Assembly: GCF_009189165.1 (NCBI RefSeq)
Contig: NZ_CP045118.1
Span: forward strand, 3,472,001-3,536,000
DNA length: 64,000 bases
Source of the DNA: Pseudomonas sp. SCB32
GTDB taxonomy: Bacteria; Pseudomonadota; Gammaproteobacteria; Pseudomonadales; Pseudomonadaceae
Direction of reading: 5' to 3'
The notes under the pieces were generated by a model. The model did no database searches and had not been told where the DNA came from. It worked only from the letters and a program-made list of their open reading frames with translations. Positions 1 to 64,000 of this stretch are shown in pieces; position 1 is the stretch's first letter, and each line of letters starts with the position of its first letter. The translations under genes and the position numbers were made by a program.

Positions 1-325
1 AGACATCCCGGACAGTTTTAGACGATGGACGATCGAGGTGGGCGCGAACCCCGTTGGCCATGGCTGGAAAAAAACGCCAGCCGCAATATCCGACTCCGTG
101 CGTCGGAAATAGCGCGCTCACCCGCACCTGCCGGGGGTTTGCCGGTGCCGGCGGTGGATATCTGGGCGCTGCCGGTTATGCTTTTTTAAGACCTTGCCGC
201 ATCGCAAGGCCGCCTGTTTTCACGCTTCTCGCAATCCGTATGACGATGGCATCAGCCCCAGGGCCTGAGTGCGGCAACGGCAAGAAGGGACTCCGGCCTT
301 TCACAGGAACAAGACGGAGAAGAAC
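1..325. other. Upstream region with no gene seen
   Basis: No convincing coding frame is visible before the MFS gene. The open frames here have no ribosome binding site and no recognisable protein sequence. The stretch presumably carries the promoter of the transporter at 326, but I could not place a -35/-10 pair with confidence. Confidence 0.5.
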
Positions 326-2002
<1,677 letters not shown>

Positions 2003-2301
2003 ATGACGCACCCGCGGGACGTACGAGACTTCGCGCTCGTGCGCCCCGCCCCGCGCATCGGAAGCGCATCCCGGCAACGGAGGCTTCGGTCCGCATTCCC
2101 GCCCGCGGCGACCGGCCGGTGATTGGACAGGGCTTCCATGTGTCACTAGCGTGAAGCATCCAACTCCTCTTGAAAACGTCACGCCCAGGCGTCTCGACGA
2201 CGCCCTGGATTGGCCCACTCCACCCATCTACGCCAGGCGTTGCCGGCACTGCTGAGGTTATCGCCGGCGAACGCCGCATCCATCGACTGAGGAAGGGAAT
2301 C

Positions 2302-5300
2302 ATGGCAAGCCAATGGCCGAGTCAGATCAAGCACGTGGTCGTGCTGATGATGGAGAACCGCTCGTTCGATCACCTGCTGGGGGATTACAAGAGCATCGAC
2401 CCGAACTGCAACGGCGTGGACCGCAAGGCTCCACGCAGCAATGCGCTCACGCTGGCCAGCGGCGGGGCTCCCATCCAGATCACCCAGACTGCGGAGTTGG
2501 CCACGGACTTCAGCCTCTGGGCGCCTCCGCCCTGCGAGAAGCTCGCCCCCGGCACGGACCGCGAGGGCGTCGATCTCGGCCACGAATACGCCGACGTGGT
2601 GAAACAGCTCACCGACGGACAATCCTCGGACCTGGCGGCTCCGGGCATGGGCGGTTTCGCCCAGAACGCCTATGAAAAAGCCAGGAAGGATCTCAAGGTC
2701 CACAAGGTCTACGCGCAATCAATGGCCCAGCGGGCGATGAACTTCGTGCCCTTCGGCGCCGATTCGGCCAGCGACCCCTTGCCGGCCATCCAGGGCCTTG
2801 CCCGGCACTTCACCGTCTGCGACCGCTGGTTCTCCTCGGTGCCCGGCCCCACTTGGCCCAATCGGTTCTTCGCCATGCTCGGCAGCAGCCACGGACGCGT
2901 CACCATGCCCAGCAGCGGCACCCTGCTCGCGGGCATCAAGAGCCTGATCACGCAGTTCGGCGAGGAGAGCATCTTCTCCCTGCTCAAGGCCAACGGGCAC
3001 GACGCGCGCATCTATTCCAACGGCAAGCTTCCCCTTGCCGCCATGATCAAGGAAGGCCTGCGGCACGCCTCCATCGATACCTTCAAAGCGGACGTCATCG
3101 ACGACAACCTGCCAGAGCTGGCCTGGATCGAACCGGGCTATGGGCTGCTGTACGACACCCTCGGGCCGAATGACTCGCATCACCCCTCCGAAGACCTGCG
3201 GATTGGCGACCGCTTCATCGGGGAAGTCTTCAACGCGCTGCTGGAGAATCAGGACGTCTGGGAAAAGACAGTGTTCGTGCTGCTCTACGACGAGCATGGT
3301 GGCTTCTACGACCACGTGGTGCCACCGCAAACCATAGCCCCCGACGACCGGCCGCCGGACGTCACCTGGAGCGGCCAGCTCCCGTTCACCCGCCTGGGCG
3401 TCCGCGTGCCGGCGATCTTGGCCTCGCCGTGGCTGCAGCCGGGACTGTTGAAGTGCAGCGGCGACCTCGACCAGGAGCACTACGACCACACCAGCCTGCT
3501 GGCCTTCCTGTGCGATCACTTCGCGTTGCCTCGAGAGAAACTGGGTGGACGGGTCCAGCAGGCGAAACACTTCGGCAACGCCGATATCTGGAGAAGCGCG
3601 GCGGTGCTCGACAAGTCGTTCCGCCTCGACCCGACCCCGGACCCGGAATGCGCCTACCGCACGAGTACGGAAACGCCCCTGGCCACCAGCATCCGCCAGG
3701 TACTGGACACCGCACTGGCCTACTTCGACGGGCAGAACCTGAAGCAGACCTGGAAGGACAGCGCCGACCAGGTCAGCCAGGTCCTGACCCGTGGCGAACG
3801 CTCGATGGCCAACCCGGACAAGCTGGAGGCCAAGCTGCGGCGCATGCAGGACCTGATACTCAACGCCTCCAGCCCCACCACCGTCCCCAGGACCCTCGGC
3901 ACCAGGGCGGCGCAGCCCACGGCTGAGGCCGCGCGCCTGCGTGTGCTCTGCCTGCATGGGGTCGGCCATGGCGAAGCCAGCCCGGACGAGTGGACCGTCG
4001 AGCCCGGCTGGCAAGCCCAATGGCGCTCCGCGATCAGCAGCAACCTGGCACGCAATGGTCGTGGTATCGCGCCGGAAGACATCGTTTTTCTCCGCTATGA
4101 CGACCTGTTCGGCGAGGGCCCGGACTTCGCCCAGATCGCCCGTGGACTGGCCATGCTGCTGGACGAAACCAGCGACCGTGGGAGCGATGGCACGCGCTCA
4201 TGGGGGGTGCCCGTCGACCAGATGTTGCGCTGGACGGTGGGCATGACGGTGCAATGGCTGGAGGACGCGGAGCTTCGTACCCGGCTCTGCGCCCGGCTGA
4301 TGGACTGCGTGCGCACCCTCCAGCCGCAGATCATCTTCGCCCACAGCCTGGGCAGCCTGATCTGCTACGACGCCTTCCGGCGCGCAGTGGTCAAGCCTGG
4401 CCCGGCGCTGGACACCATCGACGGCCGGGTGTTCGTCAGCTTCGGCTCGCAGATCGCCCATCCGGTGGTCATGCGCGAGGTCTGGGGCGGCCGTGTCATG
4501 CGCCTGCACGACAACGACCGTGGCATCCGCCGCTGGTACAACCTGTACAACCCCAACGATCGCGTCTTCACCCGCCCCATCACCTCGCCGGACTCCGCGC
4601 GCATCGACCTGACCACCGAGTTCGACATTCCCCTGCGCGATGACCTGCTCGACCTCGACCACTCCGGCGCGGCCTACCTGGACGATGACACCAGCCAGAC
4701 CAGCCTGTGGCCACAGCTGGCTCGCGGTACCGTGGCCGATCGCACCCTGGAGATTCCGGCCTTCCTCTCGCGCAGCGGGCAGCGCAAGCGCCGCGCCCTG
4801 GTCGTCGGCATCAACGATTACCCCAACCCGGACATGCGCCTCCATGGCTGTATCAACGACACCTACCTGATCAGCCGCATGCTCCAGGAGAGCGGCTATG
4901 ACGCTGCCGACATCCGCCTGCTGCATGACGCCCGCGCGACCCGCGCCAACTTCGAAGAACGCCTCGAGTGGCTGGTCGAGGGCACCCGCTCCGGGGATGA
5001 GCGCCTCATCTTCTACTCGGGCCACGGCGCCCGTGTGCCGGCCAGCAACGACAGCCGCGAAGCGGACCGCATGGATGAAACCCTGGTGCTGTATGACTTC
5101 GACTGGAACGACACCGCCAGCCACTTCACCGACAAACTCTTCCGCCAGTTCTACAGTCACCTGCCGTTTGCAACGGATGGGCGCGGCGCCAGGCTCAGCG
5201 TGATCTTCGACTGCTGCTACGCCAGCGGCATGACCCGTGGCACCGGGCGCGTTCGCGGCATCACCGCGCCCAGTGACATCCGTCACCGCGCCTTGATGTG

Positions 5301-5763
5301 GGACGAGACCTCGGGCGAATGGGACGAGCGCCCCTATGCCCAAGGCGATGGCAATCGCGACTTCACCCAGTCGACCACCGAGGGGACGCGCCTGCTCCAG
5401 CGCCAGCGCCGCACCCAGGGCACCGCCATCGAGCTGCGCCCCGACGACACCAGGCACCTCCTGCGACAGGGGCGCCTCTACGGGCATAACGGCCCCTACC
5501 TGCCCTTGCTGCTGTTCGCCGCCAGGGAGAATCAGAAGGCCAGCGAATACGAGGCCGGAACCGCCAGCTATGGCGCCTTCACCTATTCGCTGGTCGAGCA
5601 GTTGCGCGGGGCCAGGAACGCCGGCAGCACCCTGAGCTTCGAAGACCTGGTCGCCCGCGTGGGCAATACGCTGGCCGCACGCTCTCCGGGGCAGACACCC
5701 GAACTGGTGGGACCGCGCAATATACGTAACTCGGCCTGCCCATGGCTCAGGCAGGAAGGGTAA
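2302..5763 (+). CDS. Phosphoesterase / serine-hydrolase-like / caspase-like fusion protein
   Basis: This 1153-residue protein appears to hold three enzyme modules. Residues 1 to about 450 match the phospholipase C / acid phosphatase phosphoesterase family: MMENRSFDH near residue 16, DRWFSSVPGPTWPNR from 174, and LYDEHGGFYDH at 328-338. Residues about 545-760 look like an alpha/beta hydrolase, with LHGVGHG around H552 and the elbow FAHSLGS with Ser682. Residues about 830-1140 are a caspase/metacaspase (peptidase C14) domain, with VVGIND near 835, YSGHGAR (His908) and FDCCYASG (Cys972) as the His-Cys dyad. No signal peptide or membrane helix is visible. The ATG at 2302 follows GAGGAAGGG; in-frame codons from 2170 look non-coding. 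Each module is recognisable, but I do not know this three-part arrangement. Function is unknown; lipid attack gated by proteolysis, in defence, toxicity or signalling, is only an inference. Confidence 0.85.
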   Translation: MASQWPSQIKHVVVLMMENRSFDHLLGDYKSIDPNCNGVDRKAPRSNALTLASGGAPIQITQTAELATDFSLWAPPPCEKLAPGTDREGVDLGHEYADVVKQLTDGQSSDLAAPGMGGFAQNAYEKARKDLKVHKVYAQSMAQRAMNFVPFGADSASDPLPAIQGLARHFTVCDRWFSSVPGPTWPNRFFAMLGSSHGRVTMPSSGTLLAGIKSLITQFGEESIFSLLKANGHDARIYSNGKLPLAAMIKEGLRHASIDTFKADVIDDNLPELAWIEPGYGLLYDTLGPNDSHHPSEDLRIGDRFIGEVFNALLENQDVWEKTVFVLLYDEHGGFYDHVVPPQTIAPDDRPPDVTWSGQLPFTRLGVRVPAILASPWLQPGLLKCSGDLDQEHYDHTSLLAFLCDHFALPREKLGGRVQQAKHFGNADIWRSAAVLDKSFRLDPTPDPECAYRTSTETPLATSIRQVLDTALAYFDGQNLKQTWKDSADQVSQVLTRGERSMANPDKLEAKLRRMQDLILNASSPTTVPRTLGTRAAQPTAEAARLRVLCLHGVGHGEASPDEWTVEPGWQAQWRSAISSNLARNGRGIAPEDIVFLRYDDLFGEGPDFAQIARGLAMLLDETSDRGSDGTRSWGVPVDQMLRWTVGMTVQWLEDAELRTRLCARLMDCVRTLQPQIIFAHSLGSLICYDAFRRAVVKPGPALDTIDGRVFVSFGSQIAHPVVMREVWGGRVMRLHDNDRGIRRWYNLYNPNDRVFTRPITSPDSARIDLTTEFDIPLRDDLLDLDHSGAAYLDDDTSQTSLWPQLARGTVADRTLEIPAFLSRSGQRKRRALVVGINDYPNPDMRLHGCINDTYLISRMLQESGYDAADIRLLHDARATRANFEERLEWLVEGTRSGDERLIFYSGHGARVPASNDSREADRMDETLVLYDFDWNDTASHFTDKLFRQFYSHLPFATDGRGARLSVIFDCCYASGMTRGTGRVRGITAPSDIRHRALMWDETSGEWDERPYAQGDGNRDFTQSTTEGTRLLQRQRRTQGTAIELRPDDTRHLLRQGRLYGHNGPYLPLLLFAARENQKASEYEAGTASYGAFTYSLVEQLRGARNAGSTLSFEDLVARVGNTLAARSPGQTPELVGPRNIRNSACPWLRQEG

Positions 5764-5817
5764 AGAACCCGCTGCGCGTGCGGCGACCCGCGTCCCCATG
5801 AACCGGCCCCGCCGTCT

Positions 5818-5848
5818 CACTCGCTGTCGCAATGTGCGACAGCGAGTG
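5818..5848 (+). promoter_or_regulatory. 13-bp perfect palindrome, candidate activator site (or terminator stem)
   Basis: CACTCGCTGTCGC at 5818-5830 is followed after 5 bases by its exact reverse complement at 5836-5848. The core TGTCGC-N5-GCGACA looks like an enhancer site for a sigma-54 activator. Its centre lies about 85 bp before the -24 element at 5917, the usual distance. No T-run follows, which argues against an intrinsic terminator for the preceding gene, although that remains possible. Confidence 0.5.
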
Positions 5849-5916
5849 CTTCCTCCACCGCCGAAAAATAAGAACAAATCCTTTAAATTCAATTAGTTGA
5901 ATTACACATTCAGCAT

Positions 5917-5932
5917 TGGCACAGCCGTTGCG
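5917..5932 (+). promoter_or_regulatory. Sigma-54 promoter (-24/-12) for the aldehyde dehydrogenase gene
   Basis: TGGCACAGCCGTTGCG matches the TGGCAC-N5-TTGC consensus exactly, including the GG-to-GC spacing. It ends 48 bases before the ATG at 5981. A further 7-bp inverted repeat, AATTCAA-TTAG-TTGAATT at 5886-5903, lies just upstream. Confidence 0.8.
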
Positions 5933-5980
5933 ATGCCCAACCTCAACGTTCCATGAACAGACCAACAAGAGGCAATCGCA

Positions 5981-7474
5981 ATGCTCGCTTCCCTGCCCAT
6001 CAAGCCCGAATCCCGCGCCTTCCTGCAGCGCGCGCCGAAAATGCTGATCGGCGCCGACTGGACCTCCGCCAGCGACGGCGCCCTGATGGACCTGCGCAAC
6101 CCCGCCACCGGTGAGGTGCTCTGCCAGGTCCCGGCCGGCACCGCCGCCGACGTCGACCGCGCCGTGCGCGCCGCGCGCCAGGCCTTCGATGATTCGGCCT
6201 GGAGCCGCACCCGTCCGCGCGAACGGCAGAACCTGCTGTGGAAACTCGCCGACCTGATGGAACGCGACGCCGACCTGCTGGCCGAGCTGGAATGCCTGAA
6301 CAACGGCAAGAGCGCGGCCGTCGCCCGCGTGATGGATGTGCAGCTGGCGATCGACTTCCTGCGCTACATGGCCGGCTACGCCACCAAGATCGAAGGCACC
6401 ACCGTCGACGTGTCCATGCCGCTGATGCCCGAAGGCGACTTCCACGGCTACATCCGCCGCGAGGCCGTCGGCGTGGTAGGCGCCATCGTCGCCTGGAACT
6501 TCCCGCTGCTGCTGGCCTGCTGGAAACTCGGCCCGGCGCTGGCCACCGGCTGCAGTGTGGTCCTGAAACCCGCTGACGAAACCCCGCTGTCCGCCCTGAA
6601 ACTCGCCGAGCTGGTGCTCGAAGCCGGCTACCCGGCGGGCGTGTTCAACGTCGTCACCGGCACCGGCATCACCGCCGGCGCCGCCCTCTCCCACCACCCG
6701 CTGGTGGACAAGCTGACCTTCACCGGCTCGACCCCGGTCGGCAAGCAGATCGGCAAGGCGGCCATGGACAACATGACCCGCGTGACCCTGGAGCTGGGCG
6801 GCAAGTCGCCGACCATCGTCATGGCCGACGCCGACCTCGCCACCGCCGCCGCTGGCGCCGCCCAGGCGATCTTCTTCAACCAGGGCCAGGTCTGCTGCGC
6901 CGGCTCGCGCCTCTACGTGCAGCGCAAGCACTTCGACAACGTGGTGGCCGACATCGCCGGCATCGCCAACGGCATGAAGCTGGGCAACGGCCTGGACCCG
7001 AGCATCGACATGGGCCCGCTGATCTCCGCCAAGCAGCAGAAGCGTGTGTTCGACTACATCGAACTGGGCCGCGACAAGGGCGCCACCATCGCCTGCGGCG
7101 GCGAGCAGTTCGGCCCTGGCTACTTCGTCAAACCCACGGTGATCGTCGACGTCGACCAGAAGAACCCGCTGGTGCAGGAAGAAATCTTCGGGCCGGTGCT
7201 GGTGGCCATGCCCTTCGACGACATCGACGACGCCCTGCGCCTGGCCAACGACAGCCCCTACGGTCTGGGCGCCAGCATCTGGTCCAACGACCTGTCGGCG
7301 GTGCACCGCATGGTGCCGCGCATCAAGTCCGGCTCGGTGTGGGTCAACTGCCACAGCGCGCTGGACCCGGCGCTACCCTTCGGCGGCTACAAGATGTCGG
7401 GCCTGGGCCGTGAAATGGGCGCCGCCGCCATCGAGCATTACACCGAGCTGAAATCGGTGCTGATCCGCCTGTAA
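5981..7474 (+). CDS. Aldehyde dehydrogenase, phenylacetaldehyde dehydrogenase-like
   Basis: This 497-residue NAD(P)-dependent aldehyde dehydrogenase is full length for the class. Catalytic Cys305 sits in GQVCCAG and the general base Glu271 in LELGGKSP; the Rossmann signature FTGSTPVGKQIG is present. By overall pattern it is closest to the FeaB/PeaE phenylacetaldehyde dehydrogenases, which turn phenylacetaldehyde from phenylethylamine into phenylacetate; this specificity is an inference. It has its own sigma-54 promoter and a strong terminator at 7525-7559, so it is probably transcribed alone. The nearest AcoR-type sigma-54 activator in the window is at 28593-30491, in a cluster resembling amine dehydrogenase maturation genes, which would fit an amine-to-aldehyde-to-acid route. 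A general or acetaldehyde-type dehydrogenase is the alternative. Confidence 0.85.
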   Translation: MLASLPIKPESRAFLQRAPKMLIGADWTSASDGALMDLRNPATGEVLCQVPAGTAADVDRAVRAARQAFDDSAWSRTRPRERQNLLWKLADLMERDADLLAELECLNNGKSAAVARVMDVQLAIDFLRYMAGYATKIEGTTVDVSMPLMPEGDFHGYIRREAVGVVGAIVAWNFPLLLACWKLGPALATGCSVVLKPADETPLSALKLAELVLEAGYPAGVFNVVTGTGITAGAALSHHPLVDKLTFTGSTPVGKQIGKAAMDNMTRVTLELGGKSPTIVMADADLATAAAGAAQAIFFNQGQVCCAGSRLYVQRKHFDNVVADIAGIANGMKLGNGLDPSIDMGPLISAKQQKRVFDYIELGRDKGATIACGGEQFGPGYFVKPTVIVDVDQKNPLVQEEIFGPVLVAMPFDDIDDALRLANDSPYGLGASIWSNDLSAVHRMVPRIKSGSVWVNCHSALDPALPFGGYKMSGLGREMGAAAIEHYTELKSVLIRL

Positions 7475-7524
7475 GACCCTGTCGTCTACCTCGACCGGAG
7501 ATCCCTTGCTCCGGTCTCTCGCAT

Positions 7525-7559
7525 CCCCCGGTTGCCACAGTGGCCGGGGGATTTTTTTT
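7525..7559 (+). terminator. Intrinsic terminator after the aldehyde dehydrogenase gene
   Basis: A CCCCCGG / CCGGGGG stem (7525-7531 and 7544-7550), extended inside by CCA/TGG, is followed by a run of eight T residues. It lies about 50 bases after the stop codon. Confidence 0.9.
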
Positions 7560-7877
7560 GGCCGCTCGTTGTGCAGCAGGACCTGCATTTAGCGACACCG
7601 CCAAAACCGCCATCCAGCGCAAAAGCCGCGTTGCAGAGCTGCCCATAGCCACCACCCAGCAATGCATCATGTCGCTTTTGGCCATGCCCGTGGCGATCCT
7701 GAACAACCAGCAGGACACCCATCTGGCATAGCTTGAGCCCCGCGTGATGCTGGTTGTCCTGCGCGTCATTCCCGAGCCCCCAATCGACCCGCCAGGAACG
7801 GGATCGCCGGCTTCGTGGAACCCGCACCCGCCCGTGCCACCGCGCCATCCATAACAATTTCAATAAAAGGCCGACAG
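7560..7877. other. Intergenic region before the permease gene
   Basis: No gene is visible. An inverted repeat, CAACCAGC at 7704-7711 and GCTGGTTG at 7749-7756, flanks a stretch that could hold the permease promoter. The small open frame here lacks a ribosome binding site and a protein-like composition. Confidence 0.4.
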
Positions 7878-9305
7878 ATGAGTGCACCTAGTGCGAAAGG
7901 CGCCAATGGCGATCTGGTGCAGGGTTTCAAACCCCGCCACGTAACCATGCTTTCCATTGCGGGAATCATCGGCGCAGGGTTGTTCGTGGGCTCCGGTCAC
8001 GCGATTGCCGCCGCCGGACCCGCCGCCATAGTGGCCTACGCCCTCTCCGGGCTGCTGGTGGTACTGGTGATGCGCATGCTGGGGGAAATGGCCGTGGCCA
8101 GCCCCGACACCGGTTCCTTCTCCGCTTACGCAGGCCTCGCCATCGGCCGCTGGGCCGGCTTCACCATCGGCTGGCTGTACTGGTGGTTCTGGGTACTGGT
8201 CATCCCCATCGAGGCCATCGCCGCCGGGGTGATCCTCAACACCTGGTTCCCGCAGGTCGAGACCTGGGTCTTCGCCCTGTCGATGACGCTCCTGCTGACC
8301 ATCACCAACCTGTTCAGCGTCGCCAAGTACGGCGAGTTCGAATTCTGGTTCGCCATGCTCAAGGTCGCCGCCATCGTGCTGTTCATCGGCCTGGGCGCGG
8401 CAGCCCTGCTCGGCCTGCTGCCGGGCCACCCGGTGAGCGGCCTGCAGAGACTGATGGGCGAACACGGCGGCTTCGCGCCCAACGGCTGGACGGCGATCTT
8501 CAGCGCGCTGATCACCACCCTGTTCAGCTTCATCGGCACCGAGGCGGTGACCATCGCCGCCGCCGAATCCAGCGACCCCAGCCGCAACATCGCCAAGGCC
8601 ACCCGCTCGGTGATCTGGCGCATCAGCGTGTTCTACCTGCTGTCGATCCTGGTGATCATCTCCGTGGTGCCCTGGGATGACCCGCGCCTCGTCGAGCTGG
8701 GCTCCTACCAGCGTGCCCTGGAGCTGATGAACATCCCCCACGCCAAGCTGATGATGGACCTGGTGGTGCTGGTCGCGGTCGCCAGCTGCCTGAACTCCTC
8801 GGTCTACATCGCCTCGCGGATGATCTACTCGCTGAGCCGCCGCAATGACGCGCCGGCCTTCATCCAGCGCACCTCGGCGGCCGGCGTGCCGCGCGCGGCG
8901 GTGATCGCCAGCACCCTGATCGGCATGGGCACCACCCTGCTGAACTTCTTCGCCCCGGGCCGCCTGTTCGACTTCCTGCTGGCCAGCTCCGGCTCCATCG
9001 CCCTGATCGTCTACCTCGCCATCGCCGTGTCGCAGCTGCGCATGCGCGGCATCCTGCGTCGGCGCGGCCAGGTGCCGGTGTTCCGCATGTGGCTGTTCCC
9101 CTGGCTGACCTGGCTGGTGATCGGCATCATCAGCTTCATCCTCACGGTGATGTTCATCATGCCCTCGCACCGCGTGGAGGTCGGCTCGACCCTGGCGCTG
9201 ACGGTGGTGATCATCCTCCTGAGCCAGACCAGCCGGCGCACGGCCCGCCACGGCGAGCGCGAAACCGCGCTCGGCCAGCGCGCCCCGACCGGCGCGGGCG
9301 GCTGA
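7878..9305 (+). CDS. Amino acid permease, GabP-like (APC superfamily)
   Basis: This 475-residue inner-membrane amino acid:H+ symporter has about 12 hydrophobic helices. The first carries the APC signature MLSIAGIIGAGLFVGSG, followed by RMLGEMAVASPDTGSFS, typical of the AAT subfamily that includes the gamma-aminobutyrate permease GabP. The ATG at 7878 follows AAAAGG; an in-frame upstream start at 7815 is less likely. The likely substrate is GABA or a related amino acid, inferred from overall resemblance. It sits between an aldehyde dehydrogenase and a GlxA-type regulator on the same strand, consistent with amine or amino acid use. The regulator starts 50 bases after its stop. Confidence 0.85.
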   Translation: MSAPSAKGANGDLVQGFKPRHVTMLSIAGIIGAGLFVGSGHAIAAAGPAAIVAYALSGLLVVLVMRMLGEMAVASPDTGSFSAYAGLAIGRWAGFTIGWLYWWFWVLVIPIEAIAAGVILNTWFPQVETWVFALSMTLLLTITNLFSVAKYGEFEFWFAMLKVAAIVLFIGLGAAALLGLLPGHPVSGLQRLMGEHGGFAPNGWTAIFSALITTLFSFIGTEAVTIAAAESSDPSRNIAKATRSVIWRISVFYLLSILVIISVVPWDDPRLVELGSYQRALELMNIPHAKLMMDLVVLVAVASCLNSSVYIASRMIYSLSRRNDAPAFIQRTSAAGVPRAAVIASTLIGMGTTLLNFFAPGRLFDFLLASSGSIALIVYLAIAVSQLRMRGILRRRGQVPVFRMWLFPWLTWLVIGIISFILTVMFIMPSHRVEVGSTLALTVVIILLSQTSRRTARHGERETALGQRAPTGAGG

Positions 9306-9354
9306 TCCGGGCATGACGCGCCGCTGCGGCGGCATCTGACGAGCGAGGTGGCGA

Positions 9355-10383
9355 TTGGTCGAACGGCGGCAATTCAGTGGTGCCATGCAGGGACGCAACC
9401 TGCGCTTCATTGCCGAACAGCAGAAAGAGCCCACTCGCCAGGCGCGGGTGGGCTTTCTGCTGCTCGAGCACTTTTCCCTGCCGGCTTTCACCCAGGCGCT
9501 GGATACCCTCGTCACCGCCAACCTGATCCGCGCCGAGACCTTCGCCACCCAGACCTTCAGCCTCGACGGCGAGTCGGTCACCAGCGACCTCGGCCTAGTC
9601 ATCTGCCCCAGCGCGGCGCTGTCCTCGGCGCAACTCGCCGAACTTGACCTGCTGGTGGTCTGCGGCGGCCTGCGCACACCGCTGCGCGCAACGCTCGAGC
9701 TGACCCGCCTGCTGCAGATCGCCGCCGACAAGGGCATCAGCCTGGCCGGCCTGTGGAACGGCGCCTGGTTCCTCGGTCAGGCCGGGCTGCTGGACGGCTA
9801 CCGCTGCGCCATCCACCCCGAACACCGCGCAGCCCTGGCGGAGATCGCCCGGCACAGCGAAGTCACCAGCGAGAGCTACCAGCTCGACCGCAACCGCCTG
9901 ACCGCCGCCAGCCCAACCGGCGCCTTCAACCTGGTGCTGGAGTGGATCAACGCACGCCACGGCCGCGAACTGGTGGACGCCATCGTCGATATCCTCGCCT
10001 TCGAGGAATCGCGCTTCCGCCGCACCCGCCCAGCGTTGCACGAGAAGTTCAGCGAGCCGCTGCGCGAGGCGATCAACCTGATGAGCGCGAACATCGAAGA
10101 GCCGCTGAGCCAGGACCAGCTGTCGCAGTACGTCGGCCGCTCCAAGCGGCAGATCGAACGGTTGTTCCAGGAGCAGCTGGGGACTACCCCGGTGCGCTAC
10201 TACCTCGAACTGCGCATCACCGAGAGCCGGCGCCTGTTGCAGCATTCCACCCTGCCGATGTACGAGGTGGCGCTGGCCTGCGGCTTCGTCTCGCCCAGCC
10301 ATTTCAGCAAGTGCTACACCTCGTTCTACGGTTACTCGCCGTCCAAGGAAGTGCGCTACGGCAATGTGAAGTCGGGCAAGTGA
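9355..10383 (+). CDS. GlxA-type transcriptional regulator (DJ-1/PfpI domain plus AraC HTH)
   Basis: This is a 342-residue DNA-binding regulator. Residues about 30-200 form a class I glutamine-amidotransferase-like (DJ-1/PfpI) sensor domain with no evident nucleophilic cysteine; the usual position reads LAGLWNGAWFLG. Residues about 230-335 form the AraC helix-turn-helix pair, with LSQDQLSQYVGRSKRQIERLF and the second-helix signature YEVALACGFVSPSHFSKCY. I take the TTG at 9355 because GAGGTGG lies 5-6 bases before it; the ATG at 9385 is the alternative. The family includes ArgR and carnitine/choline regulators, so an amino acid or amine ligand is plausible. The last 11 codons are the first part of a tandem array that continues downstream. 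Confidence 0.85.
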   Translation: MVERRQFSGAMQGRNLRFIAEQQKEPTRQARVGFLLLEHFSLPAFTQALDTLVTANLIRAETFATQTFSLDGESVTSDLGLVICPSAALSSAQLAELDLLVVCGGLRTPLRATLELTRLLQIAADKGISLAGLWNGAWFLGQAGLLDGYRCAIHPEHRAALAEIARHSEVTSESYQLDRNRLTAASPTGAFNLVLEWINARHGRELVDAIVDILAFEESRFRRTRPALHEKFSEPLREAINLMSANIEEPLSQDQLSQYVGRSKRQIERLFQEQLGTTPVRYYLELRITESRRLLQHSTLPMYEVALACGFVSPSHFSKCYTSFYGYSPSKEVRYGNVKSGK

Positions 10384-11007
10384 CATCCCTCTCCAACGCG
10401 CGCGAGGCCCTTGCAGGTCCGTAGGATGGCGTAGAGCGAAGCGAAACCCATCGACCCGGAGCACCGACAGCATGGGTATCGCTTCGCTCCACCCATCCTA
10501 CGAAGCATGTGCGCTACGGCAATGTGAAGTCGGGCAAGTGACATCCCTCTTCAACGCGCGCGAGGCCCTTGCAGGTCCGTAGGATGGCGTAGAGCGAAGC
10601 GAAACCCATCGACCCGGAGCACCGACAGCATGGGTATCGCTTCGCTCCACCCATCCTACGAAGCATGTGCGCTACGGCAATGTGAAGTCGGGCAAGTGAC
10701 ATCCCTCTTCAACGCGCGCGAGGCCCTTGCAGGTCCGTAGGATGGCGTAGAGCGAAGCGAAACCCATCGACCCGGAGCACCGACAGCATGGGTATCGCTT
10801 CGCTCCACCCATCCTACGAAGCATGTGCGCTACGGCAATGTGAAGTCGGGCAAGTGACATCCCTCTCCAACGCGCGCGAGGCCCTTGCAGGTCCGTAGGA
10901 TGGCGTAGAGCGAAGCGAAACCCATCGACCCGGAGCACCGACAGCATGGGTATCGCTTCGCTCCACCCATCCTACGAAGCTACGGCAATGTGAAGTCGGC
11001 GAAGTGA
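10351..11007 (+). repeat. 158-bp tandem array that includes the end of the regulator gene
   Basis: Units start at 10351, 10509, 10667 and 10825, exactly 158 bp apart. Each carries the last 11 codons and stop of the regulator, a short spacer, and a GTAGGATGG...CCATCCTAC palindrome (10421-10501 in the first). The fourth unit lacks about 8 bases at its end and runs into a partial fifth copy ending at 11007. Units are nearly identical, with a C/T change in CTCTCCAACG, so the amplification looks recent. Confidence 0.95.
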
Positions 11008-11030
11008 GCCCCTCCGGACTGCGCGCTTTT

Positions 11031-11099
11031 GTAGGAGCGGACCTTGTCCGCGAATGGCCAGTCTCGCAGAAGAGCATCGCGGAGAAGCTCCGCTCCTAC
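11031..11099. repeat. Palindromic intergenic element, GTAGGAGCG family
   Basis: The element begins GTAGGAGCGG and ends with the inverted CCGCTCCTAC. Each arm holds its own small hairpin (CGGACCTTGTCCG; CGCGGAGAAGCTCCGC), the usual form of a paired Pseudomonas REP element. Confidence 0.8.
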
Positions 11100-11137
11100 G
11101 AGATCAAGAGCCCCTCACCGCCCCCCGAATCACCATG

Positions 11138-11165
11138 AAAAATGCCCGCACAAGGCGGGCATTTT
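11138..11165 (-). terminator. Terminator of the amidase gene (possibly bidirectional)
   Basis: AAAATGCCCGC at 11139-11149 pairs with GCGGGCATTTT at 11155-11165 around a 5-base loop. Both sides end in A or T runs, so it can stop transcription on either strand. It lies 18 bases beyond the amidase stop. Confidence 0.85.
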
Positions 11166-11182
11166 CTTCAGCGACGAACCGA

Positions 11183-12877
11183 TCAAGCCAGCGGCGGCGT
11201 GCTCGGCGGCACCAGGCGCTTGGAACCGGTGGCCTCGAAGGCCGCGGCGAAGCGCAGCAGCGCGGAGTCGTCATAGGCGCGACCGGCGAAGGTCAGGCCC
11301 ACCGGCATGCCGATGTCGGCCATCACGCCCATCGGCACGGTAACGGTCGGCACGCCCAGGTGACGGATCGCCAGGTTGCCGTTGGCAACCCAGATGCCGT
11401 TGCTCCAGGCGATGTCGGCCGATTCCGGGTTCACGTCGGCGTCCGCCGGGCCCACGTCGGCCACGGTGGGGAACAGCACGGCGTCGAGCCTCAGGCCGTC
11501 CATCCAGTCTTCCAGGTCAAGCTTGCGGGTCCTCTCCAGGCCACGCAGGCCGTCCGGCAGGGTCTCGATCTGGTCCCAGGTCTTCAGGCCGCGCTTGGCC
11601 ATGTTGACGTACTCATCCATGCCGGCGACCAGGTCGTCCTCGCGGTTCGGCAGAGTGCCCGGGTCGTGGGGGAAGATCTGCGGACCATCGACGTCGGCCA
11701 GCTTGTTCAGCTTGGGGTCGCCGTTGGCACGGAGGAAATCGTCGAAGCCCCAGCCGGACAGCTCCCACAGTTCGTCATGCATGAACTGCTCGGTAACGAA
11801 GCCACGGTTGAACACGGTCGGCGCGCCAGGGCGGTCGCCCTCGCAGTTGGAGACCAGCGGGAAGTCCACTTCGACGACTTCGGCGCCGGCGGCTTCCAGG
11901 GCCTTGCGGGCCTGTTCCCAGAGGTCGATGACAGAGGCGCGGGTGTTGATGCGCTGGCCGGTCGGGCCGCCGATGCCGGGCTTCTCGCTGGTGCCGGCCA
12001 GTTCGTCCTTGTTGATGAACATGCGCGGCACGCCCAGACGCTTGCCCTTCAGGGCTTCCGGACCAGCAGCCAGGTCCAGGTAGGACGCCGGGCGGACTTC
12101 GGAGACGGCGGGGATCGGCACCCACGGCTGCAGGCGCCACAGATCGCCACGCGTGTCGGTGTCTTCGGCGACCACTACGTCCAGCACTTCCAGCAGGTCG
12201 GCCATGGTGCGCGCGTAGGGCACTACCACGTCCATGGTCGGGGTCAGCGGCCAGTTGCCGCGTACCGAAATCACGCCACGGGACGGGGTGTAGGCGCACA
12301 GGCCGTTGTTCGAAGCCGGACCACGGCCGCTCGACCAGGTCTCTTCCGCCAGGCCGAAGGCCGAGAAGCTCGCGGCGGTCGCGGTGCCGGCACCGTTGGA
12401 GGAACCGGAGGCGAAGGGCGCGGTGAGGAACTTGCGGTTGTACGGGCTTTCCGCACGGCCGTAGACGCCGCGCTGCATGCCGCCGTTGGCCATGGGCGGC
12501 ATGTTGGTCTTGCCCAGGCAGATGGCGCCGCCAGCGCGCAGGCGCTCGACGGTGAAGGCGTCGCGGTAGGCGACCAGGTCCTTGAAGGCCGGGCTGCCGG
12601 AGGCGGCGGTCAGGCCCTTCACCAGGTAGCTGTCCTTGGCGGTGTAAGGGATGCCGTCCAGCGGGCCGAGGGTCTCGCCACGGGCGCGACGGGCGTCGGA
12701 GGCTTCGGCTTCCTTCAGGGCCTCGGTGTTGCGCACGATCACGGCATTGAGCTTGGTCGGGCCATCGTAGGCGTCGATGCGCGCAAGGTAAGCCTGGACC
12801 AGTTCGACCGCGGTGGTGCGGCCCGACTCCAGGGCGTCACGCAGCTGCGCAATGGAAACTTCGGTTACCTCGATCAT
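11183..12877 (-). CDS. Amidase-signature family hydrolase
   Basis: This 564-residue enzyme of the amidase signature family hydrolyses a carboxamide to acid and ammonia. Lys81, in GPLDGIPYTAKDS, is the catalytic lysine. The serine-rich stretch reads FASGSSNGAG (Ser159) instead of GGSSGG, and the nucleophile region reads ETWSSGRGPAS (Ser183) instead of DTGGSIRxPA. All three catalytic positions seem filled but the motif is divergent. The C-terminal part (TVTVPMGVM, GLTFAGRAYDDSALLRFAAAFE) is typical of the family. I chose the ATG at 12877; the upstream in-frame extension looks non-coding. No signal peptide is seen. The substrate is unknown. It stands alone with its own terminator. Confidence 0.85.
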   Translation of the reverse strand: MIEVTEVSIAQLRDALESGRTTAVELVQAYLARIDAYDGPTKLNAVIVRNTEALKEAEASDARRARGETLGPLDGIPYTAKDSYLVKGLTAASGSPAFKDLVAYRDAFTVERLRAGGAICLGKTNMPPMANGGMQRGVYGRAESPYNRKFLTAPFASGSSNGAGTATAASFSAFGLAEETWSSGRGPASNNGLCAYTPSRGVISVRGNWPLTPTMDVVVPYARTMADLLEVLDVVVAEDTDTRGDLWRLQPWVPIPAVSEVRPASYLDLAAGPEALKGKRLGVPRMFINKDELAGTSEKPGIGGPTGQRINTRASVIDLWEQARKALEAAGAEVVEVDFPLVSNCEGDRPGAPTVFNRGFVTEQFMHDELWELSGWGFDDFLRANGDPKLNKLADVDGPQIFPHDPGTLPNREDDLVAGMDEYVNMAKRGLKTWDQIETLPDGLRGLERTRKLDLEDWMDGLRLDAVLFPTVADVGPADADVNPESADIAWSNGIWVANGNLAIRHLGVPTVTVPMGVMADIGMPVGLTFAGRAYDDSALLRFAAAFEATGSKRLVPPSTPPLA

Positions 12878-13136
12878 GCTTTCACCGTCGGCTGAAGGTT
12901 GGTGGGAAGGGGCAGGTCTGCGTCGCGACGGACGCAAACGGCGCAAGTCGGAAAATGCGTGTTCATCTCTATTCTCTTGTACTTCTTGTTACGCGACGGG
13001 AGTGGGTACACCGTCGGCCGGCGGCGTCCGGCAGCCCCCGGAGGACAAACCGGGAACAGGAGTATGGCAAGTAAGGCAAATAAAGCCGCCAGGGCGCACA
13101 CACTGGCACGTCCGATCAGAATACACAACACGCGTA
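12878..13136. other. Upstream region of the amidase gene
   Basis: No gene is visible. The stretch between the amidase start and the terminator of the barrel protein presumably holds the amidase promoter. TTCTCTTGTACTTCTTGTTAC around 12970-12990 is the only clearly AT-richer part. Confidence 0.4.
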
Positions 13137-13175
13137 AATTAAAAAAAACGCCCGCCGACAGGGGAATCGGCGGGC
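13137..13175 (-). terminator. Intrinsic terminator of the outer-membrane barrel gene
   Basis: GCCCGCCGA at 13150-13158 pairs with TCGGCGGGC at 13167-13175. Read on the minus strand, the stem is followed by a long T run (A residues at 13141-13148 on the plus strand). Confidence 0.88.
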
Positions 13176-13248
13176 TAAACGGGCGCCTGGGGGTCGCCCG
13201 CAGGAATAGAGATCAGCGCATCGCCAAGCCGATGCGCTGTTCGGGGGA

Positions 13249-13752
13249 TCAGAAGCGGAAATAGGCCGACAGGGTGGTCTGGTCGAGGTCCACGTCACCA
13301 ACCTTCAGGGTCTCCTGCTCCAGGCGCACGCCCAGGCCGCCGATCACGTCCATCTCGGCACCGTAGCCGTAGAGGGCGTCCAGGTCTTCGGAGTTGCCCG
13401 TCACGTCATCGTCGTCAGAGCGCCAGCCATGCACACCGGCGGTGCCGAACAGACGGATACGCTCCCCGATCGGAACGCCCAGGCGCACGTTGGCCTGAAT
13501 AGACTGACCCTCGAATTTCTTGTCGCCGTCACTCATCTCGCCGAAATCGACCACCGCGCCTTCGAACGCCAGGTAGTTGTTCAGGCGATAGCCGGCGTAG
13601 ACCTTGAAACTGTTGTCCTTGTCGTTGAACCGGGACTCATCGATCTCGCCCTGCGTGACACCGCCACCGACGTAGAGGCCCCTGTCGTCGGCGAACGCCA
13701 GCATCGGGGACGACAACAGGAACAGGGTGGAAATCATTTTTGCGACACGCAT
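13249..13752 (-). CDS. Small outer-membrane beta-barrel protein
   Basis: This 167-residue protein starts with a clear signal peptide (MRVAKMISTLFLLSSPMLAFA, likely cut before DD). The mature part alternates polar and hydrophobic residues in about eight strands (GLYVGGGV, FKVYAGYRL, YLAFEGAVVDFG, QANVRLGVPIG, RLFGTAGVHGW and so on). It ends AYFRF, the terminal aromatic signal for BAM-mediated insertion. Size and pattern fit the OmpA/OmpX-like eight-strand barrels. An acidic loop, RSDDDDVTGNSEDLD, could bind cations. A ribosome binding site (AAAGGAG) lies just before the ATG. It has its own terminator and no evident operon partner. Confidence 0.85.
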   Translation of the reverse strand: MRVAKMISTLFLLSSPMLAFADDRGLYVGGGVTQGEIDESRFNDKDNSFKVYAGYRLNNYLAFEGAVVDFGEMSDGDKKFEGQSIQANVRLGVPIGERIRLFGTAGVHGWRSDDDDVTGNSEDLDALYGYGAEMDVIGGLGVRLEQETLKVGDVDLDQTTLSAYFRF

Positions 13753-14520
13753 GAAAACTCCTTTCCGGTGACAATTACTGTCATCCGTACAAACTTGAAA
13801 TGAATTGGATTCGGACAGACGCCGGCTCCCCGAATGGAAACCGCGCGTTTATCGCCAGATGGCGGAACGAATGAATAAGCGGAAGAACATCGAACCCGTT
13901 TGAATCACCCTCTCTATCCAGAACACAAGGCCAGGTAATTAAATCCAACGGGATATTCGGCTGACTATCGTAGGTTCTCGATAGTCGGGAAATGAACTTG
14001 CGAATGAAGCGAAGTGCAGGCCCGCAGGGCTCGGGCGCCACGGGGAGAACCAGTCGAATCAGTCATTGCGCTTTCACTGCGCTGTCAGTCGTGATCGTCC
14101 TCTTCGAAACAGCACCACGCTCTTTCCGTTATCGCGCGAGTGAACTTGAACGTTCATGGATTTGAATCGAAGCATCGTTGCTGGCTACTGGTTTTCTTCA
14201 TATCAAGCAGCACAGCCAGCACTTCGAACGTGCTCGCTGATAATACGGTTTGCAGTCCCCGGATATATACCGCATGAAAACAGCGAGTCAGTCTCCCCCT
14301 GCCCCAACCCGCCACTGCGGCCTCCACCGTGATGCCCAGGGCACGAGAATCAGCTCGTCTTTTGTCGCCAAGGAAAATCAGAGCCGCTAATAGTGCTGAA
14401 GCGTTGTTCTGTCGTCATTTTCACGCGCCAGTGCAGAAAGGGTTCCAGGCGATACATACGAAATCTCCCACGGTCCTTTACCCTTGTGGGCCTATGAGCG
14501 CCGTCGATAGATTCCGTCTG
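13753..14520. other. AT-richer intergenic stretch with no gene seen
   Basis: Base composition is clearly lower in GC than the rest of the window. Open frames of 60-90 codons exist but none has a ribosome binding site with protein-like composition. This may be the edge of acquired DNA or the remains of a lost gene. Confidence 0.5.
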
Positions 14521-14851
14521 CCACGGTCAATCCCGTGGCCGGGTGTCGCAGCCCGGACCAAGACAGAGCGCACGTAGCGCCATTGCACCTGCACAGGCGC
14601 TTTTTCATGCCTGCTGCTTTCGTGCATCTATGGCTGACCGTGCGGTGCGGGCTTATGCCCGGCCGGTTCTTGCTCCGTCTCCCGGTACTGCGACCTCCGC
14701 ACGGTCCGCCACCCTACCTCGTGTCGCAGCGAAGGTGATGTGGCGGCTCCCTAACGCAAGTACGGAGCAAAGGAAATGCACTTCCCCCCTTTCACGCCCG
14801 CGCACCGCCATTTCCTTCACGTTTTCCCTGCCCTCCGCCCGGAGGTGCGCC
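14521..14851 (+). promoter_or_regulatory. Hairpin-rich leader before two small genes (P4 immunity-like?)
   Basis: Several perfect inverted repeats are packed here: CCACGG/CCGTGG at 14521-14538; AGCGCC/GGCGCT at 14576-14601 followed by TTTTT, a terminator-like attenuator; and GACCGTGCGG/CCGCACGGTC at 14636-14645 and 14697-14706. A single reading frame stays open from 14543 through the leader into the gene at 14852. This resembles the leader upstream of ash/icd-type genes in P4-like satellite phages, where early termination is controlled by a small RNA. The resemblance is from memory, not from a search. Confidence 0.4.
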
Positions 14852-15133
14852 ATGCCTGACTTCCGTCCCATTCCCCTGACCACCCAGCCCCATGACGACG
14901 TGCTGTTCGTCAACGCATCGTCGCCCCCCGACCACCTTCACGAAACCGCGCTGCGGCGGCTGACCGCCGTCGAAGACATCCTGCGCCTGATGGAAGACGA
15001 CACCGACCGCGGCCTGATCCACGCCACCGCGCGCCTCGCCTCAGCGCTGGCCCCCCTGGTGAGCGAGGCCCGGCAGCTCTACGAGCTGGCCCTGGATCGT
15101 CACGCACGCGCAGCGCAGGAGTCGGACCTATGA
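14852..15133 (+). CDS. Small protein, DUF3077/DUF6124-like, unknown function
   Basis: This 93-residue protein starts at the ATG at 14852, which has a strong GGAGG 6 bases upstream. An N-terminal disordered stretch is followed by mostly helical sequence (ETALRRLTAVEDILRLMEDD, ATARLASALAPLVSEARQLYELALD). The layout, a short beta-like start then a hydrophobic helical pair, recalls the small DUF3077/DUF6124 proteins common in Pseudomonas; this is a weak match by eye. The stop overlaps the next start in ATGA, so the two genes are translationally coupled. The hairpin-rich leader upstream suggests attenuation control. Confidence 0.7.
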   Translation: MPDFRPIPLTTQPHDDVLFVNASSPPDHLHETALRRLTAVEDILRLMEDDTDRGLIHATARLASALAPLVSEARQLYELALDRHARAAQESDL

Positions 15134-15582
15134 CGCAGGTCGGTGACGCCGCGCAGCATCATTACGAAGCGGCGCTGGCAGGCCTCGCACAGATTCGCCA
15201 GTACCTGCCAACCGGCACTCGCATGGATGCGCTGGCACTGCTGGAGGATATCCGTGAGCACGTGGAGCAGGCGTTCTGGCAGGCCAGTCTACAGCAACGG
15301 GTGACCCCCGCCTCGGTGGCCGCGACGCCCTATTGCTGCGCCCTGCCCCTGCCCCCGCAACGACGTAAACACCTGGATGCGCTGCGCCGAGGCATGTTGA
15401 TGGCCGAGCGCAGTTTTGCCACGAAAGGGGACGTCGCGCCCTGGAATGCACTGCTGTACGGGCGGTATCAGCATGGCAAGGGACATCGGCAGGAAAGTTT
15501 CGAATGCGGCTTCGTGATGCGCATGTTCCAGCTGTTGCACGAGGCCTGCGCGGAGCAGCAGCCTCGGGCGTCCAGCCGGTAG
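15130..15582 (+). CDS. Hypothetical protein coupled to the preceding small gene
   Basis: This 150-residue protein has no recognised domain. The first part is helical (HYEAALAGLAQIRQYL, DALALLEDIREHVEQAFWQA). A central segment has a Cys-Cys pair (PYCCALPLPPQ), and the C-terminal part carries a Gly/His-rich turn followed by ESFECGFVMRMFQLLHEAC. No signal peptide or membrane helix is present. The start lies inside the stop of the preceding gene (ATGA), so both should be made together. The pair sits in a stretch that looks acquired. Confidence 0.7.
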   Translation: MTQVGDAAQHHYEAALAGLAQIRQYLPTGTRMDALALLEDIREHVEQAFWQASLQQRVTPASVAATPYCCALPLPPQRRKHLDALRRGMLMAERSFATKGDVAPWNALLYGRYQHGKGHRQESFECGFVMRMFQLLHEACAEQQPRASSR

Positions 15583-15736
15583 CGCCATTGGGCAAGTGCC
15601 ACCCTTTAGCTGTCCTGAAGTCTGAAGCTTCAAAAAACGTGCATTGAAGTGCGGGCCTCCCGACGGTGAGATAAGCCCGGCAGACAGCACGCTGCCAATG
15701 GCCAATACAGAACAATGAAGAAGAGGCTCACCGCCC

Positions 15737-16645
15737 ATGCGCAAGCTCATGAAGATACTCGCCCTGGCATCCACCACCTTGCTGAGCGCCCCCCTGGCGG
15801 CCCTGGCAGACGACACCGGCAAAGCCCGTACGGAAGCCTTCGTGGTGCACCGGCTCACCGACTTTCTCTACGCGATCGGCGAACCGAACTACTACCAGAA
15901 GAACTATTCGTACCTGTTGGTGGGGAAAGACCAGGCGCTGATGTTCGACTCGGGCGCCAACCAGAAGGAAGACATCACCCAGGTGGCCCGGCGGATTACA
16001 GACAAACCGCTGTCGGTGCTGCCCTCGCACCTGCACTTCGATCATCTGGGCGGGCTGCACAACTTCCAGAGCATCTACCTGATGGATACGCCCTTCACTC
16101 GCAAGTTCCGCCGTGCGGACGGGCTCTACCAGGTGCCGGAGCCGGTCTACCTGGGCAACATCGATCACATGACGCTGGCGCCATTCAAGGTGGCGCGGCT
16201 GGTGAAGCCCAACGAGGTGATCGACCTGGGCGGGCTGAAGGTCCGCCTGCTGAGCGTGCCGGGGCACACCCCGGACGAAGTCGCGCTGCACGACGAGGCG
16301 CACAACATCCTGCTCTCTGGCGACCACCTCTACCCTTCCTGGCTGCTGGCGGGGAACCTGAAGGATTACGTTGCCTCGCTGGATTCCACGCTGAAGCTGA
16401 TCAACCCGCAGACCACCCTCTACGGCGCCCACGCCGACGAAGACCCGACCAAGGTGCCGGCCATGACCTACGCCGACGTCGTGGCGGTCCGCGACAAGAT
16501 GCAGCAGATCCAGGCCGGCCGCGCCAAGGGCGAAGCCTTCAGCGACCCGGAGCTGATTAAAAGTTCGGAGCTGTACAAGGTGGAGAAGGACATCAGCATC
16601 CTCACCGACATCCAGTTCACCGATGGCCGTGGCTACGGCTACTGA
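15737..16645 (+). CDS. Periplasmic MBL-fold metallo-hydrolase
   Basis: This 302-residue protein of the metallo-beta-lactamase fold has an N-terminal signal peptide (MRKLMKILALASTTLLSAPLAALA) and should act in the periplasm. The zinc motif is SHLHFDHLGG. Further ligands are in VPGHTPDEVAL and LLSGDHLYP, and a late His is in YGAHADED. The overall pattern is that of the general hydrolase branch (glyoxalase II-like, SoxH-like), not of classical beta-lactamases. The substrate is unknown. The ATG at 15737 follows GAAGAAGAGG; the ATG at 15749 is a possible alternative. It is flanked by a palindromic repeat and has no operon partner. Confidence 0.85.
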   Translation: MRKLMKILALASTTLLSAPLAALADDTGKARTEAFVVHRLTDFLYAIGEPNYYQKNYSYLLVGKDQALMFDSGANQKEDITQVARRITDKPLSVLPSHLHFDHLGGLHNFQSIYLMDTPFTRKFRRADGLYQVPEPVYLGNIDHMTLAPFKVARLVKPNEVIDLGGLKVRLLSVPGHTPDEVALHDEAHNILLSGDHLYPSWLLAGNLKDYVASLDSTLKLINPQTTLYGAHADEDPTKVPAMTYADVVAVRDKMQQIQAGRAKGEAFSDPELIKSSELYKVEKDISILTDIQFTDGRGYGY

Positions 16646-16657
16646 GGACTGCTCTTT

Positions 16658-16746
16658 GTAGGAGCGAGCTTGCTCGCGAACCGGAGTCAGCCTGGCGCAG
16701 TGGTGCAGGCCTATAGCTCTCCATTCGCGCGCAAGCTCGCTCCTAC
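16658..16746. repeat. Palindromic intergenic element, GTAGGAGCG family
   Basis: Begins GTAGGAGCGAGCTTGCTCGCG and ends with the inverted GCGCGCAAGCTCGCTCCTAC, each arm forming a hairpin. It lies between two convergent genes and may serve as their terminator. Confidence 0.8.
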
Positions 16747-16791
16747 ACCTTCGCCCAACTCGCAGTAGCAAAAGGACTCTCCGGTCAGCCC

Positions 16792-17676
16792 CTACTCGCC
16801 AATCGACAGCAACCAGTCGATGAACGCCCGGACCTCCAGGCATTCGCGTTTTGCCTCGGGGCAGACGACGTAGTAGTTGTGCACTGCCGCTACCCAGATC
16901 GGCAGCGGGCGTACCAGGCGGCCTTCGTCGAGGTCACGGGCGGAGACGGTCTCATCGCTGAGCGCCACGCCGAAACCGTCCCGCGCCGCCTGCAGGACCA
17001 TGCCGAAATCCTCGAAACGGATGTCCTCGGCGCCACCCCGGCTGTGGCCGGCCTCGGCCAGCCATTGCTGCCACTGCCGACCGTCATCCTCGTGCAGCAG
17101 ACGGTGCCGCGTCAGGTCGGCAACTTCATGGATGGCCTGCGGCCCGCGCAGGTACTGCGGGCTGCACACGGGCGTCATGCGGATGCCATGCAGCAGGTGC
17201 CACCAGACGCCCGGCCAGGGCGGCGTACCGTAGATCACCGCCACATCGGCGCGGCGCCAATCCACCTGCGGCATGCCCGGCGCGGTGATCACGCTCACCC
17301 GCACTGAGCGCGATTCCTCCATGAAGCGCAGCAACGGCCGGCTCAGCCACTCCACGCCTTCGGCCGGCGGAATCGACAGGCAGATCTCCACCCGCTCCTC
17401 TTCGTTCCGGACGCCTGCCTGCAACGCCTGGACCGCCTCGGTGATCTCGCCCATGGCACTGGCCACGCGCTTCTGCAGCTCGCGCCCGCTGGCGGTCAGC
17501 ACCAGTTGCCGGCCACGCTTCTCGAACAACTCCACGCCCAGGCTGTTCTGCAGCGACTTGACCTGCTGGCTGACAGCGCCGGTGGTGACGTGCAGCTCCA
17601 CGGCGGCCGCCGCCAGACTGCCCAGCCGGGCAACGCTTTCGAACACTCTGAAGCTGTGAAGTGGAGGAAGCGCCAT
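16792..17676 (-). CDS. LysR-family transcriptional regulator, GcvA-like
   Basis: This 294-residue regulator has the N-terminal winged helix-turn-helix (LHSFRVFESVARLGSLAAAAVELHVTTGAVSQQVKSLQ) with the GcvA/AmpR-type spacing, then a periplasmic-binding-protein-like ligand domain from about residue 90 to the end. The target genes are not evident. It is divergent from the nucleobase permease at 18078 with a 401-bp gap, so control of that gene is possible but unproven. The convergent MBL-fold gene lies on its other side. Confidence 0.88.
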   Translation of the reverse strand: MALPPLHSFRVFESVARLGSLAAAAVELHVTTGAVSQQVKSLQNSLGVELFEKRGRQLVLTASGRELQKRVASAMGEITEAVQALQAGVRNEEERVEICLSIPPAEGVEWLSRPLLRFMEESRSVRVSVITAPGMPQVDWRRADVAVIYGTPPWPGVWWHLLHGIRMTPVCSPQYLRGPQAIHEVADLTRHRLLHEDDGRQWQQWLAEAGHSRGGAEDIRFEDFGMVLQAARDGFGVALSDETVSARDLDEGRLVRPLPIWVAAVHNYYVVCPEAKRECLEVRAFIDWLLSIGE

Positions 17677-18077
17677 GTCTGCTCCGAAGTCGTACTTGGG
17701 CGCCGCCCAACCGTGGCAAAGGGTTATAGCAGGAGCGGCCGCCGCACGGGAGCGGATCGGGTAGTGAACGACGGCGGAAACAGAGCTGCCGGCACGCTCA
17801 GGACGGGGCCGGAAGGTCGCCCAGAGACGGCAACTTCAGAAATTGTATTCATTAACTTGTGTGATTGAACTCAAATTTAATGACATATCGTGTACATACT
17901 ATTCAACACAGCTGACCCGGCAAGATTCCCGTCCCAGAGCCACTCGCGGCGCGCCATTGTGTAACCGATCGGTCAGTTTTCGGACCACCGGACAAAAACA
18001 TGTATACAAATCAGTAGATATTTCCCACGGATTTTGTCTACAGTGGTCCCACAACAAAAACAAGCGAGTCCTCAGTC
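17677..18077. other. Divergent regulatory region between LysR gene and permease
   Basis: No gene is visible. The central part (about 17840-18060) is AT-rich and presumably holds both promoters. The TGTATACA palindrome is listed separately. Confidence 0.5.
18001..18008. promoter_or_regulatory. TGTATACA palindrome, candidate GntR-type operator before the permease
   Basis: A perfect 8-bp palindrome, flanked as ATGTATACAAAT, lies about 70 bases before the permease start. A related TGTACATA lies at 17891-17898. GntR-family repressors of purine catabolism and related pathways bind sites of this type. No GntR gene lies in the window. Confidence 0.4.
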
Positions 18078-19619
18078 ATGAATGATCGTTCAGCTGTAGC
18101 GTCCGTCGGAGCACGCCCGGAAGACGAGAACCTCGGTATCGGCGCCAATCTGGCGTACGGCCTGCAACACGTTCTGACCATGTATGGCGGCATCGTCGCC
18201 GTGCCCTTGATCCTCGGCCAGGCGGCCGGGCTCTCCCCCAGCGAAATTGGCATGCTGATCGCCGCCTCGCTCTTCGCCGGTGGCCTGGCCACCCTGCTGC
18301 AAACCCTGGGTCTTCCCTTCTTCGGTTGCCAGCTGCCGCTGGTGCAAGGCGTGTCCTTCGCCGGTGTGGCCACCATGATTGCCATCCTTGGCGGTGGCTA
18401 TGAGGGCGGCGGCCTCCCCGCCGTGCTCGGCGCGGTGATGGCGGCGTCGTTCATCGGCTTCCTGATCACCCCGGTGTTCTCCCGCATCACCAAGTTCTTC
18501 CCGCCGCTGGTCACCGGTATCGTGATCACCACCATCGGCCTGACGCTGATGCCGGTCGCGGCGCGCTGGGCCATGGGCGGCAATCCCAAGGCGCCGGAAT
18601 TCGGCAGCATGGCCAACATCGGCCTCGCTGCCATGACCCTGGTGATCGTCCTGCTGCTGAGCAAGCTGGGCAGTTCGTCGATCTCCCGCCTGTCGATCCT
18701 GCTGGCGATGATCATCGGCACCCTGATCGCCGCCGCACTGGGCATGACCGACTTCTCCCGCGTGGCCGAAGGCTCGATGGTGGCAATGCCGTCGCTGTTC
18801 CATTTCGGCATGCCGACCTTCCACATCTCCGCCATCATCTCGATGCTGATCGTGATCATGGTGACCCTGGTGGAAACCTCGGCGGACATCCTCGCGGTCG
18901 GTGAAATCATCGGCACCAAGGTCGACTCCAAGCGCCTGGGCAACGGCCTGCGCGCCGACATGGCGTCGAGCATCATTGCGCCGATCTTCGGCTCCTTCAC
19001 CCAGAGCGCCTTCGCCCAGAACGTCGGCCTGGTCGCCGTGACCGGCGTGAAGAGCCGCTACGTGGTCGCCACCGGCGGCCTGATCCTGGTCACCCTCGGC
19101 CTGCTGCCGGTGATGGGCCGCGTCATCGCCGCCGTGCCCACCTCCGTCCTCGGCGGCGCCGGCATCGTGCTGTTCGGCACCGTGGCGGCCAGCGGCATCC
19201 GCACCCTGGCGACCGTGGACTACCGCAACAACATGAACCTGATCATCGTCGCCACCTCCATCGGCTTCGGCATGATCCCGATCGCCGCACCGAGCTTCTA
19301 TGAGCACTTCCCGAGCTGGTTCGCCACCATCTTCCACTCGGGCATCAGCTCGGCGGCCATCATGGCCATCGGCCTCAACCTGCTGTTCAACCACTTCAAG
19401 ACCGGCAACTCGGACCAGCAATCGGTGTTCGTCGCCGCCGAGGAACGCACCCTGCGCTATCGCGACATCGCCGCACTGAACGAAGGTGACTACTTCCAGA
19501 ACGGCAAGCTGTTCGACTGCGATGGCAAGGAAGTCCCGCTGATCAACGACGATCACGATGACCACCACGCCCCCGGTCACAAGCGACAGCTGCGCGAGGC
19601 GGAAAACAGCCACGTCTGA
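18078..19619 (+). CDS. NCS2-family nucleobase permease (xanthine/urate/uracil type)
   Basis: This 513-residue inner-membrane nucleobase symporter shows the NAT/NCS2 marks: GLQHVLTMYGG in the first helix, LVETSADILAVGEIIG, and QNVGLVAVTGVKSRYV. The protein has about 14 helices and a hydrophilic, His/Asp-rich C-terminal tail (NDDHDDHHAPGHK) that is longer than usual. The motif before the QN box fits purine permeases such as those for xanthine or urate better than uracil; this is an inference. It is followed by a clear terminator, so it is a single-gene unit. A GntR-type palindrome lies upstream. Confidence 0.9.
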   Translation: MNDRSAVASVGARPEDENLGIGANLAYGLQHVLTMYGGIVAVPLILGQAAGLSPSEIGMLIAASLFAGGLATLLQTLGLPFFGCQLPLVQGVSFAGVATMIAILGGGYEGGGLPAVLGAVMAASFIGFLITPVFSRITKFFPPLVTGIVITTIGLTLMPVAARWAMGGNPKAPEFGSMANIGLAAMTLVIVLLLSKLGSSSISRLSILLAMIIGTLIAAALGMTDFSRVAEGSMVAMPSLFHFGMPTFHISAIISMLIVIMVTLVETSADILAVGEIIGTKVDSKRLGNGLRADMASSIIAPIFGSFTQSAFAQNVGLVAVTGVKSRYVVATGGLILVTLGLLPVMGRVIAAVPTSVLGGAGIVLFGTVAASGIRTLATVDYRNNMNLIIVATSIGFGMIPIAAPSFYEHFPSWFATIFHSGISSAAIMAIGLNLLFNHFKTGNSDQQSVFVAAEERTLRYRDIAALNEGDYFQNGKLFDCDGKEVPLINDDHDDHHAPGHKRQLREAENSHV

Positions 19620-19635
19620 CCTGGCGACACGAACG

Positions 19636-19663
19636 AAAAGGCCCCGCATCTGCGGGGCTTTTT
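19636..19663 (+). terminator. Intrinsic terminator after the nucleobase permease
   Basis: GCCCCGC (19641-19647) pairs with GCGGGGC (19652-19658) around a 4-base loop. AAAA precedes the stem and TTTTT follows it. Confidence 0.92.
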
Positions 19664-19688
19664 CTTTAGCTCTTGGCTCTTGGTGCTT

Positions 19689-19782
19689 GTAGGAGCGGGC
19701 TTGCTCGCGAACAGGATTTACCTGCAACTCCAGGCGTCAGGCGGGTTCGCGAGCAAGGACTGGGCGTCCCCCGCGGTCCTAC
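19689..19782. repeat. Palindromic intergenic element, GTAGGAGCG family
   Basis: The left arm, GTAGGAGCGGGCTTGCTCGCG, is intact. The right arm, with CGCGAGCAAG then GGTCCTAC, is partly degenerate. Confidence 0.7.
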
Positions 19783-19818
19783 AGACCCAGGCATGCCACG
19801 TAACCCGGGGCGCACGCC

Positions 19819-20733
19819 CTACCGATGATCGTATATCGCCATTTCCTCCTCGATGGGTGCCGCCCTCAGGGGCACCACGGTGGCGACGTCGACCATCGCA
19901 GCCGGCCCTTCGACCGCCAGCATGAGCGGTGCCGAGGGCCCGCCACCGGGCGGCGGATTGATCACTTCAACGATCAGGACACCTGCCCGCGCGACATCCT
20001 CGGGCAGCAACTGGAACGCCAGCCGGGTGCTGTCGGCCAGGGTCGTCTCGCGGCCCTCCCCGTTCACCTGCACCCGCACACCACGGGCGAACCCCACCCC
20101 ACGCAGACAGATGTAGGTCGCCTGCTGGCTGGCGACCGCTGGTTGCGCGTCGACGATGTAGGCGATGGGGTTTTCCAGATCATCCTTGCGTCGGGTGTCA
20201 CCCGCCGCTTCGCGGGTAAGGAACAGGGTGTCGAAGAGTTCGCTGAGCTTGTCGGTGGCCTGCTTGGCGAACATGCCGGCCAGGCAGGACATGCCGATCA
20301 GCCCATACAGATTTACGTTACTAGCCTCGCCGGTGACGCTGACGCCGAGAAAGCCGCCGCGGATGAACAGATAGAGGAGCATGGCGACGACCATGCCGAT
20401 GAAGGGTTTGAGCGCGTACCACCAGATCCAGCTGGCCATGAGGCGTTCATTGCCGACGAAGTCGCCGAAGGACTTGGCGATATGCACGAAGCTGCCCAGG
20501 CCACCGGCGGACATGACCATCGCCAGCAACCGCGCGTCCGGCCCCGGACACCAGCCAACCAGGCACTGCACGTCGGGATCGCCGAGCACGCCCGGCGGCG
20601 GGAACTTCGGATAGAGCTGGGGCCACAGGGCGACCAGCAGGCAGATGAGCAACAGCGCAAGGCAGACCAACCCTGCGCCCATGATTCCGATCTGGATTGA
20701 ATTGGCGCGGCGGCTCTTGCTGCGTGTGTCCAT
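19819..20733 (-). CDS. Membrane protein with C-terminal IPT/TIG-like domain
   Basis: This 304-residue protein is of unknown function. A basic start (MDTRSKSRRAN) precedes a strong membrane helix (GIMGAGLVCLALLLICLLVALW). Two or three further helices follow at about residues 70-180, including PFIGMVVAMLLYLFIRGG and LYGLIGMSCLAGMFA. The remainder (about 205-304) looks like a soluble beta-sandwich of IPT/TIG type (YICLRGVGFARGVRVQVNGEGRET, VLIVEVINPPPGGG). The ATG at 20733 follows CGGAG; a longer upstream frame is less likely. It stands alone between a repeat and a LysR gene. Confidence 0.75.
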   Translation of the reverse strand: MDTRSKSRRANSIQIGIMGAGLVCLALLLICLLVALWPQLYPKFPPPGVLGDPDVQCLVGWCPGPDARLLAMVMSAGGLGSFVHIAKSFGDFVGNERLMASWIWWYALKPFIGMVVAMLLYLFIRGGFLGVSVTGEASNVNLYGLIGMSCLAGMFAKQATDKLSELFDTLFLTREAAGDTRRKDDLENPIAYIVDAQPAVASQQATYICLRGVGFARGVRVQVNGEGRETTLADSTRLAFQLLPEDVARAGVLIVEVINPPPGGGPSAPLMLAVEGPAAMVDVATVVPLRAAPIEEEMAIYDHR

Positions 20734-20928
20734 CTTGCGCTCCGGGCAATGGCCCAACGGGAGGGAAAGCGCCCTGCCGCGAAGAGCGATTGCCGCCTTC
20801 GCACGACGGACAGAGAAATCCACGTTAGCGCAGCCCGGCGGCTCTGCAAGAGGGAATTGCGAATATTTCGCGACTGTCTCCGCAGCGATACGTTGCGCTG
20901 CTGAAACAGTGCCCGGAATGGCCCGTCC

Positions 20929-21807
20929 TCAGGCCACTTCAGCCTCGGGCTGGACGTCGTCCAGTAGTCCGATAAATGCGCGCAATGCCGGCGTATCGGT
21001 GCCGCGCCGCCAGAACAGCCAGGTGGTGGCGTCGGCATGGTTCGGCGCCAGGCGATGGATGGCCACGTTACGGCCGCCGGCGAGGCTGTCGAACATCGCC
21101 CGCGGAATGATGGCTACGCCACCCCCCGCCGCGATGCAGGCGAGCATGCCGTGGTAGGACTCCATCTCGACGATCTTTCCCGGCACCACACGGTGCTCGG
21201 CGAACCAGGCCTCCAGGCGCTTGCGGTAGGAGCAGGTGTCGCGGAAGGCGAATACCGTCTCCCCCGCCACATCCCGCGCGTCATGCACCGGCGCGTGGGA
21301 TTTGGCGCTCATCAGGACCAGTTCCTCGCGGTACACCGGCTGGCCGTCCAGCTGCGGGTGATTGGCCGGGCCGTCGGCGAAGGCGGCGATGAAGCGACCG
21401 GAGAGCACGCCGTCGATCATCTCGCCGGAGGGGCCGGTGGAAAGGTCCAGCTGTACCTTCGGGCAATGCTGGTGGTAGCGCGCCAGCATCTCGGGGATGC
21501 GCACCGCCGCGGTGCTCTCCATGGAGCCCAGGGAGAAGCTGCCGTGCGGCTCGGCGCCCACCGCCACCTGCCTGGCCTCCTCCACCAGGTCGAGGATGCG
21601 CTCGACATAATCGAGGAAGCTGCGCCCGGTAGGCGACAGACGGAGGCGCAGCTTCTCGCGGATGAACAGCTCGCTGCCCAGTTCGGCTTCCAGCTGCTTG
21701 ATCCGCGTGGTGAGGTTCGAGGGCACGCGATGTAGACGGGCCGCAGCGGCAGTGATGCTGCCTTCCTGGGCGACGGCGCGGACGATTTCCAGCTGGGTGA
21801 GGTCCAT
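20929..21807 (-). CDS. LysR-family transcriptional regulator
   Basis: This 292-residue regulator has the winged helix-turn-helix at residues 1-60 (LEIVRAVAQEGSITAAAARLHRVPSNLTTRIKQLE) and a ligand-binding domain after about 88. The ATG at 21807 follows CGGAGAG; the extra 40 upstream codons are non-coding in character. It is transcribed away from the aldehyde dehydrogenase at 21948, with 140 bp between them holding a 6-bp inverted repeat at 21841-21857, the usual layout of a LysR regulator and its target. Confidence 0.88.
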   Translation of the reverse strand: MDLTQLEIVRAVAQEGSITAAAARLHRVPSNLTTRIKQLEAELGSELFIREKLRLRLSPTGRSFLDYVERILDLVEEARQVAVGAEPHGSFSLGSMESTAAVRIPEMLARYHQHCPKVQLDLSTGPSGEMIDGVLSGRFIAAFADGPANHPQLDGQPVYREELVLMSAKSHAPVHDARDVAGETVFAFRDTCSYRKRLEAWFAEHRVVPGKIVEMESYHGMLACIAAGGGVAIIPRAMFDSLAGGRNVAIHRLAPNHADATTWLFWRRGTDTPALRAFIGLLDDVQPEAEVA

Positions 21808-21840
21808 GATTCTCTCCGAGAGAAAGAGTCTTTCTTGATT

Positions 21841-21857
21841 ATTCATTTTACATGAAT
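21841..21857. promoter_or_regulatory. Inverted repeat, candidate LysR operator
   Basis: ATTCAT-TTTAC-ATGAAT is a perfect 6-bp inverted repeat with a 5-base spacer. It contains the T-N11-A core of LysR boxes and lies midway between the divergent LysR and aldehyde dehydrogenase genes. Confidence 0.55.
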
Positions 21858-21947
21858 GTATCCGCATCTTAATTTCTGCTCCATACCGGAGCCAGCGCGC
21901 CCGGACGAACGACCGCCTTGCCCCCAATAGAACAAGCAGGACTCACC

Positions 21948-23333
21948 ATGAACCAGATCGCCGCCATCCCCGCTGCCATCTCCCGCAGCCCCGCCAACGG
22001 CCAGGAACTGGCCCGCTACACCTTCGAAGACGCCGCCCAGCTGGAAGCTTCGCTGGCTCGCACCGATGCCGCCTTCCGCCAGTGGCGCGAAACCAGCATC
22101 GCCGAGCGCGTCGCCGTGCTGCGCAAGATGGCCGAGGTGCTGCGCGCCAACGTCGAGCCGATGGCCCGCATGGAAGCCCGGGAAATGGGCATGCCGGTCA
22201 CCCAGGCCCGTGGTGAGATCAACAAGTGCGCCAACCTGTGCGACTGGTACGCCGAAAACGGCCCGGCCATGCTGGAAGACGAGAAGACCCCGATCGACGG
22301 CGCGTACATTTCCTACCTGCCGCTGGGCCCGGTACTGGCCGTGATGCCGTGGAACTTCCCCACCTGGCAGGTCATGCGTGGCGCGGTGAGCATCATCCTG
22401 GGCGGCAACACCTACGTCCTCAAGCACGCGCCGAACGTCATGGGCTGCGCCTATCAGCTGCGCGACGCCTGGCTGCAGGCCGGCCTGCCGGAAGGCGTAT
22501 TCGAAGTTCTGAACGTCGAGCCGCCGCTGGTCTCCAAGGCCATCGCCGATGACCGCATCGCCTCCATCGCCGTGACCGGCAGCGTGGGCGCGGGCGCCGC
22601 CATCGCCTCCCAGGCAGGTGCCGCGCTGAAGAAGTGCGTACTGGAGCTGGGCGGTTCCGACGCCTTCATCGTACTGGCCGACGCCGACCTCGACGCCGCC
22701 GTGAAAGCCGCCGTCGCCAGCCGCTTCGGCAACTGCGGCCAGGTGTGCATCGCCGCCAAGCGCATGATCCTCGAAGAATCCATTGCCCCGGCCTTCACCG
22801 AGAAGCTGCTGGCCGCGGTCAAGGCGCTGAAGATCGGCGACCCGCTGGCGGACGACACCTTCGTCGGCCCCATGGCCCGCTTCGACCTGCGCGACGAGCT
22901 GGACGGCCAGGTACAACAGGCCATCGCTGACGGCGCCACCCTGCTGCTGGGCGGCCACAAGCTCGAAGGCGAAGGCAACTACTACGCGCCGACCGTGCTG
23001 GCCGACGTGAAGCCGGGCAACACCGCCTTCAAGAAGGAAATCTTCGGCCCCGTGGCCTCGCTGATCGTCGCCCGCGACGCCGAGCACGCCCTGGAACTGG
23101 CCAACGACAGCGAGTTCGGTCTCTCCGGCGCCATCTGGACCGCCGACAAGACCAAGGCCCAACAGATGGCCCGTCGCCTGGTCAGCGGTGGCGTGTTCAT
23201 CAACGGCTTCTCGGCTTCCGATCCCCGTGTACCGATCGGCGGCGTGAAGAAGAGCGGCTTCGGTCGCGAGCTGTCGCACTTCGGCCTGCGCGAGTTCACC
23301 AACCCGCAGACCGTTTGGATCGACCGCAAGTAA
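21948..23333 (+). CDS. NAD(P)-dependent succinate-semialdehyde dehydrogenase-like enzyme
   Basis: This 461-residue aldehyde dehydrogenase has catalytic Cys267 in GQVCIAAKR, Glu233 in LELGGSDAF and the motif MPWNFPTWQV. The short N-terminus and the LELGGSDAFIV and NCGQVC patterns match the Sad/YneI-type succinate-semialdehyde dehydrogenases, which act in GABA and related degradation; exact specificity is inferred. The ATG at 21948 follows AGCAGG. It is divergent from a LysR gene that likely controls it. A palindromic repeat follows the stop. Confidence 0.87.
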   Translation: MNQIAAIPAAISRSPANGQELARYTFEDAAQLEASLARTDAAFRQWRETSIAERVAVLRKMAEVLRANVEPMARMEAREMGMPVTQARGEINKCANLCDWYAENGPAMLEDEKTPIDGAYISYLPLGPVLAVMPWNFPTWQVMRGAVSIILGGNTYVLKHAPNVMGCAYQLRDAWLQAGLPEGVFEVLNVEPPLVSKAIADDRIASIAVTGSVGAGAAIASQAGAALKKCVLELGGSDAFIVLADADLDAAVKAAVASRFGNCGQVCIAAKRMILEESIAPAFTEKLLAAVKALKIGDPLADDTFVGPMARFDLRDELDGQVQQAIADGATLLLGGHKLEGEGNYYAPTVLADVKPGNTAFKKEIFGPVASLIVARDAEHALELANDSEFGLSGAIWTADKTKAQQMARRLVSGGVFINGFSASDPRVPIGGVKKSGFGRELSHFGLREFTNPQTVWIDRK

Positions 23334-23345
23334 GCCTTTGCTCTT

Positions 23346-23416
23346 GCAGGAGCGGACTTTGTCCGCGATGGGGTCCGGCGCGATGCGGGCCTATCGCGGA
23401 CAAAGTCCGCTCCTAC
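23346..23416. repeat. Palindromic intergenic element, GTAGGAGCG family
   Basis: GCAGGAGCGGACTTTGTCCGCG is paired with the inverted CGCGGACAAAGTCCGCTCCTAC. It lies between convergent genes. Confidence 0.8.
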
Positions 23417-23448
23417 GTTCCCGTCTACATCGGTTCGAAGCGCGCTAA

Positions 23449-23976
23449 TCAGGGTTTGGCCCCGTCCTTCTTGAACTGCAGCAGTTCCTGGGTGTTGAGC
23501 CGCAGATTCTCGGCCAGGCTGCCCTCGTCATTGACGAAATCCTCGACGCGCCAGCCTTGGGCCGTGTTGTGCAGCAACAGATCGAGCTGCTTGCCCTCTC
23601 CCGTCACCACGTCCTTGAGCGTCACGCTGGCCTTGAGCCGGTCGCCGTCAGCCGCCGCGAAGGTGAGCGTCTGGATGCGGATATCGCCCCAGTCCTGGCA
23701 ATCGCACAGCGGGTCGCCGTTGAGGTAGCCGACTTCGCCTTCGGCGGCATCCTGGTCGGCCTTCATCAATGCGATCAGCGCAGCATCGAAGACATCCGCC
23801 TCCTTCAGCTGCTTGTTTGGCACACCCGGCCCGTCCGGCGTGTAGTTGGAGTAGATCTGCCGCAGGAAGCGTTCCGCGCTGGCGGTATCCGCCGCATCGG
23901 GTTTGCCGGCGGCCAGCGAAGCGCCGGCCATCGCCAGCAACATCAGCAGCGCCAGGATGTGTCGCAGGTAGCCCAT
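23449..23976 (-). CDS. Secreted DUF3828-like protein, copy 2
   Basis: This 175-residue protein has a signal peptide (LALLMLLAMAGASLAAG). The mature part is shared with the neighbouring gene at 24308-24838: RFLRQIYSNYTPDGPGVP, ALMKADQDAAEGEVGYLNGDPLCDCQDW and LLLHNTAQGWRVEDFVNDEGSLAENLR. The pattern of a helix, a DPLCDCQDW loop with two cysteines and a terminal beta sheet resembles DUF3828 periplasmic proteins of unknown function. GGAGGG lies 4 bases before the ATG. The copies seem to be an old tandem duplication. Confidence 0.8.
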   Translation of the reverse strand: MGYLRHILALLMLLAMAGASLAAGKPDAADTASAERFLRQIYSNYTPDGPGVPNKQLKEADVFDAALIALMKADQDAAEGEVGYLNGDPLCDCQDWGDIRIQTLTFAAADGDRLKASVTLKDVVTGEGKQLDLLLHNTAQGWRVEDFVNDEGSLAENLRLNTQELLQFKKDGAKP

Positions 23977-24181
23977 GGTTCCCTCCAGCGTTTGGCCGCG
24001 CTTCAGGGCCCGGCCGTGGTTCGACGCAACGTGACGAGCTTAGCTCGCCCAGTGACCGGAGCGTGAATCTACACAGCCGCGTGATGGGCAGCGCAGTACC
24101 GTAGGGCGTACAACCGTTCGCGGCTGTACGCCGGCTGCCGCAGGCGCCCCTCCCGCGGGGCTATCGTCACGCCAAGCCGCC

Positions 24182-24255
24182 GTAGGATGGGTGGAGCCCC
24201 ATCAACAGCAGTGCACGACGCTCGATGGGTATCGCTTCGCTCCACACCGTCCTAC
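24182..24255. repeat. Palindromic intergenic element, GTAGGATGG family
   Basis: Begins GTAGGATGGGTGGAG and ends with the inverted CTCCACACCGTCCTAC; an internal ATGGGTATCGCTTCG is shared with the tandem array at 10351. It separates the two paralogous secreted proteins. Confidence 0.8.
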
Positions 24256-24307
24256 GGACCTGGCCAAGGACGGTTGCTCCCAGCAGTGACGGCATTGAGC
24301 GCGTCGA

Positions 24308-24838
24308 TCAGGCTGCCATCGCCCCCTTCTTGTACTGCAACAGCTCGCGGGTGCTGCGCCGCAGGTTCTCGGCCAGGCTGCCGTCGCCGTTGATGCAGTC
24401 CTCGATACGCCAGCCATGGGCGGTGCGATGCAGCAACAGATCGAGGCTCTTCGCCTCCCCGTTCAGCACATCCTTGAGCACCACGCTGGCCTTCAGCCGA
24501 TTGCCGTCGACCGAGGTGAAGGCAAGGGACTGGACCCTGATATCGCCCCAGTCCTGGCAATCGCACAGGGGGTCGCCATCCAGGTAGCCGCCCTCGCCCT
24601 CGGCGGCGTCCTGGTCGGCCTTCATCAGGGCCAGCAACGAGGCGTCGTAGACATCCCCCTCCTTCAATGAATCGTTCGGCACGCCGGGGCCATCCGGGGT
24701 GTAGCTGGCGTAGATCTGCCGCAGGAAGTGCTCGGCACTGGTGGTGTCCGCCGAGGCTGGCGACGTGGCGGCAAAGGACGCATCGAAGGTCATCAGCAGG
24801 CTCAGCAGCAAGGCGGACGCAGGTCGCAGCAATGACAT
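24308..24838 (-). CDS. Secreted DUF3828-like protein, copy 1
   Basis: This 176-residue protein has an N-terminal signal peptide (SLLRPASALLLSLLMTFDASFA). I chose the ATG at 24838 because GGAG lies 6 bases before it; that GGAG is itself inside the codons of an upstream alternative ATG at 24850. The mature sequence is close to its neighbour at 23449, sharing FLRQIYxxYTPDGPGVPN, DPLCDCQDWGDIR and SLAENLR. The gene starts 53 bases after the flavoprotein gene on the same strand, so it could be the tail of that operon. Function is unknown. Confidence 0.8.
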   Translation of the reverse strand: MSLLRPASALLLSLLMTFDASFAATSPASADTTSAEHFLRQIYASYTPDGPGVPNDSLKEGDVYDASLLALMKADQDAAEGEGGYLDGDPLCDCQDWGDIRVQSLAFTSVDGNRLKASVVLKDVLNGEAKSLDLLLHRTAHGWRIEDCINGDGSLAENLRRSTRELLQYKKGAMAA

Positions 24839-24891
24839 GGGAGTCTCCATCGATCAGCCACGCAGCGAGGGCGCGGCGTTCCGTGACGCGG

Positions 24892-26208
24892 TTAGAGATG
24901 CGGTCGGTAGCCCTGCGCCAGCAGCCACCCCTGGAATGCCCGACGCCGTTCCGGCGGCAGGTCCGCCAGGACCTGGGCCTCCGGTTCCGCGCGAAGGCGC
25001 CGCAGCCAGGGCGCCAGTTCGAGTCCATCGATATGCCAGAAGCCCAACGGCTGATCGGCGCTGACCACCACCTCGGCCTCGTCGACGAAGGCTCCGCGCA
25101 ACACCGGCGCACGCTCGATGCGCAGGCTGGCGAAATCCGCCGGCACGTGGCTCGGCTGCTCGTCCGGCCAGGTGCGGCGGGCCTGCCAGAACGGCTGGTC
25201 GACCCACTGCTCTTCACTGGCATAGAAGTCACGCCCGACCCGGGCGAAGCGCAGGAACAGCTGCTCGACCCGCTGCTGGTGGAAACGCTTGGCCAGCTCC
25301 GCGCGCTCCGGCGCACGCAGCAAGGTATTGATGACCACCGGCGCCTGCAGCGCCGACGACAGCGACTGGAAGATGCCGTTGCCCGATAACGGGTCCACCG
25401 CCATCGCCGCATCGCCCACGCGAATCCAGTTGTCCCCGCAGGCTTCCAGGCAGAGGATCGCCGTGCTGCTGCGGGCGTGCAGGTCCAGCTCGCGCTCCTC
25501 GGCGCCGGCGAAGAATTCCCGCACCCGCGTTGAAGCCGCACGGCGCTCGCGACAGTAGTCGAGCAGCTGATCGCGCGCCGGCAATTGGCTGCTGGCGACA
25601 TCGAGGGTCAATTGCCAGTAGCAGCGCCCGTCGCTCAGCCGGGCCATCCAGGCCCAACCGTCCGGCAGGCTCTCTACCGCGCTGGCCAAGGGAGCGGGAT
25701 CGCCCTGCCAGCGGTTGAGCAGGCTCAGGGTTTCCGGGCCGCGCCGGGCCTTCTGTCCTTTCTGGTTCAGCGGTGCCTGGCGGCCACGGGCTTCGACGAG
25801 GAAAGCGCCCTGCACTTGCCGATCGCCATCGAGCTTCACACGCCAGCCGGTGCCATCCGGCTCGACAGCCAGCACCTGGGCCTCGACCAGCTCGACGCCA
25901 GCGGCATTCAGGTCCTCGCGCAGCCCGGCATCGAAGCGCGGGCGGTCGAGGATGCATTCGATGTTCTGCGCGCTTTGGGCCCCGTTCCAGTGCACGCGCC
26001 TTTGCGAGGGCGGCGCGGCGCAGTCCAGGGCGTGGCTCAGCCCAGCACTTCGCAGTCCCTCCAGCACACGCTGGGAGACGCCTTCGACGGCGGCGAAGCG
26101 ACGCCATTCACTGATGACCGTGACGGCATGGCCCAGGCGGCGCAGGCCGAGGGCGACGGCGGCTCCCGCGGGGCCGGCGCCGAGGACCAGGATCGGGCCC
26201 GCGCTCAC
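24892..26208 (-). CDS. qhpG: FAD-dependent monooxygenase, QhpG-like
   Basis: This 438-residue flavoprotein starts with the FAD-binding motif VLGAGPAGAAVALGLRRLGH, with a second flavin motif RVGDAAMAVDPLSGNGIFQSL at about residue 275. The fold is that of the group A monooxygenases and flavin halogenases. Paired with the adjacent protease and ABC exporter it matches QhpG, which hydroxylates a tryptophan of the small subunit during cofactor building in quinohemoprotein amine dehydrogenase. The start is GTG and overlaps the protease stop in GTGA, so translation is coupled. The enzyme subunits and the radical-SAM protein QhpD are not in the window. A halogenase-like or GoxB-type modifier is the alternative. 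Confidence 0.75.
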   Translation of the reverse strand: MSAGPILVLGAGPAGAAVALGLRRLGHAVTVISEWRRFAAVEGVSQRVLEGLRSAGLSHALDCAAPPSQRRVHWNGAQSAQNIECILDRPRFDAGLREDLNAAGVELVEAQVLAVEPDGTGWRVKLDGDRQVQGAFLVEARGRQAPLNQKGQKARRGPETLSLLNRWQGDPAPLASAVESLPDGWAWMARLSDGRCYWQLTLDVASSQLPARDQLLDYCRERRAASTRVREFFAGAEERELDLHARSSTAILCLEACGDNWIRVGDAAMAVDPLSGNGIFQSLSSALQAPVVINTLLRAPERAELAKRFHQQRVEQLFLRFARVGRDFYASEEQWVDQPFWQARRTWPDEQPSHVPADFASLRIERAPVLRGAFVDEAEVVVSADQPLGFWHIDGLELAPWLRRLRAEPEAQVLADLPPERRRAFQGWLLAQGYRPHL

Positions 26209-26876
26209 ACGTCCACCTTTCGCTCGATGCCGTGATAAGGCGCACGCTCACGCATCAGCTCGATCAGCTCCAGGTTCGACAGCTCCGGGCTCTCGGCCAG
26301 CATCGAAGCCAGATGCCCGCTGAACGCCGCACACCCCAGGCTGGCACCCGAGCGCCCGGCCAACCGCACCGCCGCCCCGAAGTCAGCCTGAGAACTGTCC
26401 AGCCAGGACCATTCCCGCTCGCGACAACGCGCGTCGCCCGTCACCCGGATCACTCCCGGATAGCTTGCCGGAAACACCGGCTCGCCCTGGGCCGGACTCG
26501 ACGCACAGATCAGCACGCCAGCCTCCACCAGATGCGCCACGGCATCGCGCAGGACCGGCCGATCCTGCCGCACGCCAAGGCTCAGGTTGACCATGCGCAC
26601 GCCCTGGCCACCCAACCAGTGCAGCGCGGCAGCGATCTGCAACGGGCTGGTCACGCCGCGTTCATCGAATACCTGGGCAACACACAGCCGTGCATCCGGC
26701 GCGTGGGACAGGATCGCCTCGCACACGGCGCTGCCGTGCCCCAGGGCATCGGCCTGCGGCTCACCTTCGCCATGGCAGTCACGGTTGAGATAGAAGCGCC
26801 GCCCGGCATTCACGCTTGCGCTTTGGGTCGTCGCGAAGCCGCTGTCGACCACGCCGATACGTAGTTCAGGCTTCAT
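26205..26876 (-). CDS. qhpE: Subtilisin-like serine protease, QhpE-like
   Basis: This 223-residue compact subtilase has no signal peptide. The triad is Asp11 (GVVDSG), His47 (ALGHGSAV) and Ser179 in GASLGCAAFSG. The usual GTSMAxP reads GASLGC, and the oxyanion asparagine region reads ICASSPAQGEPVFPASYP without a clear Asn. Size, lack of a prodomain and position match QhpE, the cytoplasmic protease that cuts the leader from the crosslinked small subunit of quinohemoprotein amine dehydrogenase. It overlaps the ABC gene by 11 bases upstream and the flavoprotein gene by 4 downstream. Confidence 0.78.
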   Translation of the reverse strand: MKPELRIGVVDSGFATTQSASVNAGRRFYLNRDCHGEGEPQADALGHGSAVCEAILSHAPDARLCVAQVFDERGVTSPLQIAAALHWLGGQGVRMVNLSLGVRQDRPVLRDAVAHLVEAGVLICASSPAQGEPVFPASYPGVIRVTGDARCREREWSWLDSSQADFGAAVRLAGRSGASLGCAAFSGHLASMLAESPELSNLELIELMRERAPYHGIERKVDV

Positions 26877-28596
26877 GTCGCTGCACCGGCTGAGCCTCGC
26901 GCACCCGCAGTTGCCCGTCCTGCAATTCCAGATGCAGGTCGGCGGCGGCCAGGGTCGACGTACGGTGACTGATCAGCAGCCGCGTACGCCCGGCGAACAG
27001 CCGGTCGATGGCCGCGATCACTTCGCGCTCGGTGCTTTCGTCCACCTGCGAGGTGGCTTCGTCGAGCACCAGGATCAAGGGGTCCTGCAACAGCGCGCGG
27101 GCAATGGCGATGCGTTGCTTCTGCCCACCGGAAAGCTGCTGGCCACGCTCGCCCAGCGGGCTGTCGAAACCCTCGGGGAGACTGGCGACCAGGCTGTCGA
27201 GTTGCGCCGCGCGGGCGGCTTTCTCGATAGCGTCGCGGGTCGACTCGGGCGCGCTGTAGGCCAGGTTGTCGGCGAGGCTGCCACGGAACAGCACGATGTC
27301 CTGGCTGACCACCGCCACGCGCCGGCGCAGGGCATGCAGGTCGAGCTCGCGCAGGTCCACGCCGTCCAGCAGGATGCGGCCCTGGTCGGGATCGTAGAAG
27401 CGTTGCAGCAGGTCGATCAGGGTGCTCTTGCCGACACCCGACGGACCGCTCAGGGCGACCTTGAGGCCAGCGGGAATCACCGCCTGCACGTTCTGCAGGA
27501 CCGGCTGTGCGCGGCCGGGCCAGGCGTAGTGCAGGCTCTCCAGGCACAACTCGCCAACCACCGGCATCAGCCGTGGCGCGGCGGGGGAAACGATGGTGGC
27601 CTCCTCGCCCCGCAGTTCCATCACCCGGCCAAGGCTGACGGTCATGCGCTGCAGCGCGACATAGAGGCCGAGCAGACTCTGCACCGGCCCGATGGCCATG
27701 CCGAGGTAGGTGGAAAAGGCGATCAGCGAACCCAGCTGCCAGGTCCCCTGCACCACCCAGTAGCCGCCGACCAGGAAGGCACAGGCGCGGGACAGCGACA
27801 TCAGGGTGCCGGGCACCGCCTGGGTGAAGAATTCGGTGAGCTGCAGGCGCAGCAGCTGGCCGAGGTAACCCTGCCCCAGCCCTTCCAGGCGCCCGGCTTC
27901 GCGGGATTGCTGGCCGGCGGACTGGATGAATTTCATTGCCGGCAGGGTCTCGACGAAGAACGACGAGAGGTCCGCCGAGCGCTCGCGCAGGCCGCGCGCC
28001 TCGCGCTCCACCTTGCGCCGCATCCAGCGCAGCCAGAGCACGTCCAGCGGGATCAGCAGCGCCACCAACAGCGAGAGCTTCCACGACAAGGTGAGCAGCA
28101 TCACCAGCGCGCCGACCAGGCCGATCACGCTGGAGACGGCGGAGAACAGTGAGTCCACGGCGAAGCGCTGGATCTCGGCGACGTCACCGTCCAGCCGGGA
28201 CATCAGGTCGCCGATGCGGCGGCGGCCGAAGAAGCTTGGCGACAGGGTTTGCAGGTGGCGGTACAGGGCATCGCGCAGGGCGAACAGGATACGCCCGGAC
28301 AACCGTGTATGAAGGAAGCGGTTGAGGCCGGACAGCGCCGTGCCGACCAGCCCGACGACGATCATCGCCCCGGCCACCATCACCAGCACCGGGAAGTTTT
28401 TCGCCAGCAGGCCGTCGTCGATCAGCATCTTGGTCAGCCAGGGCTGCGCCAGCACCAGCAAGGAAGCGCAGAACGACAGCCCGAGCAGCCCGGCAATCGC
28501 CAGCTTGTGCGGGCGCACGAAGCCATACAGCCAGCGCAGCGACGACTTGAGCGCCTGCGGGTCGTCGCTCTCGATCAGGCGCGTGAAGAACATCAT
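26866..28596 (-). CDS. qhpF: ABC exporter, fused membrane and ATPase domains, QhpF-like
   Basis: This 576-residue half-transporter has six membrane helices in residues about 30-320, followed by an ATPase domain. Walker A is GPSGVGKS, the signature is LSGGQKQR, Walker B is LILVLDEATS, and the switch His is in LLISHRTS. It belongs to the MsbA-type exporters. In qhp clusters this protein moves the processed small subunit to the periplasm. Its start overlaps the activator stop in ATGA, so the four genes form one coupled unit. A lipid or peptide exporter with another cargo is possible, since the cargo gene is missing here. Confidence 0.8.
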   Translation of the reverse strand: MMFFTRLIESDDPQALKSSLRWLYGFVRPHKLAIAGLLGLSFCASLLVLAQPWLTKMLIDDGLLAKNFPVLVMVAGAMIVVGLVGTALSGLNRFLHTRLSGRILFALRDALYRHLQTLSPSFFGRRRIGDLMSRLDGDVAEIQRFAVDSLFSAVSSVIGLVGALVMLLTLSWKLSLLVALLIPLDVLWLRWMRRKVEREARGLRERSADLSSFFVETLPAMKFIQSAGQQSREAGRLEGLGQGYLGQLLRLQLTEFFTQAVPGTLMSLSRACAFLVGGYWVVQGTWQLGSLIAFSTYLGMAIGPVQSLLGLYVALQRMTVSLGRVMELRGEEATIVSPAAPRLMPVVGELCLESLHYAWPGRAQPVLQNVQAVIPAGLKVALSGPSGVGKSTLIDLLQRFYDPDQGRILLDGVDLRELDLHALRRRVAVVSQDIVLFRGSLADNLAYSAPESTRDAIEKAARAAQLDSLVASLPEGFDSPLGERGQQLSGGQKQRIAIARALLQDPLILVLDEATSQVDESTEREVIAAIDRLFAGRTRLLISHRTSTLAAADLHLELQDGQLRVREAQPVQRHEA

Positions 28597-30491
28597 CCCA
28601 CCTTGAGTTGCTTGAGCTTGCGATACAGCGTGGCGCGGCTGATGCCCAGCGCGTCGGCGGCGGCGGAGACGTTGCCCTGGTGGCGCTCCAGCGACTGGCG
28701 GATCAGCTCCAGTTCGTTCTCGCGGATGCTGCCGCTCTGCGGACGCTCCCCGGCGCTGAGTTCGTCCAGGGTGCTGTCGGGCAGATGGTCGACGCCGAGG
28801 CAGTCCTCGCCCTCCTCGCGCATGGCCAGCGCGGTGCGCAGGACCATCTCCAGCTGGCGGATGTTGCCCGGCCAGTGGTACTCGCGCAGCAGGCCGAGCA
28901 GTTCGGCGGAAAGCTTCACCTTCGGCGCGCCCATGCGCGCCAGCAGAGCGACGGCCAGCTCGGCGAGATCGTCGCGCTCGCGCAGGGCCGGCAGCTTCAC
29001 GCTGATGCCGTTGACACGGTAGTAGAGGTCTTCGCGGAACTGCTTCTCTTCCACCAGGCGCTTGAGGTCGCGGTGGGTGGCGCAGATCAGCGCAACGTCG
29101 ATGTCCTGTTCCTCACCGGCGCCCAGCGGCGCCACCTTGCGCTCCTGCAGCACGCGCAAGAGGCGCGCTTGCAGGGCCAGCGGCATGTCGCCGATTTCGT
29201 CGAGGAACAGCGTGCCGCCGTGGGCCTGTTGCAGCCGGCCGACCATGCCGCCGCGCCGCGAGCCGGTGAAGGCGCCGTCGCGGTAACCGAAGAGTTCGGA
29301 CTCGATCAGACCTTCGGGAATTGCCGCGCAGTTCACCGCGACGAAGGGTTTGTCGCTACGCGCGCTGGCCTGGTGCAAGGCGCGGGCGACCACTTCCTTG
29401 CCGCTGCCGGTTTCGCCCAGCAGCAGCACCGGGAGTTCGTTGACCAGCCCCTGGCGAGCCATGCGCAGGGCGCGGGCGTAGCGCGGGTGGCTGCCAGCCA
29501 GGGCTTCGAGATCGGGGCCGGCCGCCTGGCGCGGCGTGCGGTTGCTGACCGGCACCCCGTGGCTGCGCAGCGGCGCCTGGAGGGTCTTGTAGAACAGCTC
29601 GCCCTTGGGCGTCTGCAGGCTGCCCACGCCGCCCTGGTAGAGCCGGCCGAGCAGCTGGTCGCCGCGCAGGCCGAGGAAGTCTTCGCTGCGCCGGCCGACC
29701 AGGCTTTCACGGGTGGCGCCGAGCAATTGGCAGGCCTGGCCGCTGACGGCCAGCACCTTGCCGTCCAGGCTCAGCGCGAGCAGCCCCTGCCAGGCGGAGT
29801 CCAGGTACTGGCGGCGATAATGGAAGGCGATCACCACCTGCCCCGGATGGCTGACGGCGAACAACCGCGCCTCAATCTGGAACACCGCGAGGCTGAGCAG
29901 CGAGAGGCTTTCCCGCGGGCCGGAGAGCGGTCCTTCGCGGGTCATGTCGAGCACGCCGAGGAAGTTGCCTTGCGGTCCCTCGATGGGCACCGAGGTGCAG
30001 GAGAAGCGGCTCAGGCGGTCGAGGAAGTGTTCACCGCAGTCGATCTGCGTGGCGCGCTTTTCCACCAGCGCGGTGCCCAGGGCGTTGGTGCCACGGGCGG
30101 CTTCGCTCCAGCAGGCGCCCTGGACGATATCGACCAGGCCCTTGCTCTGCATGTGATCGCGGGCGCCTTCCACCGAAAGAATCGTGGCGTCGGCATTGGC
30201 CAGGATGATCACGCCGTCGTGGCCCTGGCGCTGGTGCAGGTAGTCGAGTTCGGGGGTCGCCGCGTCGAGCAGCAGGCGGTTACCGGCCAGCAGGACATCC
30301 GGCTTGATGCGCGTGTCGAGGCCCTGCTCGGTGCCGCTGGCGCAGTCCAGGCCGTGGTCGAGGCTTCGTCGCCAGGAGGCGTCGATTTCCTCACGGAGCA
30401 CACCGCTCGGGACTTCGCCTTCCTGTTGCAGGCGTTCGCGGGCCAGATGGGCTTCGCGCAGCAGGTCGCTGCTTATTGTTCTTGTAGTCAT
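28593..30491 (-). CDS. Sigma-54-dependent activator, AcoR-like
   Basis: This 632-residue enhancer-binding protein has a GAF-type sensor region (about 75-210) and a PAS-like segment (about 230-310). The AAA+ domain (about 335-560) has Walker A GETGSGKE and the sigma-54 contact loop GAFTGS. A Fis-type HTH ends the protein (NVSAAADALGISRATLYRKLKQL). The N-terminus (ASWRRSLDHGLD) is typical of AcoR-type activators that sense small metabolites such as acetoin, aldehydes or amines. It heads the operon with the qhpF, qhpE and qhpG homologues. The sigma-54 promoter at 5917 is the only one in region 1 and could be its target. Confidence 0.87.
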   Translation of the reverse strand: MTTRTISSDLLREAHLARERLQQEGEVPSGVLREEIDASWRRSLDHGLDCASGTEQGLDTRIKPDVLLAGNRLLLDAATPELDYLHQRQGHDGVIILANADATILSVEGARDHMQSKGLVDIVQGACWSEAARGTNALGTALVEKRATQIDCGEHFLDRLSRFSCTSVPIEGPQGNFLGVLDMTREGPLSGPRESLSLLSLAVFQIEARLFAVSHPGQVVIAFHYRRQYLDSAWQGLLALSLDGKVLAVSGQACQLLGATRESLVGRRSEDFLGLRGDQLLGRLYQGGVGSLQTPKGELFYKTLQAPLRSHGVPVSNRTPRQAAGPDLEALAGSHPRYARALRMARQGLVNELPVLLLGETGSGKEVVARALHQASARSDKPFVAVNCAAIPEGLIESELFGYRDGAFTGSRRGGMVGRLQQAHGGTLFLDEIGDMPLALQARLLRVLQERKVAPLGAGEEQDIDVALICATHRDLKRLVEEKQFREDLYYRVNGISVKLPALRERDDLAELAVALLARMGAPKVKLSAELLGLLREYHWPGNIRQLEMVLRTALAMREEGEDCLGVDHLPDSTLDELSAGERPQSGSIRENELELIRQSLERHQGNVSAAADALGISRATLYRKLKQLKVG

Positions 30492-30699
30492 GCATCGCTC
30501 CGGTAGGTCCCGTCGCCAAGCTTCAGCACGGAACTCGCAGGCTGGTCAGGGCTGTGTACACCCCCCGGCGGCGTCAGTAAAGGGGAAGTCCTCGGTAGGA
30601 AGACTAGTCTTCACTACCCGGAGCCGAGCGCGACAATTCATTCGCCTGCTCTTCTTCCTACACCGCCTGCGAGGTGTGTTGACAGTGACTCGAGGCAGG

Positions 30700-30715
30700 T
30701 TTACGTTAACGTAAA
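30700..30715. promoter_or_regulatory. LiuR operator in the liu promoter
   Basis: TTTACGTTAACGTAAA is a perfect 16-bp palindrome of the kind bound by the MerR-family regulator LiuR. A TTGACA at 30679-30684 would be the -35 box, with TACGTT at 30702 as a weak -10, so the palindrome covers the promoter core. The liuR start is 28 bases downstream. Confidence 0.8.
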
Positions 30716-30742
30716 GGTAAACATCCAAGCAAGAGCATTCCC

Positions 30743-31147
30743 ATGCCCACGACCTACACCATCTCCGAGCTGGCCCGCGAACTGGACGTCACCACCCGCG
30801 CCATCCGCTTCTATGAGGAACAGGGGATGCTCAGCCCCGAGCGCCGTGGCCAGGAGCGCATCTACAGCCCGAAGGACCTGGTGGCCCTGAAGCTGATCCT
30901 GCGCGGCAAGCGCATCGGCTTCTCGCTGGCCGAGTGCAAGGAGCTGATCGACCTTTATGACCCCAGCAGCGGCAACACCAAGCAGCTGGAGACCTTCCTC
31001 GGCAAGATCACCGCGCGCCGCGCACAGCTGGAACAGCAGATGCTCGACATCGAGCAGATGAAACTGGAACTGGACACGGCCGAGGAACGCTGCCTGGCAG
31101 CCATGGCCGAGACCGACAAACCCCGGAAGCAGCGCGCCACGAGCTAA
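30743..31147 (+). CDS. liuR: MerR-family regulator LiuR
   Basis: This 134-residue regulator has the MerR winged helix-turn-helix (YTISELARELDVTTRAIRFYEEQGMLSPERRGQERIYS) and a C-terminal coiled coil (RRAQLEQQMLDIEQMKLELDTAEERC). It lacks the metal-binding cysteines of metal-sensing relatives. Position at the head of the isovalerate/leucine genes identifies it as LiuR, which controls liuABCDE and its own promoter through the palindrome at 30700-30715. Confidence 0.93.
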   Translation: MPTTYTISELARELDVTTRAIRFYEEQGMLSPERRGQERIYSPKDLVALKLILRGKRIGFSLAECKELIDLYDPSSGNTKQLETFLGKITARRAQLEQQMLDIEQMKLELDTAEERCLAAMAETDKPRKQRATS

Positions 31148-31310
31148 GACAAGCCCGGACCTTGCGAGCTAGAGGCAGGCAAGGCGAAAGACGCCGAGAA
31201 CGCGGAGTTAACGCTTGTTAATGAGCAGTTCGAGGCGACTTTCAACGCAGCCTGACCGACGCGCAGCAGGTCCGATCCCTCATCCGATTACAAGTACAAC
31301 AGGTGACCCC

Positions 31311-32474
31311 ATGAGCTACCCCTCCCTCAACTTCGGCCTCGGCGAAACCATCGACATGCTGCGCGAGCAGGTGCAGGGCTTCGTCGCCAGCGAACTCGCC
31401 CCGCGCGCCGCGCAGATCGACGCCGACAACCTGTTCCCCATGGACATGTGGAAGAAGTTCGGCGACATGGGCCTGCTCGGCATCACCGTCGCGGAGGAAT
31501 ACGGCGGCGCCAACATGGGTTACCTGGCCCACGTCATCGCCATCGAGGAGATCAGCCGTGGCTCGGCGTCGGTCGGCCTGTCCTACGGCGCGCACTCCAA
31601 CCTGTGCGTCAACCAGATCAAGCGCAACGGCTCGGCCTCCCAGAAGGCCAAGTACCTGCCCAAGCTGATCAGCGGCGAGCACATCGGCGCGCTGGCCATG
31701 AGCGAGCCAAACGCCGGTTCCGACGTGGTGTCGATGAAACTGCGCGCCGAGAAGCGCGGCGACCATTTCGTGCTGAACGGCAGCAAGACCTGGATCACCA
31801 ACGGCCCGGACGCCAACACCTACGTGATCTACGCCAAGACCGAGCCGGAGAAAGGCGCCCACGGCATCACCGCCTTCATCGTCGAACGCGACTGGAAGGG
31901 CTTCAGCCGTGGCAGCAAGTTCGACAAGCTGGGCATGCGCGGCTCGAACACCTGCGAGCTGTTCTTCGATGACGTGGAAGTGCCGGAAGAGAACGTGCTG
32001 GGCGCGGTCAACGGCGGCGTGAAGGTATTGATGAGCGGCCTGGACTACGAGCGCGTCGTCCTCGCCGGCGGCCCGATCGGCATCATGCAGGCCTGCATGG
32101 ACGTGATCGTCCCCTACATCCACGACCGCAAGCAGTTCGGCCAGAGCATCGGCGAGTTCCAGCTGATCCAGGGCAAGGTCGCCGACATGTACACCCAGCT
32201 CAACGCCAGCCGCGCCTACCTCTACGCGGTGGCCCAGGCCTGCGACCGTGGCGAGACCACCCGCAAGGACGCCGCCGGGGTGATCCTCTACACCGCCGAG
32301 CGCGCCACGCAAATGGCCCTGGACGCCATCCAGATCCTCGGCGGCAACGGCTACATCAACGAGTTCCCCACCGGCCGCCTGCTGCGCGACGCCAAGCTCT
32401 ACGAGATCGGCGCCGGCACCAGCGAAATCCGCCGCATGCTGATCGGCCGCGAGCTGTTCAACGAGACGCGTTGA
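31311..32474 (+). CDS. liuA: Isovaleryl-CoA dehydrogenase
   Basis: This 387-residue acyl-CoA dehydrogenase oxidises isovaleryl-CoA to 3-methylcrotonyl-CoA in leucine breakdown and passes electrons to ETF. The catalytic base is Glu247 in [15 protein letters not shown], placed as in isovaleryl-CoA dehydrogenases, not as in other acyl-CoA dehydrogenases. Other marks are [14 protein letters not shown] and the C-terminal [22 protein letters not shown]. The ATG at 31311 follows AGGTG; the longer frame from 31215 is not coding. It begins the liu structural genes, 163 bases after liuR. Confidence 0.95.
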
Positions 32475-32538
32475 TTGGGTTACTCGCTGCGCTCGCCCTT
32501 TGGGCCAGCGCAAGCGCTGTTCCGCGATAAAACCGCGG

Positions 32539-32637
32539 TCCCGCGTTCGCGGGGATGACGGGCGCGCTGGTCGCCCCACGTCGTTCCCGCGTAGCGGTTC
32601 CCGATAGGCGTCATTCCCGCGAACGCGGGAACCCAGA
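32539..32637. repeat. Palindromic intergenic element, CCCGCGTTCGCGGG family, pair
   Basis: CCCGCGTTCGCGGGGATGAC and the inverted GTCATTCCCGCGAACGCGGG lie 50 bases apart between liuA and liuB. The pair probably inserted into the operon. Confidence 0.85.
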
Positions 32638-32657
32638 AAACAGCCCCGGAGCCATTC

Positions 32658-34265
32658 ATGACCATCCTCGGCACCCAACTCAACACCCGTTCCCCGGAGT
32701 ACGCTGCCAACGCCGCGACCATGCTGGAGAACGTCCAGGACCTGCGCGCCGTCCTCGGTCGCGTCCATGAAGGCGGCGGCGCCGCTGCCCAGGCCAAGCA
32801 CACCGCGCGCGGCAAGCTGCTGGTGCGCGAGCGCATCAACCGCCTGCTCGACGCCGGCTCGCCCTTCCTCGAAGTCTCCGCCCTGGCCGCCCACGGCGTG
32901 TACGGTGAAGACGTCGCCGCCGCTGGCGTGGTCGCCGGCATCGGTCGCGTGGAAGGCGTGGAATGCATGATCGTCGGCAACGACGCCACGGTAAAAGGCG
33001 GCAGCTACTACCCGCTGACCGTGAAGAAACACCTGCGCGCCCAGACCATCGCCCAGCAGAACCGCCTGCCGTGCATCTACCTGGTGGACTCGGGCGGCGC
33101 CAACCTGCCGCGCCAGGACGAGGTGTTCCCCGACCGCGAGCACTTCGGCCGCATCTTCTTCAACCAGGCCAACATGAGCGCCCAGGGCATCCCGCAGATC
33201 GCCGTGGTGATGGGCTCCTGCACCGCCGGCGGCGCCTACGTGCCGGCGATGAGCGACGAGACCATCATGGTGCGCAACCAGGCCACCATCTTCCTCGCCG
33301 GCCCGCCGCTGGTGAAGGCCGCCACCGGTGAGGTGGTGAGCGCAGAGGACCTGGGCGGCGCCGACGTGCACTGCAAGACCTCGGGCGTGGCCGACCATTA
33401 CGCCGAGGACGACGAACACGCGCTGGCCATCGCCCGACGCTGCATCGCCAACCTCAACTGGACCAAGCAGGGCAAGCTCAACAGCCTCGCCCCGCGCGCC
33501 CCGCTGTACGCCAGCGACGAGCTGTACGGGGTGATCCCGGTAGACAGCAAGCAGCCCTTCGACGTGCGCGAGATCATCGCCCGCCTGGTCGACGGCAGCG
33601 AATTCGACGAGTTCAAGGCGCTGTTCGGCACCACCCTGGTATGCGGCTTCGCCCACCTGCACGGCTACCCGGTGGCGATTCTCGCCAACAACGGCATCCT
33701 CTTCGCCGAGGCCGCGCAGAAAGGCGCGCACTTCATCGAGCTGGCCTGCCAGCGTGGCATTCCGCTGGTGTTCCTGCAGAACATCACCGGCTTCATGGTC
33801 GGCCAGAAGTACGAGGCCGGCGGCATCGCCAAGCACGGCGCCAAGCTGGTCACCGCGGTAGCCTGCGCCCAGGTGCCGAAGTTCACCGTGATCATCGGCG
33901 GCAGCTTCGGTGCCGGTAACTACGGCATGTGCGGCCGCGCCTACGACCCGCGCTTCCTGTGGATGTGGCCCAACGCGCGGATCGGCGTGATGGGTGGCGA
34001 ACAGGCCGCAGGCGTGCTGGCCCAGGTCAAGCGCGAGCAGGCCGAACGCGCCGGCCACGCGCTGTCCGCCGAGGACGAGGCGAAGATCAAGGCGCCGATC
34101 CTCGAGCAGTACGAGCGCCAGGGGCACCCCTACTACTCCAGCGCGCGCCTGTGGGACGACGGTGTCATCGACCCGGCCCAGACCCGCGACGTGCTCGGCC
34201 TGGCCCTCTCCGCCTCGCTCAACGCGCCCATCGAAGCCACGCGCTTCGGCGTCTTCCGCATGTAA
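32658..34265 (+). CDS. liuB: Methylcrotonyl-CoA carboxylase, carboxyltransferase (beta) subunit
   Basis: This 535-residue biotin-dependent carboxyltransferase subunit moves CO2 from carboxybiotin to 3-methylcrotonyl-CoA, giving 3-methylglutaconyl-CoA. It is full length for the family. The acyl-CoA binding half has [13 protein letters not shown] and [18 protein letters not shown]; the biotin-side half has [22 protein letters not shown] and [16 protein letters not shown]. It works with LiuD encoded two genes downstream. The ATG at 32658 follows CCGGAG. Confidence 0.95.
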
Positions 34266-34275
34266 GGCCGCCGCC

Positions 34276-35073
34276 ATGACCGAATATCAGAACATTGAGC
34301 TCGACATCGACCCGCGCGGCGTCGCCAATCTCTGGCTGAACCGCCCGGAGAAGAACAACGCCTTCAACGCCCAGACCATTGCCGAGCTGATCCAGGCATT
34401 GGGCGCCGTGGCCAACGACGACCGTGTGCGCCTGGTGGTGCTGCGCGGCCGTGGCCGGCACTTCTGCGGCGGCGCGGACCTTTCGTGGATGCAGGAATCC
34501 GTGCAACTGGACTACCAGGGCAACCTCAACGACGCCCAGCAGCTCGCCGAACTGCTCTACAACCTGCACCAGCTGAACAAGCCGACCCTCGCCATCGTGC
34601 AGGGCGCGGCCTTCGGCGGCGGCGTGGGGCTGGTGGCCTGCTGCGACATGGCCCTGGCCGCCGAGGATGCGCAGTTCTGCCTGTCCGAAGTGCGCATCGG
34701 CCTGATCCCGGCCACCATCGGCCCGTTCGTCACCAAGGCCATCGGCCAGCGCGCCGCCACCCGCTACGCCATGACCGCCGAGCGCTTCAGCGGCGTCCGT
34801 GCCCGCGAACTGGGCCTGGCGGACGAGCACTACCCGGCCGCCGAGCTGGACGAGAAAGCCGACGCCTGGATCGCCAACCTGCTGAACAACAGTCCGGCGG
34901 CGCTGGTCGCCTGCAAGGCGCTGTTCCATGAAATCGGCGCCGGCGAACTGAATCCCGAACTGCGCCGCTACACCGAAGCGGCCATCGCCCGCATCCGTAT
35001 CAGCCCCGAGGGGCAGGAAGGCCTGCACGCCTTCCTGGAAAAACGCAAACCGGCCTGGCAGGAGCAAGTCTGA
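34276..35073 (+). CDS. liuC: Methylglutaconyl-CoA hydratase
   Basis: This 265-residue enoyl-CoA hydratase/isomerase (crotonase fold) adds water to 3-methylglutaconyl-CoA to form HMG-CoA. The oxyanion-hole segments are RGRHFCGGADLSWM and VQGAAFGGGVGLVACCD, and the catalytic region is LSEVRIGLIPATIGPFV. It starts 10 bases after the liuB stop, and its stop overlaps the liuD start (TGATG), so the four central liu genes are tightly coupled. Confidence 0.93.
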   Translation: MTEYQNIELDIDPRGVANLWLNRPEKNNAFNAQTIAELIQALGAVANDDRVRLVVLRGRGRHFCGGADLSWMQESVQLDYQGNLNDAQQLAELLYNLHQLNKPTLAIVQGAAFGGGVGLVACCDMALAAEDAQFCLSEVRIGLIPATIGPFVTKAIGQRAATRYAMTAERFSGVRARELGLADEHYPAAELDEKADAWIANLLNNSPAALVACKALFHEIGAGELNPELRRYTEAAIARIRISPEGQEGLHAFLEKRKPAWQEQV

Positions 35074-37034
35074 TGAGCAAGATCGATACTCTGCTGGTGG
35101 CCAACCGCGGCGAGATCGCCTGCCGCGTGATGCGCACCGCCAAGGCCCTGGGCCTGACCACCGTGGCCGTGCACAGCGCCACCGACCGCAACGCCCGCCA
35201 CGTCGAAGAGGCGGACATCGCCATCGACCTGGGCGGCGCCAAACCCGCTGAAAGCTACCTGCGCGCGGACGCCGTTCTCGCCGCCGCCAAGGCCGCCGGC
35301 GCCCAGGCCATCCACCCCGGCTACGGCTTCCTCTCGGAGAACGCCGGCTTTGCTCGTGCCTGCGAAGAGGCCGGGCTGATCTTCCTCGGCCCGCCGGCCA
35401 GCGCCATCGACGCCATGGGCAGCAAGTCCGCCGCCAAGGCGCTGATGGAAACCGCCGGCGTGCCGCTGGTGCCCGGCTACCACGGCGAGGCCCAGGACTA
35501 CGCCACCTTCCAGCGCGAGGCGCAGCGCATCGGCTACCCGGTGCTGCTGAAAGCCGCCGCCGGCGGTGGCGGCAAGGGCATGAAGGTGGTCGAGCGCGAG
35601 GCCGAGCTGGCCGAGGCGCTGGAATCCGCCCAGCGTGAAGCGCAGTCCGGTTTCGGCGACTCGCGCATGCTGGTGGAGAAATACCTGACCAAGCCGCGCC
35701 ACGTGGAAATCCAGGTGTTCGCCGATAAGCACGGCAACTGCCTGTACCTCAACGAACGCGACTGCTCGATCCAGCGCCGCCACCAGAAGGTGGTGGAAGA
35801 AGCGCCGGCTCCGGGCCTCTCCCTCGAACTGCGCCAGGGCATGGGCGAAGCCGCCGTGCGCGCCGCCCAGGCCATCGGCTACGTCGGCGCCGGCACCGTG
35901 GAATTCCTCTACGACGAAGGCAGCGGCCAGTTCTTCTTCATGGAGATGAACACTCGCCTTCAAGTGGAACACCCGGTCACCGAAGCCATCACCGGCCTCG
36001 ACCTGGTCGCCTTGCAGATCCGCGTCGCCCGTGGCGAGCCGCTGCCGATTACCCAGGAACAGGTGCCGCTGATCGGCCACGCCATCGAAGTGCGCCTCTA
36101 CGCCGAAGACCCCGAAGGTGGCTTCCTGCCCGCCAGCGGCCACCTCGCGCTGTACCGCGAACCTGCCGCCGGCCCCGGTCGCCGGGTGGACAGCGGCATC
36201 CGCGAAGGCGACGACATCTCGCCGTTCTACGACCCGATGCTGGCCAAGCTGATCGCCTGGGGCGAAAACCGCGAGGAAGCGCGCCAGCGCCTGCTGTCGA
36301 TGCTCGGCGAAACCGCCGTCGGCGGCTTCAAGACCAACCTGGCCTTCCTGCGCCGCGTGCTGGCCCATCCGGCCTTCGCCGAGGGCGAGCTGGATACCGG
36401 CTTCATCGCCCGCTACCAGGACACCCTGCTGCCCGCCCCCACCGCCCTGCCCGAGCGCTTCTGGCAGCTGGCCGCCGAGGCGTGGGTGCAGAGCGAAGCC
36501 GCCCGCGTGCGCGGTGACGATATCCATTCGCCCTGGTCCGCCCAGAGCGGCTGGCGCAGCGGCCTGCCGGGGGAAACCGACCTGCACCTGCTGGCAAAGG
36601 GCGAATCCCATGTGGTGCGCCTGCGCCATGCCGACGGCCAGCGCATCGCCCATCTCGACGGCCAGTGGCTGGATGTGAAGGACGGTGAAATCCGCCGCCG
36701 CCATCAGGTGATCCGCCGTGGCGACCACCTCTATCTGGAGTGGAACGGCGAGCTGGTCAGCGTGCAGCGCTTCGACCCCATCGCTGAGGCCGAGGCGGCC
36801 CACGCCCACCACGGTGGACTGGGCGCACCGATGAACGGCAGCATCGTGCGCATCCTGGTCGAACCCGGCCAGAGCGTCGAAGCCGGCGCCGCCCTGGTGG
36901 TGCTCGAAGCCATGAAGATGGAACACAGCATTCGCGCGCCGCACGCTGGCGTGGTGAAATCGCTGTATTGCAGCGAAGGCGAACTGGTGTCGGAAGGTAC
37001 GGCGCTGGTGGAGCTGGAAGAAGCCAGCGCCTGA
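35073..37034 (+). CDS. liuD: Methylcrotonyl-CoA carboxylase, biotin carboxylase/carrier (alpha) subunit
   Basis: This 653-residue subunit carboxylates biotin using ATP and bicarbonate. The biotin carboxylase domain occupies residues 1 to about 450 (LVANRGEIACRVMRTAKALG, the ATP-grasp loop KAAAGGGGKGM, and FFMEMNTRLQVEHPVTE). A linker follows, and then the carrier domain ends the protein with VLEAMKMEHS, where Lys615 takes the biotin, 38 residues from the end. It forms the active carboxylase with LiuB. The start shares its first base with the liuC stop. Confidence 0.95.
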   Translation: MSKIDTLLVANRGEIACRVMRTAKALGLTTVAVHSATDRNARHVEEADIAIDLGGAKPAESYLRADAVLAAAKAAGAQAIHPGYGFLSENAGFARACEEAGLIFLGPPASAIDAMGSKSAAKALMETAGVPLVPGYHGEAQDYATFQREAQRIGYPVLLKAAAGGGGKGMKVVEREAELAEALESAQREAQSGFGDSRMLVEKYLTKPRHVEIQVFADKHGNCLYLNERDCSIQRRHQKVVEEAPAPGLSLELRQGMGEAAVRAAQAIGYVGAGTVEFLYDEGSGQFFFMEMNTRLQVEHPVTEAITGLDLVALQIRVARGEPLPITQEQVPLIGHAIEVRLYAEDPEGGFLPASGHLALYREPAAGPGRRVDSGIREGDDISPFYDPMLAKLIAWGENREEARQRLLSMLGETAVGGFKTNLAFLRRVLAHPAFAEGELDTGFIARYQDTLLPAPTALPERFWQLAAEAWVQSEAARVRGDDIHSPWSAQSGWRSGLPGETDLHLLAKGESHVVRLRHADGQRIAHLDGQWLDVKDGEIRRRHQVIRRGDHLYLEWNGELVSVQRFDPIAEAEAAHAHHGGLGAPMNGSIVRILVEPGQSVEAGAALVVLEAMKMEHSIRAPHAGVVKSLYCSEGELVSEGTALVELEEASA

Positions 37035-37053
37035 ACCTGGCCTTGATGCGGCT

Positions 37054-37138
37054 TTCTGGGCTCCCGCGTCCGCGGGAGTGACGAGGTCAAGCGACGCACC
37101 ACGCTTTCCCGTCATCCCCGCGAACGCGGGGACCCAGA
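37054..37138. repeat. Palindromic intergenic element, CCCGCGTTCGCGGG family, pair
   Basis: CTCCCGCGTCCGCGGGAGTGAC and GTCATCCCCGCGAACGCGGG lie about 35 bases apart, flanked by TTCTGGG and CCCAGAAG, between liuD and liuE. Confidence 0.85.
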
Positions 37139-37181
37139 AGACGCAGCGCACCCGTTTCACAAACGAACACGAGGTTCCCCC

Positions 37182-38084
37182 ATGTCCCTCCCCCAATCCG
37201 TCCGCCTGGTCGAAGTCGGCCCGCGCGACGGCCTGCAGAACGAGAAACAGCCCATCGCCGTCGCCGACAAGGTGCGCCTGGTGGACGACCTCACCGCCGC
37301 CGGCCTGAGCTACATCGAGGTCGGCAGCTTCGTCTCGCCCAAGTGGGTGCCGCAGATGGCCGGCTCGGCGGAAGTCTTCGCCGGCATCGGGCAGAAAGCC
37401 GGCGTCACCTACGCCGCGTTGGCTCCTAACCTGAAGGGCTTCGAGGCCGCGCTGGAATCCCAGGTCAAGGAAGTCGCGGTGTTCGCCGCAGCCTCCGAGG
37501 CCTTCTCGCAGAAGAACATCAACTGCTCGATCAAGGAGAGCCTGGAGCGCTTCATCCCGGTGATGGAAGCGGCCCGCCAACACGGCGTGCGTGTGCGCGG
37601 CTACGTCTCCTGCGTGCTCGGCTGCCCCTACCAGGGTGAAGTGGACGTGGCGCAGGTCGCGGCCGTCGCCGCAGAGCTGCACGCCATGGGCTGCTACGAA
37701 GTCTCCCTGGGCGACACCATCGGCGTCGGCACCGCCGGGGCCACCCGCCACATGTTCGAAATCGTCGGCCAACGCGTGCCGCGCGCACAGCTCGCCGGTC
37801 ACTTCCACGACACCTACGGCCAGGCCCTTTCGAACATCTACGCAAGCCTCCTGGAAGGCATCGCCGTGTTCGACAGCTCGGTGGCCGGCCTGGGCGGTTG
37901 CCCCTACGCCAAGGGCGCCACCGGCAACGTCGCCACCGAGGACGTGCTCTACCTGATGAACGGCCTGGGCATCCACACCGGTATCGACCTGGACAAGCTG
38001 ATCGACGCCGGCCAGCGCATCTGCGCGGTGCTCGACAAGCCCAACGGCTCCCGCGTGGCCAAGGCGCAGCTGGCCAAGCGCTGA
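37182..38084 (+). CDS. liuE: Hydroxymethylglutaryl-CoA lyase
   Basis: This 300-residue TIM-barrel lyase splits HMG-CoA into acetyl-CoA and acetoacetate, the last liu step. Family marks are VEVGPRDGLQNEK at the N-terminus, SLGDTIGVGTAG, the metal-binding HFHDTYGQA, and the signature SVAGLGGCPYAKGATGNVATEDV with the active-site cysteine. The ATG at 37182 follows CGAGG. The acetoacetate it makes can be activated by the enzyme encoded next. Confidence 0.95.
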   Translation: MSLPQSVRLVEVGPRDGLQNEKQPIAVADKVRLVDDLTAAGLSYIEVGSFVSPKWVPQMAGSAEVFAGIGQKAGVTYAALAPNLKGFEAALESQVKEVAVFAAASEAFSQKNINCSIKESLERFIPVMEAARQHGVRVRGYVSCVLGCPYQGEVDVAQVAAVAAELHAMGCYEVSLGDTIGVGTAGATRHMFEIVGQRVPRAQLAGHFHDTYGQALSNIYASLLEGIAVFDSSVAGLGGCPYAKGATGNVATEDVLYLMNGLGIHTGIDLDKLIDAGQRICAVLDKPNGSRVAKAQLAKR

Positions 38085-38099
38085 CAGCTGATTCGACCT

Positions 38100-38145
38100 G
38101 TAGGAGCGCCCCATGGGCGCGATCGCGGGCATGGCCCGCTCCTAC
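38100..38145. repeat. Palindromic intergenic element, GTAGGAGCG family, short
   Basis: GTAGGAGCGCCCCATGGGCGCG and CGCGGGCATGGCCCGCTCCTAC are joined with almost no spacer between liuE and the synthetase gene. Confidence 0.8.
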
Positions 38146-38246
38146 GGGAGAACTCCCGCGCATTCCCACAAGAGACTTCCGCTCCTCCTACATCCCCGCG
38201 TCCGTGCCACACTGGTTAGATAAGAAAAACCGGACGGACGCCCGAG

Positions 38247-40199
<1,953 letters not shown>

Positions 40200-40230
40200 G
40201 GTTCGCCGGCGGCGGCGCATCTTTGCATTG

Positions 40231-40361
40231 CCCTCACCCCAGCCCTCTCCCTCAGGAGAGGGGGCTGATTGTGCCGGCTGACGCCACGGTTTCATCCTGC
40301 CCCTGACGGTCCCCTCTCCCGCTTGAGGAGCGGGGCACGCAGCCAGGGCTAGGGTGAGGGG
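40231..40361. repeat. Inverted-repeat element, CCCTCACCCCAGCCCT family
   Basis: CCCTCACCCCAGCCCTCTCCC at the left pairs with the inverted AGGGCTAGGGTGAGGGG at the right; further CTCTCCC and GAGAGGGG runs lie inside. This repeat type is common between genes of gamma- and betaproteobacteria. Confidence 0.75.
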
Positions 40362-40372
40362 CTCTTGCTCTC

Positions 40373-40447
40373 GTAGGAGCGGAGCTTCTCCGCGATCCGG
40401 CCGGCAGGCCGGCCTGTTCCGCCATCGCGGGCATGGCCCGCTCCTAC
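40373..40447. repeat. Palindromic intergenic element, GTAGGAGCG family
   Basis: GTAGGAGCGGAGCTTCTCCGCG is paired with CGCGGGCATGGCCCGCTCCTAC. The spacer itself holds CCGGCCGGCAGGCCGGCC. Confidence 0.8.
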
Positions 40448-40473
40448 AGGGAATGCCGGAGCTCGGCGCTTTT

Positions 40474-40520
40474 GTAGGAGCGGGCCATGCCCGCGATCAG
40501 CGCCCAAAGGGCGCTCCCAC
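40474..40520. repeat. Palindromic intergenic element, GTAGGAGCG family, short
   Basis: GTAGGAGCGGGCCATGCCCGCG is joined to GCGCCCAAAGGGCGCTCCCAC. With the two elements before it, the whole 40200-40560 gap between convergent genes is filled with repeats and no gene. Confidence 0.75.
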
Positions 40521-40561
40521 AAATCAGACGCCGCCCGGATGCGTGGTCCGGGTGGCGCTGA

Positions 40562-40960
40562 TCAGGCGTCGTCCAGCGACTCGGTGCCCAGCTCGTCCCA
40601 CACCGCTTCGGCGAGGTGGAAGGTGGCGTTGGCGGCGGGGATACCGCAGTAGATCGCGCTCTGCAGCAGCACTTCCTTGATCTCTTCGCGGGTCACGCCA
40701 TTGTTGCGCGCGGCGCGCAGGTGCAGCGTGAGCTCGCCCTCGCGGTTCATACCGATCAGCATGGCGATGGTGATCAGGCTGCGGGTATGGCGCGGCAGGC
40801 CGGGGCGGGTCCAGATGTCACCCCAGGCGTGGCGGGTGATCATTTCCTGGAATTCCTCGTTGAAGGCCGTGCGGTTCTGCAGGCTGCGGTCGACGTGGGC
40901 ATCGCCCAGCACTGCGCGGCGGACCTGCATGCCGGCTTCGTAGCGTTCTTTTTCGTCCAT
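40562..40960 (-). CDS. pcaC: 4-carboxymuconolactone decarboxylase
   Basis: This 132-residue small enzyme decarboxylates 4-carboxymuconolactone to beta-ketoadipate enol-lactone in the protocatechuate branch. It has the CMD/AhpD fold: TRPGLPRHTRSLITIAMLIGMNREGELTLHLRAARNNGVTREEIKEVLLQSAIYCGIPAANATFHLA. The ATG at 40960 follows GGAGTTTGAG. It is the last pca gene in transcription order; a repeat block separates it from pcaD. Confidence 0.93.
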   Translation of the reverse strand: MDEKERYEAGMQVRRAVLGDAHVDRSLQNRTAFNEEFQEMITRHAWGDIWTRPGLPRHTRSLITIAMLIGMNREGELTLHLRAARNNGVTREEIKEVLLQSAIYCGIPAANATFHLAEAVWDELGTESLDDA

Positions 40961-40981
40961 CTCAAACTCCAGAATGAGCCT

Positions 40982-41114
40982 GTAGCAGCGCCCCATGGGC
41001 GCGGATCGCGGACAAGGTCCGCTCCTACAGTGTTTCTGGGTCCCCGCGTTCGCGGGGATGACGAGTGAGAGCACATGTTCTCCCTCGTCACTCCCGCGAA
41101 CGCGGGAGCCCAAT
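40982..41114. repeat. Two adjacent palindromic elements between pcaD and pcaC
   Basis: A GTAGGAGCG-family element (40982-41028) is followed at once by a CCCGCGTTCGCGGG-family pair (41033-41114). They separate pcaD from pcaC by 183 bases in an otherwise tight operon. Confidence 0.85.
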
Positions 41115-41143
41115 AAGCAGTTGTTTCTACGGAAATGGCGTAA

Positions 41144-41932
41144 TCAGGCGCGCAGGAAGGCCAGCACACGCTGGCTGAAGGCATCGGCGGCCTGCACGTT
41201 GGACAGATGCGCGGCGCGGAATTCCACCAGCTCGGCGCCCGGAATGCGCGCCTGCAGGAAGCGGCCGTCCTCGGTCGTGGTCACCGGGTCGGCAGCGCCA
41301 CAGACCACCAGGGTCGGCGCGCTGATCGCACCGATCTCGCCACGGAAATCGGCATCACGCACAGCGGCGCAGTTGGCTGCGTAACCTTCCGGCGAGGTCT
41401 GCGCCAGCATACCCACGATGGGCTCGACCTTGCCCGGCTCCGCCTCGGCGAAGTCGGCGGTGAACCAGCGCGAGATCGAGGCGTCACGCAGGTTGCGCAT
41501 GGCCTCGGCGCCGCCGCTGAGCACGGTCTCGATGCGCGGGTTCCAGATTTCCGGGGTGCCAATCTTGGCGGCGGTGTTGCACACCACCAGGCGCGAGAGG
41601 CGCTCCGGCGCATGGATGGCCAGCCACTGGCCGATCAAGCCGCCCATGGACAGGCCGCAGAAATGCGCGCGCGGGATGACCAGCGCGTCCAGCAGGGCCA
41701 GCACGTCGCAGCCATTCTGCTCGATGCTGTACGGGCCGGGGGTGACCAGCGAGGCGCCGTGACCACGGGTGTCATAGCGCAGCACGCGGAAGTGCTCGGT
41801 GAAGGCCGGGACTTGCGCGTCCCACATGTGCAGGTCGGTGCCCAGGGAGTTGGACAGCACCAGCACCGGCGCGTCGGCCGGTCCTTCCAGTAGATAGTTC
41901 AGGTCGCCATCGGCGAGACGTACGACAGGCAT
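41144..41932 (-). CDS. pcaD: 3-oxoadipate enol-lactonase
   Basis: This 262-residue alpha/beta hydrolase opens the enol-lactone to 3-oxoadipate, the step where the catechol and protocatechuate branches meet. The nucleophile is Ser95 in GLSMGG. Asp is in CGAADPVT and His in AAHLSN. The N-terminal oxyanion region is SNSLGTDLHMWD. The start lies 9 bases after the pcaB stop. Confidence 0.94.
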   Translation of the reverse strand: MPVVRLADGDLNYLLEGPADAPVLVLSNSLGTDLHMWDAQVPAFTEHFRVLRYDTRGHGASLVTPGPYSIEQNGCDVLALLDALVIPRAHFCGLSMGGLIGQWLAIHAPERLSRLVVCNTAAKIGTPEIWNPRIETVLSGGAEAMRNLRDASISRWFTADFAEAEPGKVEPIVGMLAQTSPEGYAANCAAVRDADFRGEIGAISAPTLVVCGAADPVTTTEDGRFLQARIPGAELVEFRAAHLSNVQAADAFSQRVLAFLRA

Positions 41933-41941
41933 GCAAGGCTC

Positions 41942-43300
41942 CTAGCGCAAAGAAAGTTCGTGGTGTTCGGCCAGCGCGCGCTCGACCCAGCGGCGCGCCT
42001 GGCCCAGGTAATGGGCGGGATCGAGCAGGCGATCCAGCTCTCCGGCATTCAGTTGAGCGGCAACTTCGGCGTTGGCGCCGAGTACCTCGCGCAGGTGCGC
42101 GCCCTCGTTCACCGCCTGTTTGCAGCACTGCTCCACCAGGTGGTGTGCGGCGTCGCGGCCGATGCGCTGGGCCAGGGCGATGCTTACGCCTTCGGCGAGC
42201 ACCAGGCCACGTGTCAGGTCGAGGTTCGCCAGCATGCGCTCGGCATCCACTTCCAGGCCCGGCACCAGGCCCAGCGCCTGTTGCAGCGCGCCCGAGACGA
42301 GGCAGCACAGCTCCGGCAGGCTTTCCCATTCGGCGTGCCACAGGCCGAGGCTGCGCTCGTGCTCCTGGGGCATGGCGGCGAACAGGGTCGAGACCAGGCC
42401 GGGCGCGCGGATGGCCGCGCCGATCAGCACGGCGGCGCCCACCGGATTGCGCTTGTGCGGCATGGTGGAGGAACCGCCCTTGCCCGGCGCGGAAGGTTCG
42501 AAGACTTCGCCGGCCTCGGTCTGCATCAGCAGGCTGAGATCGCGGCCCAGCTTGCCGAGGCTGCCGGCGATCAGACCGAGCAGGCTGGCGAACTCCACCA
42601 GGCGGTCGCGCTGGGTGTGCCAAGGTTGTTCGGGCAGTTGCAAGTTGAGCTCTTGCGCCAGTGCTTCGGCCACGGCAAAGCCCTGCTCACCCAGCGCAGC
42701 AAGGCTGCCGGAGGCGCCGCCGAATTGCAGGCACAGCAGACGCGGCTTGAGTTCGTTCAGGCGCTGGCGATGGCGGGTGATCGCCCCCAGCCAGCCGGCG
42801 ATCTTCATGCCGAGGGTGACCGGCGTGGCGTGTTGCAGCCAGGTACGGCCGACCATGGGTGTGCCGGCATGGGCTTCTGCCTGGGCGGCGAGCGCATCGG
42901 CCAGCTGGGCGAGGTCGTTTTCCAGCAGCTCGATGGCGGCACGCAATTGCAGAACCAGCCCGGAGTCCATGGCGTCCTGGCTGGTGGCGCCCAAATGCAC
43001 GTAGCGCTCGGCTTCAGCGTCCTCGGCGGCGATGCGCTTGCCCAGCGCTTTCACCAGCGGGATCGCGGAATTGCCGGCGCTGCAGATGGCCTGAGCCAGT
43101 GCATCGAAATCGTAGTGTTCGGCGCGGCAAGCGGCAGCGATGGGCGCCACGGCGCTCGCCGGGATCACGCCCACGCCGGCCTCGGCACGGGCCAATGCGG
43201 CCTCGAAGTCGAGCATGCCCTGCACCCGGCCGTGGTCGCTGAAGATCGCGCGCATGGCGGGCTGGGTGAAGTAGGCGTCGAACAGAAGGTTGGTGCTCAC
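41942..43300 (-). CDS. pcaB: 3-carboxy-cis,cis-muconate cycloisomerase
   Basis: This 452-residue member of the fumarase/aspartase superfamily cyclises 3-carboxymuconate to 4-carboxymuconolactone. The superfamily signature GKGGSSTMPHKRNP is present, as is the catalytic LGATSQDAMDS segment. The start is GTG at 43300 with CGGAG 8 bases upstream. It serves the protocatechuate branch, although no protocatechuate dioxygenase genes (pcaHG) lie in the window. Upstream is a 200-bp gap with a repeat. Confidence 0.93.
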   Translation of the reverse strand: MSTNLLFDAYFTQPAMRAIFSDHGRVQGMLDFEAALARAEAGVGVIPASAVAPIAAACRAEHYDFDALAQAICSAGNSAIPLVKALGKRIAAEDAEAERYVHLGATSQDAMDSGLVLQLRAAIELLENDLAQLADALAAQAEAHAGTPMVGRTWLQHATPVTLGMKIAGWLGAITRHRQRLNELKPRLLCLQFGGASGSLAALGEQGFAVAEALAQELNLQLPEQPWHTQRDRLVEFASLLGLIAGSLGKLGRDLSLLMQTEAGEVFEPSAPGKGGSSTMPHKRNPVGAAVLIGAAIRAPGLVSTLFAAMPQEHERSLGLWHAEWESLPELCCLVSGALQQALGLVPGLEVDAERMLANLDLTRGLVLAEGVSIALAQRIGRDAAHHLVEQCCKQAVNEGAHLREVLGANAEVAAQLNAGELDRLLDPAHYLGQARRWVERALAEHHELSLR

Positions 43301-43403
43301 TTGGGTGGCTCCGGAGATCGGCAGGCGTATGCGGGACAGTATGACCGCAGAGCAGGAGTCTGCAGGAGACTCCCAATGGCTGCGCGCAAGGGCGTCGGCT
43401 TGC

Positions 43404-43479
43404 GTAGGGCGAATAACGCGCCAGCGTTATCCGCCGAACAGGAACCGGCGGATAACCTGTTCCGGGTTATCCGCCCTAC
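43404..43479. repeat. Palindromic intergenic element, GTAGGGCG-ATAAC family
   Basis: GTAGGGCGAATAACGCG at the left and GGTTATCCGCCCTAC at the right enclose a second pair, CCGGCGGATAACC. It sits between pcaF and pcaB, where P. aeruginosa carries a transporter gene (pcaT). Confidence 0.75.
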
Positions 43480-43500
43480 GCGGCGACGAAGACCAGTCGA

Positions 43501-44702
<1,202 letters not shown>

Positions 44703-44706
<4 letters not shown>

Positions 44707-45485
44707 TCCTCACCTCCCAGCTGGCCGTGGGCGGCGGCGGTGCGGGCCTCCAGGGCACGCAGGGCTTCCAGTTCGACTTCGGTCGGCGCGATGGTTTCGG
44801 CTACCTGCTCGGTAAAGCGGATCGCCCAGCCGGTGTTCTCGATCACCTGCTCGCGGGTCACACCCGGGTGCAGCGAGGTGACGATGAATTCGTTGCTGCC
44901 GGCTTCCGGCTCCATGATGCAGAGGTCGGTGATGATCGCCACCGGCCCCTTGCCCGGCAGGCCGAGGCGCTGGCGATGATCGCCACCTTCACCGAAGCCG
45001 ACCGAGGTGACGAAGGCCAGCTTGTCGACGAAGGTGCGGTGGGACTGCTTGAGGATGATCAGCACTTCCTTGGCGGAACCGGCGATCTCCGGCGCGCCGC
45101 CGGCACCGGGCAGGCGCACTTTCGGCTTGTTGTAGTCGCCGATGACGGTGGTGTTGATGTTGCCGAAGCGGTCGACCTGGGCCGCGCCGAGGAAGCCGAC
45201 GTCGATGCGCCCGCCCTGCAGCCAGTAGCGGAAGATTTCGCCAGTGGGCACTACGGTGTCGGCGGTCTCGGCCAGCTCGCCGTCGCCGATGGACAGCGGC
45301 AGCACGCTGGGTTTGGCGCCGATGGGGCCGGATTCGTAGATCAGGACCACGTCGGGCGATGCGGTCAGGCGCGCGAGGTTGGCGGCCTTGGACGGCAGGC
45401 CGATGCCGACGAAGCAGACGGCGCCGTTCTTCAGGCGGCGGGCGGCGGCCACGGTCATCATTTCATTGGTGCTGTAGGCGCTCAT
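44703..45485 (-). CDS. pcaJ: 3-oxoadipate CoA-transferase, subunit B
   Basis: This 260-residue CoA-transferase subunit has the catalytic glutamate in LIYESGPIG near residue 50. With PcaI it moves CoA from succinyl-CoA to 3-oxoadipate. The start at 45485 shares one base with the pcaI stop (TAATG); a much longer open frame upstream is only read-through into pcaI in another frame. The subunit is a little longer than PcaJ of P. putida and looks like the CatJ type. Confidence 0.93.
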
Positions 45486-46333
45486 TACTTGGCCTCCGCG
45501 AGTTTGGTACGGAACTCTGCAAAGTCTTGGGTGCCACGGATGTAGGTATCGATCCAGGCGTTGAAGGTGTCGCGGTCGCGGGCAATCGGGTCCCAGGCCT
45601 GGTAGAAGCGGTTGTCGCGCTCGGAGTAGCCGTGGGCGTAGGACGGGTGCGAACCGCCGGGCACCAGGCAGACGGCGGACAGCGCCCAGGTCGGCAGTAC
45701 GCAGGAGTTCATCGGCGCGTCCAGGTCGTCGACGATTTCCTCGACGGTGACGATGCAACGCTTGGCGGCCAGGGCGGCTTCCTTCTGCACGCCGAGGATG
45801 CCCCACAGCAGCACGTTGCCCTTGCGGTCGGCCTTCTGCGCGTGGATCACGGTGACGTCCGGGCGTACCGAAGGCACGGCGGCCAGTTGCTCGCCGGTGA
45901 ACGGGCAATTGATGAACTTGATGTTCGGGTTGACCTTCGGCAGGTCGGAGCCGGCGTAGGCGCGCAGCACAGCGAACGGCAGGCCCGAAGCGCCGGCGAC
46001 GTAGGAGTTGGCGAGGTCGGCGTGGCTGTGTTCGTCGATCTCCAGATCACGAGGCCAGCCCTTCTCCACCGCGTCACGCAGGCGATGCAGCGAACCGACA
46101 CCGGGATTTCCGCCCCAGGAGAAGGTCAGCTTGCGCACGCAGCCGGCACCGATCAGCAGGTCATAGACCAGGTCGGGCGTCATGCGTACCAGGTGCAGGT
46201 CTTTCTTGCCCTGGCGGATCAGCTCGTGGGAGGCAGCGGTCGGGATCAGGTGGGTGAAGCCTTCGAGGGCGACGGTGTCGCCGTCGTTGACGAAGCGCTC
46301 GACCGCTTCGCGGAGAGTCAGGAGTTCAGCCAT
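45485..46333 (-). CDS. pcaI: 3-oxoadipate CoA-transferase, subunit A
   Basis: This 282-residue partner subunit of the 3-oxoadipate CoA-transferase has the family I marks GDTVALEGFTHLIPTAASHELIRQGKKDL and LTFSWGGNPGVGS. It is the first gene of the pcaIJFBDC transcription unit. Two PcaR-like boxes lie 65-98 bases upstream, fitting induction by beta-ketoadipate through PcaR. It is longer than the classic PcaI (about 230 residues) and resembles CatI of chloroaromatic-degrading strains. Confidence 0.92.
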   Translation of the reverse strand: MAELLTLREAVERFVNDGDTVALEGFTHLIPTAASHELIRQGKKDLHLVRMTPDLVYDLLIGAGCVRKLTFSWGGNPGVGSLHRLRDAVEKGWPRDLEIDEHSHADLANSYVAGASGLPFAVLRAYAGSDLPKVNPNIKFINCPFTGEQLAAVPSVRPDVTVIHAQKADRKGNVLLWGILGVQKEAALAAKRCIVTVEEIVDDLDAPMNSCVLPTWALSAVCLVPGGSHPSYAHGYSERDNRFYQAWDPIARDRDTFNAWIDTYIRGTQDFAEFRTKLAEAK

Positions 46334-46397
46334 GGTCGGTCTCGTTGTGTAGGGGGTGCCGATGGGAAAACAGTACCGTCGGGGGGATGGGCGAACA

Positions 46398-46431
46398 ATG
46401 CGATAATCGACTATTGGTGCGAATATCGAAC
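46398..46431 (-). promoter_or_regulatory. Two PcaR-like boxes before pcaI
   Basis: Read in the direction of pcaI, GTTCGATATTCGCAC (46417-46431) matches the known PcaR site GTTCGATAATCGCAC at 14 of 15 positions. AGTCGATTATCGCAT (46398-46412) follows after 4 bases and matches at 11 of 15. The spacing between the copies is 19 bp. Confidence 0.8.
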
Positions 46432-46516
46432 ACTTCTCTTAGGGGACTAACGGACCGCTAACGAGGTGTAGACGGAGCCCTAACCGGCGACAGAAAGGCA
46501 ACCGGCAAGGCTCTTC

Positions 46517-46604
46517 GTAGGATGGGTAGAGCTTGCGAAACCCATCGGTCATGGGCAACGAGCGTCAGGGCAGCATGGGTTTCGCTGCGCTCTACCCATC
46601 CTAC
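46517..46604. repeat. Palindromic intergenic element, GTAGGATGG family
   Basis: GTAGGATGGGTAGAG and the inverted CTCTACCCATCCTAC frame an internal CGAAACCCATCG/ATGGGTTTCG pair, between catA and the pcaI promoter. Confidence 0.85.
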
Positions 46605-46621
46605 GGCGTATCGAGATCGGA

Positions 46622-47554
46622 TCAGGCGTCCTGCAGGGCGCGCGGACGGTTGCTGCGGTCTTCCGCATCGGCGGAAACGGCCTGCTGCAACTGGAAGTCG
46701 AACTCGATCTCGGCGAAGCGCCCTTCCACGCCGCGCGCCTTGGCGGCGGCTGCGTCCTCGACGAAACGTACCTCCCCGACCAACCCGTCGCGGGTCGCAT
46801 AGGCGAAGTCGTCCCACAGGTACTGGTCACCAGCCAGGTTGATCTGCGTGGTCAGGTGGCGATGCCCCGGCGCGGAGATGAAGAAGTGGATGTGCGCCGG
46901 GCGCTGGCCGTGGCGGCCCAGTTGATTGAGCAGCTCCTGGGTCGGGCCGTCCGGCGGGCAGCCGTAGCCGCTGGGCACGATGCTGCGGGCCTTGTAGCGG
47001 CCTTCCGCGTCGGTGACGATGCGGCGGCGCAGGTTGAACTCGGACTGGGTGCTGTCGAAGTACGAGTAGGTGCCGTTGGTGTTGGCGTGCCAGAGGTCCA
47101 CCACGGCGCCGGCCAGCGGTTTGCCCTGCGGGTCGAACACGCGGCCGGAGAGGAACATCACGGTGCCTGCGTCCTTCCCGTCATCCATGCGCGCTTCGCC
47201 TTCGGACAGCGGCGCGCCGGCCACGTACAGCGGGCCTTCGATGGTCCGCGGGGTGCCGCCTTCGATGCCCACCGCGGCGTCCTGGGCGTCCAGCAGCAGG
47301 TCGAGGTAGTGCTCGATGCCCAGCCCGGCCACGACCAGCCCGGCTTCCTGGCGCGCGCCGAGGCGGTTGAGGTAGTCCACCGCCTTCCAGAACTCGTCGG
47401 GAGTGACGTGCATGTCTTCGATGAGCTTCGCGGTGTCCTGCAGGATGCGCAGGACGAGGTTCTTCACCCGCGGATTGCCGGCATCGTTCAGGGCGCCGCT
47501 GGCTTCTTCGAAGAACTTCTGGATGTCGGCAGTCTGGGAAATCTTCACGGTCAT
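46622..47554 (-). CDS. catA: Catechol 1,2-dioxygenase
   Basis: This 310-residue intradiol dioxygenase opens catechol to cis,cis-muconate. The iron ligands are Tyr163 (GTYSYF), Tyr197 (VPSGYGCP), His221 and His223 (RPAHIHFF). The N-terminal helical dimer-linker domain is present. The ATG at 47554 follows TTGAGGA. The gene is the last of catBCA, 47 bases after catC; a GTAGGATGG repeat and the PcaR boxes separate it from pcaI. Confidence 0.96.
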   Translation of the reverse strand: MTVKISQTADIQKFFEEASGALNDAGNPRVKNLVLRILQDTAKLIEDMHVTPDEFWKAVDYLNRLGARQEAGLVVAGLGIEHYLDLLLDAQDAAVGIEGGTPRTIEGPLYVAGAPLSEGEARMDDGKDAGTVMFLSGRVFDPQGKPLAGAVVDLWHANTNGTYSYFDSTQSEFNLRRRIVTDAEGRYKARSIVPSGYGCPPDGPTQELLNQLGRHGQRPAHIHFFISAPGHRHLTTQINLAGDQYLWDDFAYATRDGLVGEVRFVEDAAAAKARGVEGRFAEIEFDFQLQQAVSADAEDRSNRPRALQDA

Positions 47555-47601
47555 GGTGCGATCCTCAAGTCTTGTTCTTGTCGAGTCGTACGGAACGAAA
47601 A

Positions 47602-47892
47602 TCAGCGGTCGTCGGCATGGATCGAGGACGGATGGCGGCAGAGCCCGTCGACCTCGATGTCCATGTAGGGGAACAGCGGCAGCTGCATCAGGGTGTCGTG
47701 CAGCTCCTCGACGCTGGCGAGGTCGAACACGCTGTAGTTGGCGTAGTGCCCGGCGATGCGCCACAGGTGGCGCCACTTGCCCTCACGCTGCAGGCGCTGG
47801 GCCAGTTCCTTCTCGTCGGCCTTGAGCTGGGCGGCTTTTGCCGGGTCCATGTCGAGGGGCAATTTCACGGTCATCTTCACGTGGAACAGCAT
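47602..47892 (-). CDS. catC: Muconolactone delta-isomerase
   Basis: This 96-residue small enzyme converts muconolactone to 3-oxoadipate enol-lactone. The start, MLFHVKMTVKLPLDMDP, and the segment WRHLWRIAGHYANYSVFDL are typical of CatC. It is full length, 13 bases after catB and before catA. Confidence 0.95.
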   Translation of the reverse strand: MLFHVKMTVKLPLDMDPAKAAQLKADEKELAQRLQREGKWRHLWRIAGHYANYSVFDLASVEELHDTLMQLPLFPYMDIEVDGLCRHPSSIHADDR

Positions 47893-47905
47893 TGGGTTTT
47901 CTCCG

Positions 47906-49027
47906 TTAGTGGCGGGCGAAACGCGCCAGGCGCTCTTCGTCGAGGCTCAGGCCAAGGCCGGGCGTGCGCGGCACGTGCAACTGGAAGTCGCGGTATACCG
48001 GCGCTTCGGTGACGATTTCCTCGGTGAGCAGCAGCGGGCCGAACAGCTCGGTGGCCCAGGTGAGTTTTTCCAGGGTGAGGAAGGCGTGGGCCGAGGCCAG
48101 GGTGCCGACCGCGCCTTCCAGCATGGTTCCGCCATACAGCGCGATGCCGGCCGCCTCGGCGATCTGCGCGGTGCGCAGCACGGCGCGCGGGCCGCCGTTC
48201 TTGGCGATCTTCAGGGCGAAGATGCTGGCCGCGCCGTCGGCCGCGAGGCTGAAGGCGTCGGCCACACTCTCGATGGATTCGTCGGCCATGATCGGCGCCG
48301 GGCTGCGCTGGTTCAGGCGCACCTGGCCGCTGCGATTGATGCGCGCGATGGGCTGCTCGATCAGGTCGATGCCGTTCTCGCCGAGCACCTGGCAGCCGCG
48401 GATGGCCTGGGATTCGTCCCAGCCCTGGTTGACGTCCACCCGCACGCTGGCGCGCTCGCCCAGGGCTTTCTTGATCGCCACCACATGCTTGAGGTCCTGC
48501 TCCAGCGGGTTGGCACCGATCTTCAGTTTGAAGATGCGATGCCGGCGCAGTTCCAGCATCTGCTCGGCTTCGGCGATGTCGCGCGCCGTGTCGCCGGAAG
48601 CCAGGGTCCAGGCCACTTCCAGGCTGTCGCGCACGCGGCCGCCGAGCAGTTCGCTGACCGGCAACCCCAGGCGCTTGCCCTGGGCGTCGAGCAGCGCGGT
48701 TTCCACCGCCGAGCGGGCGAAGGTGTTGCCCTTGATCGACTTGTCCAGGCGCTGCATGCAGGCGTTGATGTTGCTGGCGTCCTGGCCGACCAGCAGCGGC
48801 GCGAAGTGCACGTCGAGGTTGGCCTTGATGCTTTCCGGGCTCTCGTTGCCGTAGGCCAGGCCACCGATGGTGGTGGCTTCGCCGAGGCCTTCGATGCCGT
48901 CGGAGCAACGCAGGCGCAGGATGACCAGGGTCTGCTGCTGCAGGGTGTGCATCGCCAGCTTGTGCGGGCGGATGGTCGGCAGGTCGACGATGATCGATTC
49001 AAGATGTTCGATGACGGGGCTGCTCAT
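47906..49027 (-). CDS. catB: Muconate cycloisomerase
   Basis: This 373-residue enolase-superfamily enzyme converts cis,cis-muconate to muconolactone. Lys167 and Lys169 in IFKLKIGAN correspond to the catalytic pair of P. putida CatB. Metal ligands lie in RVDVNQGWD, the LIEQPI segment and ADESI. The usual divergent catR gene is missing; the gene starts 53 bases after benD, so it is likely read from the ben promoter. Confidence 0.95.
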   Translation of the reverse strand: MSSPVIEHLESIIVDLPTIRPHKLAMHTLQQQTLVILRLRCSDGIEGLGEATTIGGLAYGNESPESIKANLDVHFAPLLVGQDASNINACMQRLDKSIKGNTFARSAVETALLDAQGKRLGLPVSELLGGRVRDSLEVAWTLASGDTARDIAEAEQMLELRRHRIFKLKIGANPLEQDLKHVVAIKKALGERASVRVDVNQGWDESQAIRGCQVLGENGIDLIEQPIARINRSGQVRLNQRSPAPIMADESIESVADAFSLAADGAASIFALKIAKNGGPRAVLRTAQIAEAAGIALYGGTMLEGAVGTLASAHAFLTLEKLTWATELFGPLLLTEEIVTEAPVYRDFQLHVPRTPGLGLSLDEERLARFARH

Positions 49028-49080
49028 GACAGTATTTCCGTTCGGGTTACTGGAGGGTGGGCGCTGCCCACACGGTCGAT

Positions 49081-49854
49081 TCAGCCGAGGTCGCCGCCAC
49101 CCACCGGCAGGGTCACGCCGGTGATGTAGCTGGCGTCGTCGGAGGCGAGGAAGAGAATCGCGCCGACCTGTTCGTCGATGGTCCCGTAGCGCTTCATCAG
49201 GCTGCTGTCGACGGTCTGGTCGACGATCTGCTGGTACCAGACCTTCTCCTGTTCGCTCTGCTGCGCCGCATTGCGCGGAATGCGCCGGGGCGGCGCCTCA
49301 GTGCCGCCGGGGGCGGTGGCATTCACCCGTACGCCGCGCTCGGCGGTCTCGAAGGCCAAACAGGCGGTGAGCGCATTCACTCCGCCTTTCGCTGCGCCGT
49401 AAGGCACGCGGTTAACCCCACGGGTGGCGACGGAGGAAACGTTGACGATGGCGCCAGCGCCCTGCTCCAGCATCGGCACCAGCGCCGCGCGGCAGCACCA
49501 CAGGGTGGGGAACAGCGAGCGGCGCACCTCGGCTTCGATTTCCTCCTCGGCGTAGTGCTCGAAGGGCTTGGCCCAGATGGTGCCGCCGACGTTGTTGACC
49601 AGGATGTCGAGGCGGCCGAAGCGCCCGAGCGCCTGGGCGACCACGCTCTGGCAGTCAGCGAAGCGTTCCAGGTCTGCGGTCAGGGTGAGCACTTCGCCGT
49701 ACTGGCCGAAGGTATCCTGCAGTTCGTGGACGATCTCGGAGCGGTCCACGGCGATGATCTTCGCGCCCTCTTCCGCCAGCCGCTCGGCGACACGCCGGCC
49801 GATGCCCTGGGCGGCGCCGGTGACGAGGGCGATCTTGTTGTTGAATCGGTTCAT
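49081..49854 (-). CDS. benD: 1,6-dihydroxycyclohexa-2,4-diene-1-carboxylate dehydrogenase
   Basis: This 257-residue short-chain dehydrogenase oxidises and decarboxylates benzoate cis-diol to catechol with NAD+. The cofactor motif is TGAAQGIGRRVAE, with NNVGG and the catalytic region SSVATRGVNRVPYGAAKGG (Ser, Tyr, Lys). The ATG at 49854 follows a GAGGTC site. A short palindromic repeat lies between benC and this gene. Confidence 0.94.
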   Translation of the reverse strand: MNRFNNKIALVTGAAQGIGRRVAERLAEEGAKIIAVDRSEIVHELQDTFGQYGEVLTLTADLERFADCQSVVAQALGRFGRLDILVNNVGGTIWAKPFEHYAEEEIEAEVRRSLFPTLWCCRAALVPMLEQGAGAIVNVSSVATRGVNRVPYGAAKGGVNALTACLAFETAERGVRVNATAPGGTEAPPRRIPRNAAQQSEQEKVWYQQIVDQTVDSSLMKRYGTIDEQVGAILFLASDDASYITGVTLPVGGGDLG

Positions 49855-49875
49855 GGTGACCTCGTTGGGTTCACT

Positions 49876-49921
49876 GTAGGAGCGCGCCATGCGCGCGATC
49901 GCGGGCATGGCCCGCTCCTAC
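49876..49921. repeat. Palindromic intergenic element, GTAGGAGCG family, inside the ben operon
   Basis: GTAGGAGCGCGCCATGCGCGCG and CGCGGGCATGGCCCGCTCCTAC lie in the 80-bp gap between benC and benD. Confidence 0.85.
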
Positions 49922-49934
49922 ATGCGTGCGGGGT

Positions 49935-50948
49935 TCAGGCAGCGCTGGCGGCGAACTTTTCGTAGTAGAAATTCGCCGGGGTGATGCCCTGTTCGCGGAT
50001 GTACTGGCTGACCGCCTCGACCATCGGCGGCGGACCGCAGAGGTAGATGTCCACCTCGCCGTCGTTGAGGTGCGCAGGCTCGATGTGCTGGGTGACGTAG
50101 CCCTTGCGTGGGTAACTGCTCTCCGGGCTCGCCACGCAGGCGCTCCAGGTGAAGTTCGGGATGCGCGCGGCGAAGGCTTCCAGGCGGTCCATCTCCACCA
50201 GGTCGAAGTCGTGGGTGACGCCGTAGATCAGGTGCAGCGGATGCTCGCTGCCGCGCTCGGCGATCTGTTCGAGCATCGCGGTGAAGGGCGCAAGACCGGT
50301 GCCGCCGGCCAGCAGCAACAGCGGCCGCCTGATCTCGCGCAGGTAGAAGCTGCCCAGCGGGCCGGCCAGGGTCATGGCGTCGCCGGCTTTGGCCAGGCCG
50401 GTGAGGAAGCTGCTCATCAGCCCGCCCGGCACATTGCGGATCAGGAAGCTGACCTCGCCATCCTTCTGCAGCGAGCTGAAGGAGTAGGCGCGGCTCTGCC
50501 CGCTGCCCGGCACCTGCAGGTTGACGTACTGCCCCGGCAGGAAGGCCAGCCGGTTCAGCGCTTCGCCCTTGATCGACAGCAAGAGGGTGCTTTCGGAGAG
50601 CTGGCGCACCGCGCTGATGCTGGCCTCGAAGCTGGCCTGGGCGGTCTTGCAGACCTGCGAGGAGGCCGGCACCCGCACCACGCAATCGCTCTGCGCGCGC
50701 ATCTGGCAGGTGAGCACGTAGCCCTGCCCGGCTTCGTCCTCGGTCAGCGCGTCCTCAATGTACTCCTGGCCCAGATCGTAGCGGCCGGCCTCGGCGAAGC
50801 ACTTGCAGGTGCCGCAGGCGCCGTCGCGGCAGTCCAGCGGGATGTTGATGCCCTGGCGGTAGGCCGCGTCGGCCACGGTCTCGCTGGGGCTGGCGTCGAT
50901 GAAGCGGGTAACACCGTCTTCGAAATTGAGGGCGATCTTGTGGTTCAT
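49935..50948 (-). CDS. benC: Benzoate 1,2-dioxygenase, electron transfer component
   Basis: This 337-residue reductase passes electrons from NADH to the oxygenase. Residues 1-95 form a plant-type ferredoxin domain with the 2Fe-2S cysteines in CRDGACGTCKC and LTCQ. An FAD domain follows (RAYSFSS), then an NAD domain (LLAGGTGLAPF, LCGPPPMVE). The ATG at 50948 follows GAGGTG; a GTG three codons upstream is the alternative. Confidence 0.95.
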   Translation of the reverse strand: MNHKIALNFEDGVTRFIDASPSETVADAAYRQGINIPLDCRDGACGTCKCFAEAGRYDLGQEYIEDALTEDEAGQGYVLTCQMRAQSDCVVRVPASSQVCKTAQASFEASISAVRQLSESTLLLSIKGEALNRLAFLPGQYVNLQVPGSGQSRAYSFSSLQKDGEVSFLIRNVPGGLMSSFLTGLAKAGDAMTLAGPLGSFYLREIRRPLLLLAGGTGLAPFTAMLEQIAERGSEHPLHLIYGVTHDFDLVEMDRLEAFAARIPNFTWSACVASPESSYPRKGYVTQHIEPAHLNDGEVDIYLCGPPPMVEAVSQYIREQGITPANFYYEKFAASAA

Positions 50949-51025
50949 GGCATGCACCTCGGCACCGGGCTGGCAGCAGTACGCGCGGCGAATTTACGCG
51001 CGCAGCGGCTGCCCTGCCGGCGGGG

Positions 51026-51514
51026 TTAGATGTGGTAGATGTCGATGACCTGGCGGACGTAGTCGTTCTTCAAGACCACCTTCTTCGCCTTCACCAGCGG
51101 CTGCTCGCCGCGCACGTCGAGGGTGTAGAAGCTGGTGCCGAAGTGGCTGTCGACGGTCTTGTAGCGGAAGCTCAGGGTGTGCCAGTTGAAGCGCACCTGG
51201 CACAGCCCGTCGGCCTCGCCGAGCACCTCGATGTTGCTGAGGTTGTGCGAGGTGCGGGTGTCCGGCAGGGTCGCGCTGGAACGCTCGGTCTTGATGCGGA
51301 ACACGCGGTCTTCCAGGCCGCCACGGTTGCCGTACCAGATCAGCGAGATTTCCCGCTGCGGGTCTTCGGTGAGCTGGTCGCGGTCGTCCCAGGAGGGCAT
51401 CCAGAAGGTGGCGTCGGCGGCGTACAGTTCCAGCCAGGAATCCCAGTCCTTGTCGTCGAGGTAGCGGGCTTCGCGGTAGAGGAAGTCGCGGACGGTCTCA
51501 TAGCGGCTCATCAC
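51026..51514 (-). CDS. benB: Benzoate 1,2-dioxygenase, small (beta) subunit
   Basis: This 162-residue ring-hydroxylating dioxygenase beta subunit has the cone-shaped fold typical of the family ([54 protein letters not shown]). It supports the hexamer with BenA and has no cofactor. Its start overlaps the benA stop in ATGA. Confidence 0.95.
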
Positions 51515-52878
51515 ACGCCCTCCTCTTTCACTGCAATGCGGTTGGCCTGCTCGGCCGCCAGCGCGTCGATCATGGTCTGCTGCCAGTACTGGTGCTGCAG
51601 CACGAACAGGCCTTCGTCCTCGGTGCGCACGCCGGAGAGCGCCGGCGCCAGCTCGATTTCCCGCGCTGCCTCATCGGCGCCGTCGATCCAGTGCTTCGCG
51701 CCACGCGACATGTCGTTCCAGCCGCCGGCGCTGCCCTGGTAGGCCTGCTGGCAGGAGCGGAATTCCTCCAGGTCGTCCGGCGTGGCCATGCCGCTGACGT
51801 TGAAGAAGTCCTCGTACTGGCGGATGCGCTGGGCGCGCGCCTCACTGCTCTCGCCCTTGGGCGCGATGCAGTAGATGGTGATCTCGGTGCGGTTGACGTC
51901 GATGGGCCGGGCGATGCGGATCTGCGAGCTGAACTGATCCATCAGGTAGACGTTGGGGTACAGGCAGAGGTTGCGCGAGTTCTCGATCATCCAGTCGGCG
52001 CGGGCCTGGCCGTGGTCACGGGCCAGTTCGTCGCGGCGCTCGAAAGCCGGACGCGCCTCGGGGTTCGCCCAGCGGGTCCAGAGCAGCAGGTGGCCGTGGT
52101 CGAAGGAGTAGAAACCGCCGCCCTGCTTGGCCCAGCCGCCGGCGCTCATGGTCTTCACTTCCTCGCCGGCTTCGCGCTGCTGGCGCTGGTTCTGGGTAGC
52201 GGCGTAGTTCCAGTGCACGGAGCTCACATGGTAGCCGTCGGCGCCGTTCTCGGCGGTGAGCTTCCAGTTGCCTTCGTAGATGTAGCTGGAGGAACCGCGC
52301 AGCACTTCCAAGCCTTCGGGGGACTGGTCGACGATCATGTCGATGATCTTCGCCGACTCGCCCAGGTGCTCCACCAGTGGCTTGACGTCGGCCTTCAGGC
52401 TGCCGAAGAGGAATCCGCGGTAGGACTCGAAGCGCGCCACCTTGGTCAGGTCGTGGGAGCCTTCGCAGTTGAAGCCGTCCGGGTAGCCGGCCTCGGCCGG
52501 GTCCTTGACCTTGAGCAGCTTGCCGGAGTTGTTGAAGGTCCAGCCGTGGAACGGGCAGGTGTAGCTGGAGCGATTGCCGGACTTGTGCCGGCAGAGCATG
52601 GCGCCCTTGTGACTGCAGGCATTGAGGAAGGCGTTGAGCACGCCGTCCTTGTTGCGTGCGATGAAGATCGACTGGCGACCGATCATGGTCGTGAGGAAGT
52701 CGTTCTTCTCGGGAATCTGGCTTTCATGGGCGAGGTAGACCCAGTTGCCTTCGAAGATGTGCTTCATCTCCAGGTCGAACAGGCGCGGGTCGGTGAACAT
52801 TTCCCGCCGGCAGCGGTAGACACCCTTCTCGGGGTCTTCTTCGAGCAGCGAACGCAAGTAGTCGATACCCAGGGACAT
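51511..52878 (-). CDS. benA: Benzoate 1,2-dioxygenase, large (alpha) subunit
   Basis: This 455-residue Rieske oxygenase subunit dihydroxylates benzoate. The Rieske ligands are Cys88, His90, Cys108 and His111 (CSHKGAMLC and CPFHGW). The mononuclear iron site is in the second half, in the [16 protein letters not shown] segment. It is the first gene of benABCD. Two XylS/BenR-type sites lie 64-99 bases upstream. Confidence 0.96.
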
Positions 52879-52941
52879 GGCCGGGGCCTCCGTTGTTTTT
52901 GTTCAGGCAGGCTCAGGTTATGGCTGGGTTGGCGGGGGCAA

Positions 52942-52977
52942 TATCCGCTTTGTGCAGAGTGCTATCCAGTTTCTGCA
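52942..52977 (-). promoter_or_regulatory. Two BenR/XylS-type binding sites before benA
   Basis: In the direction of benA, TGCAGAAACTGGATA (52963-52977) and TGCACAAAGCGGATA (52942-52956) are direct repeats of the TGCA-N6-GGNTA site known for XylS and BenR. They are 21 bp apart, two helical turns, the same layout as in the Pm promoter. Confidence 0.88.
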
Positions 52978-53030
52978 GGCGGCTGAAGCAGATGGGCTGG
53001 CGGCTCCTGGCGGGGCCGCCAGCAAGGGGC

Positions 53031-53480
53031 TCAGAGGTGGAAGACGACGCCGTATTCGCCGGCGACCTGCACGGTTTTCGGGACATCCACGGGGCCGGGT
53101 GGCACCTCGCGGTCCAGCGCGCGGAACATCTCGATGGCCTGGCTGCCGGCGCCGGTCACTTCGATCATCTCGCCGCCGCCGAGGCCGAAGTTGAAGCCAT
53201 GCAGGGTGCCGGCGGGAATATGGATCAGCGTCCCGGCATGGCAGGCCGCCGTACGCCCGGCGACGGTGAAGGAGACCTCACCCTGGAGCACGTAGAAGGA
53301 CTCGTCCCAGTCGTGGGTATGCAGCGGCGGGCCGGCGCCTTCCTCGCCCGACTGGAAGGTGATCCGCTGCGCCGCCGAGTCCGTATCGGCCACCAGCACG
53401 TTGATGCGGATACCGACGACGTTGAGGGCGGGGCTCCGCTCGCCCGGCGCGAGAATGAACGGGTTGGAAATCATGGACAT
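53031..53480 (-). CDS. Cupin-domain protein
   Basis: This 149-residue single-domain cupin has motif 1 as PPLHTHDWDESFYVLQGEVSF and motif 2 as AGTLIHIPAGTLHGFNFG, with the histidines and glutamate that bind a metal. The ATG at 53480 follows AGGGGAGG. It lies between benR and benA on the same strand, so it may be co-controlled, but cupins of this kind have many functions and none can be assigned. Confidence 0.8.
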   Translation of the reverse strand: MSMISNPFILAPGERSPALNVVGIRINVLVADTDSAAQRITFQSGEEGAGPPLHTHDWDESFYVLQGEVSFTVAGRTAACHAGTLIHIPAGTLHGFNFGLGGGEMIEVTGAGSQAIEMFRALDREVPPGPVDVPKTVQVAGEYGVVFHL

Positions 53481-53615
53481 GGCCTCCCCTTGGGGCGGCG
53501 CAAAATGCACACGCCTCTTTCCAGTAGAGTTCATCGACAAAAGCCAGGCGGGGAATCGGAAGAACGGCAGGGAACGCGTCGCGCTTTCATAGGGACAACG
53601 GTCTGTTGTGTTCCC

Positions 53616-53696
53616 GTAGGATGGCGTAGAGCGTCGCGAAACCCATCAGTTCCGTGCGCCAACAGCATGGGTATCGCTTCGCTCCACCCATCCTAC
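53616..53696. repeat. Palindromic intergenic element, GTAGGATGG family
   Basis: GTAGGATGGCGTAGAGC at the left and CGCTCCACCCATCCTAC at the right, very close to the units of the tandem array at 10351. Confidence 0.85.
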
Positions 53697-53734
53697 GAGC
53701 CGGTGATTTCTGGGAATCCACGATGTACGGCGAA

Positions 53735-54688
53735 TCAGCCGCGACGCTTGAGCGTCTCCGACGGCAGCTCCCCGAACTGCTGGCGATAGCTCTCGGAAAA
53801 GCGCCCCAGGTGCAGGAATCCATAATCCAGCGCCAGCTCGGTAACGCTGCGCACCGGGCAGGCCGGGTCGGCCAGGCAGGCGCGGATGCGCTCCAGCTTG
53901 AGGCGCCGGATGTACTGGCGCGGCGTGGTGCCGGCCTGGCGCTCGAACAACGCGTAGAGCGAGCGCAGGCTCATGGATGCCTGGCGGGCCAGGGCCTCGA
54001 CGTCGATGTCCTCGCGCAGGTGGCCCTCGATGTACGCCTCGATGCGCTCGAAGGAAGCGCTGGCGCCGGCGATCGGCTCGCGGCTGACGTTGCTCTTGAG
54101 CAGGGTCAGCAGCTTGCTGGCGACTATCTGCTGGTAGTGCTCGTCGACCCGCGCCAGGCGCTCGCTGGCCTCGGACTCCTGGCAGACCATCGACAGCAGG
54201 TTGACGAAGCCTTCCAGCTCACCGAGCTGGTAGCGGCTCTCGGTGAAGCGCACGCCAGCGCGCGGATGACTCCAGCGCTGCTCGGCACAGATGGCTTCGA
54301 GCAGGGTCACCGGAATCTTCAGGATGAATTTCTCGCAGTCGTCCGAGTAGGTCAGGTCGACCGGATCGTCCGGGTTGATCAGCAGCAGCTCGCCTGGCGC
54401 CAGGTAGTGCTCCTGGCGCTGGCCGCGCCACAGGCAGTGGCCGCTGAGCAGGATCTGCAGGTGGAAGATGCTTTCCAGCGCCGGCGAGGTGACGCGCACC
54501 GCGCCGCCGTAGCTGATGCGGCACAGGTCGAGGCTGGCGAAGCGCCGGTGGTTGAGGCTGGCCTGCGGATGCCCGTGGGCCGGCAGGCGCAGGTCGTGGG
54601 TGCCCACGTGCTGGTTGACGTAGCCGGACACCGCGTAGGGGTCGGCGCGTTCGAACACTCGGCTACGTTCGCTCAGCAGGTTTTGCAT
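53735..54688 (-). CDS. benR: AraC/XylS-family activator BenR
   Basis: This 317-residue activator of the benzoate genes has an N-terminal cupin-like effector domain and the XylS-type AraC HTH at about residues 210-317 (IDVEALARQASMSLRSLYALFERQAGTTPRQYIRRLKLERIRACL, then VTELALDYGFLHLGRFSESYRQQFGELPSETL). It should bind benzoate and act on the two sites at 52942-52977. I chose the ATG at 54688; a GTG three codons upstream is possible. Confidence 0.93.
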   Translation of the reverse strand: MQNLLSERSRVFERADPYAVSGYVNQHVGTHDLRLPAHGHPQASLNHRRFASLDLCRISYGGAVRVTSPALESIFHLQILLSGHCLWRGQRQEHYLAPGELLLINPDDPVDLTYSDDCEKFILKIPVTLLEAICAEQRWSHPRAGVRFTESRYQLGELEGFVNLLSMVCQESEASERLARVDEHYQQIVASKLLTLLKSNVSREPIAGASASFERIEAYIEGHLREDIDVEALARQASMSLRSLYALFERQAGTTPRQYIRRLKLERIRACLADPACPVRSVTELALDYGFLHLGRFSESYRQQFGELPSETLKRRG

Positions 54689-54810
54689 ACAAGGCACTCA
54701 CGGTTGTTGTCGGCCGCGATCTGCGCCGCGGTCGCTCCAGTCTAGGCGAGCGGCGCGAAGAGGGAACGGGACCGAGATGAATGGCAACACACTCCCTTGC
54801 CCGCACGCTC

Positions 54811-56160
54811 TCAGGTGGCGTCGGCGTGGCTGACCAGGCCCTTGATCACCACGGCGGCGGTGGCAATGGCGGCCGGGACGATCAGCGCGGTCAGCACCTG
54901 TTCGAAGTTCCAGCCGAGGCCCAGCAGGGTGGCGCCGATCCAGGCACCCAGGATGGCGCCGAAGCGGCCGATGCCGAGCATCCAGGACACCCCGGTGGCG
55001 CGCCCCTGGGTTGGGTAGAAGCGCGCGGCGAGCGATGGCATGGCCGACTGCGCGCCGTTCACGCACATGCCGGCAGCCAGCACCAGGGTCGCCAGCAGCG
55101 TGACGGTGCCCAGGCTTTGCCCCACGCAATAGGCGAACACACCGGCCAGGCAGTAGAAGATGCCGATCACCTTGTGCGGATTGAACCGGTCCATGGCCCA
55201 GCCCACCGCCACCGAGCTGAGTACTCCGCCGAGCTGGAACAGCGCGCCGATGAAAGCGGCCTGCTCCATGCTCGCGCCGGCATCGCGCATCAGGGTCGGC
55301 AGCCAGCTGGTCAGCAGGTAGACGATAACCAGGCCCATGAAATAGGTCAGCCACAGCAGCAGGGTGCCGGCGCTGTAAGTACCGGAGAAGATCAACCGGA
55401 ACACGTTGCCGCCCTGTACCGTCTTCTGCTCCGGGATGCTGAAGTCGCGCGCGGCGACCACCTCGGCCGGCGCGATGGGCGCCAGCACGCGCCTGACCTG
55501 CTCCGCCCCGCGATTACGCACCACCAGGAAGCGCGCCGACTCCGGCAGCCATACCAGCAGCACCACCGCCAGCACCAGCGGCAGCACGCCGCCAAGCAGC
55601 AGCAGGCTGTGCCAGCCGTAGGCCGGGATCAGCTTGGCGGAGACAAAACCGCCCGAGGCCATGCCCAGGTTGAAGCCGCAGAACATACTGGTCACCAGCA
55701 GCGACTTGAGGCGTTCGGGGGTGTACTCGGAGAGCAGCGTGGTGGCGTTGGGCATCGCCGCCCCCAGCCCCAGGCCAGTGAGGAAGCGCAGTGCCAGCAG
55801 CTGGTCGAGGTTTGCGCTGTAGGCCGAGATCAGGCTGAAGAGGCCGAACAGGAACACCGCCACCACCAGCACGCCCTTGCGCCCGAAGCGGTCGGCCAGC
55901 GGGCCGGAGCCCAGCGCGCCGAACACCATGCCGATCAGCGCAGCACTCATCACCGGGCCGAGGCTGGCGCGGTCGATCCCCCAGTCCTGGGTCAGCGCCG
56001 GGGCGATGAAGCCCATGGCGGCGGTATCCAGGCCATCCAGGAAGACGATGAGGAAGCACAGCAGCACGATGCGGCACTGGTACAGCGACAGCGGCTGGGC
56101 GTTGATGAAGGTCTGGACGTCGAGCGTGCCGGCAGCGGGCACGTGGGCGGAGCTGGTCAT
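54811..56160 (-). CDS. pcaK: Aromatic acid:H+ symporter, PcaK type
   Basis: This 449-residue MFS permease of the AAHS family has twelve helices and the family motif DGLDTAAMGFIAPAL in helix 1 (with the acidic residues), then GALGSGPLADRFGRKGVLV. As I recall it, the sequence follows P. putida PcaK closely through to the end (GLVSHADAT). It should import 4-hydroxybenzoate or protocatechuate, which would feed pcaB, pcaC and pcaD. The ATG at 56160 follows AGGAAG; the longer frame is not coding. PcaR-like boxes upstream support this identity over BenK. Confidence 0.88.
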   Translation of the reverse strand: MTSSAHVPAAGTLDVQTFINAQPLSLYQCRIVLLCFLIVFLDGLDTAAMGFIAPALTQDWGIDRASLGPVMSAALIGMVFGALGSGPLADRFGRKGVLVVAVFLFGLFSLISAYSANLDQLLALRFLTGLGLGAAMPNATTLLSEYTPERLKSLLVTSMFCGFNLGMASGGFVSAKLIPAYGWHSLLLLGGVLPLVLAVVLLVWLPESARFLVVRNRGAEQVRRVLAPIAPAEVVAARDFSIPEQKTVQGGNVFRLIFSGTYSAGTLLLWLTYFMGLVIVYLLTSWLPTLMRDAGASMEQAAFIGALFQLGGVLSSVAVGWAMDRFNPHKVIGIFYCLAGVFAYCVGQSLGTVTLLATLVLAAGMCVNGAQSAMPSLAARFYPTQGRATGVSWMLGIGRFGAILGAWIGATLLGLGWNFEQVLTALIVPAAIATAAVVIKGLVSHADAT

Positions 56161-56368
56161 GCGAAGGCTTCCTGCGAAGGGTTCGTCGCAGCAATGCCAG
56201 CCACGCCGGCACCGCTCTCGACGGACAGGAATGAGGCGCAAGCCGGAGCACGCACGGACCGGCAATCAAGGCAGGCGATGAATGCCCAGGCTGACGCTCA
56301 TTGTTGTTATTGCCCCGCCCGGCCGGGCGGGGTTGGGCCAACAGTACGGAGAGTCACCGGGCGGTTCA

Positions 56369-56402
56369 ATTCGATGATCGCCTATGCGTTCGATTAGCGA
56401 AC
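56369..56402 (-). promoter_or_regulatory. Two PcaR-like boxes before pcaK
   Basis: In the direction of pcaK, GTTCGCTAATCGAAC (56388-56402) matches the PcaR site at 13 of 15 positions. AGGCGATCATCGAAT (56369-56383) follows after 4 bases with a weaker match. The 19-bp spacing is the same as before pcaI. Confidence 0.7.
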
Positions 56403-56437
56403 AGCTTTGGCCGTCATTGTCGCCGCTGGCCGCCGTT

Positions 56438-57552
<1,115 letters not shown>

Positions 57553-57556
<4 letters not shown>

Positions 57557-58758
57557 GAGTAGAAGGTCGGTTGCGGCAGTTGCTGGTTCAGCGCCCAGTC
57601 GCCCAGCTCGCGGACCTTATAGTCCACCGGGTCGTGCAGGGTCTGGGTACGCAGATTGCGCCAGTAGCGGTCGATGCGCAGCGCGGCATGGGTGGAGCGC
57701 GCGCCGGTGACTTCGAACAGGCGGTTGCAGATCTCCAGGCCGTTGCGGGTAGCCGCGACCTTGGCGGTGGCGATGGCCACGGCCAACCGGCCGCGTTCCT
57801 CGGCGTCCAGCGCAGCGCCCTTGCTCCAGGCTTCGTCGAGCAGTTGCGCGGCACGGCGCACCAGCAGGCGGGTGCTTTCCAGGCCAACCCAGAACTCGCC
57901 GTAATGCGCGAGCACGTAGGGATCTTCGGCGACCGTGGGGACGCTGGCGCGGAACCACGGGCGGGCTTCCTTCAGCGTGTATTGCCGCGCTTCCTCGAAC
58001 GCGCCTTCGGCGATGCCGAGGAAGACGTGGGTGAAGATCAGCTGGGCGATCAGCGGGCGCAGGCAGGCGAACGGCGTGCTCAGCGGGCCCGGATCGAGCA
58101 GCAGTTCGCTCTCCTCCACCCGCACGCGCTCGAAGGTGGCGCTGCCGCTGTCGGTCTGGCGCTGGCCCATGTTGTCCCAGTCGTGGGCCAGGCTGATGCC
58201 GCTGCGCGCGGTGGGGATGGCGGCGATAAGCAGCTTGCCGCCCTCGCCGTCCAGCGCGGAGGCGATGAGCATTTCCGAGTCCAGCGCGCCGGAGCAGAAG
58301 CTCTTGCGCCCGGAGAACTCGCGCCAGCCGGCGAAGGTGCGCGACACGGTGCGGGTATCCAGCGGGTTCAGCGCGTTGCCCCAGAACCATTGATTACGTG
58401 CGGTCAGCTCGAACCACGGCTGCCACTGCTCGGGGCGCGAGAACAGGCGCACGGTGGCCAGCATCAGGTGCTGGAAGCCGAACACGTGGGCGATGGAGCT
58501 GTCGACCACGGCGAACTGGCGGACGATGTCCAGCGTGGTACTCCAGTTAGCGCCCAGGCCGCCGTACTCAGTGGGGATGATCAGCGACAGCAGGCCGCTC
58601 TGGCGCAGCACATCGCGCTCGGCCTTCGGCGTACCGCCACGGATGTCGCGCTCGGCAGCGGTTTCGGCGAAACCGGCGGCCAGGCGTTGGGCAATTAGCC
58701 CAGGGGTCAGTGCGGTCTGACCGGGTGTCTGTGCGTCGAGACGCGTCTTGGCGTTCAC
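57553..58758 (-). CDS. msuC: Acyl-CoA-dehydrogenase-like flavin monooxygenase MsuC
   Basis: This 401-residue flavin-dependent enzyme of the acyl-CoA dehydrogenase fold oxidises methanesulfinate to methanesulfonate with reduced FMN from MsuE. Visible marks are YGGLGANWSTTLDIVRQ, RKSFCSGALDSEMLI and ARSTHAALRIDRYWRNLRTQTLHDPVDYK, typical of the SfnB/MsuC/DszC branch. The start is GTG at 58758. It lies between msuD and sfnR. Confidence 0.9.
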
Positions 58759-58787
58759 GCTCGCTTCCTTCTGAATGGGTTAATCGC

Positions 58788-58877
58788 TTTCTGGGTCCCC
58801 GCGTTCGCGGGGATGACAGCCCTTGGCACGCCTGTGGGCGAGGATGCGTCGTCACCCCCGCGAACGCGGGGGCCCAA
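58788..58877. repeat. Palindromic intergenic element, CCCGCGTTCGCGGG family, pair
   Basis: CTGGGTCCCCGCGTTCGCGGGGATGAC and GTCACCCCCGCGAACGCGGGGGCCCA lie in the gap between msuD and msuC. Confidence 0.85.
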
Positions 58878-58888
58878 TGAACAACGCC

Positions 58889-60034
58889 TTAGCTCGCAGC
58901 CCGCACCGGCAGCACGTCGTTGGCGATCATTTCGCCGAACGGCCCGGTGAGGTTGGTCACGCCGCGCCCGGCGAGGCTGGCGTAGGGCTCGGGCAGCAAC
59001 GGGAAAACCAGCTCGGCGAAGCGGTAGGCCTCCTCCAGGTGCGGGTAGCCGGAGAAGATGAAGCTGTCGATCCCCAGGTCGGCGTACTCCTTGATGCGCT
59101 CGGCGACCTGCTGCGCATCGCCCACAAGCGCGGTGCCGGCGCCGCCGCGCACCAGGCCGACGCCGGCCCAGAGGTTGGGATGGATCTCCAGCTGGTCGCG
59201 GCGTCCGCCGTGCAGCGCGGCCATGCGCCGCTGGCCTTCGGAGTCGAAGCGGGCGAAGGACTTCTGCGCATTGGCGATGGTTTCGTCGGAGATGTTGGCG
59301 ATCAGCTTGTCGGCGGCCTTCCACGCTTCCTCGGCGGTCTCGCGGACGATCACGTGCAGGCGGATGCCGAACTTCACGCTGCGGCCCTGCTTCGCGGCCT
59401 TCTCGCGCACATCGGCGATCTTCTGCGCGACCGCCTGCGGCGGCTCGCCCCAGGTCAGGTAGACGTCCACCTGCTCGGCGGCCAGGTCATGGGCCTCGGC
59501 GGAGGAGCCGCCGAAGTACAGCGGCGGGTAAGGCTTCTGGATCGGCGGATAGAGTGCCTTGGCGTTCTCCACCTGCAGGTGCTTGCCGGCGAAGTCCACG
59601 GACTCGCCCTGCAGCACGCGGCGCCAGATGCGCAGGAACTCGTCGGTGACTTCGTAGCGTTCGGCATGGCTGAGGTGGATGCCGTCGCCACGGTTTTCAT
59701 CCGGGTCGCCGCCGGTGACCACATTAATCAGCAGGCGCCCGCCGGACAGGCGATCCAGGGTCGCGGCCATGCGCGCGGAAACGGTCGGCGAGATGATCCC
59801 CGGACGGATCGCCACCAGGTAGCGCAGGCGCTCGGTAAGCGGCGCCAGGGCCGAGGCGACCACCCACGAATCCTCACAGGAGCGGCCGGTGGGAATCAGC
59901 ACGCCGTAGTAGCCGAGGGAGTCGGCGGCCTGGGCGATCTGCTTGAGATAAGGCAGCGATACCGGGCGGGCGCCCTCGCTGGTGCCGAGGAAGTGGCCGT
60001 CACCATGGGTGGGCAGGAACCAGAATACGTTCAT
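58889..60034 (-). CDS. msuD: FMNH2-dependent methanesulfonate monooxygenase MsuD
   Basis: This 381-residue luciferase-like monooxygenase of the SsuD type cleaves methanesulfonate to sulfite and formaldehyde. It has [17 protein letters not shown] at the start, [39 protein letters not shown] and [18 protein letters not shown], all typical of SsuD/MsuD. Reduced FMN comes from MsuE, encoded 10 bases upstream in the transcript. Confidence 0.93.
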
Positions 60035-60044
60035 GGTTGAATCC

Positions 60045-60605
60045 TCAAGCGGTCTTCAGCAGTAACGGATGGGCGGCGAACAATGGCGCGGCGCGCTCGG
60101 CGGCCAGCTGGATGCGGGCACGCAGGGTGTCGCTGGTGATCTGGTAGTTGGCGAAATCCGCCTCGCTGGCATACACGCCAATGGGCAGGGTGATCGACTG
60201 GAAGAAGCTGAACAGCGGACGCAACTGGTGGTCGAGGACCAGCGCGTGGCGCTCGCTGCCACCGGTGGCGGCGAGCAGCACCGGGGTGTCGACCAGGGCG
60301 TGCATCTCCACCAGGTCAAACAGGTGCTTGAGCAGGCCCGGATAAGAGCCGCGGTAGACCGGCGAGGCAACCACCAGCAGGTCGGCGGTCTCGATCTCGC
60401 GCAGGGTTTGCTCCAACTCGGCGGAGAGTTCCTGGCGCGACAGCGCGGCGCCCAGAGGGCGGGCGATGTCGGCCAGTTCGATCAATCTGGCGTCTATCGG
60501 AAGCTGCTCGCCGAGGGCGTCCAGCACGGCCTGGGTAAGCACCAGAGTGCGCGAGGGGCGATAGGTGCCGCCGGAGACGGCGACCACTTTGATGGGGCGG
60601 GTCAT
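60045..60605 (-). CDS. msuE: NADH-dependent FMN reductase MsuE
   Basis: This 186-residue flavodoxin-like reductase gives reduced FMN to MsuD and MsuC. It has [26 protein letters not shown], the [18 protein letters not shown] segment and [26 protein letters not shown], as in MsuE/SsuE proteins. It is the first gene of the operon, with the sigma-54 promoter 43 bases before the start. Confidence 0.93.
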
Positions 60606-60647
60606 GGGTTTTCCCTGTTGACTGTTGCGCTAGGTACAGAGCGCTTC

Positions 60648-60663
60648 AGCAAGGGTTGTACCA
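60648..60663 (-). promoter_or_regulatory. Sigma-54 promoter before msuE
   Basis: On the minus strand TGGTACAACCCTTGCT matches the -24/-12 consensus TGGCAC-N5-TTGC at all but one core base, with exact spacing. Confidence 0.82.
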
Positions 60664-60744
60664 ACCTCCGCAAGGGCCCGTAGCAACAGGGAAATGTGCG
60701 ATTTCAGCGCAGTTTGCCGGGGTTTCGCCGGGGATTCCTGTCAG

Positions 60745-60784
60745 CCTGGCAACAACGCTGCTGATCCGCTGTTGCCAGGGCAAC
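60745..60784. promoter_or_regulatory. Palindrome cluster, candidate SfnR enhancer site
   Basis: CCTGGCAACA (60745-60754) is inverted as TGTTGCCAGG (60770-60779). The right arm also forms GTTGCC-AG-GGCAAC at 60771-60784. The cluster lies 82-121 bp upstream of the -24 element, the usual place for an enhancer. It is also just past the stop of the next gene, but no T run follows. Confidence 0.55.
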
Positions 60785-60800
60785 ACCCTGGTGCCACCGA

Positions 60801-61925
60801 TCAGGCGGCGACTTCACGCGTGCCGTGGGAAATCTTCAGCCCTTCGAGTTCGGCCAGATAGTCCTCGACGCTGATCAGCCCGACGCAGGGCATCGCGCCC
60901 CGCTGGTCGAGTCGCCCCGCCGCAAGCTTGCGCGCCAACGCCACGGCCGCCATGCAGGGGATGTTCGGGCCGTGGTCGTCCAGGGCGATCAGCTCCCAGC
61001 ACAGCGTCAGTGCGTTGCCCGCCTCGTCCGCGCCCTTGACCTGCACGAACATGCCGCTGCGGCCGTCGCCCAGCGGCTGCATCGCCACCGCCAGCCGGTG
61101 CAGGCCATTGCTCAGGGCCGCGGCGTTCTTCAAGAGTCGCGCGCGTACCAGCCAGGACAAGCCCCAGGTACCGAGCTGGGTGATCCGCAAACCCAGGCCC
61201 GCGGAAAAACGCACCTCGCGCACGCCGGGGTAGCGCTGCGGGAACAGCTCCAGGTCCGGCACGTCGCAGTGGGCCACCCAGCGCCGGCCGAGCGGTTTGG
61301 GGAAGCGGTGCACGCTCAGGCCCTGCCAGCCGTGCACGGCCTGCCACTGGCCTTCGCGCCACTGGCGCAGCGGCTTGCCGCAATAGCCCAGGACGGCGGC
61401 CAGGGTGGCGATGCCGGGGATCTTCGCCGAGGAACTGATGCCGTGGTGAATGCTGTCCAGCCGCTGGAAGCGCGAGCGCAGCTGGTCGACCACCGCCGCG
61501 CTGAGCGCCGGGACCGAGCTGGCGCCGCTGCACACCAGTACCCCGGCGCGGCGGGCGGCACGGTCGAGCTCGCCGATACCGCAGACGAAGCGTCGCGCGT
61601 CGGCAAGATCGATGTAATGGGCCCGTGCACCGATAGCGGCACGAGCAACGCGGTAGTCCTGGCCCTGAAAGGGCCCGGCGGTGGAGATGACCAGATTGAC
61701 CTTGAGCTCAATGAGCCGGCCAGCCAGCGTCGGCTGGTTCATGTCCAGGCACACGGCCTCGCCGCCTACCTCGCGCGCCAGCGCACTGGCACGCTTCTGG
61801 TCGCGTCCGCCGACCAGCACGCGAATCCCTTCGATCCCACTCAGGCGCCGAACGATCAGGCTGCCGAAATTGCCATAGCCGCCCAGTACCAGGACGCGAA
61901 ATGACGGTTCAACTGACACAGACAT
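60801..61925 (-). CDS. Saccharopine-dehydrogenase-like NAD(P)-binding protein
   Basis: This 374-residue protein has an N-terminal Rossmann fold (VLVLGGYGNFGSLIVRRLS) and the saccharopine dehydrogenase pattern NLVISTAGPFQGQDYRVARAAIGARAHYIDLAD. The C-terminal half has no recognised catalytic domain. The reaction is unknown; relatives are annotated as saccharopine dehydrogenase or trans-acting enoyl reductase. The ATG at 61925 follows GGGAG. It runs in the same direction as the GFA gene 38 bases upstream and may share its transcript. Confidence 0.82.
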   Translation of the reverse strand: MSVSVEPSFRVLVLGGYGNFGSLIVRRLSGIEGIRVLVGGRDQKRASALAREVGGEAVCLDMNQPTLAGRLIELKVNLVISTAGPFQGQDYRVARAAIGARAHYIDLADARRFVCGIGELDRAARRAGVLVCSGASSVPALSAAVVDQLRSRFQRLDSIHHGISSSAKIPGIATLAAVLGYCGKPLRQWREGQWQAVHGWQGLSVHRFPKPLGRRWVAHCDVPDLELFPQRYPGVREVRFSAGLGLRITQLGTWGLSWLVRARLLKNAAALSNGLHRLAVAMQPLGDGRSGMFVQVKGADEAGNALTLCWELIALDDHGPNIPCMAAVALARKLAAGRLDQRGAMPCVGLISVEDYLAELEGLKISHGTREVAA

Positions 61926-61963
61926 CAATACTCCCTACACCCGCCGGCCTCATGCCAGCTCCC

Positions 61964-62365
61964 TCATCCAGGTTTCGCGCCGATGTGCCTCGGCAACGCA
62001 TCGTCCAGCGGCCACCATGTAGCCCTGGACTCGATGTAGTAATGCCCTTCGGGCTTTGTCAGCAGCGGCTCGTCCAAGGTTCCCGCGCGCACGCGCAACA
62101 CGTCCGGGCGCGAGTCGCGGGCGCTGTAGATCGGCGAGCCGCAACAGCCGCAGAACACCCGGCGCTTGTCCTCCGAGGAGCGGAAGTGCACCAATGCCTG
62201 CGCACCGGCCAGCAGCCTGAAGGCGTCGCTGGCAACCGGGACATTGGTGGCGAACGGACCGCCCTGGGCCTTGCGGCACTGCCCGCAATGGCAGACCTGG
62301 ATCGGCGCCAGCTCACCGCTGATCGCATAACGCACCGCACCGCACAGACAACCGCCGGTATGCAT
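61964..62365 (-). CDS. GFA-family zinc protein (CENP-V/GFA domain)
   Basis: This 133-residue protein has three cysteine clusters that bind zinc: CLCGAVRY, CHCGQCRKAQGG and CGCCGSPIY. This is the GFA (glutathione-dependent formaldehyde-activating-like) fold. A link to formaldehyde from MsuD, nearby, is tempting, but most GFA-family proteins have no proven activity on formaldehyde. The ATG at 62365 was chosen because the family starts at this MHTGGCLCG stretch; the longer frame is not coding. Confidence 0.88.
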   Translation of the reverse strand: MHTGGCLCGAVRYAISGELAPIQVCHCGQCRKAQGGPFATNVPVASDAFRLLAGAQALVHFRSSEDKRRVFCGCCGSPIYSARDSRPDVLRVRAGTLDEPLLTKPEGHYYIESRATWWPLDDALPRHIGAKPG

Positions 62366-62459
62366 CGCCCCGCCCCCTGTTCGCAGCCGCAAAGGCCTGG
62401 AGTCTAGAACAAGGGCGCGAACCTTCACCACCTCACCGACAACGGACGCGAATCCGGTC

Positions 62460-63587
62460 TCAGGCCTCGGGGCCCCAGCCCAGCGGATAGAGCAACTCTT
62501 CCTTGTAACCGGCCCAGACCCGTACCGCCGCCGGGAAGCTCGCATCCAGTGCCGCGTCACCGCTGTCGACCAGCAGTGGCCGGCCCTCCAGGGTGCCGAG
62601 CTTGCGCTTGGTGGCGATCACCCGCAGGCGGTCGATGCCGATGGCGCGCAGCACGCGCGGGCTGATCTGCTGGTTGCCGCGACCGAGGATGTGGCCCTGG
62701 CCACCAATGGCGGTGACCAGCAGGAAGGCCGGATGGCCATCCACCAGTTCGTACAGTTGCGACTCGGTGACGTCACGGGCGATCACCTCGCCGTTCTCGA
62801 TCACGTCCACACCCAGCAGCGTGGTCTCCAGGTGCAAGTCGGCGGCCAGTCCATGCAGGGTCGAGCCGGGGCCGAAGACGTAGCGCACACCCGCTTCCCA
62901 ACTGTCCTCCAGCCAGGCAGCGAGATCGGCCAGCACCAGTTCCTCGGTCTCCATGCCAGCCTGTTTGACGTGCTGCATGAAGTGCCCTTCCTCGGGCACG
63001 GTCAGCTCGGCGTACCAGCGCGCGGCGACACGGCCGTCACGCAGGGCGGCTTCGTCGAGGTCGCGCACCTCGCCCTGGGTCAGGCGCACCAGCCCCCCCT
63101 CGACCAACCGCAGCGCCAGCGCACCGGCGGCGCGCGGGCTGATGGCGTAGACCCCGGAGTGGATCTTCACCCCGGCGGGAATCCCCAGCACCGGCTGGCC
63201 CTCGCGCGCCACTTCGGCAACATCGCGCGCGGTGCCGTCGCCACCGGCGAAGAGGATCAGCGCAACGCCAGCGTCCTGCAGTGCCTGCACGGCGTGACGG
63301 GTATCCGCCGCCGAACTGCGCTCACCCTCGATCTCACCGACCAGCCGATGAGCGAAACCCATCTCAGCCAGCAGGTCGGCGCCCATCGGCCCCGGAAACG
63401 TGAGGAATTCCAAACGCTCGCGTTCGGGCAGCAACTGCTCCAGCGCCACCCGCGTGCGCTCCGCCGCCCGAGGCTGCGCGCCGCGCGCCAGGGCCAATTC
63501 GGCGACCCCGTCGCTGCCCTTGAGCGCGCTCGGTCCGCCGATACCGGCCAGCGGATTGATGATCAGGCCTATGCGAAAGCCGTCCAT
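62460..63587 (-). CDS. ATP-NAD kinase-like protein
   Basis: This 375-residue protein of the COG3199/AcoX branch of the NAD kinase superfamily has IGLIINPLAGIGG at the N-terminus and the diagnostic LILFAGGDGTARDV in the middle. C-terminal segments (FGPGSTLHGLAADL, GNQQISPRVLRAIG) fit the family. The phosphoacceptor is unknown. The ATG at 63587 follows GAGGTG; a GTG two codons upstream is possible. Confidence 0.83.
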   Translation of the reverse strand: MDGFRIGLIINPLAGIGGPSALKGSDGVAELALARGAQPRAAERTRVALEQLLPERERLEFLTFPGPMGADLLAEMGFAHRLVGEIEGERSSAADTRHAVQALQDAGVALILFAGGDGTARDVAEVAREGQPVLGIPAGVKIHSGVYAISPRAAGALALRLVEGGLVRLTQGEVRDLDEAALRDGRVAARWYAELTVPEEGHFMQHVKQAGMETEELVLADLAAWLEDSWEAGVRYVFGPGSTLHGLAADLHLETTLLGVDVIENGEVIARDVTESQLYELVDGHPAFLLVTAIGGQGHILGRGNQQISPRVLRAIGIDRLRVIATKRKLGTLEGRPLLVDSGDAALDASFPAAVRVWAGYKEELLYPLGWGPEA

Positions 63588-63815
63588 ACTCACCTCGAAG
63601 GGACTCCAGATCGAATACCCGGTGCAATGCCGGGTCGACCTTCACTATAACGACATGCAGTAGACCGGGATCTTGCGGTTGGCACCCAACCTGCGAGGGC
63701 ACAGTCGACTGCCGCTGTTGGTGACGATTCTCCGCCGCCGTCCGCGACGGCCTTTGTCACCGAGGCTTCATGTGATCTGCCTAGACTGCATTCAACGTTG
63801 TAGAGGAGACCGGCC

Positions 63816-63989
63816 ATGAGCTTGCAACACCAGCAGAACCCCGCCCCGCGCCCTGCGCCCCGTGATCCGCAGCAACCGGTGGGCGGCTCGATCATCGACG
63901 CTCAGGGCCGCGAGATTCCGATCACCGAGGACATGATCCAGCGTGCCTGCCGCGAGCTGGAAAAGAGCGTCGAGTCGCCGCGCCGGTGA
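63816..63989 (+). CDS. Small PA1571-family protein
   Basis: This 57-residue protein starts at 63816 with AGAGGAGA about 8 bases before it. The first 20 residues are rich in Pro, Gln and Arg; the rest reads PVGGSIIDAQGREIPITEDM then a short helix (IQRACRELEKS). I recognise the pattern as the small PA1571-type proteins conserved in Pseudomonas, from memory. Function is unknown. It is complete within the window. Confidence 0.75.
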   Translation: MSLQHQQNPAPRPAPRDPQQPVGGSIIDAQGREIPITEDMIQRACRELEKSVESPRR

Positions 63990-64000
63990 GCGCGCAGCCC

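Follow-up and report, generated by a model that had tools for sequence, protein, structure and literature searches.

Bacterial caspases and their partner enzymes are, in the systems reviewed in those parts of the literature that we draw on, mostly encoded by separate genes of multi-gene conflict systems. In the relevant part of Kaur et al. 2020 (PMC7159879), VMAP proteins bearing a caspase are described as always having an adjoining gene for an alpha/beta-hydrolase. Effectors switched on by a protease, caspase-activated pro-nucleases among them, are an established feature of phage defence, as set out in the corresponding sections of PMC12799240. A section of PMC3501461 describes a Chitinophaga pinensis protein in which a GDSL lipase and an amidase are joined to a metacaspase. 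An earlier note on the DNA analysed here claimed that one protein combines a phosphoesterase, a serine-hydrolase-like region and a caspase-like protease, and that no described protein has all three. We likewise found no such three-module protein in the literature searched, as far as the sections available extend, but the hydrolase-caspase half does have a precedent, in the VMAP systems.

The gene occupies positions 2302..5763 on the plus strand of the window, by which we mean the whole 64,000-nucleotide stretch of Pseudomonas sp. SCB32 DNA. It is a single intact open reading frame, stop-free from an ATG at 2302, with the stop codon included in these coordinates, and encodes 1153 amino acids; a ribosome-binding site, AGGAAGGG, precedes it at 2290-2297, and a promoter and terminator scan found none. 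The domain order is Phosphoesterase (residues 9-410), alpha/beta-hydrolase-like (about 545-810) and Peptidase_C14 (829-1135). All of the motifs quoted in the earlier note are present: ENRSFDH at 18-24, DEHGGFYDH at 330-338, LHG at 551-553, AHSLGS at 680-685, YSGHG at 905-909 and DCCYASG at 970-976. A variable linker at residues 431-544 (3592..3933, plus strand) has 20% identity to two distant homologues. Inspection by eye agreed with the note that there is no signal peptide, the phosphoesterase match starting at residue 9, and no sensor domain or partner gene was recognised for the three-domain protein. The full-length structure model (pLDDT 49) was too poor for domain contacts, and none were drawn from it.

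The N-terminal domain (2326..3531, plus strand) matches the Phosphoesterase family PF04185 in a phospholipase C or NPC4-like form, with a Pfam E of 4.5e-62, a score of 210.7 bits against a curated cut-off of 23, and positions 1-356 of the 356-position profile covered. Phospholipases and phosphatases that are secreted or act in metabolism are common in this family, and because phosphatases are included the substrate need not be a lipid. The NCBIfam model for phosphocholine-specific phospholipase C, TIGR03396, gave 131.7 bits, below its equivalog cut-off of 580.25. The best solved relative is the plant enzyme NPC4 (8hav; residues 8-409, E 3.2e-41). Its eight catalytic residues (E, N, D, H, T, H, D and E), taken from the pertinent section of PMC9837106, have their counterparts in E18, N19, D91, H94, T184, H294, D330 and E331, with D91 and H94 paired with NPC4 D76 and H79 by motif spacing and not from a printed alignment. 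The likeness covers the phosphoesterase domain and these residues, whereas NPC4, as described in that section, has a three-helix C-terminal domain and neither hydrolase nor caspase. The domain is probably a phospholipase C-like enzyme located in the cytoplasm.

The C-terminal domain (4786..5706, plus strand) is a metacaspase-like Peptidase_C14 (Pfam E 9e-22; 78.3 bits against a cut-off of 21.4). Metacaspases in the PDB match it down to E 1.7e-14, and in PADLOC a single-protein caspase profile alone matched the window protein (E 3.6e-16); NF047832, the NCBIfam model for the EACC1-associated caspase, reached 40.7 bits, below its curated cut-off of 140. The catalytic dyad is formed by His908 of YSGHG (5023..5025, plus strand) and Cys972 of DCC (5215..5217, plus strand). 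C850, D853, S906 and D970, which we take to be the equivalents of the substrate pocket of the metacaspase MCA2, are invariant in all 13 fused proteins, as is the dyad. Compared with metacaspases and bacterial orthocaspases (4f6o, 9n3d, 4afr; PMC3501461, relevant section), the domain shares the p20 core with YSGHG and DxC and the GCIND motif, but differs in architecture and has a long stretch between p20 and p10. Orthocaspases cleave after basic residues (PMC6426788, in the part consulted), and the window caspase probably cuts after Arg or Lys as well. R500 is the sole invariant basic residue of the variable linker in the alignment of fused proteins, and R1010, R1036 and R1046 in the p20-p10 region are also invariant; no conserved cut site stands out or can be named in that alignment.

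The middle domain (residues 545-810; 3934..4731, plus strand) was more difficult to assign. The Pfam search proposed in the earlier note put the two outer segments far above cut-off and gave no match for this one in the window protein, with one chance-level match in the homologue L037. Searching the PDB with its sequence profile gave chance-level matches only (e.g. KaiC and MakB), and Foldseek with its structure model gave nothing at E <= 0.001, the top rows being glycosyltransferases. The model does align with alpha/beta hydrolases, the best structural match being the DDHD domain of Nir2, a lipid-transfer protein; the assignment to the hydrolase fold rests on VIA-align, motif positions and profile homology. 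Ser682 (4345..4347, plus strand) sits at the nucleophile elbow between strand 677-681 and helix 683-697, and the window protein has the complete set of Ser682, Asp753 and His787. Among the fused proteins, Asp753 and His787 are each kept in 12 of 13, but the serine is present in only three, being replaced by Gly (8), Val (1) or Glu (1) in the others. The triad is thus not conserved across the fused family, and in most relatives this domain is probably without catalytic activity, although the clade tested shows purifying selection on it. The invariant Ser685 (13/13) was considered as an alternative nucleophile and is unlikely, since it lies on the helix following the elbow. Of the three catalytic centres that the note had read, the phosphoesterase and caspase sets are invariant in the window protein and its 12 homologues; three active centres are not a family trait, because 10 of 13 lack the hydrolase nucleophile.

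Other assemblies contain at least 12 more full-length homologues, which have 38-78% identity to the window protein. This number is a lower bound from a genome-collection scan that listed 590 stretches and 555 relatives, the best 80 being kept. An assembly error joining separate genes, a reading to which we give virtually no credence, is refuted by these copies, which exclude chance as well as a sequencing or frame fusion, and by the dN/dS values, which are 0.09-0.12 in each of the three domains in a nine-member clade and, for the window gene compared with that of P. rubra, 0.14-0.17. The gene is not common to the genus: 24 other genus genomes gave no full-length copy. When relatives, class and phylum were searched, with at most five or two candidates scored per genome so that misses are possible, single-domain matches were obtained, with G606 the one two-domain locus among the matches listed. 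Partial matches occurred in 244 plasmid records, none covering 80%. A phage origin was rejected, phage records having given five partial matches and a viral-contig alignment scan one phosphoesterase contig.

Two-domain hydrolase-caspase proteins without the phosphoesterase are found in another genus of the same phylum (loci L170-L176), with the same order and 36-38% identity to the window protein across both domains. Unlike most fused proteins they have the serine intact: it is kept in all seven continuous copies and in the two split copies that yielded the motif (nine copies). No phosphoesterase reading frame occurs in the roughly 17 kb surrounding the two-domain genes at any of eight loci, and a second caspase-like reading frame adjoins the gene at four of the eight. 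In the phylogenetic tree, one branch with 100/100 support separates the two-domain from the three-domain proteins.

The middle-domain profile also matches stand-alone hydrolases (hhalign 99.0%, E 3e-18). At 12 of the 15 loci opened, such a hydrolase was adjacent to a protease or fused with one. The partner was caspase-like in eight, six called from His/Cys motifs and alignment and two from Pfam, and trypsin-like in four; three of the 12 loci also carry VMAP-M2 and an AAA/MoxR ATPase. At L139, L142 and L144 no adjacent protease was found, with a CHAT protein two genes away in L142. The 15 loci were selected from listings of 44 and 9 records, near-duplicates being skipped, and H28, H29, H34, H37, H40, H42-H44, H48-H50, H82, H83, H85-H89 and 19 unlisted records were left out. 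As judged from sequence, this pairing matches that published for VMAP caspases and hydrolases, as given in the same part of PMC7159879, with a homologous hydrolase family beside caspase-like proteases. The window protein differs in carrying hydrolase and caspase in one chain together with a phosphoesterase, and its family's hydrolase usually lacks the serine. VMAP, MoxR ATPase and vWA genes are absent from the one-gene segment and from the four flanking genes scanned (MFS, aldehyde dehydrogenase, amino-acid permease and AraC regulator).

That segment (2047..5805, 3.76 kb), in which the three-domain gene is the sole recognised gene, is missing from the same site in four sister genomes, which have 191-399 bases of unrelated sequence there; homology to these relatives stops at 1994-2046 and restarts at 5806-5809. 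The conserved flanks, an MFS metabolite/H+ symporter upstream (269..2002, plus strand) and an aldehyde dehydrogenase (ALDH) downstream (5981..7474, plus strand), lie outside the proposed device, and their adjacency without the segment was seen in 21 of 24 genus relatives. Repeats in the region are two-copy families of 16-28 bases only, and we therefore see no mobility mechanism. The neighbours of the fused gene differ between P. rubra, L028-L036, L037 and L038, and a search of the 12 homologous loci for the four window flanking genes as shared operon partners gave one weak AraC-domain match, in L038. At the nine Pseudomonas loci L028-L036, the gene adjoins a variable segment with McrBC, Mza-like genes, DNA cytosine methyltransferase or HNH nucleases; this neighbourhood represents one clade and selected neighbours, without a background control. 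Defence profiles matched none of five neighbour proteins tested at L031, L033, L034 and L036, nor the one tested at each of L037 and L038. Elsewhere in the window, three large minus-strand reading frames (31242-34277, 34968-38132 and 38142-40295) have no Pfam family.

We tentatively favour, at slightly less than even confidence, a caspase-controlled, lipid-attacking conflict effector in a single polypeptide, serving cell suicide or defence. A trigger would activate the C-terminal protease, which is joined to a module with the alpha/beta-hydrolase fold, a type that accompanies caspases in conflict systems of bacteria. The active caspase would cut its own chain, the likeliest places being the variable linker and the surroundings of the basic stretch that precedes the caspase, and so lift a restraint on the phosphoesterase, which may then hydrolyse inner-membrane phospholipids, a toxic activity that would stop the cell. 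In most of the fused family, on this reading, the hydrolase module would have turned into a spacer that binds lipid or regulates but does not catalyse, with the phosphoesterase assuming its attack on lipids. In favour of this reading are the invariant phosphoesterase and caspase residues, the kinship of the middle domain with hydrolases that accompany proteases, the two-domain relatives with their serine intact, the genes bordering the fused gene at L028-L036, its sporadic occurrence and its one-gene segment. Against it stand the metabolic neighbours in the window, the want of a recognised sensor domain or partner gene, the phosphatases within PF04185 and the lack of a cut site that can be named. 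Proteolytic release of a lipid-attacking enzyme, as the earlier note had suggested, is a reasonable idea; its working model resembles that of the caspase-activated nuclease Canu and of other gated effectors, in which a protease frees a blocked effector in phage defence, although Canu has separate genes and a nuclease effector (PMC12799240, same sections). The Chitinophaga protein is similar in joining a lipase and another hydrolase to a metacaspase, but its modules, in the section cited, are Lipase_GDSL and Amidase_2. A further elaboration, possible but doubtful, is a mobile one-gene suicide device in which the role of lipid attack moved from the hydrolase partner to a newly fused phospholipase C, so that a bacterial caspase would set free a membrane killer encoded within its own polypeptide. 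In the sample examined, loss of the hydrolase serine was seen only where phospholipase C is fused.

The absence of a conserved cut site would suit a conflict effector that works without proteolytic release, its caspase cleaving other proteins of the cell or phage, with the phosphoesterase and hydrolase acting in parallel or as a membrane sensor and anchor that switches the caspase on, lipid state being the trigger. The Nir2 match and the loss of serine under purifying selection, with Asp753 and His787 largely kept, fit such a binding role, but the retention of every NPC4 catalytic residue would be needless for a pure sensor, and we regard this reading as rather doubtful. We think it unlikely that the protein is an enzyme of phospholipid or phosphoester turnover for stress or phosphate supply, restrained or matured by its own caspase and with no conflict role: the usual functions of PF04185 proteins and the metabolic neighbours in the window speak for it, but inspection showed no signal peptide, the sister genomes mark the gene as foreign to its site, no full-length copy was found in 24 other genus genomes, and its hydrolase-caspase half is kin to conflict-system stock. 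An effector secreted or injected against competitors, for instance through type VI secretion, and matured by the caspase domain seems quite improbable, given that no secretion gene was recognised in the subset of neighbours tested and that the window segment has no second gene that might confer immunity.

The natural fusion suggests that caspases and their partner enzymes act on one another. With only one gene involved, the system is compact, and a few point mutants could suffice to test whether a protease gates membrane attack; the loss of the serine only alongside a fused phospholipase C would record the exchange of one effector for another within a conflict protein.

The gene at 2302-5763 (+) is a complete open reading frame of 1153 residues, stop-free throughout, with an ATG start preceded by AGGAAGGG. 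An earlier note had read three modules in the protein, and Pfam recovered the outer two, Phosphoesterase at residues 9-410 (E 4.5e-62) and Peptidase_C14 at residues 829-1135 (E 9e-22); the middle stretch, residues 540-826, matched no Pfam family at E <= 10. The solved structure nearest to the phosphoesterase is the plant non-specific phospholipase C NPC4 (E 3.2e-41), with the acid phosphatase 2d1g far behind (E 3.4e-4), and those nearest to the caspase domain are metacaspases.

A scan of the genome collection identified at least 12 full-length homologues beyond the window protein. The P. rubra homologue is 78% identical to it, and nine from other Pseudomonas (loci L028-L036), which we take to be the P. 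fluorescens group, are 62-64% identical. Those of Roseateles subflavus and of a MAG labelled Lentisphaera araneosa are both at 38% identity, or 41-42% when taken from the multiple alignment. Within the window's own genus, 24 further genomes were scanned and none has a full-length copy.

The domain parts and their conservation are direct observations. In the 13-protein alignment, phosphoesterase residues E18, N19, D91, H94, T184, H294, D330 and E331 are invariant and correspond, in the same order, to NPC4 E23, N24, D76, H79, T158, H264, D299 and E300; for D91 and H94, where the HMMER alignment as printed is offset, the pairing follows the spacing of the motifs. In the excerpted text of PMC9837106, alanine mutants of NPC4 at these eight residues have lost or lowered activity. 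The caspase dyad, H908 and C972, is likewise invariant, as are C850, D853, S906 and D970 of the same domain. Structure models place Ser682, previously proposed as the hydrolase nucleophile, at a nucleophile elbow between strand 677-681 and helix 683-697. That assignment suits the window protein but does not extend to the family, in which position 682 is Ser in only three of 13 members (window, P. rubra and Roseateles), Gly in eight, Val in one and Glu in one. The other triad residues, Asp753 and His787, are retained in 12 of 13.

Among 398 genomes of the phylum, we found a hydrolase-caspase locus without the phosphoesterase in another class. At E <= 0.001 nearly all genomes of the genus concerned (194 of 195) were matched somewhere, mostly in caspase regions other than this one. 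A match at >=60% identity was present in 12 of the 195, comprising seven copies in one continuous frame, three split copies and two fragments. All seven continuous copies and two of the three split ones have an intact nucleophile motif, AHSLGSLICYD, which was not found in the remaining split copy or the two fragments. With five of 12 copies split or fragmentary (L168/L169, L177, L178, L179 and L180; that of L168 lies in two frames), the two-domain gene seems to decay often. At a profile threshold of E <= 1e-4, none of eight two-domain loci of about 17 kb contains a phosphoesterase ORF, and in four another caspase-like ORF, smaller than the first, lies next to it (L168 9287-10015, L181 9465-10583, L184 7096-8139 and L185 9356-10450), which suggests a two-caspase unit.

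A tree of the hydrolase-caspase part, rooted by midpoint only, contained one 100/100 branch parting 13 fused from seven two-domain proteins. The fused homologues L037 and L038 form long branches, joins of a kind that the tree program warns may be false, and under the midpoint root L038 was placed beside the two-domain proteins. If Ser is taken as the older state, two changes are needed, either losses in L037 and in the nine-member clade or a loss and a regain. Within the sampled proteins, Ser was lost only in those bearing the phosphoesterase.

Searched against 168 ORFs, the middle-domain profile picked out two stand-alone hydrolases, each about 290 residues long (E 6e-9 and 8e-9), which bear GHSMG or AHSMG; hhalign of the middle domain with five stand-alone relatives gave 99.0% (E 3e-18, 238 columns). 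In 12 of 15 chosen plasmid loci, the stand-alone hydrolase has a protease in the adjoining gene or the same frame. Eight of these partners are caspase-like (L134 and L136 by Pfam; L135, L140 and L146-L149 by His/Cys motifs); the motifs are invariant across the eight, and hhalign with the window caspase gave 95.8% (E 7.9e-9, 114 columns). The other four are trypsin-like, adjoining in L138, L141 and L145 and within the same ORF in L143. This L143 ORF (3810-5879, Nonomuraea), shared by a trypsin-like domain and a stand-alone-type hydrolase match, is an independent protease-hydrolase fusion. By Pfam, three of the 12 partners belong to VMAP-M2, and the gene after each of them is annotated as an AAA or MoxR ATPase. 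Kaur et al., in the excerpted text of PMC7159879, report that an alpha/beta-hydrolase gene always neighbours a caspase-bearing VMAP protein, a pairing whose description our loci fit. The window protein thus resembles a known functional pair joined in one chain.

The gene is the sole one recognised in a segment of at most 3.76 kb, as measured from the three genomes whose homology reaches 2045-2046. On either side of the gene are its MFS and aldehyde dehydrogenase flanks, which adjoin each other in 21 of 24 further genomes of the genus, with 195-628 bases between matches, and were not found together in the other three. Homology to four sister genomes ends at 1994-2046 and restarts at 5806-5809, and these carry 191-399 bases of unrelated sequence instead. 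The GC content of the gene region does not differ from its surroundings. Upstream of the aldehyde dehydrogenase lie a dyad, CGCTGTCGCAATGTGCGACAGCG, and TTGGCAC-N5-TTGC, which we read as sigma-54-like (5822-5844 and 5916-5931). Both fall in the part common to the sister genomes, so the aldehyde dehydrogenase gene is probably under RpoN control and has no connection with the inserted segment.

Around the nine Pseudomonas homologues, a gene upstream clusters with the L030 sulfate permease in seven and a gene downstream with the L030 Bro-N gene in eight, with variable genes between or beyond. In every one of the nine, the 8 kb downstream include one or more genes of restriction, defence or HNH type, a count taken without a background control: a DNA cytosine methyltransferase (L028, L030), MzaB/C/D-like genes close beside the homologue (L032 11966-17360), McrBC (L036), weaker matches to MzaD and PDC-M33A (L035), and HNH nucleases (tested in L031 and, with a weak result, in L029; assigned in L033 and L034 because their genes cluster with that of L031). 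At P. rubra, L037, L038 and the window, few genes were scanned and none was a convincing defence neighbour, a DinG-type helicase match at P. rubra being uninformative. In L035, a second copy of the gene's last part lies downstream of the full gene (12253-12600; caspase C-terminus profile, E 2.7e-39), which points to recombination at the 3' end of the gene.

The pairing of caspase and hydrolase is already known, and a GDSL lipase-amidase-metacaspase protein has been on record since 2012 (PMC3501461, excerpted text). The earlier note knew of no described protein with all three catalytic centres, and the open-access PMC literature searched likewise showed none: the excerpted texts of PMC7159879, PMC8195603, PMC12799240 and PMC3501461 do not describe the architecture, and PMC6426788 gave no term match.

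The protein might instead be a caspase under lipid-sensing control, acting without release, or a metabolic enzyme, or an exported effector. We favour a one-chain conflict effector. From the company of the domains, together with protease-gated effectors such as canu (PMC12799240, excerpted text), we infer self-cleavage by the caspase, phospholipids as the target of the phosphoesterase and a role in defence. In such an effector the caspase, once triggered, would free or unlock the phospholipase C-like enzyme, which would then damage the cell's own membrane.
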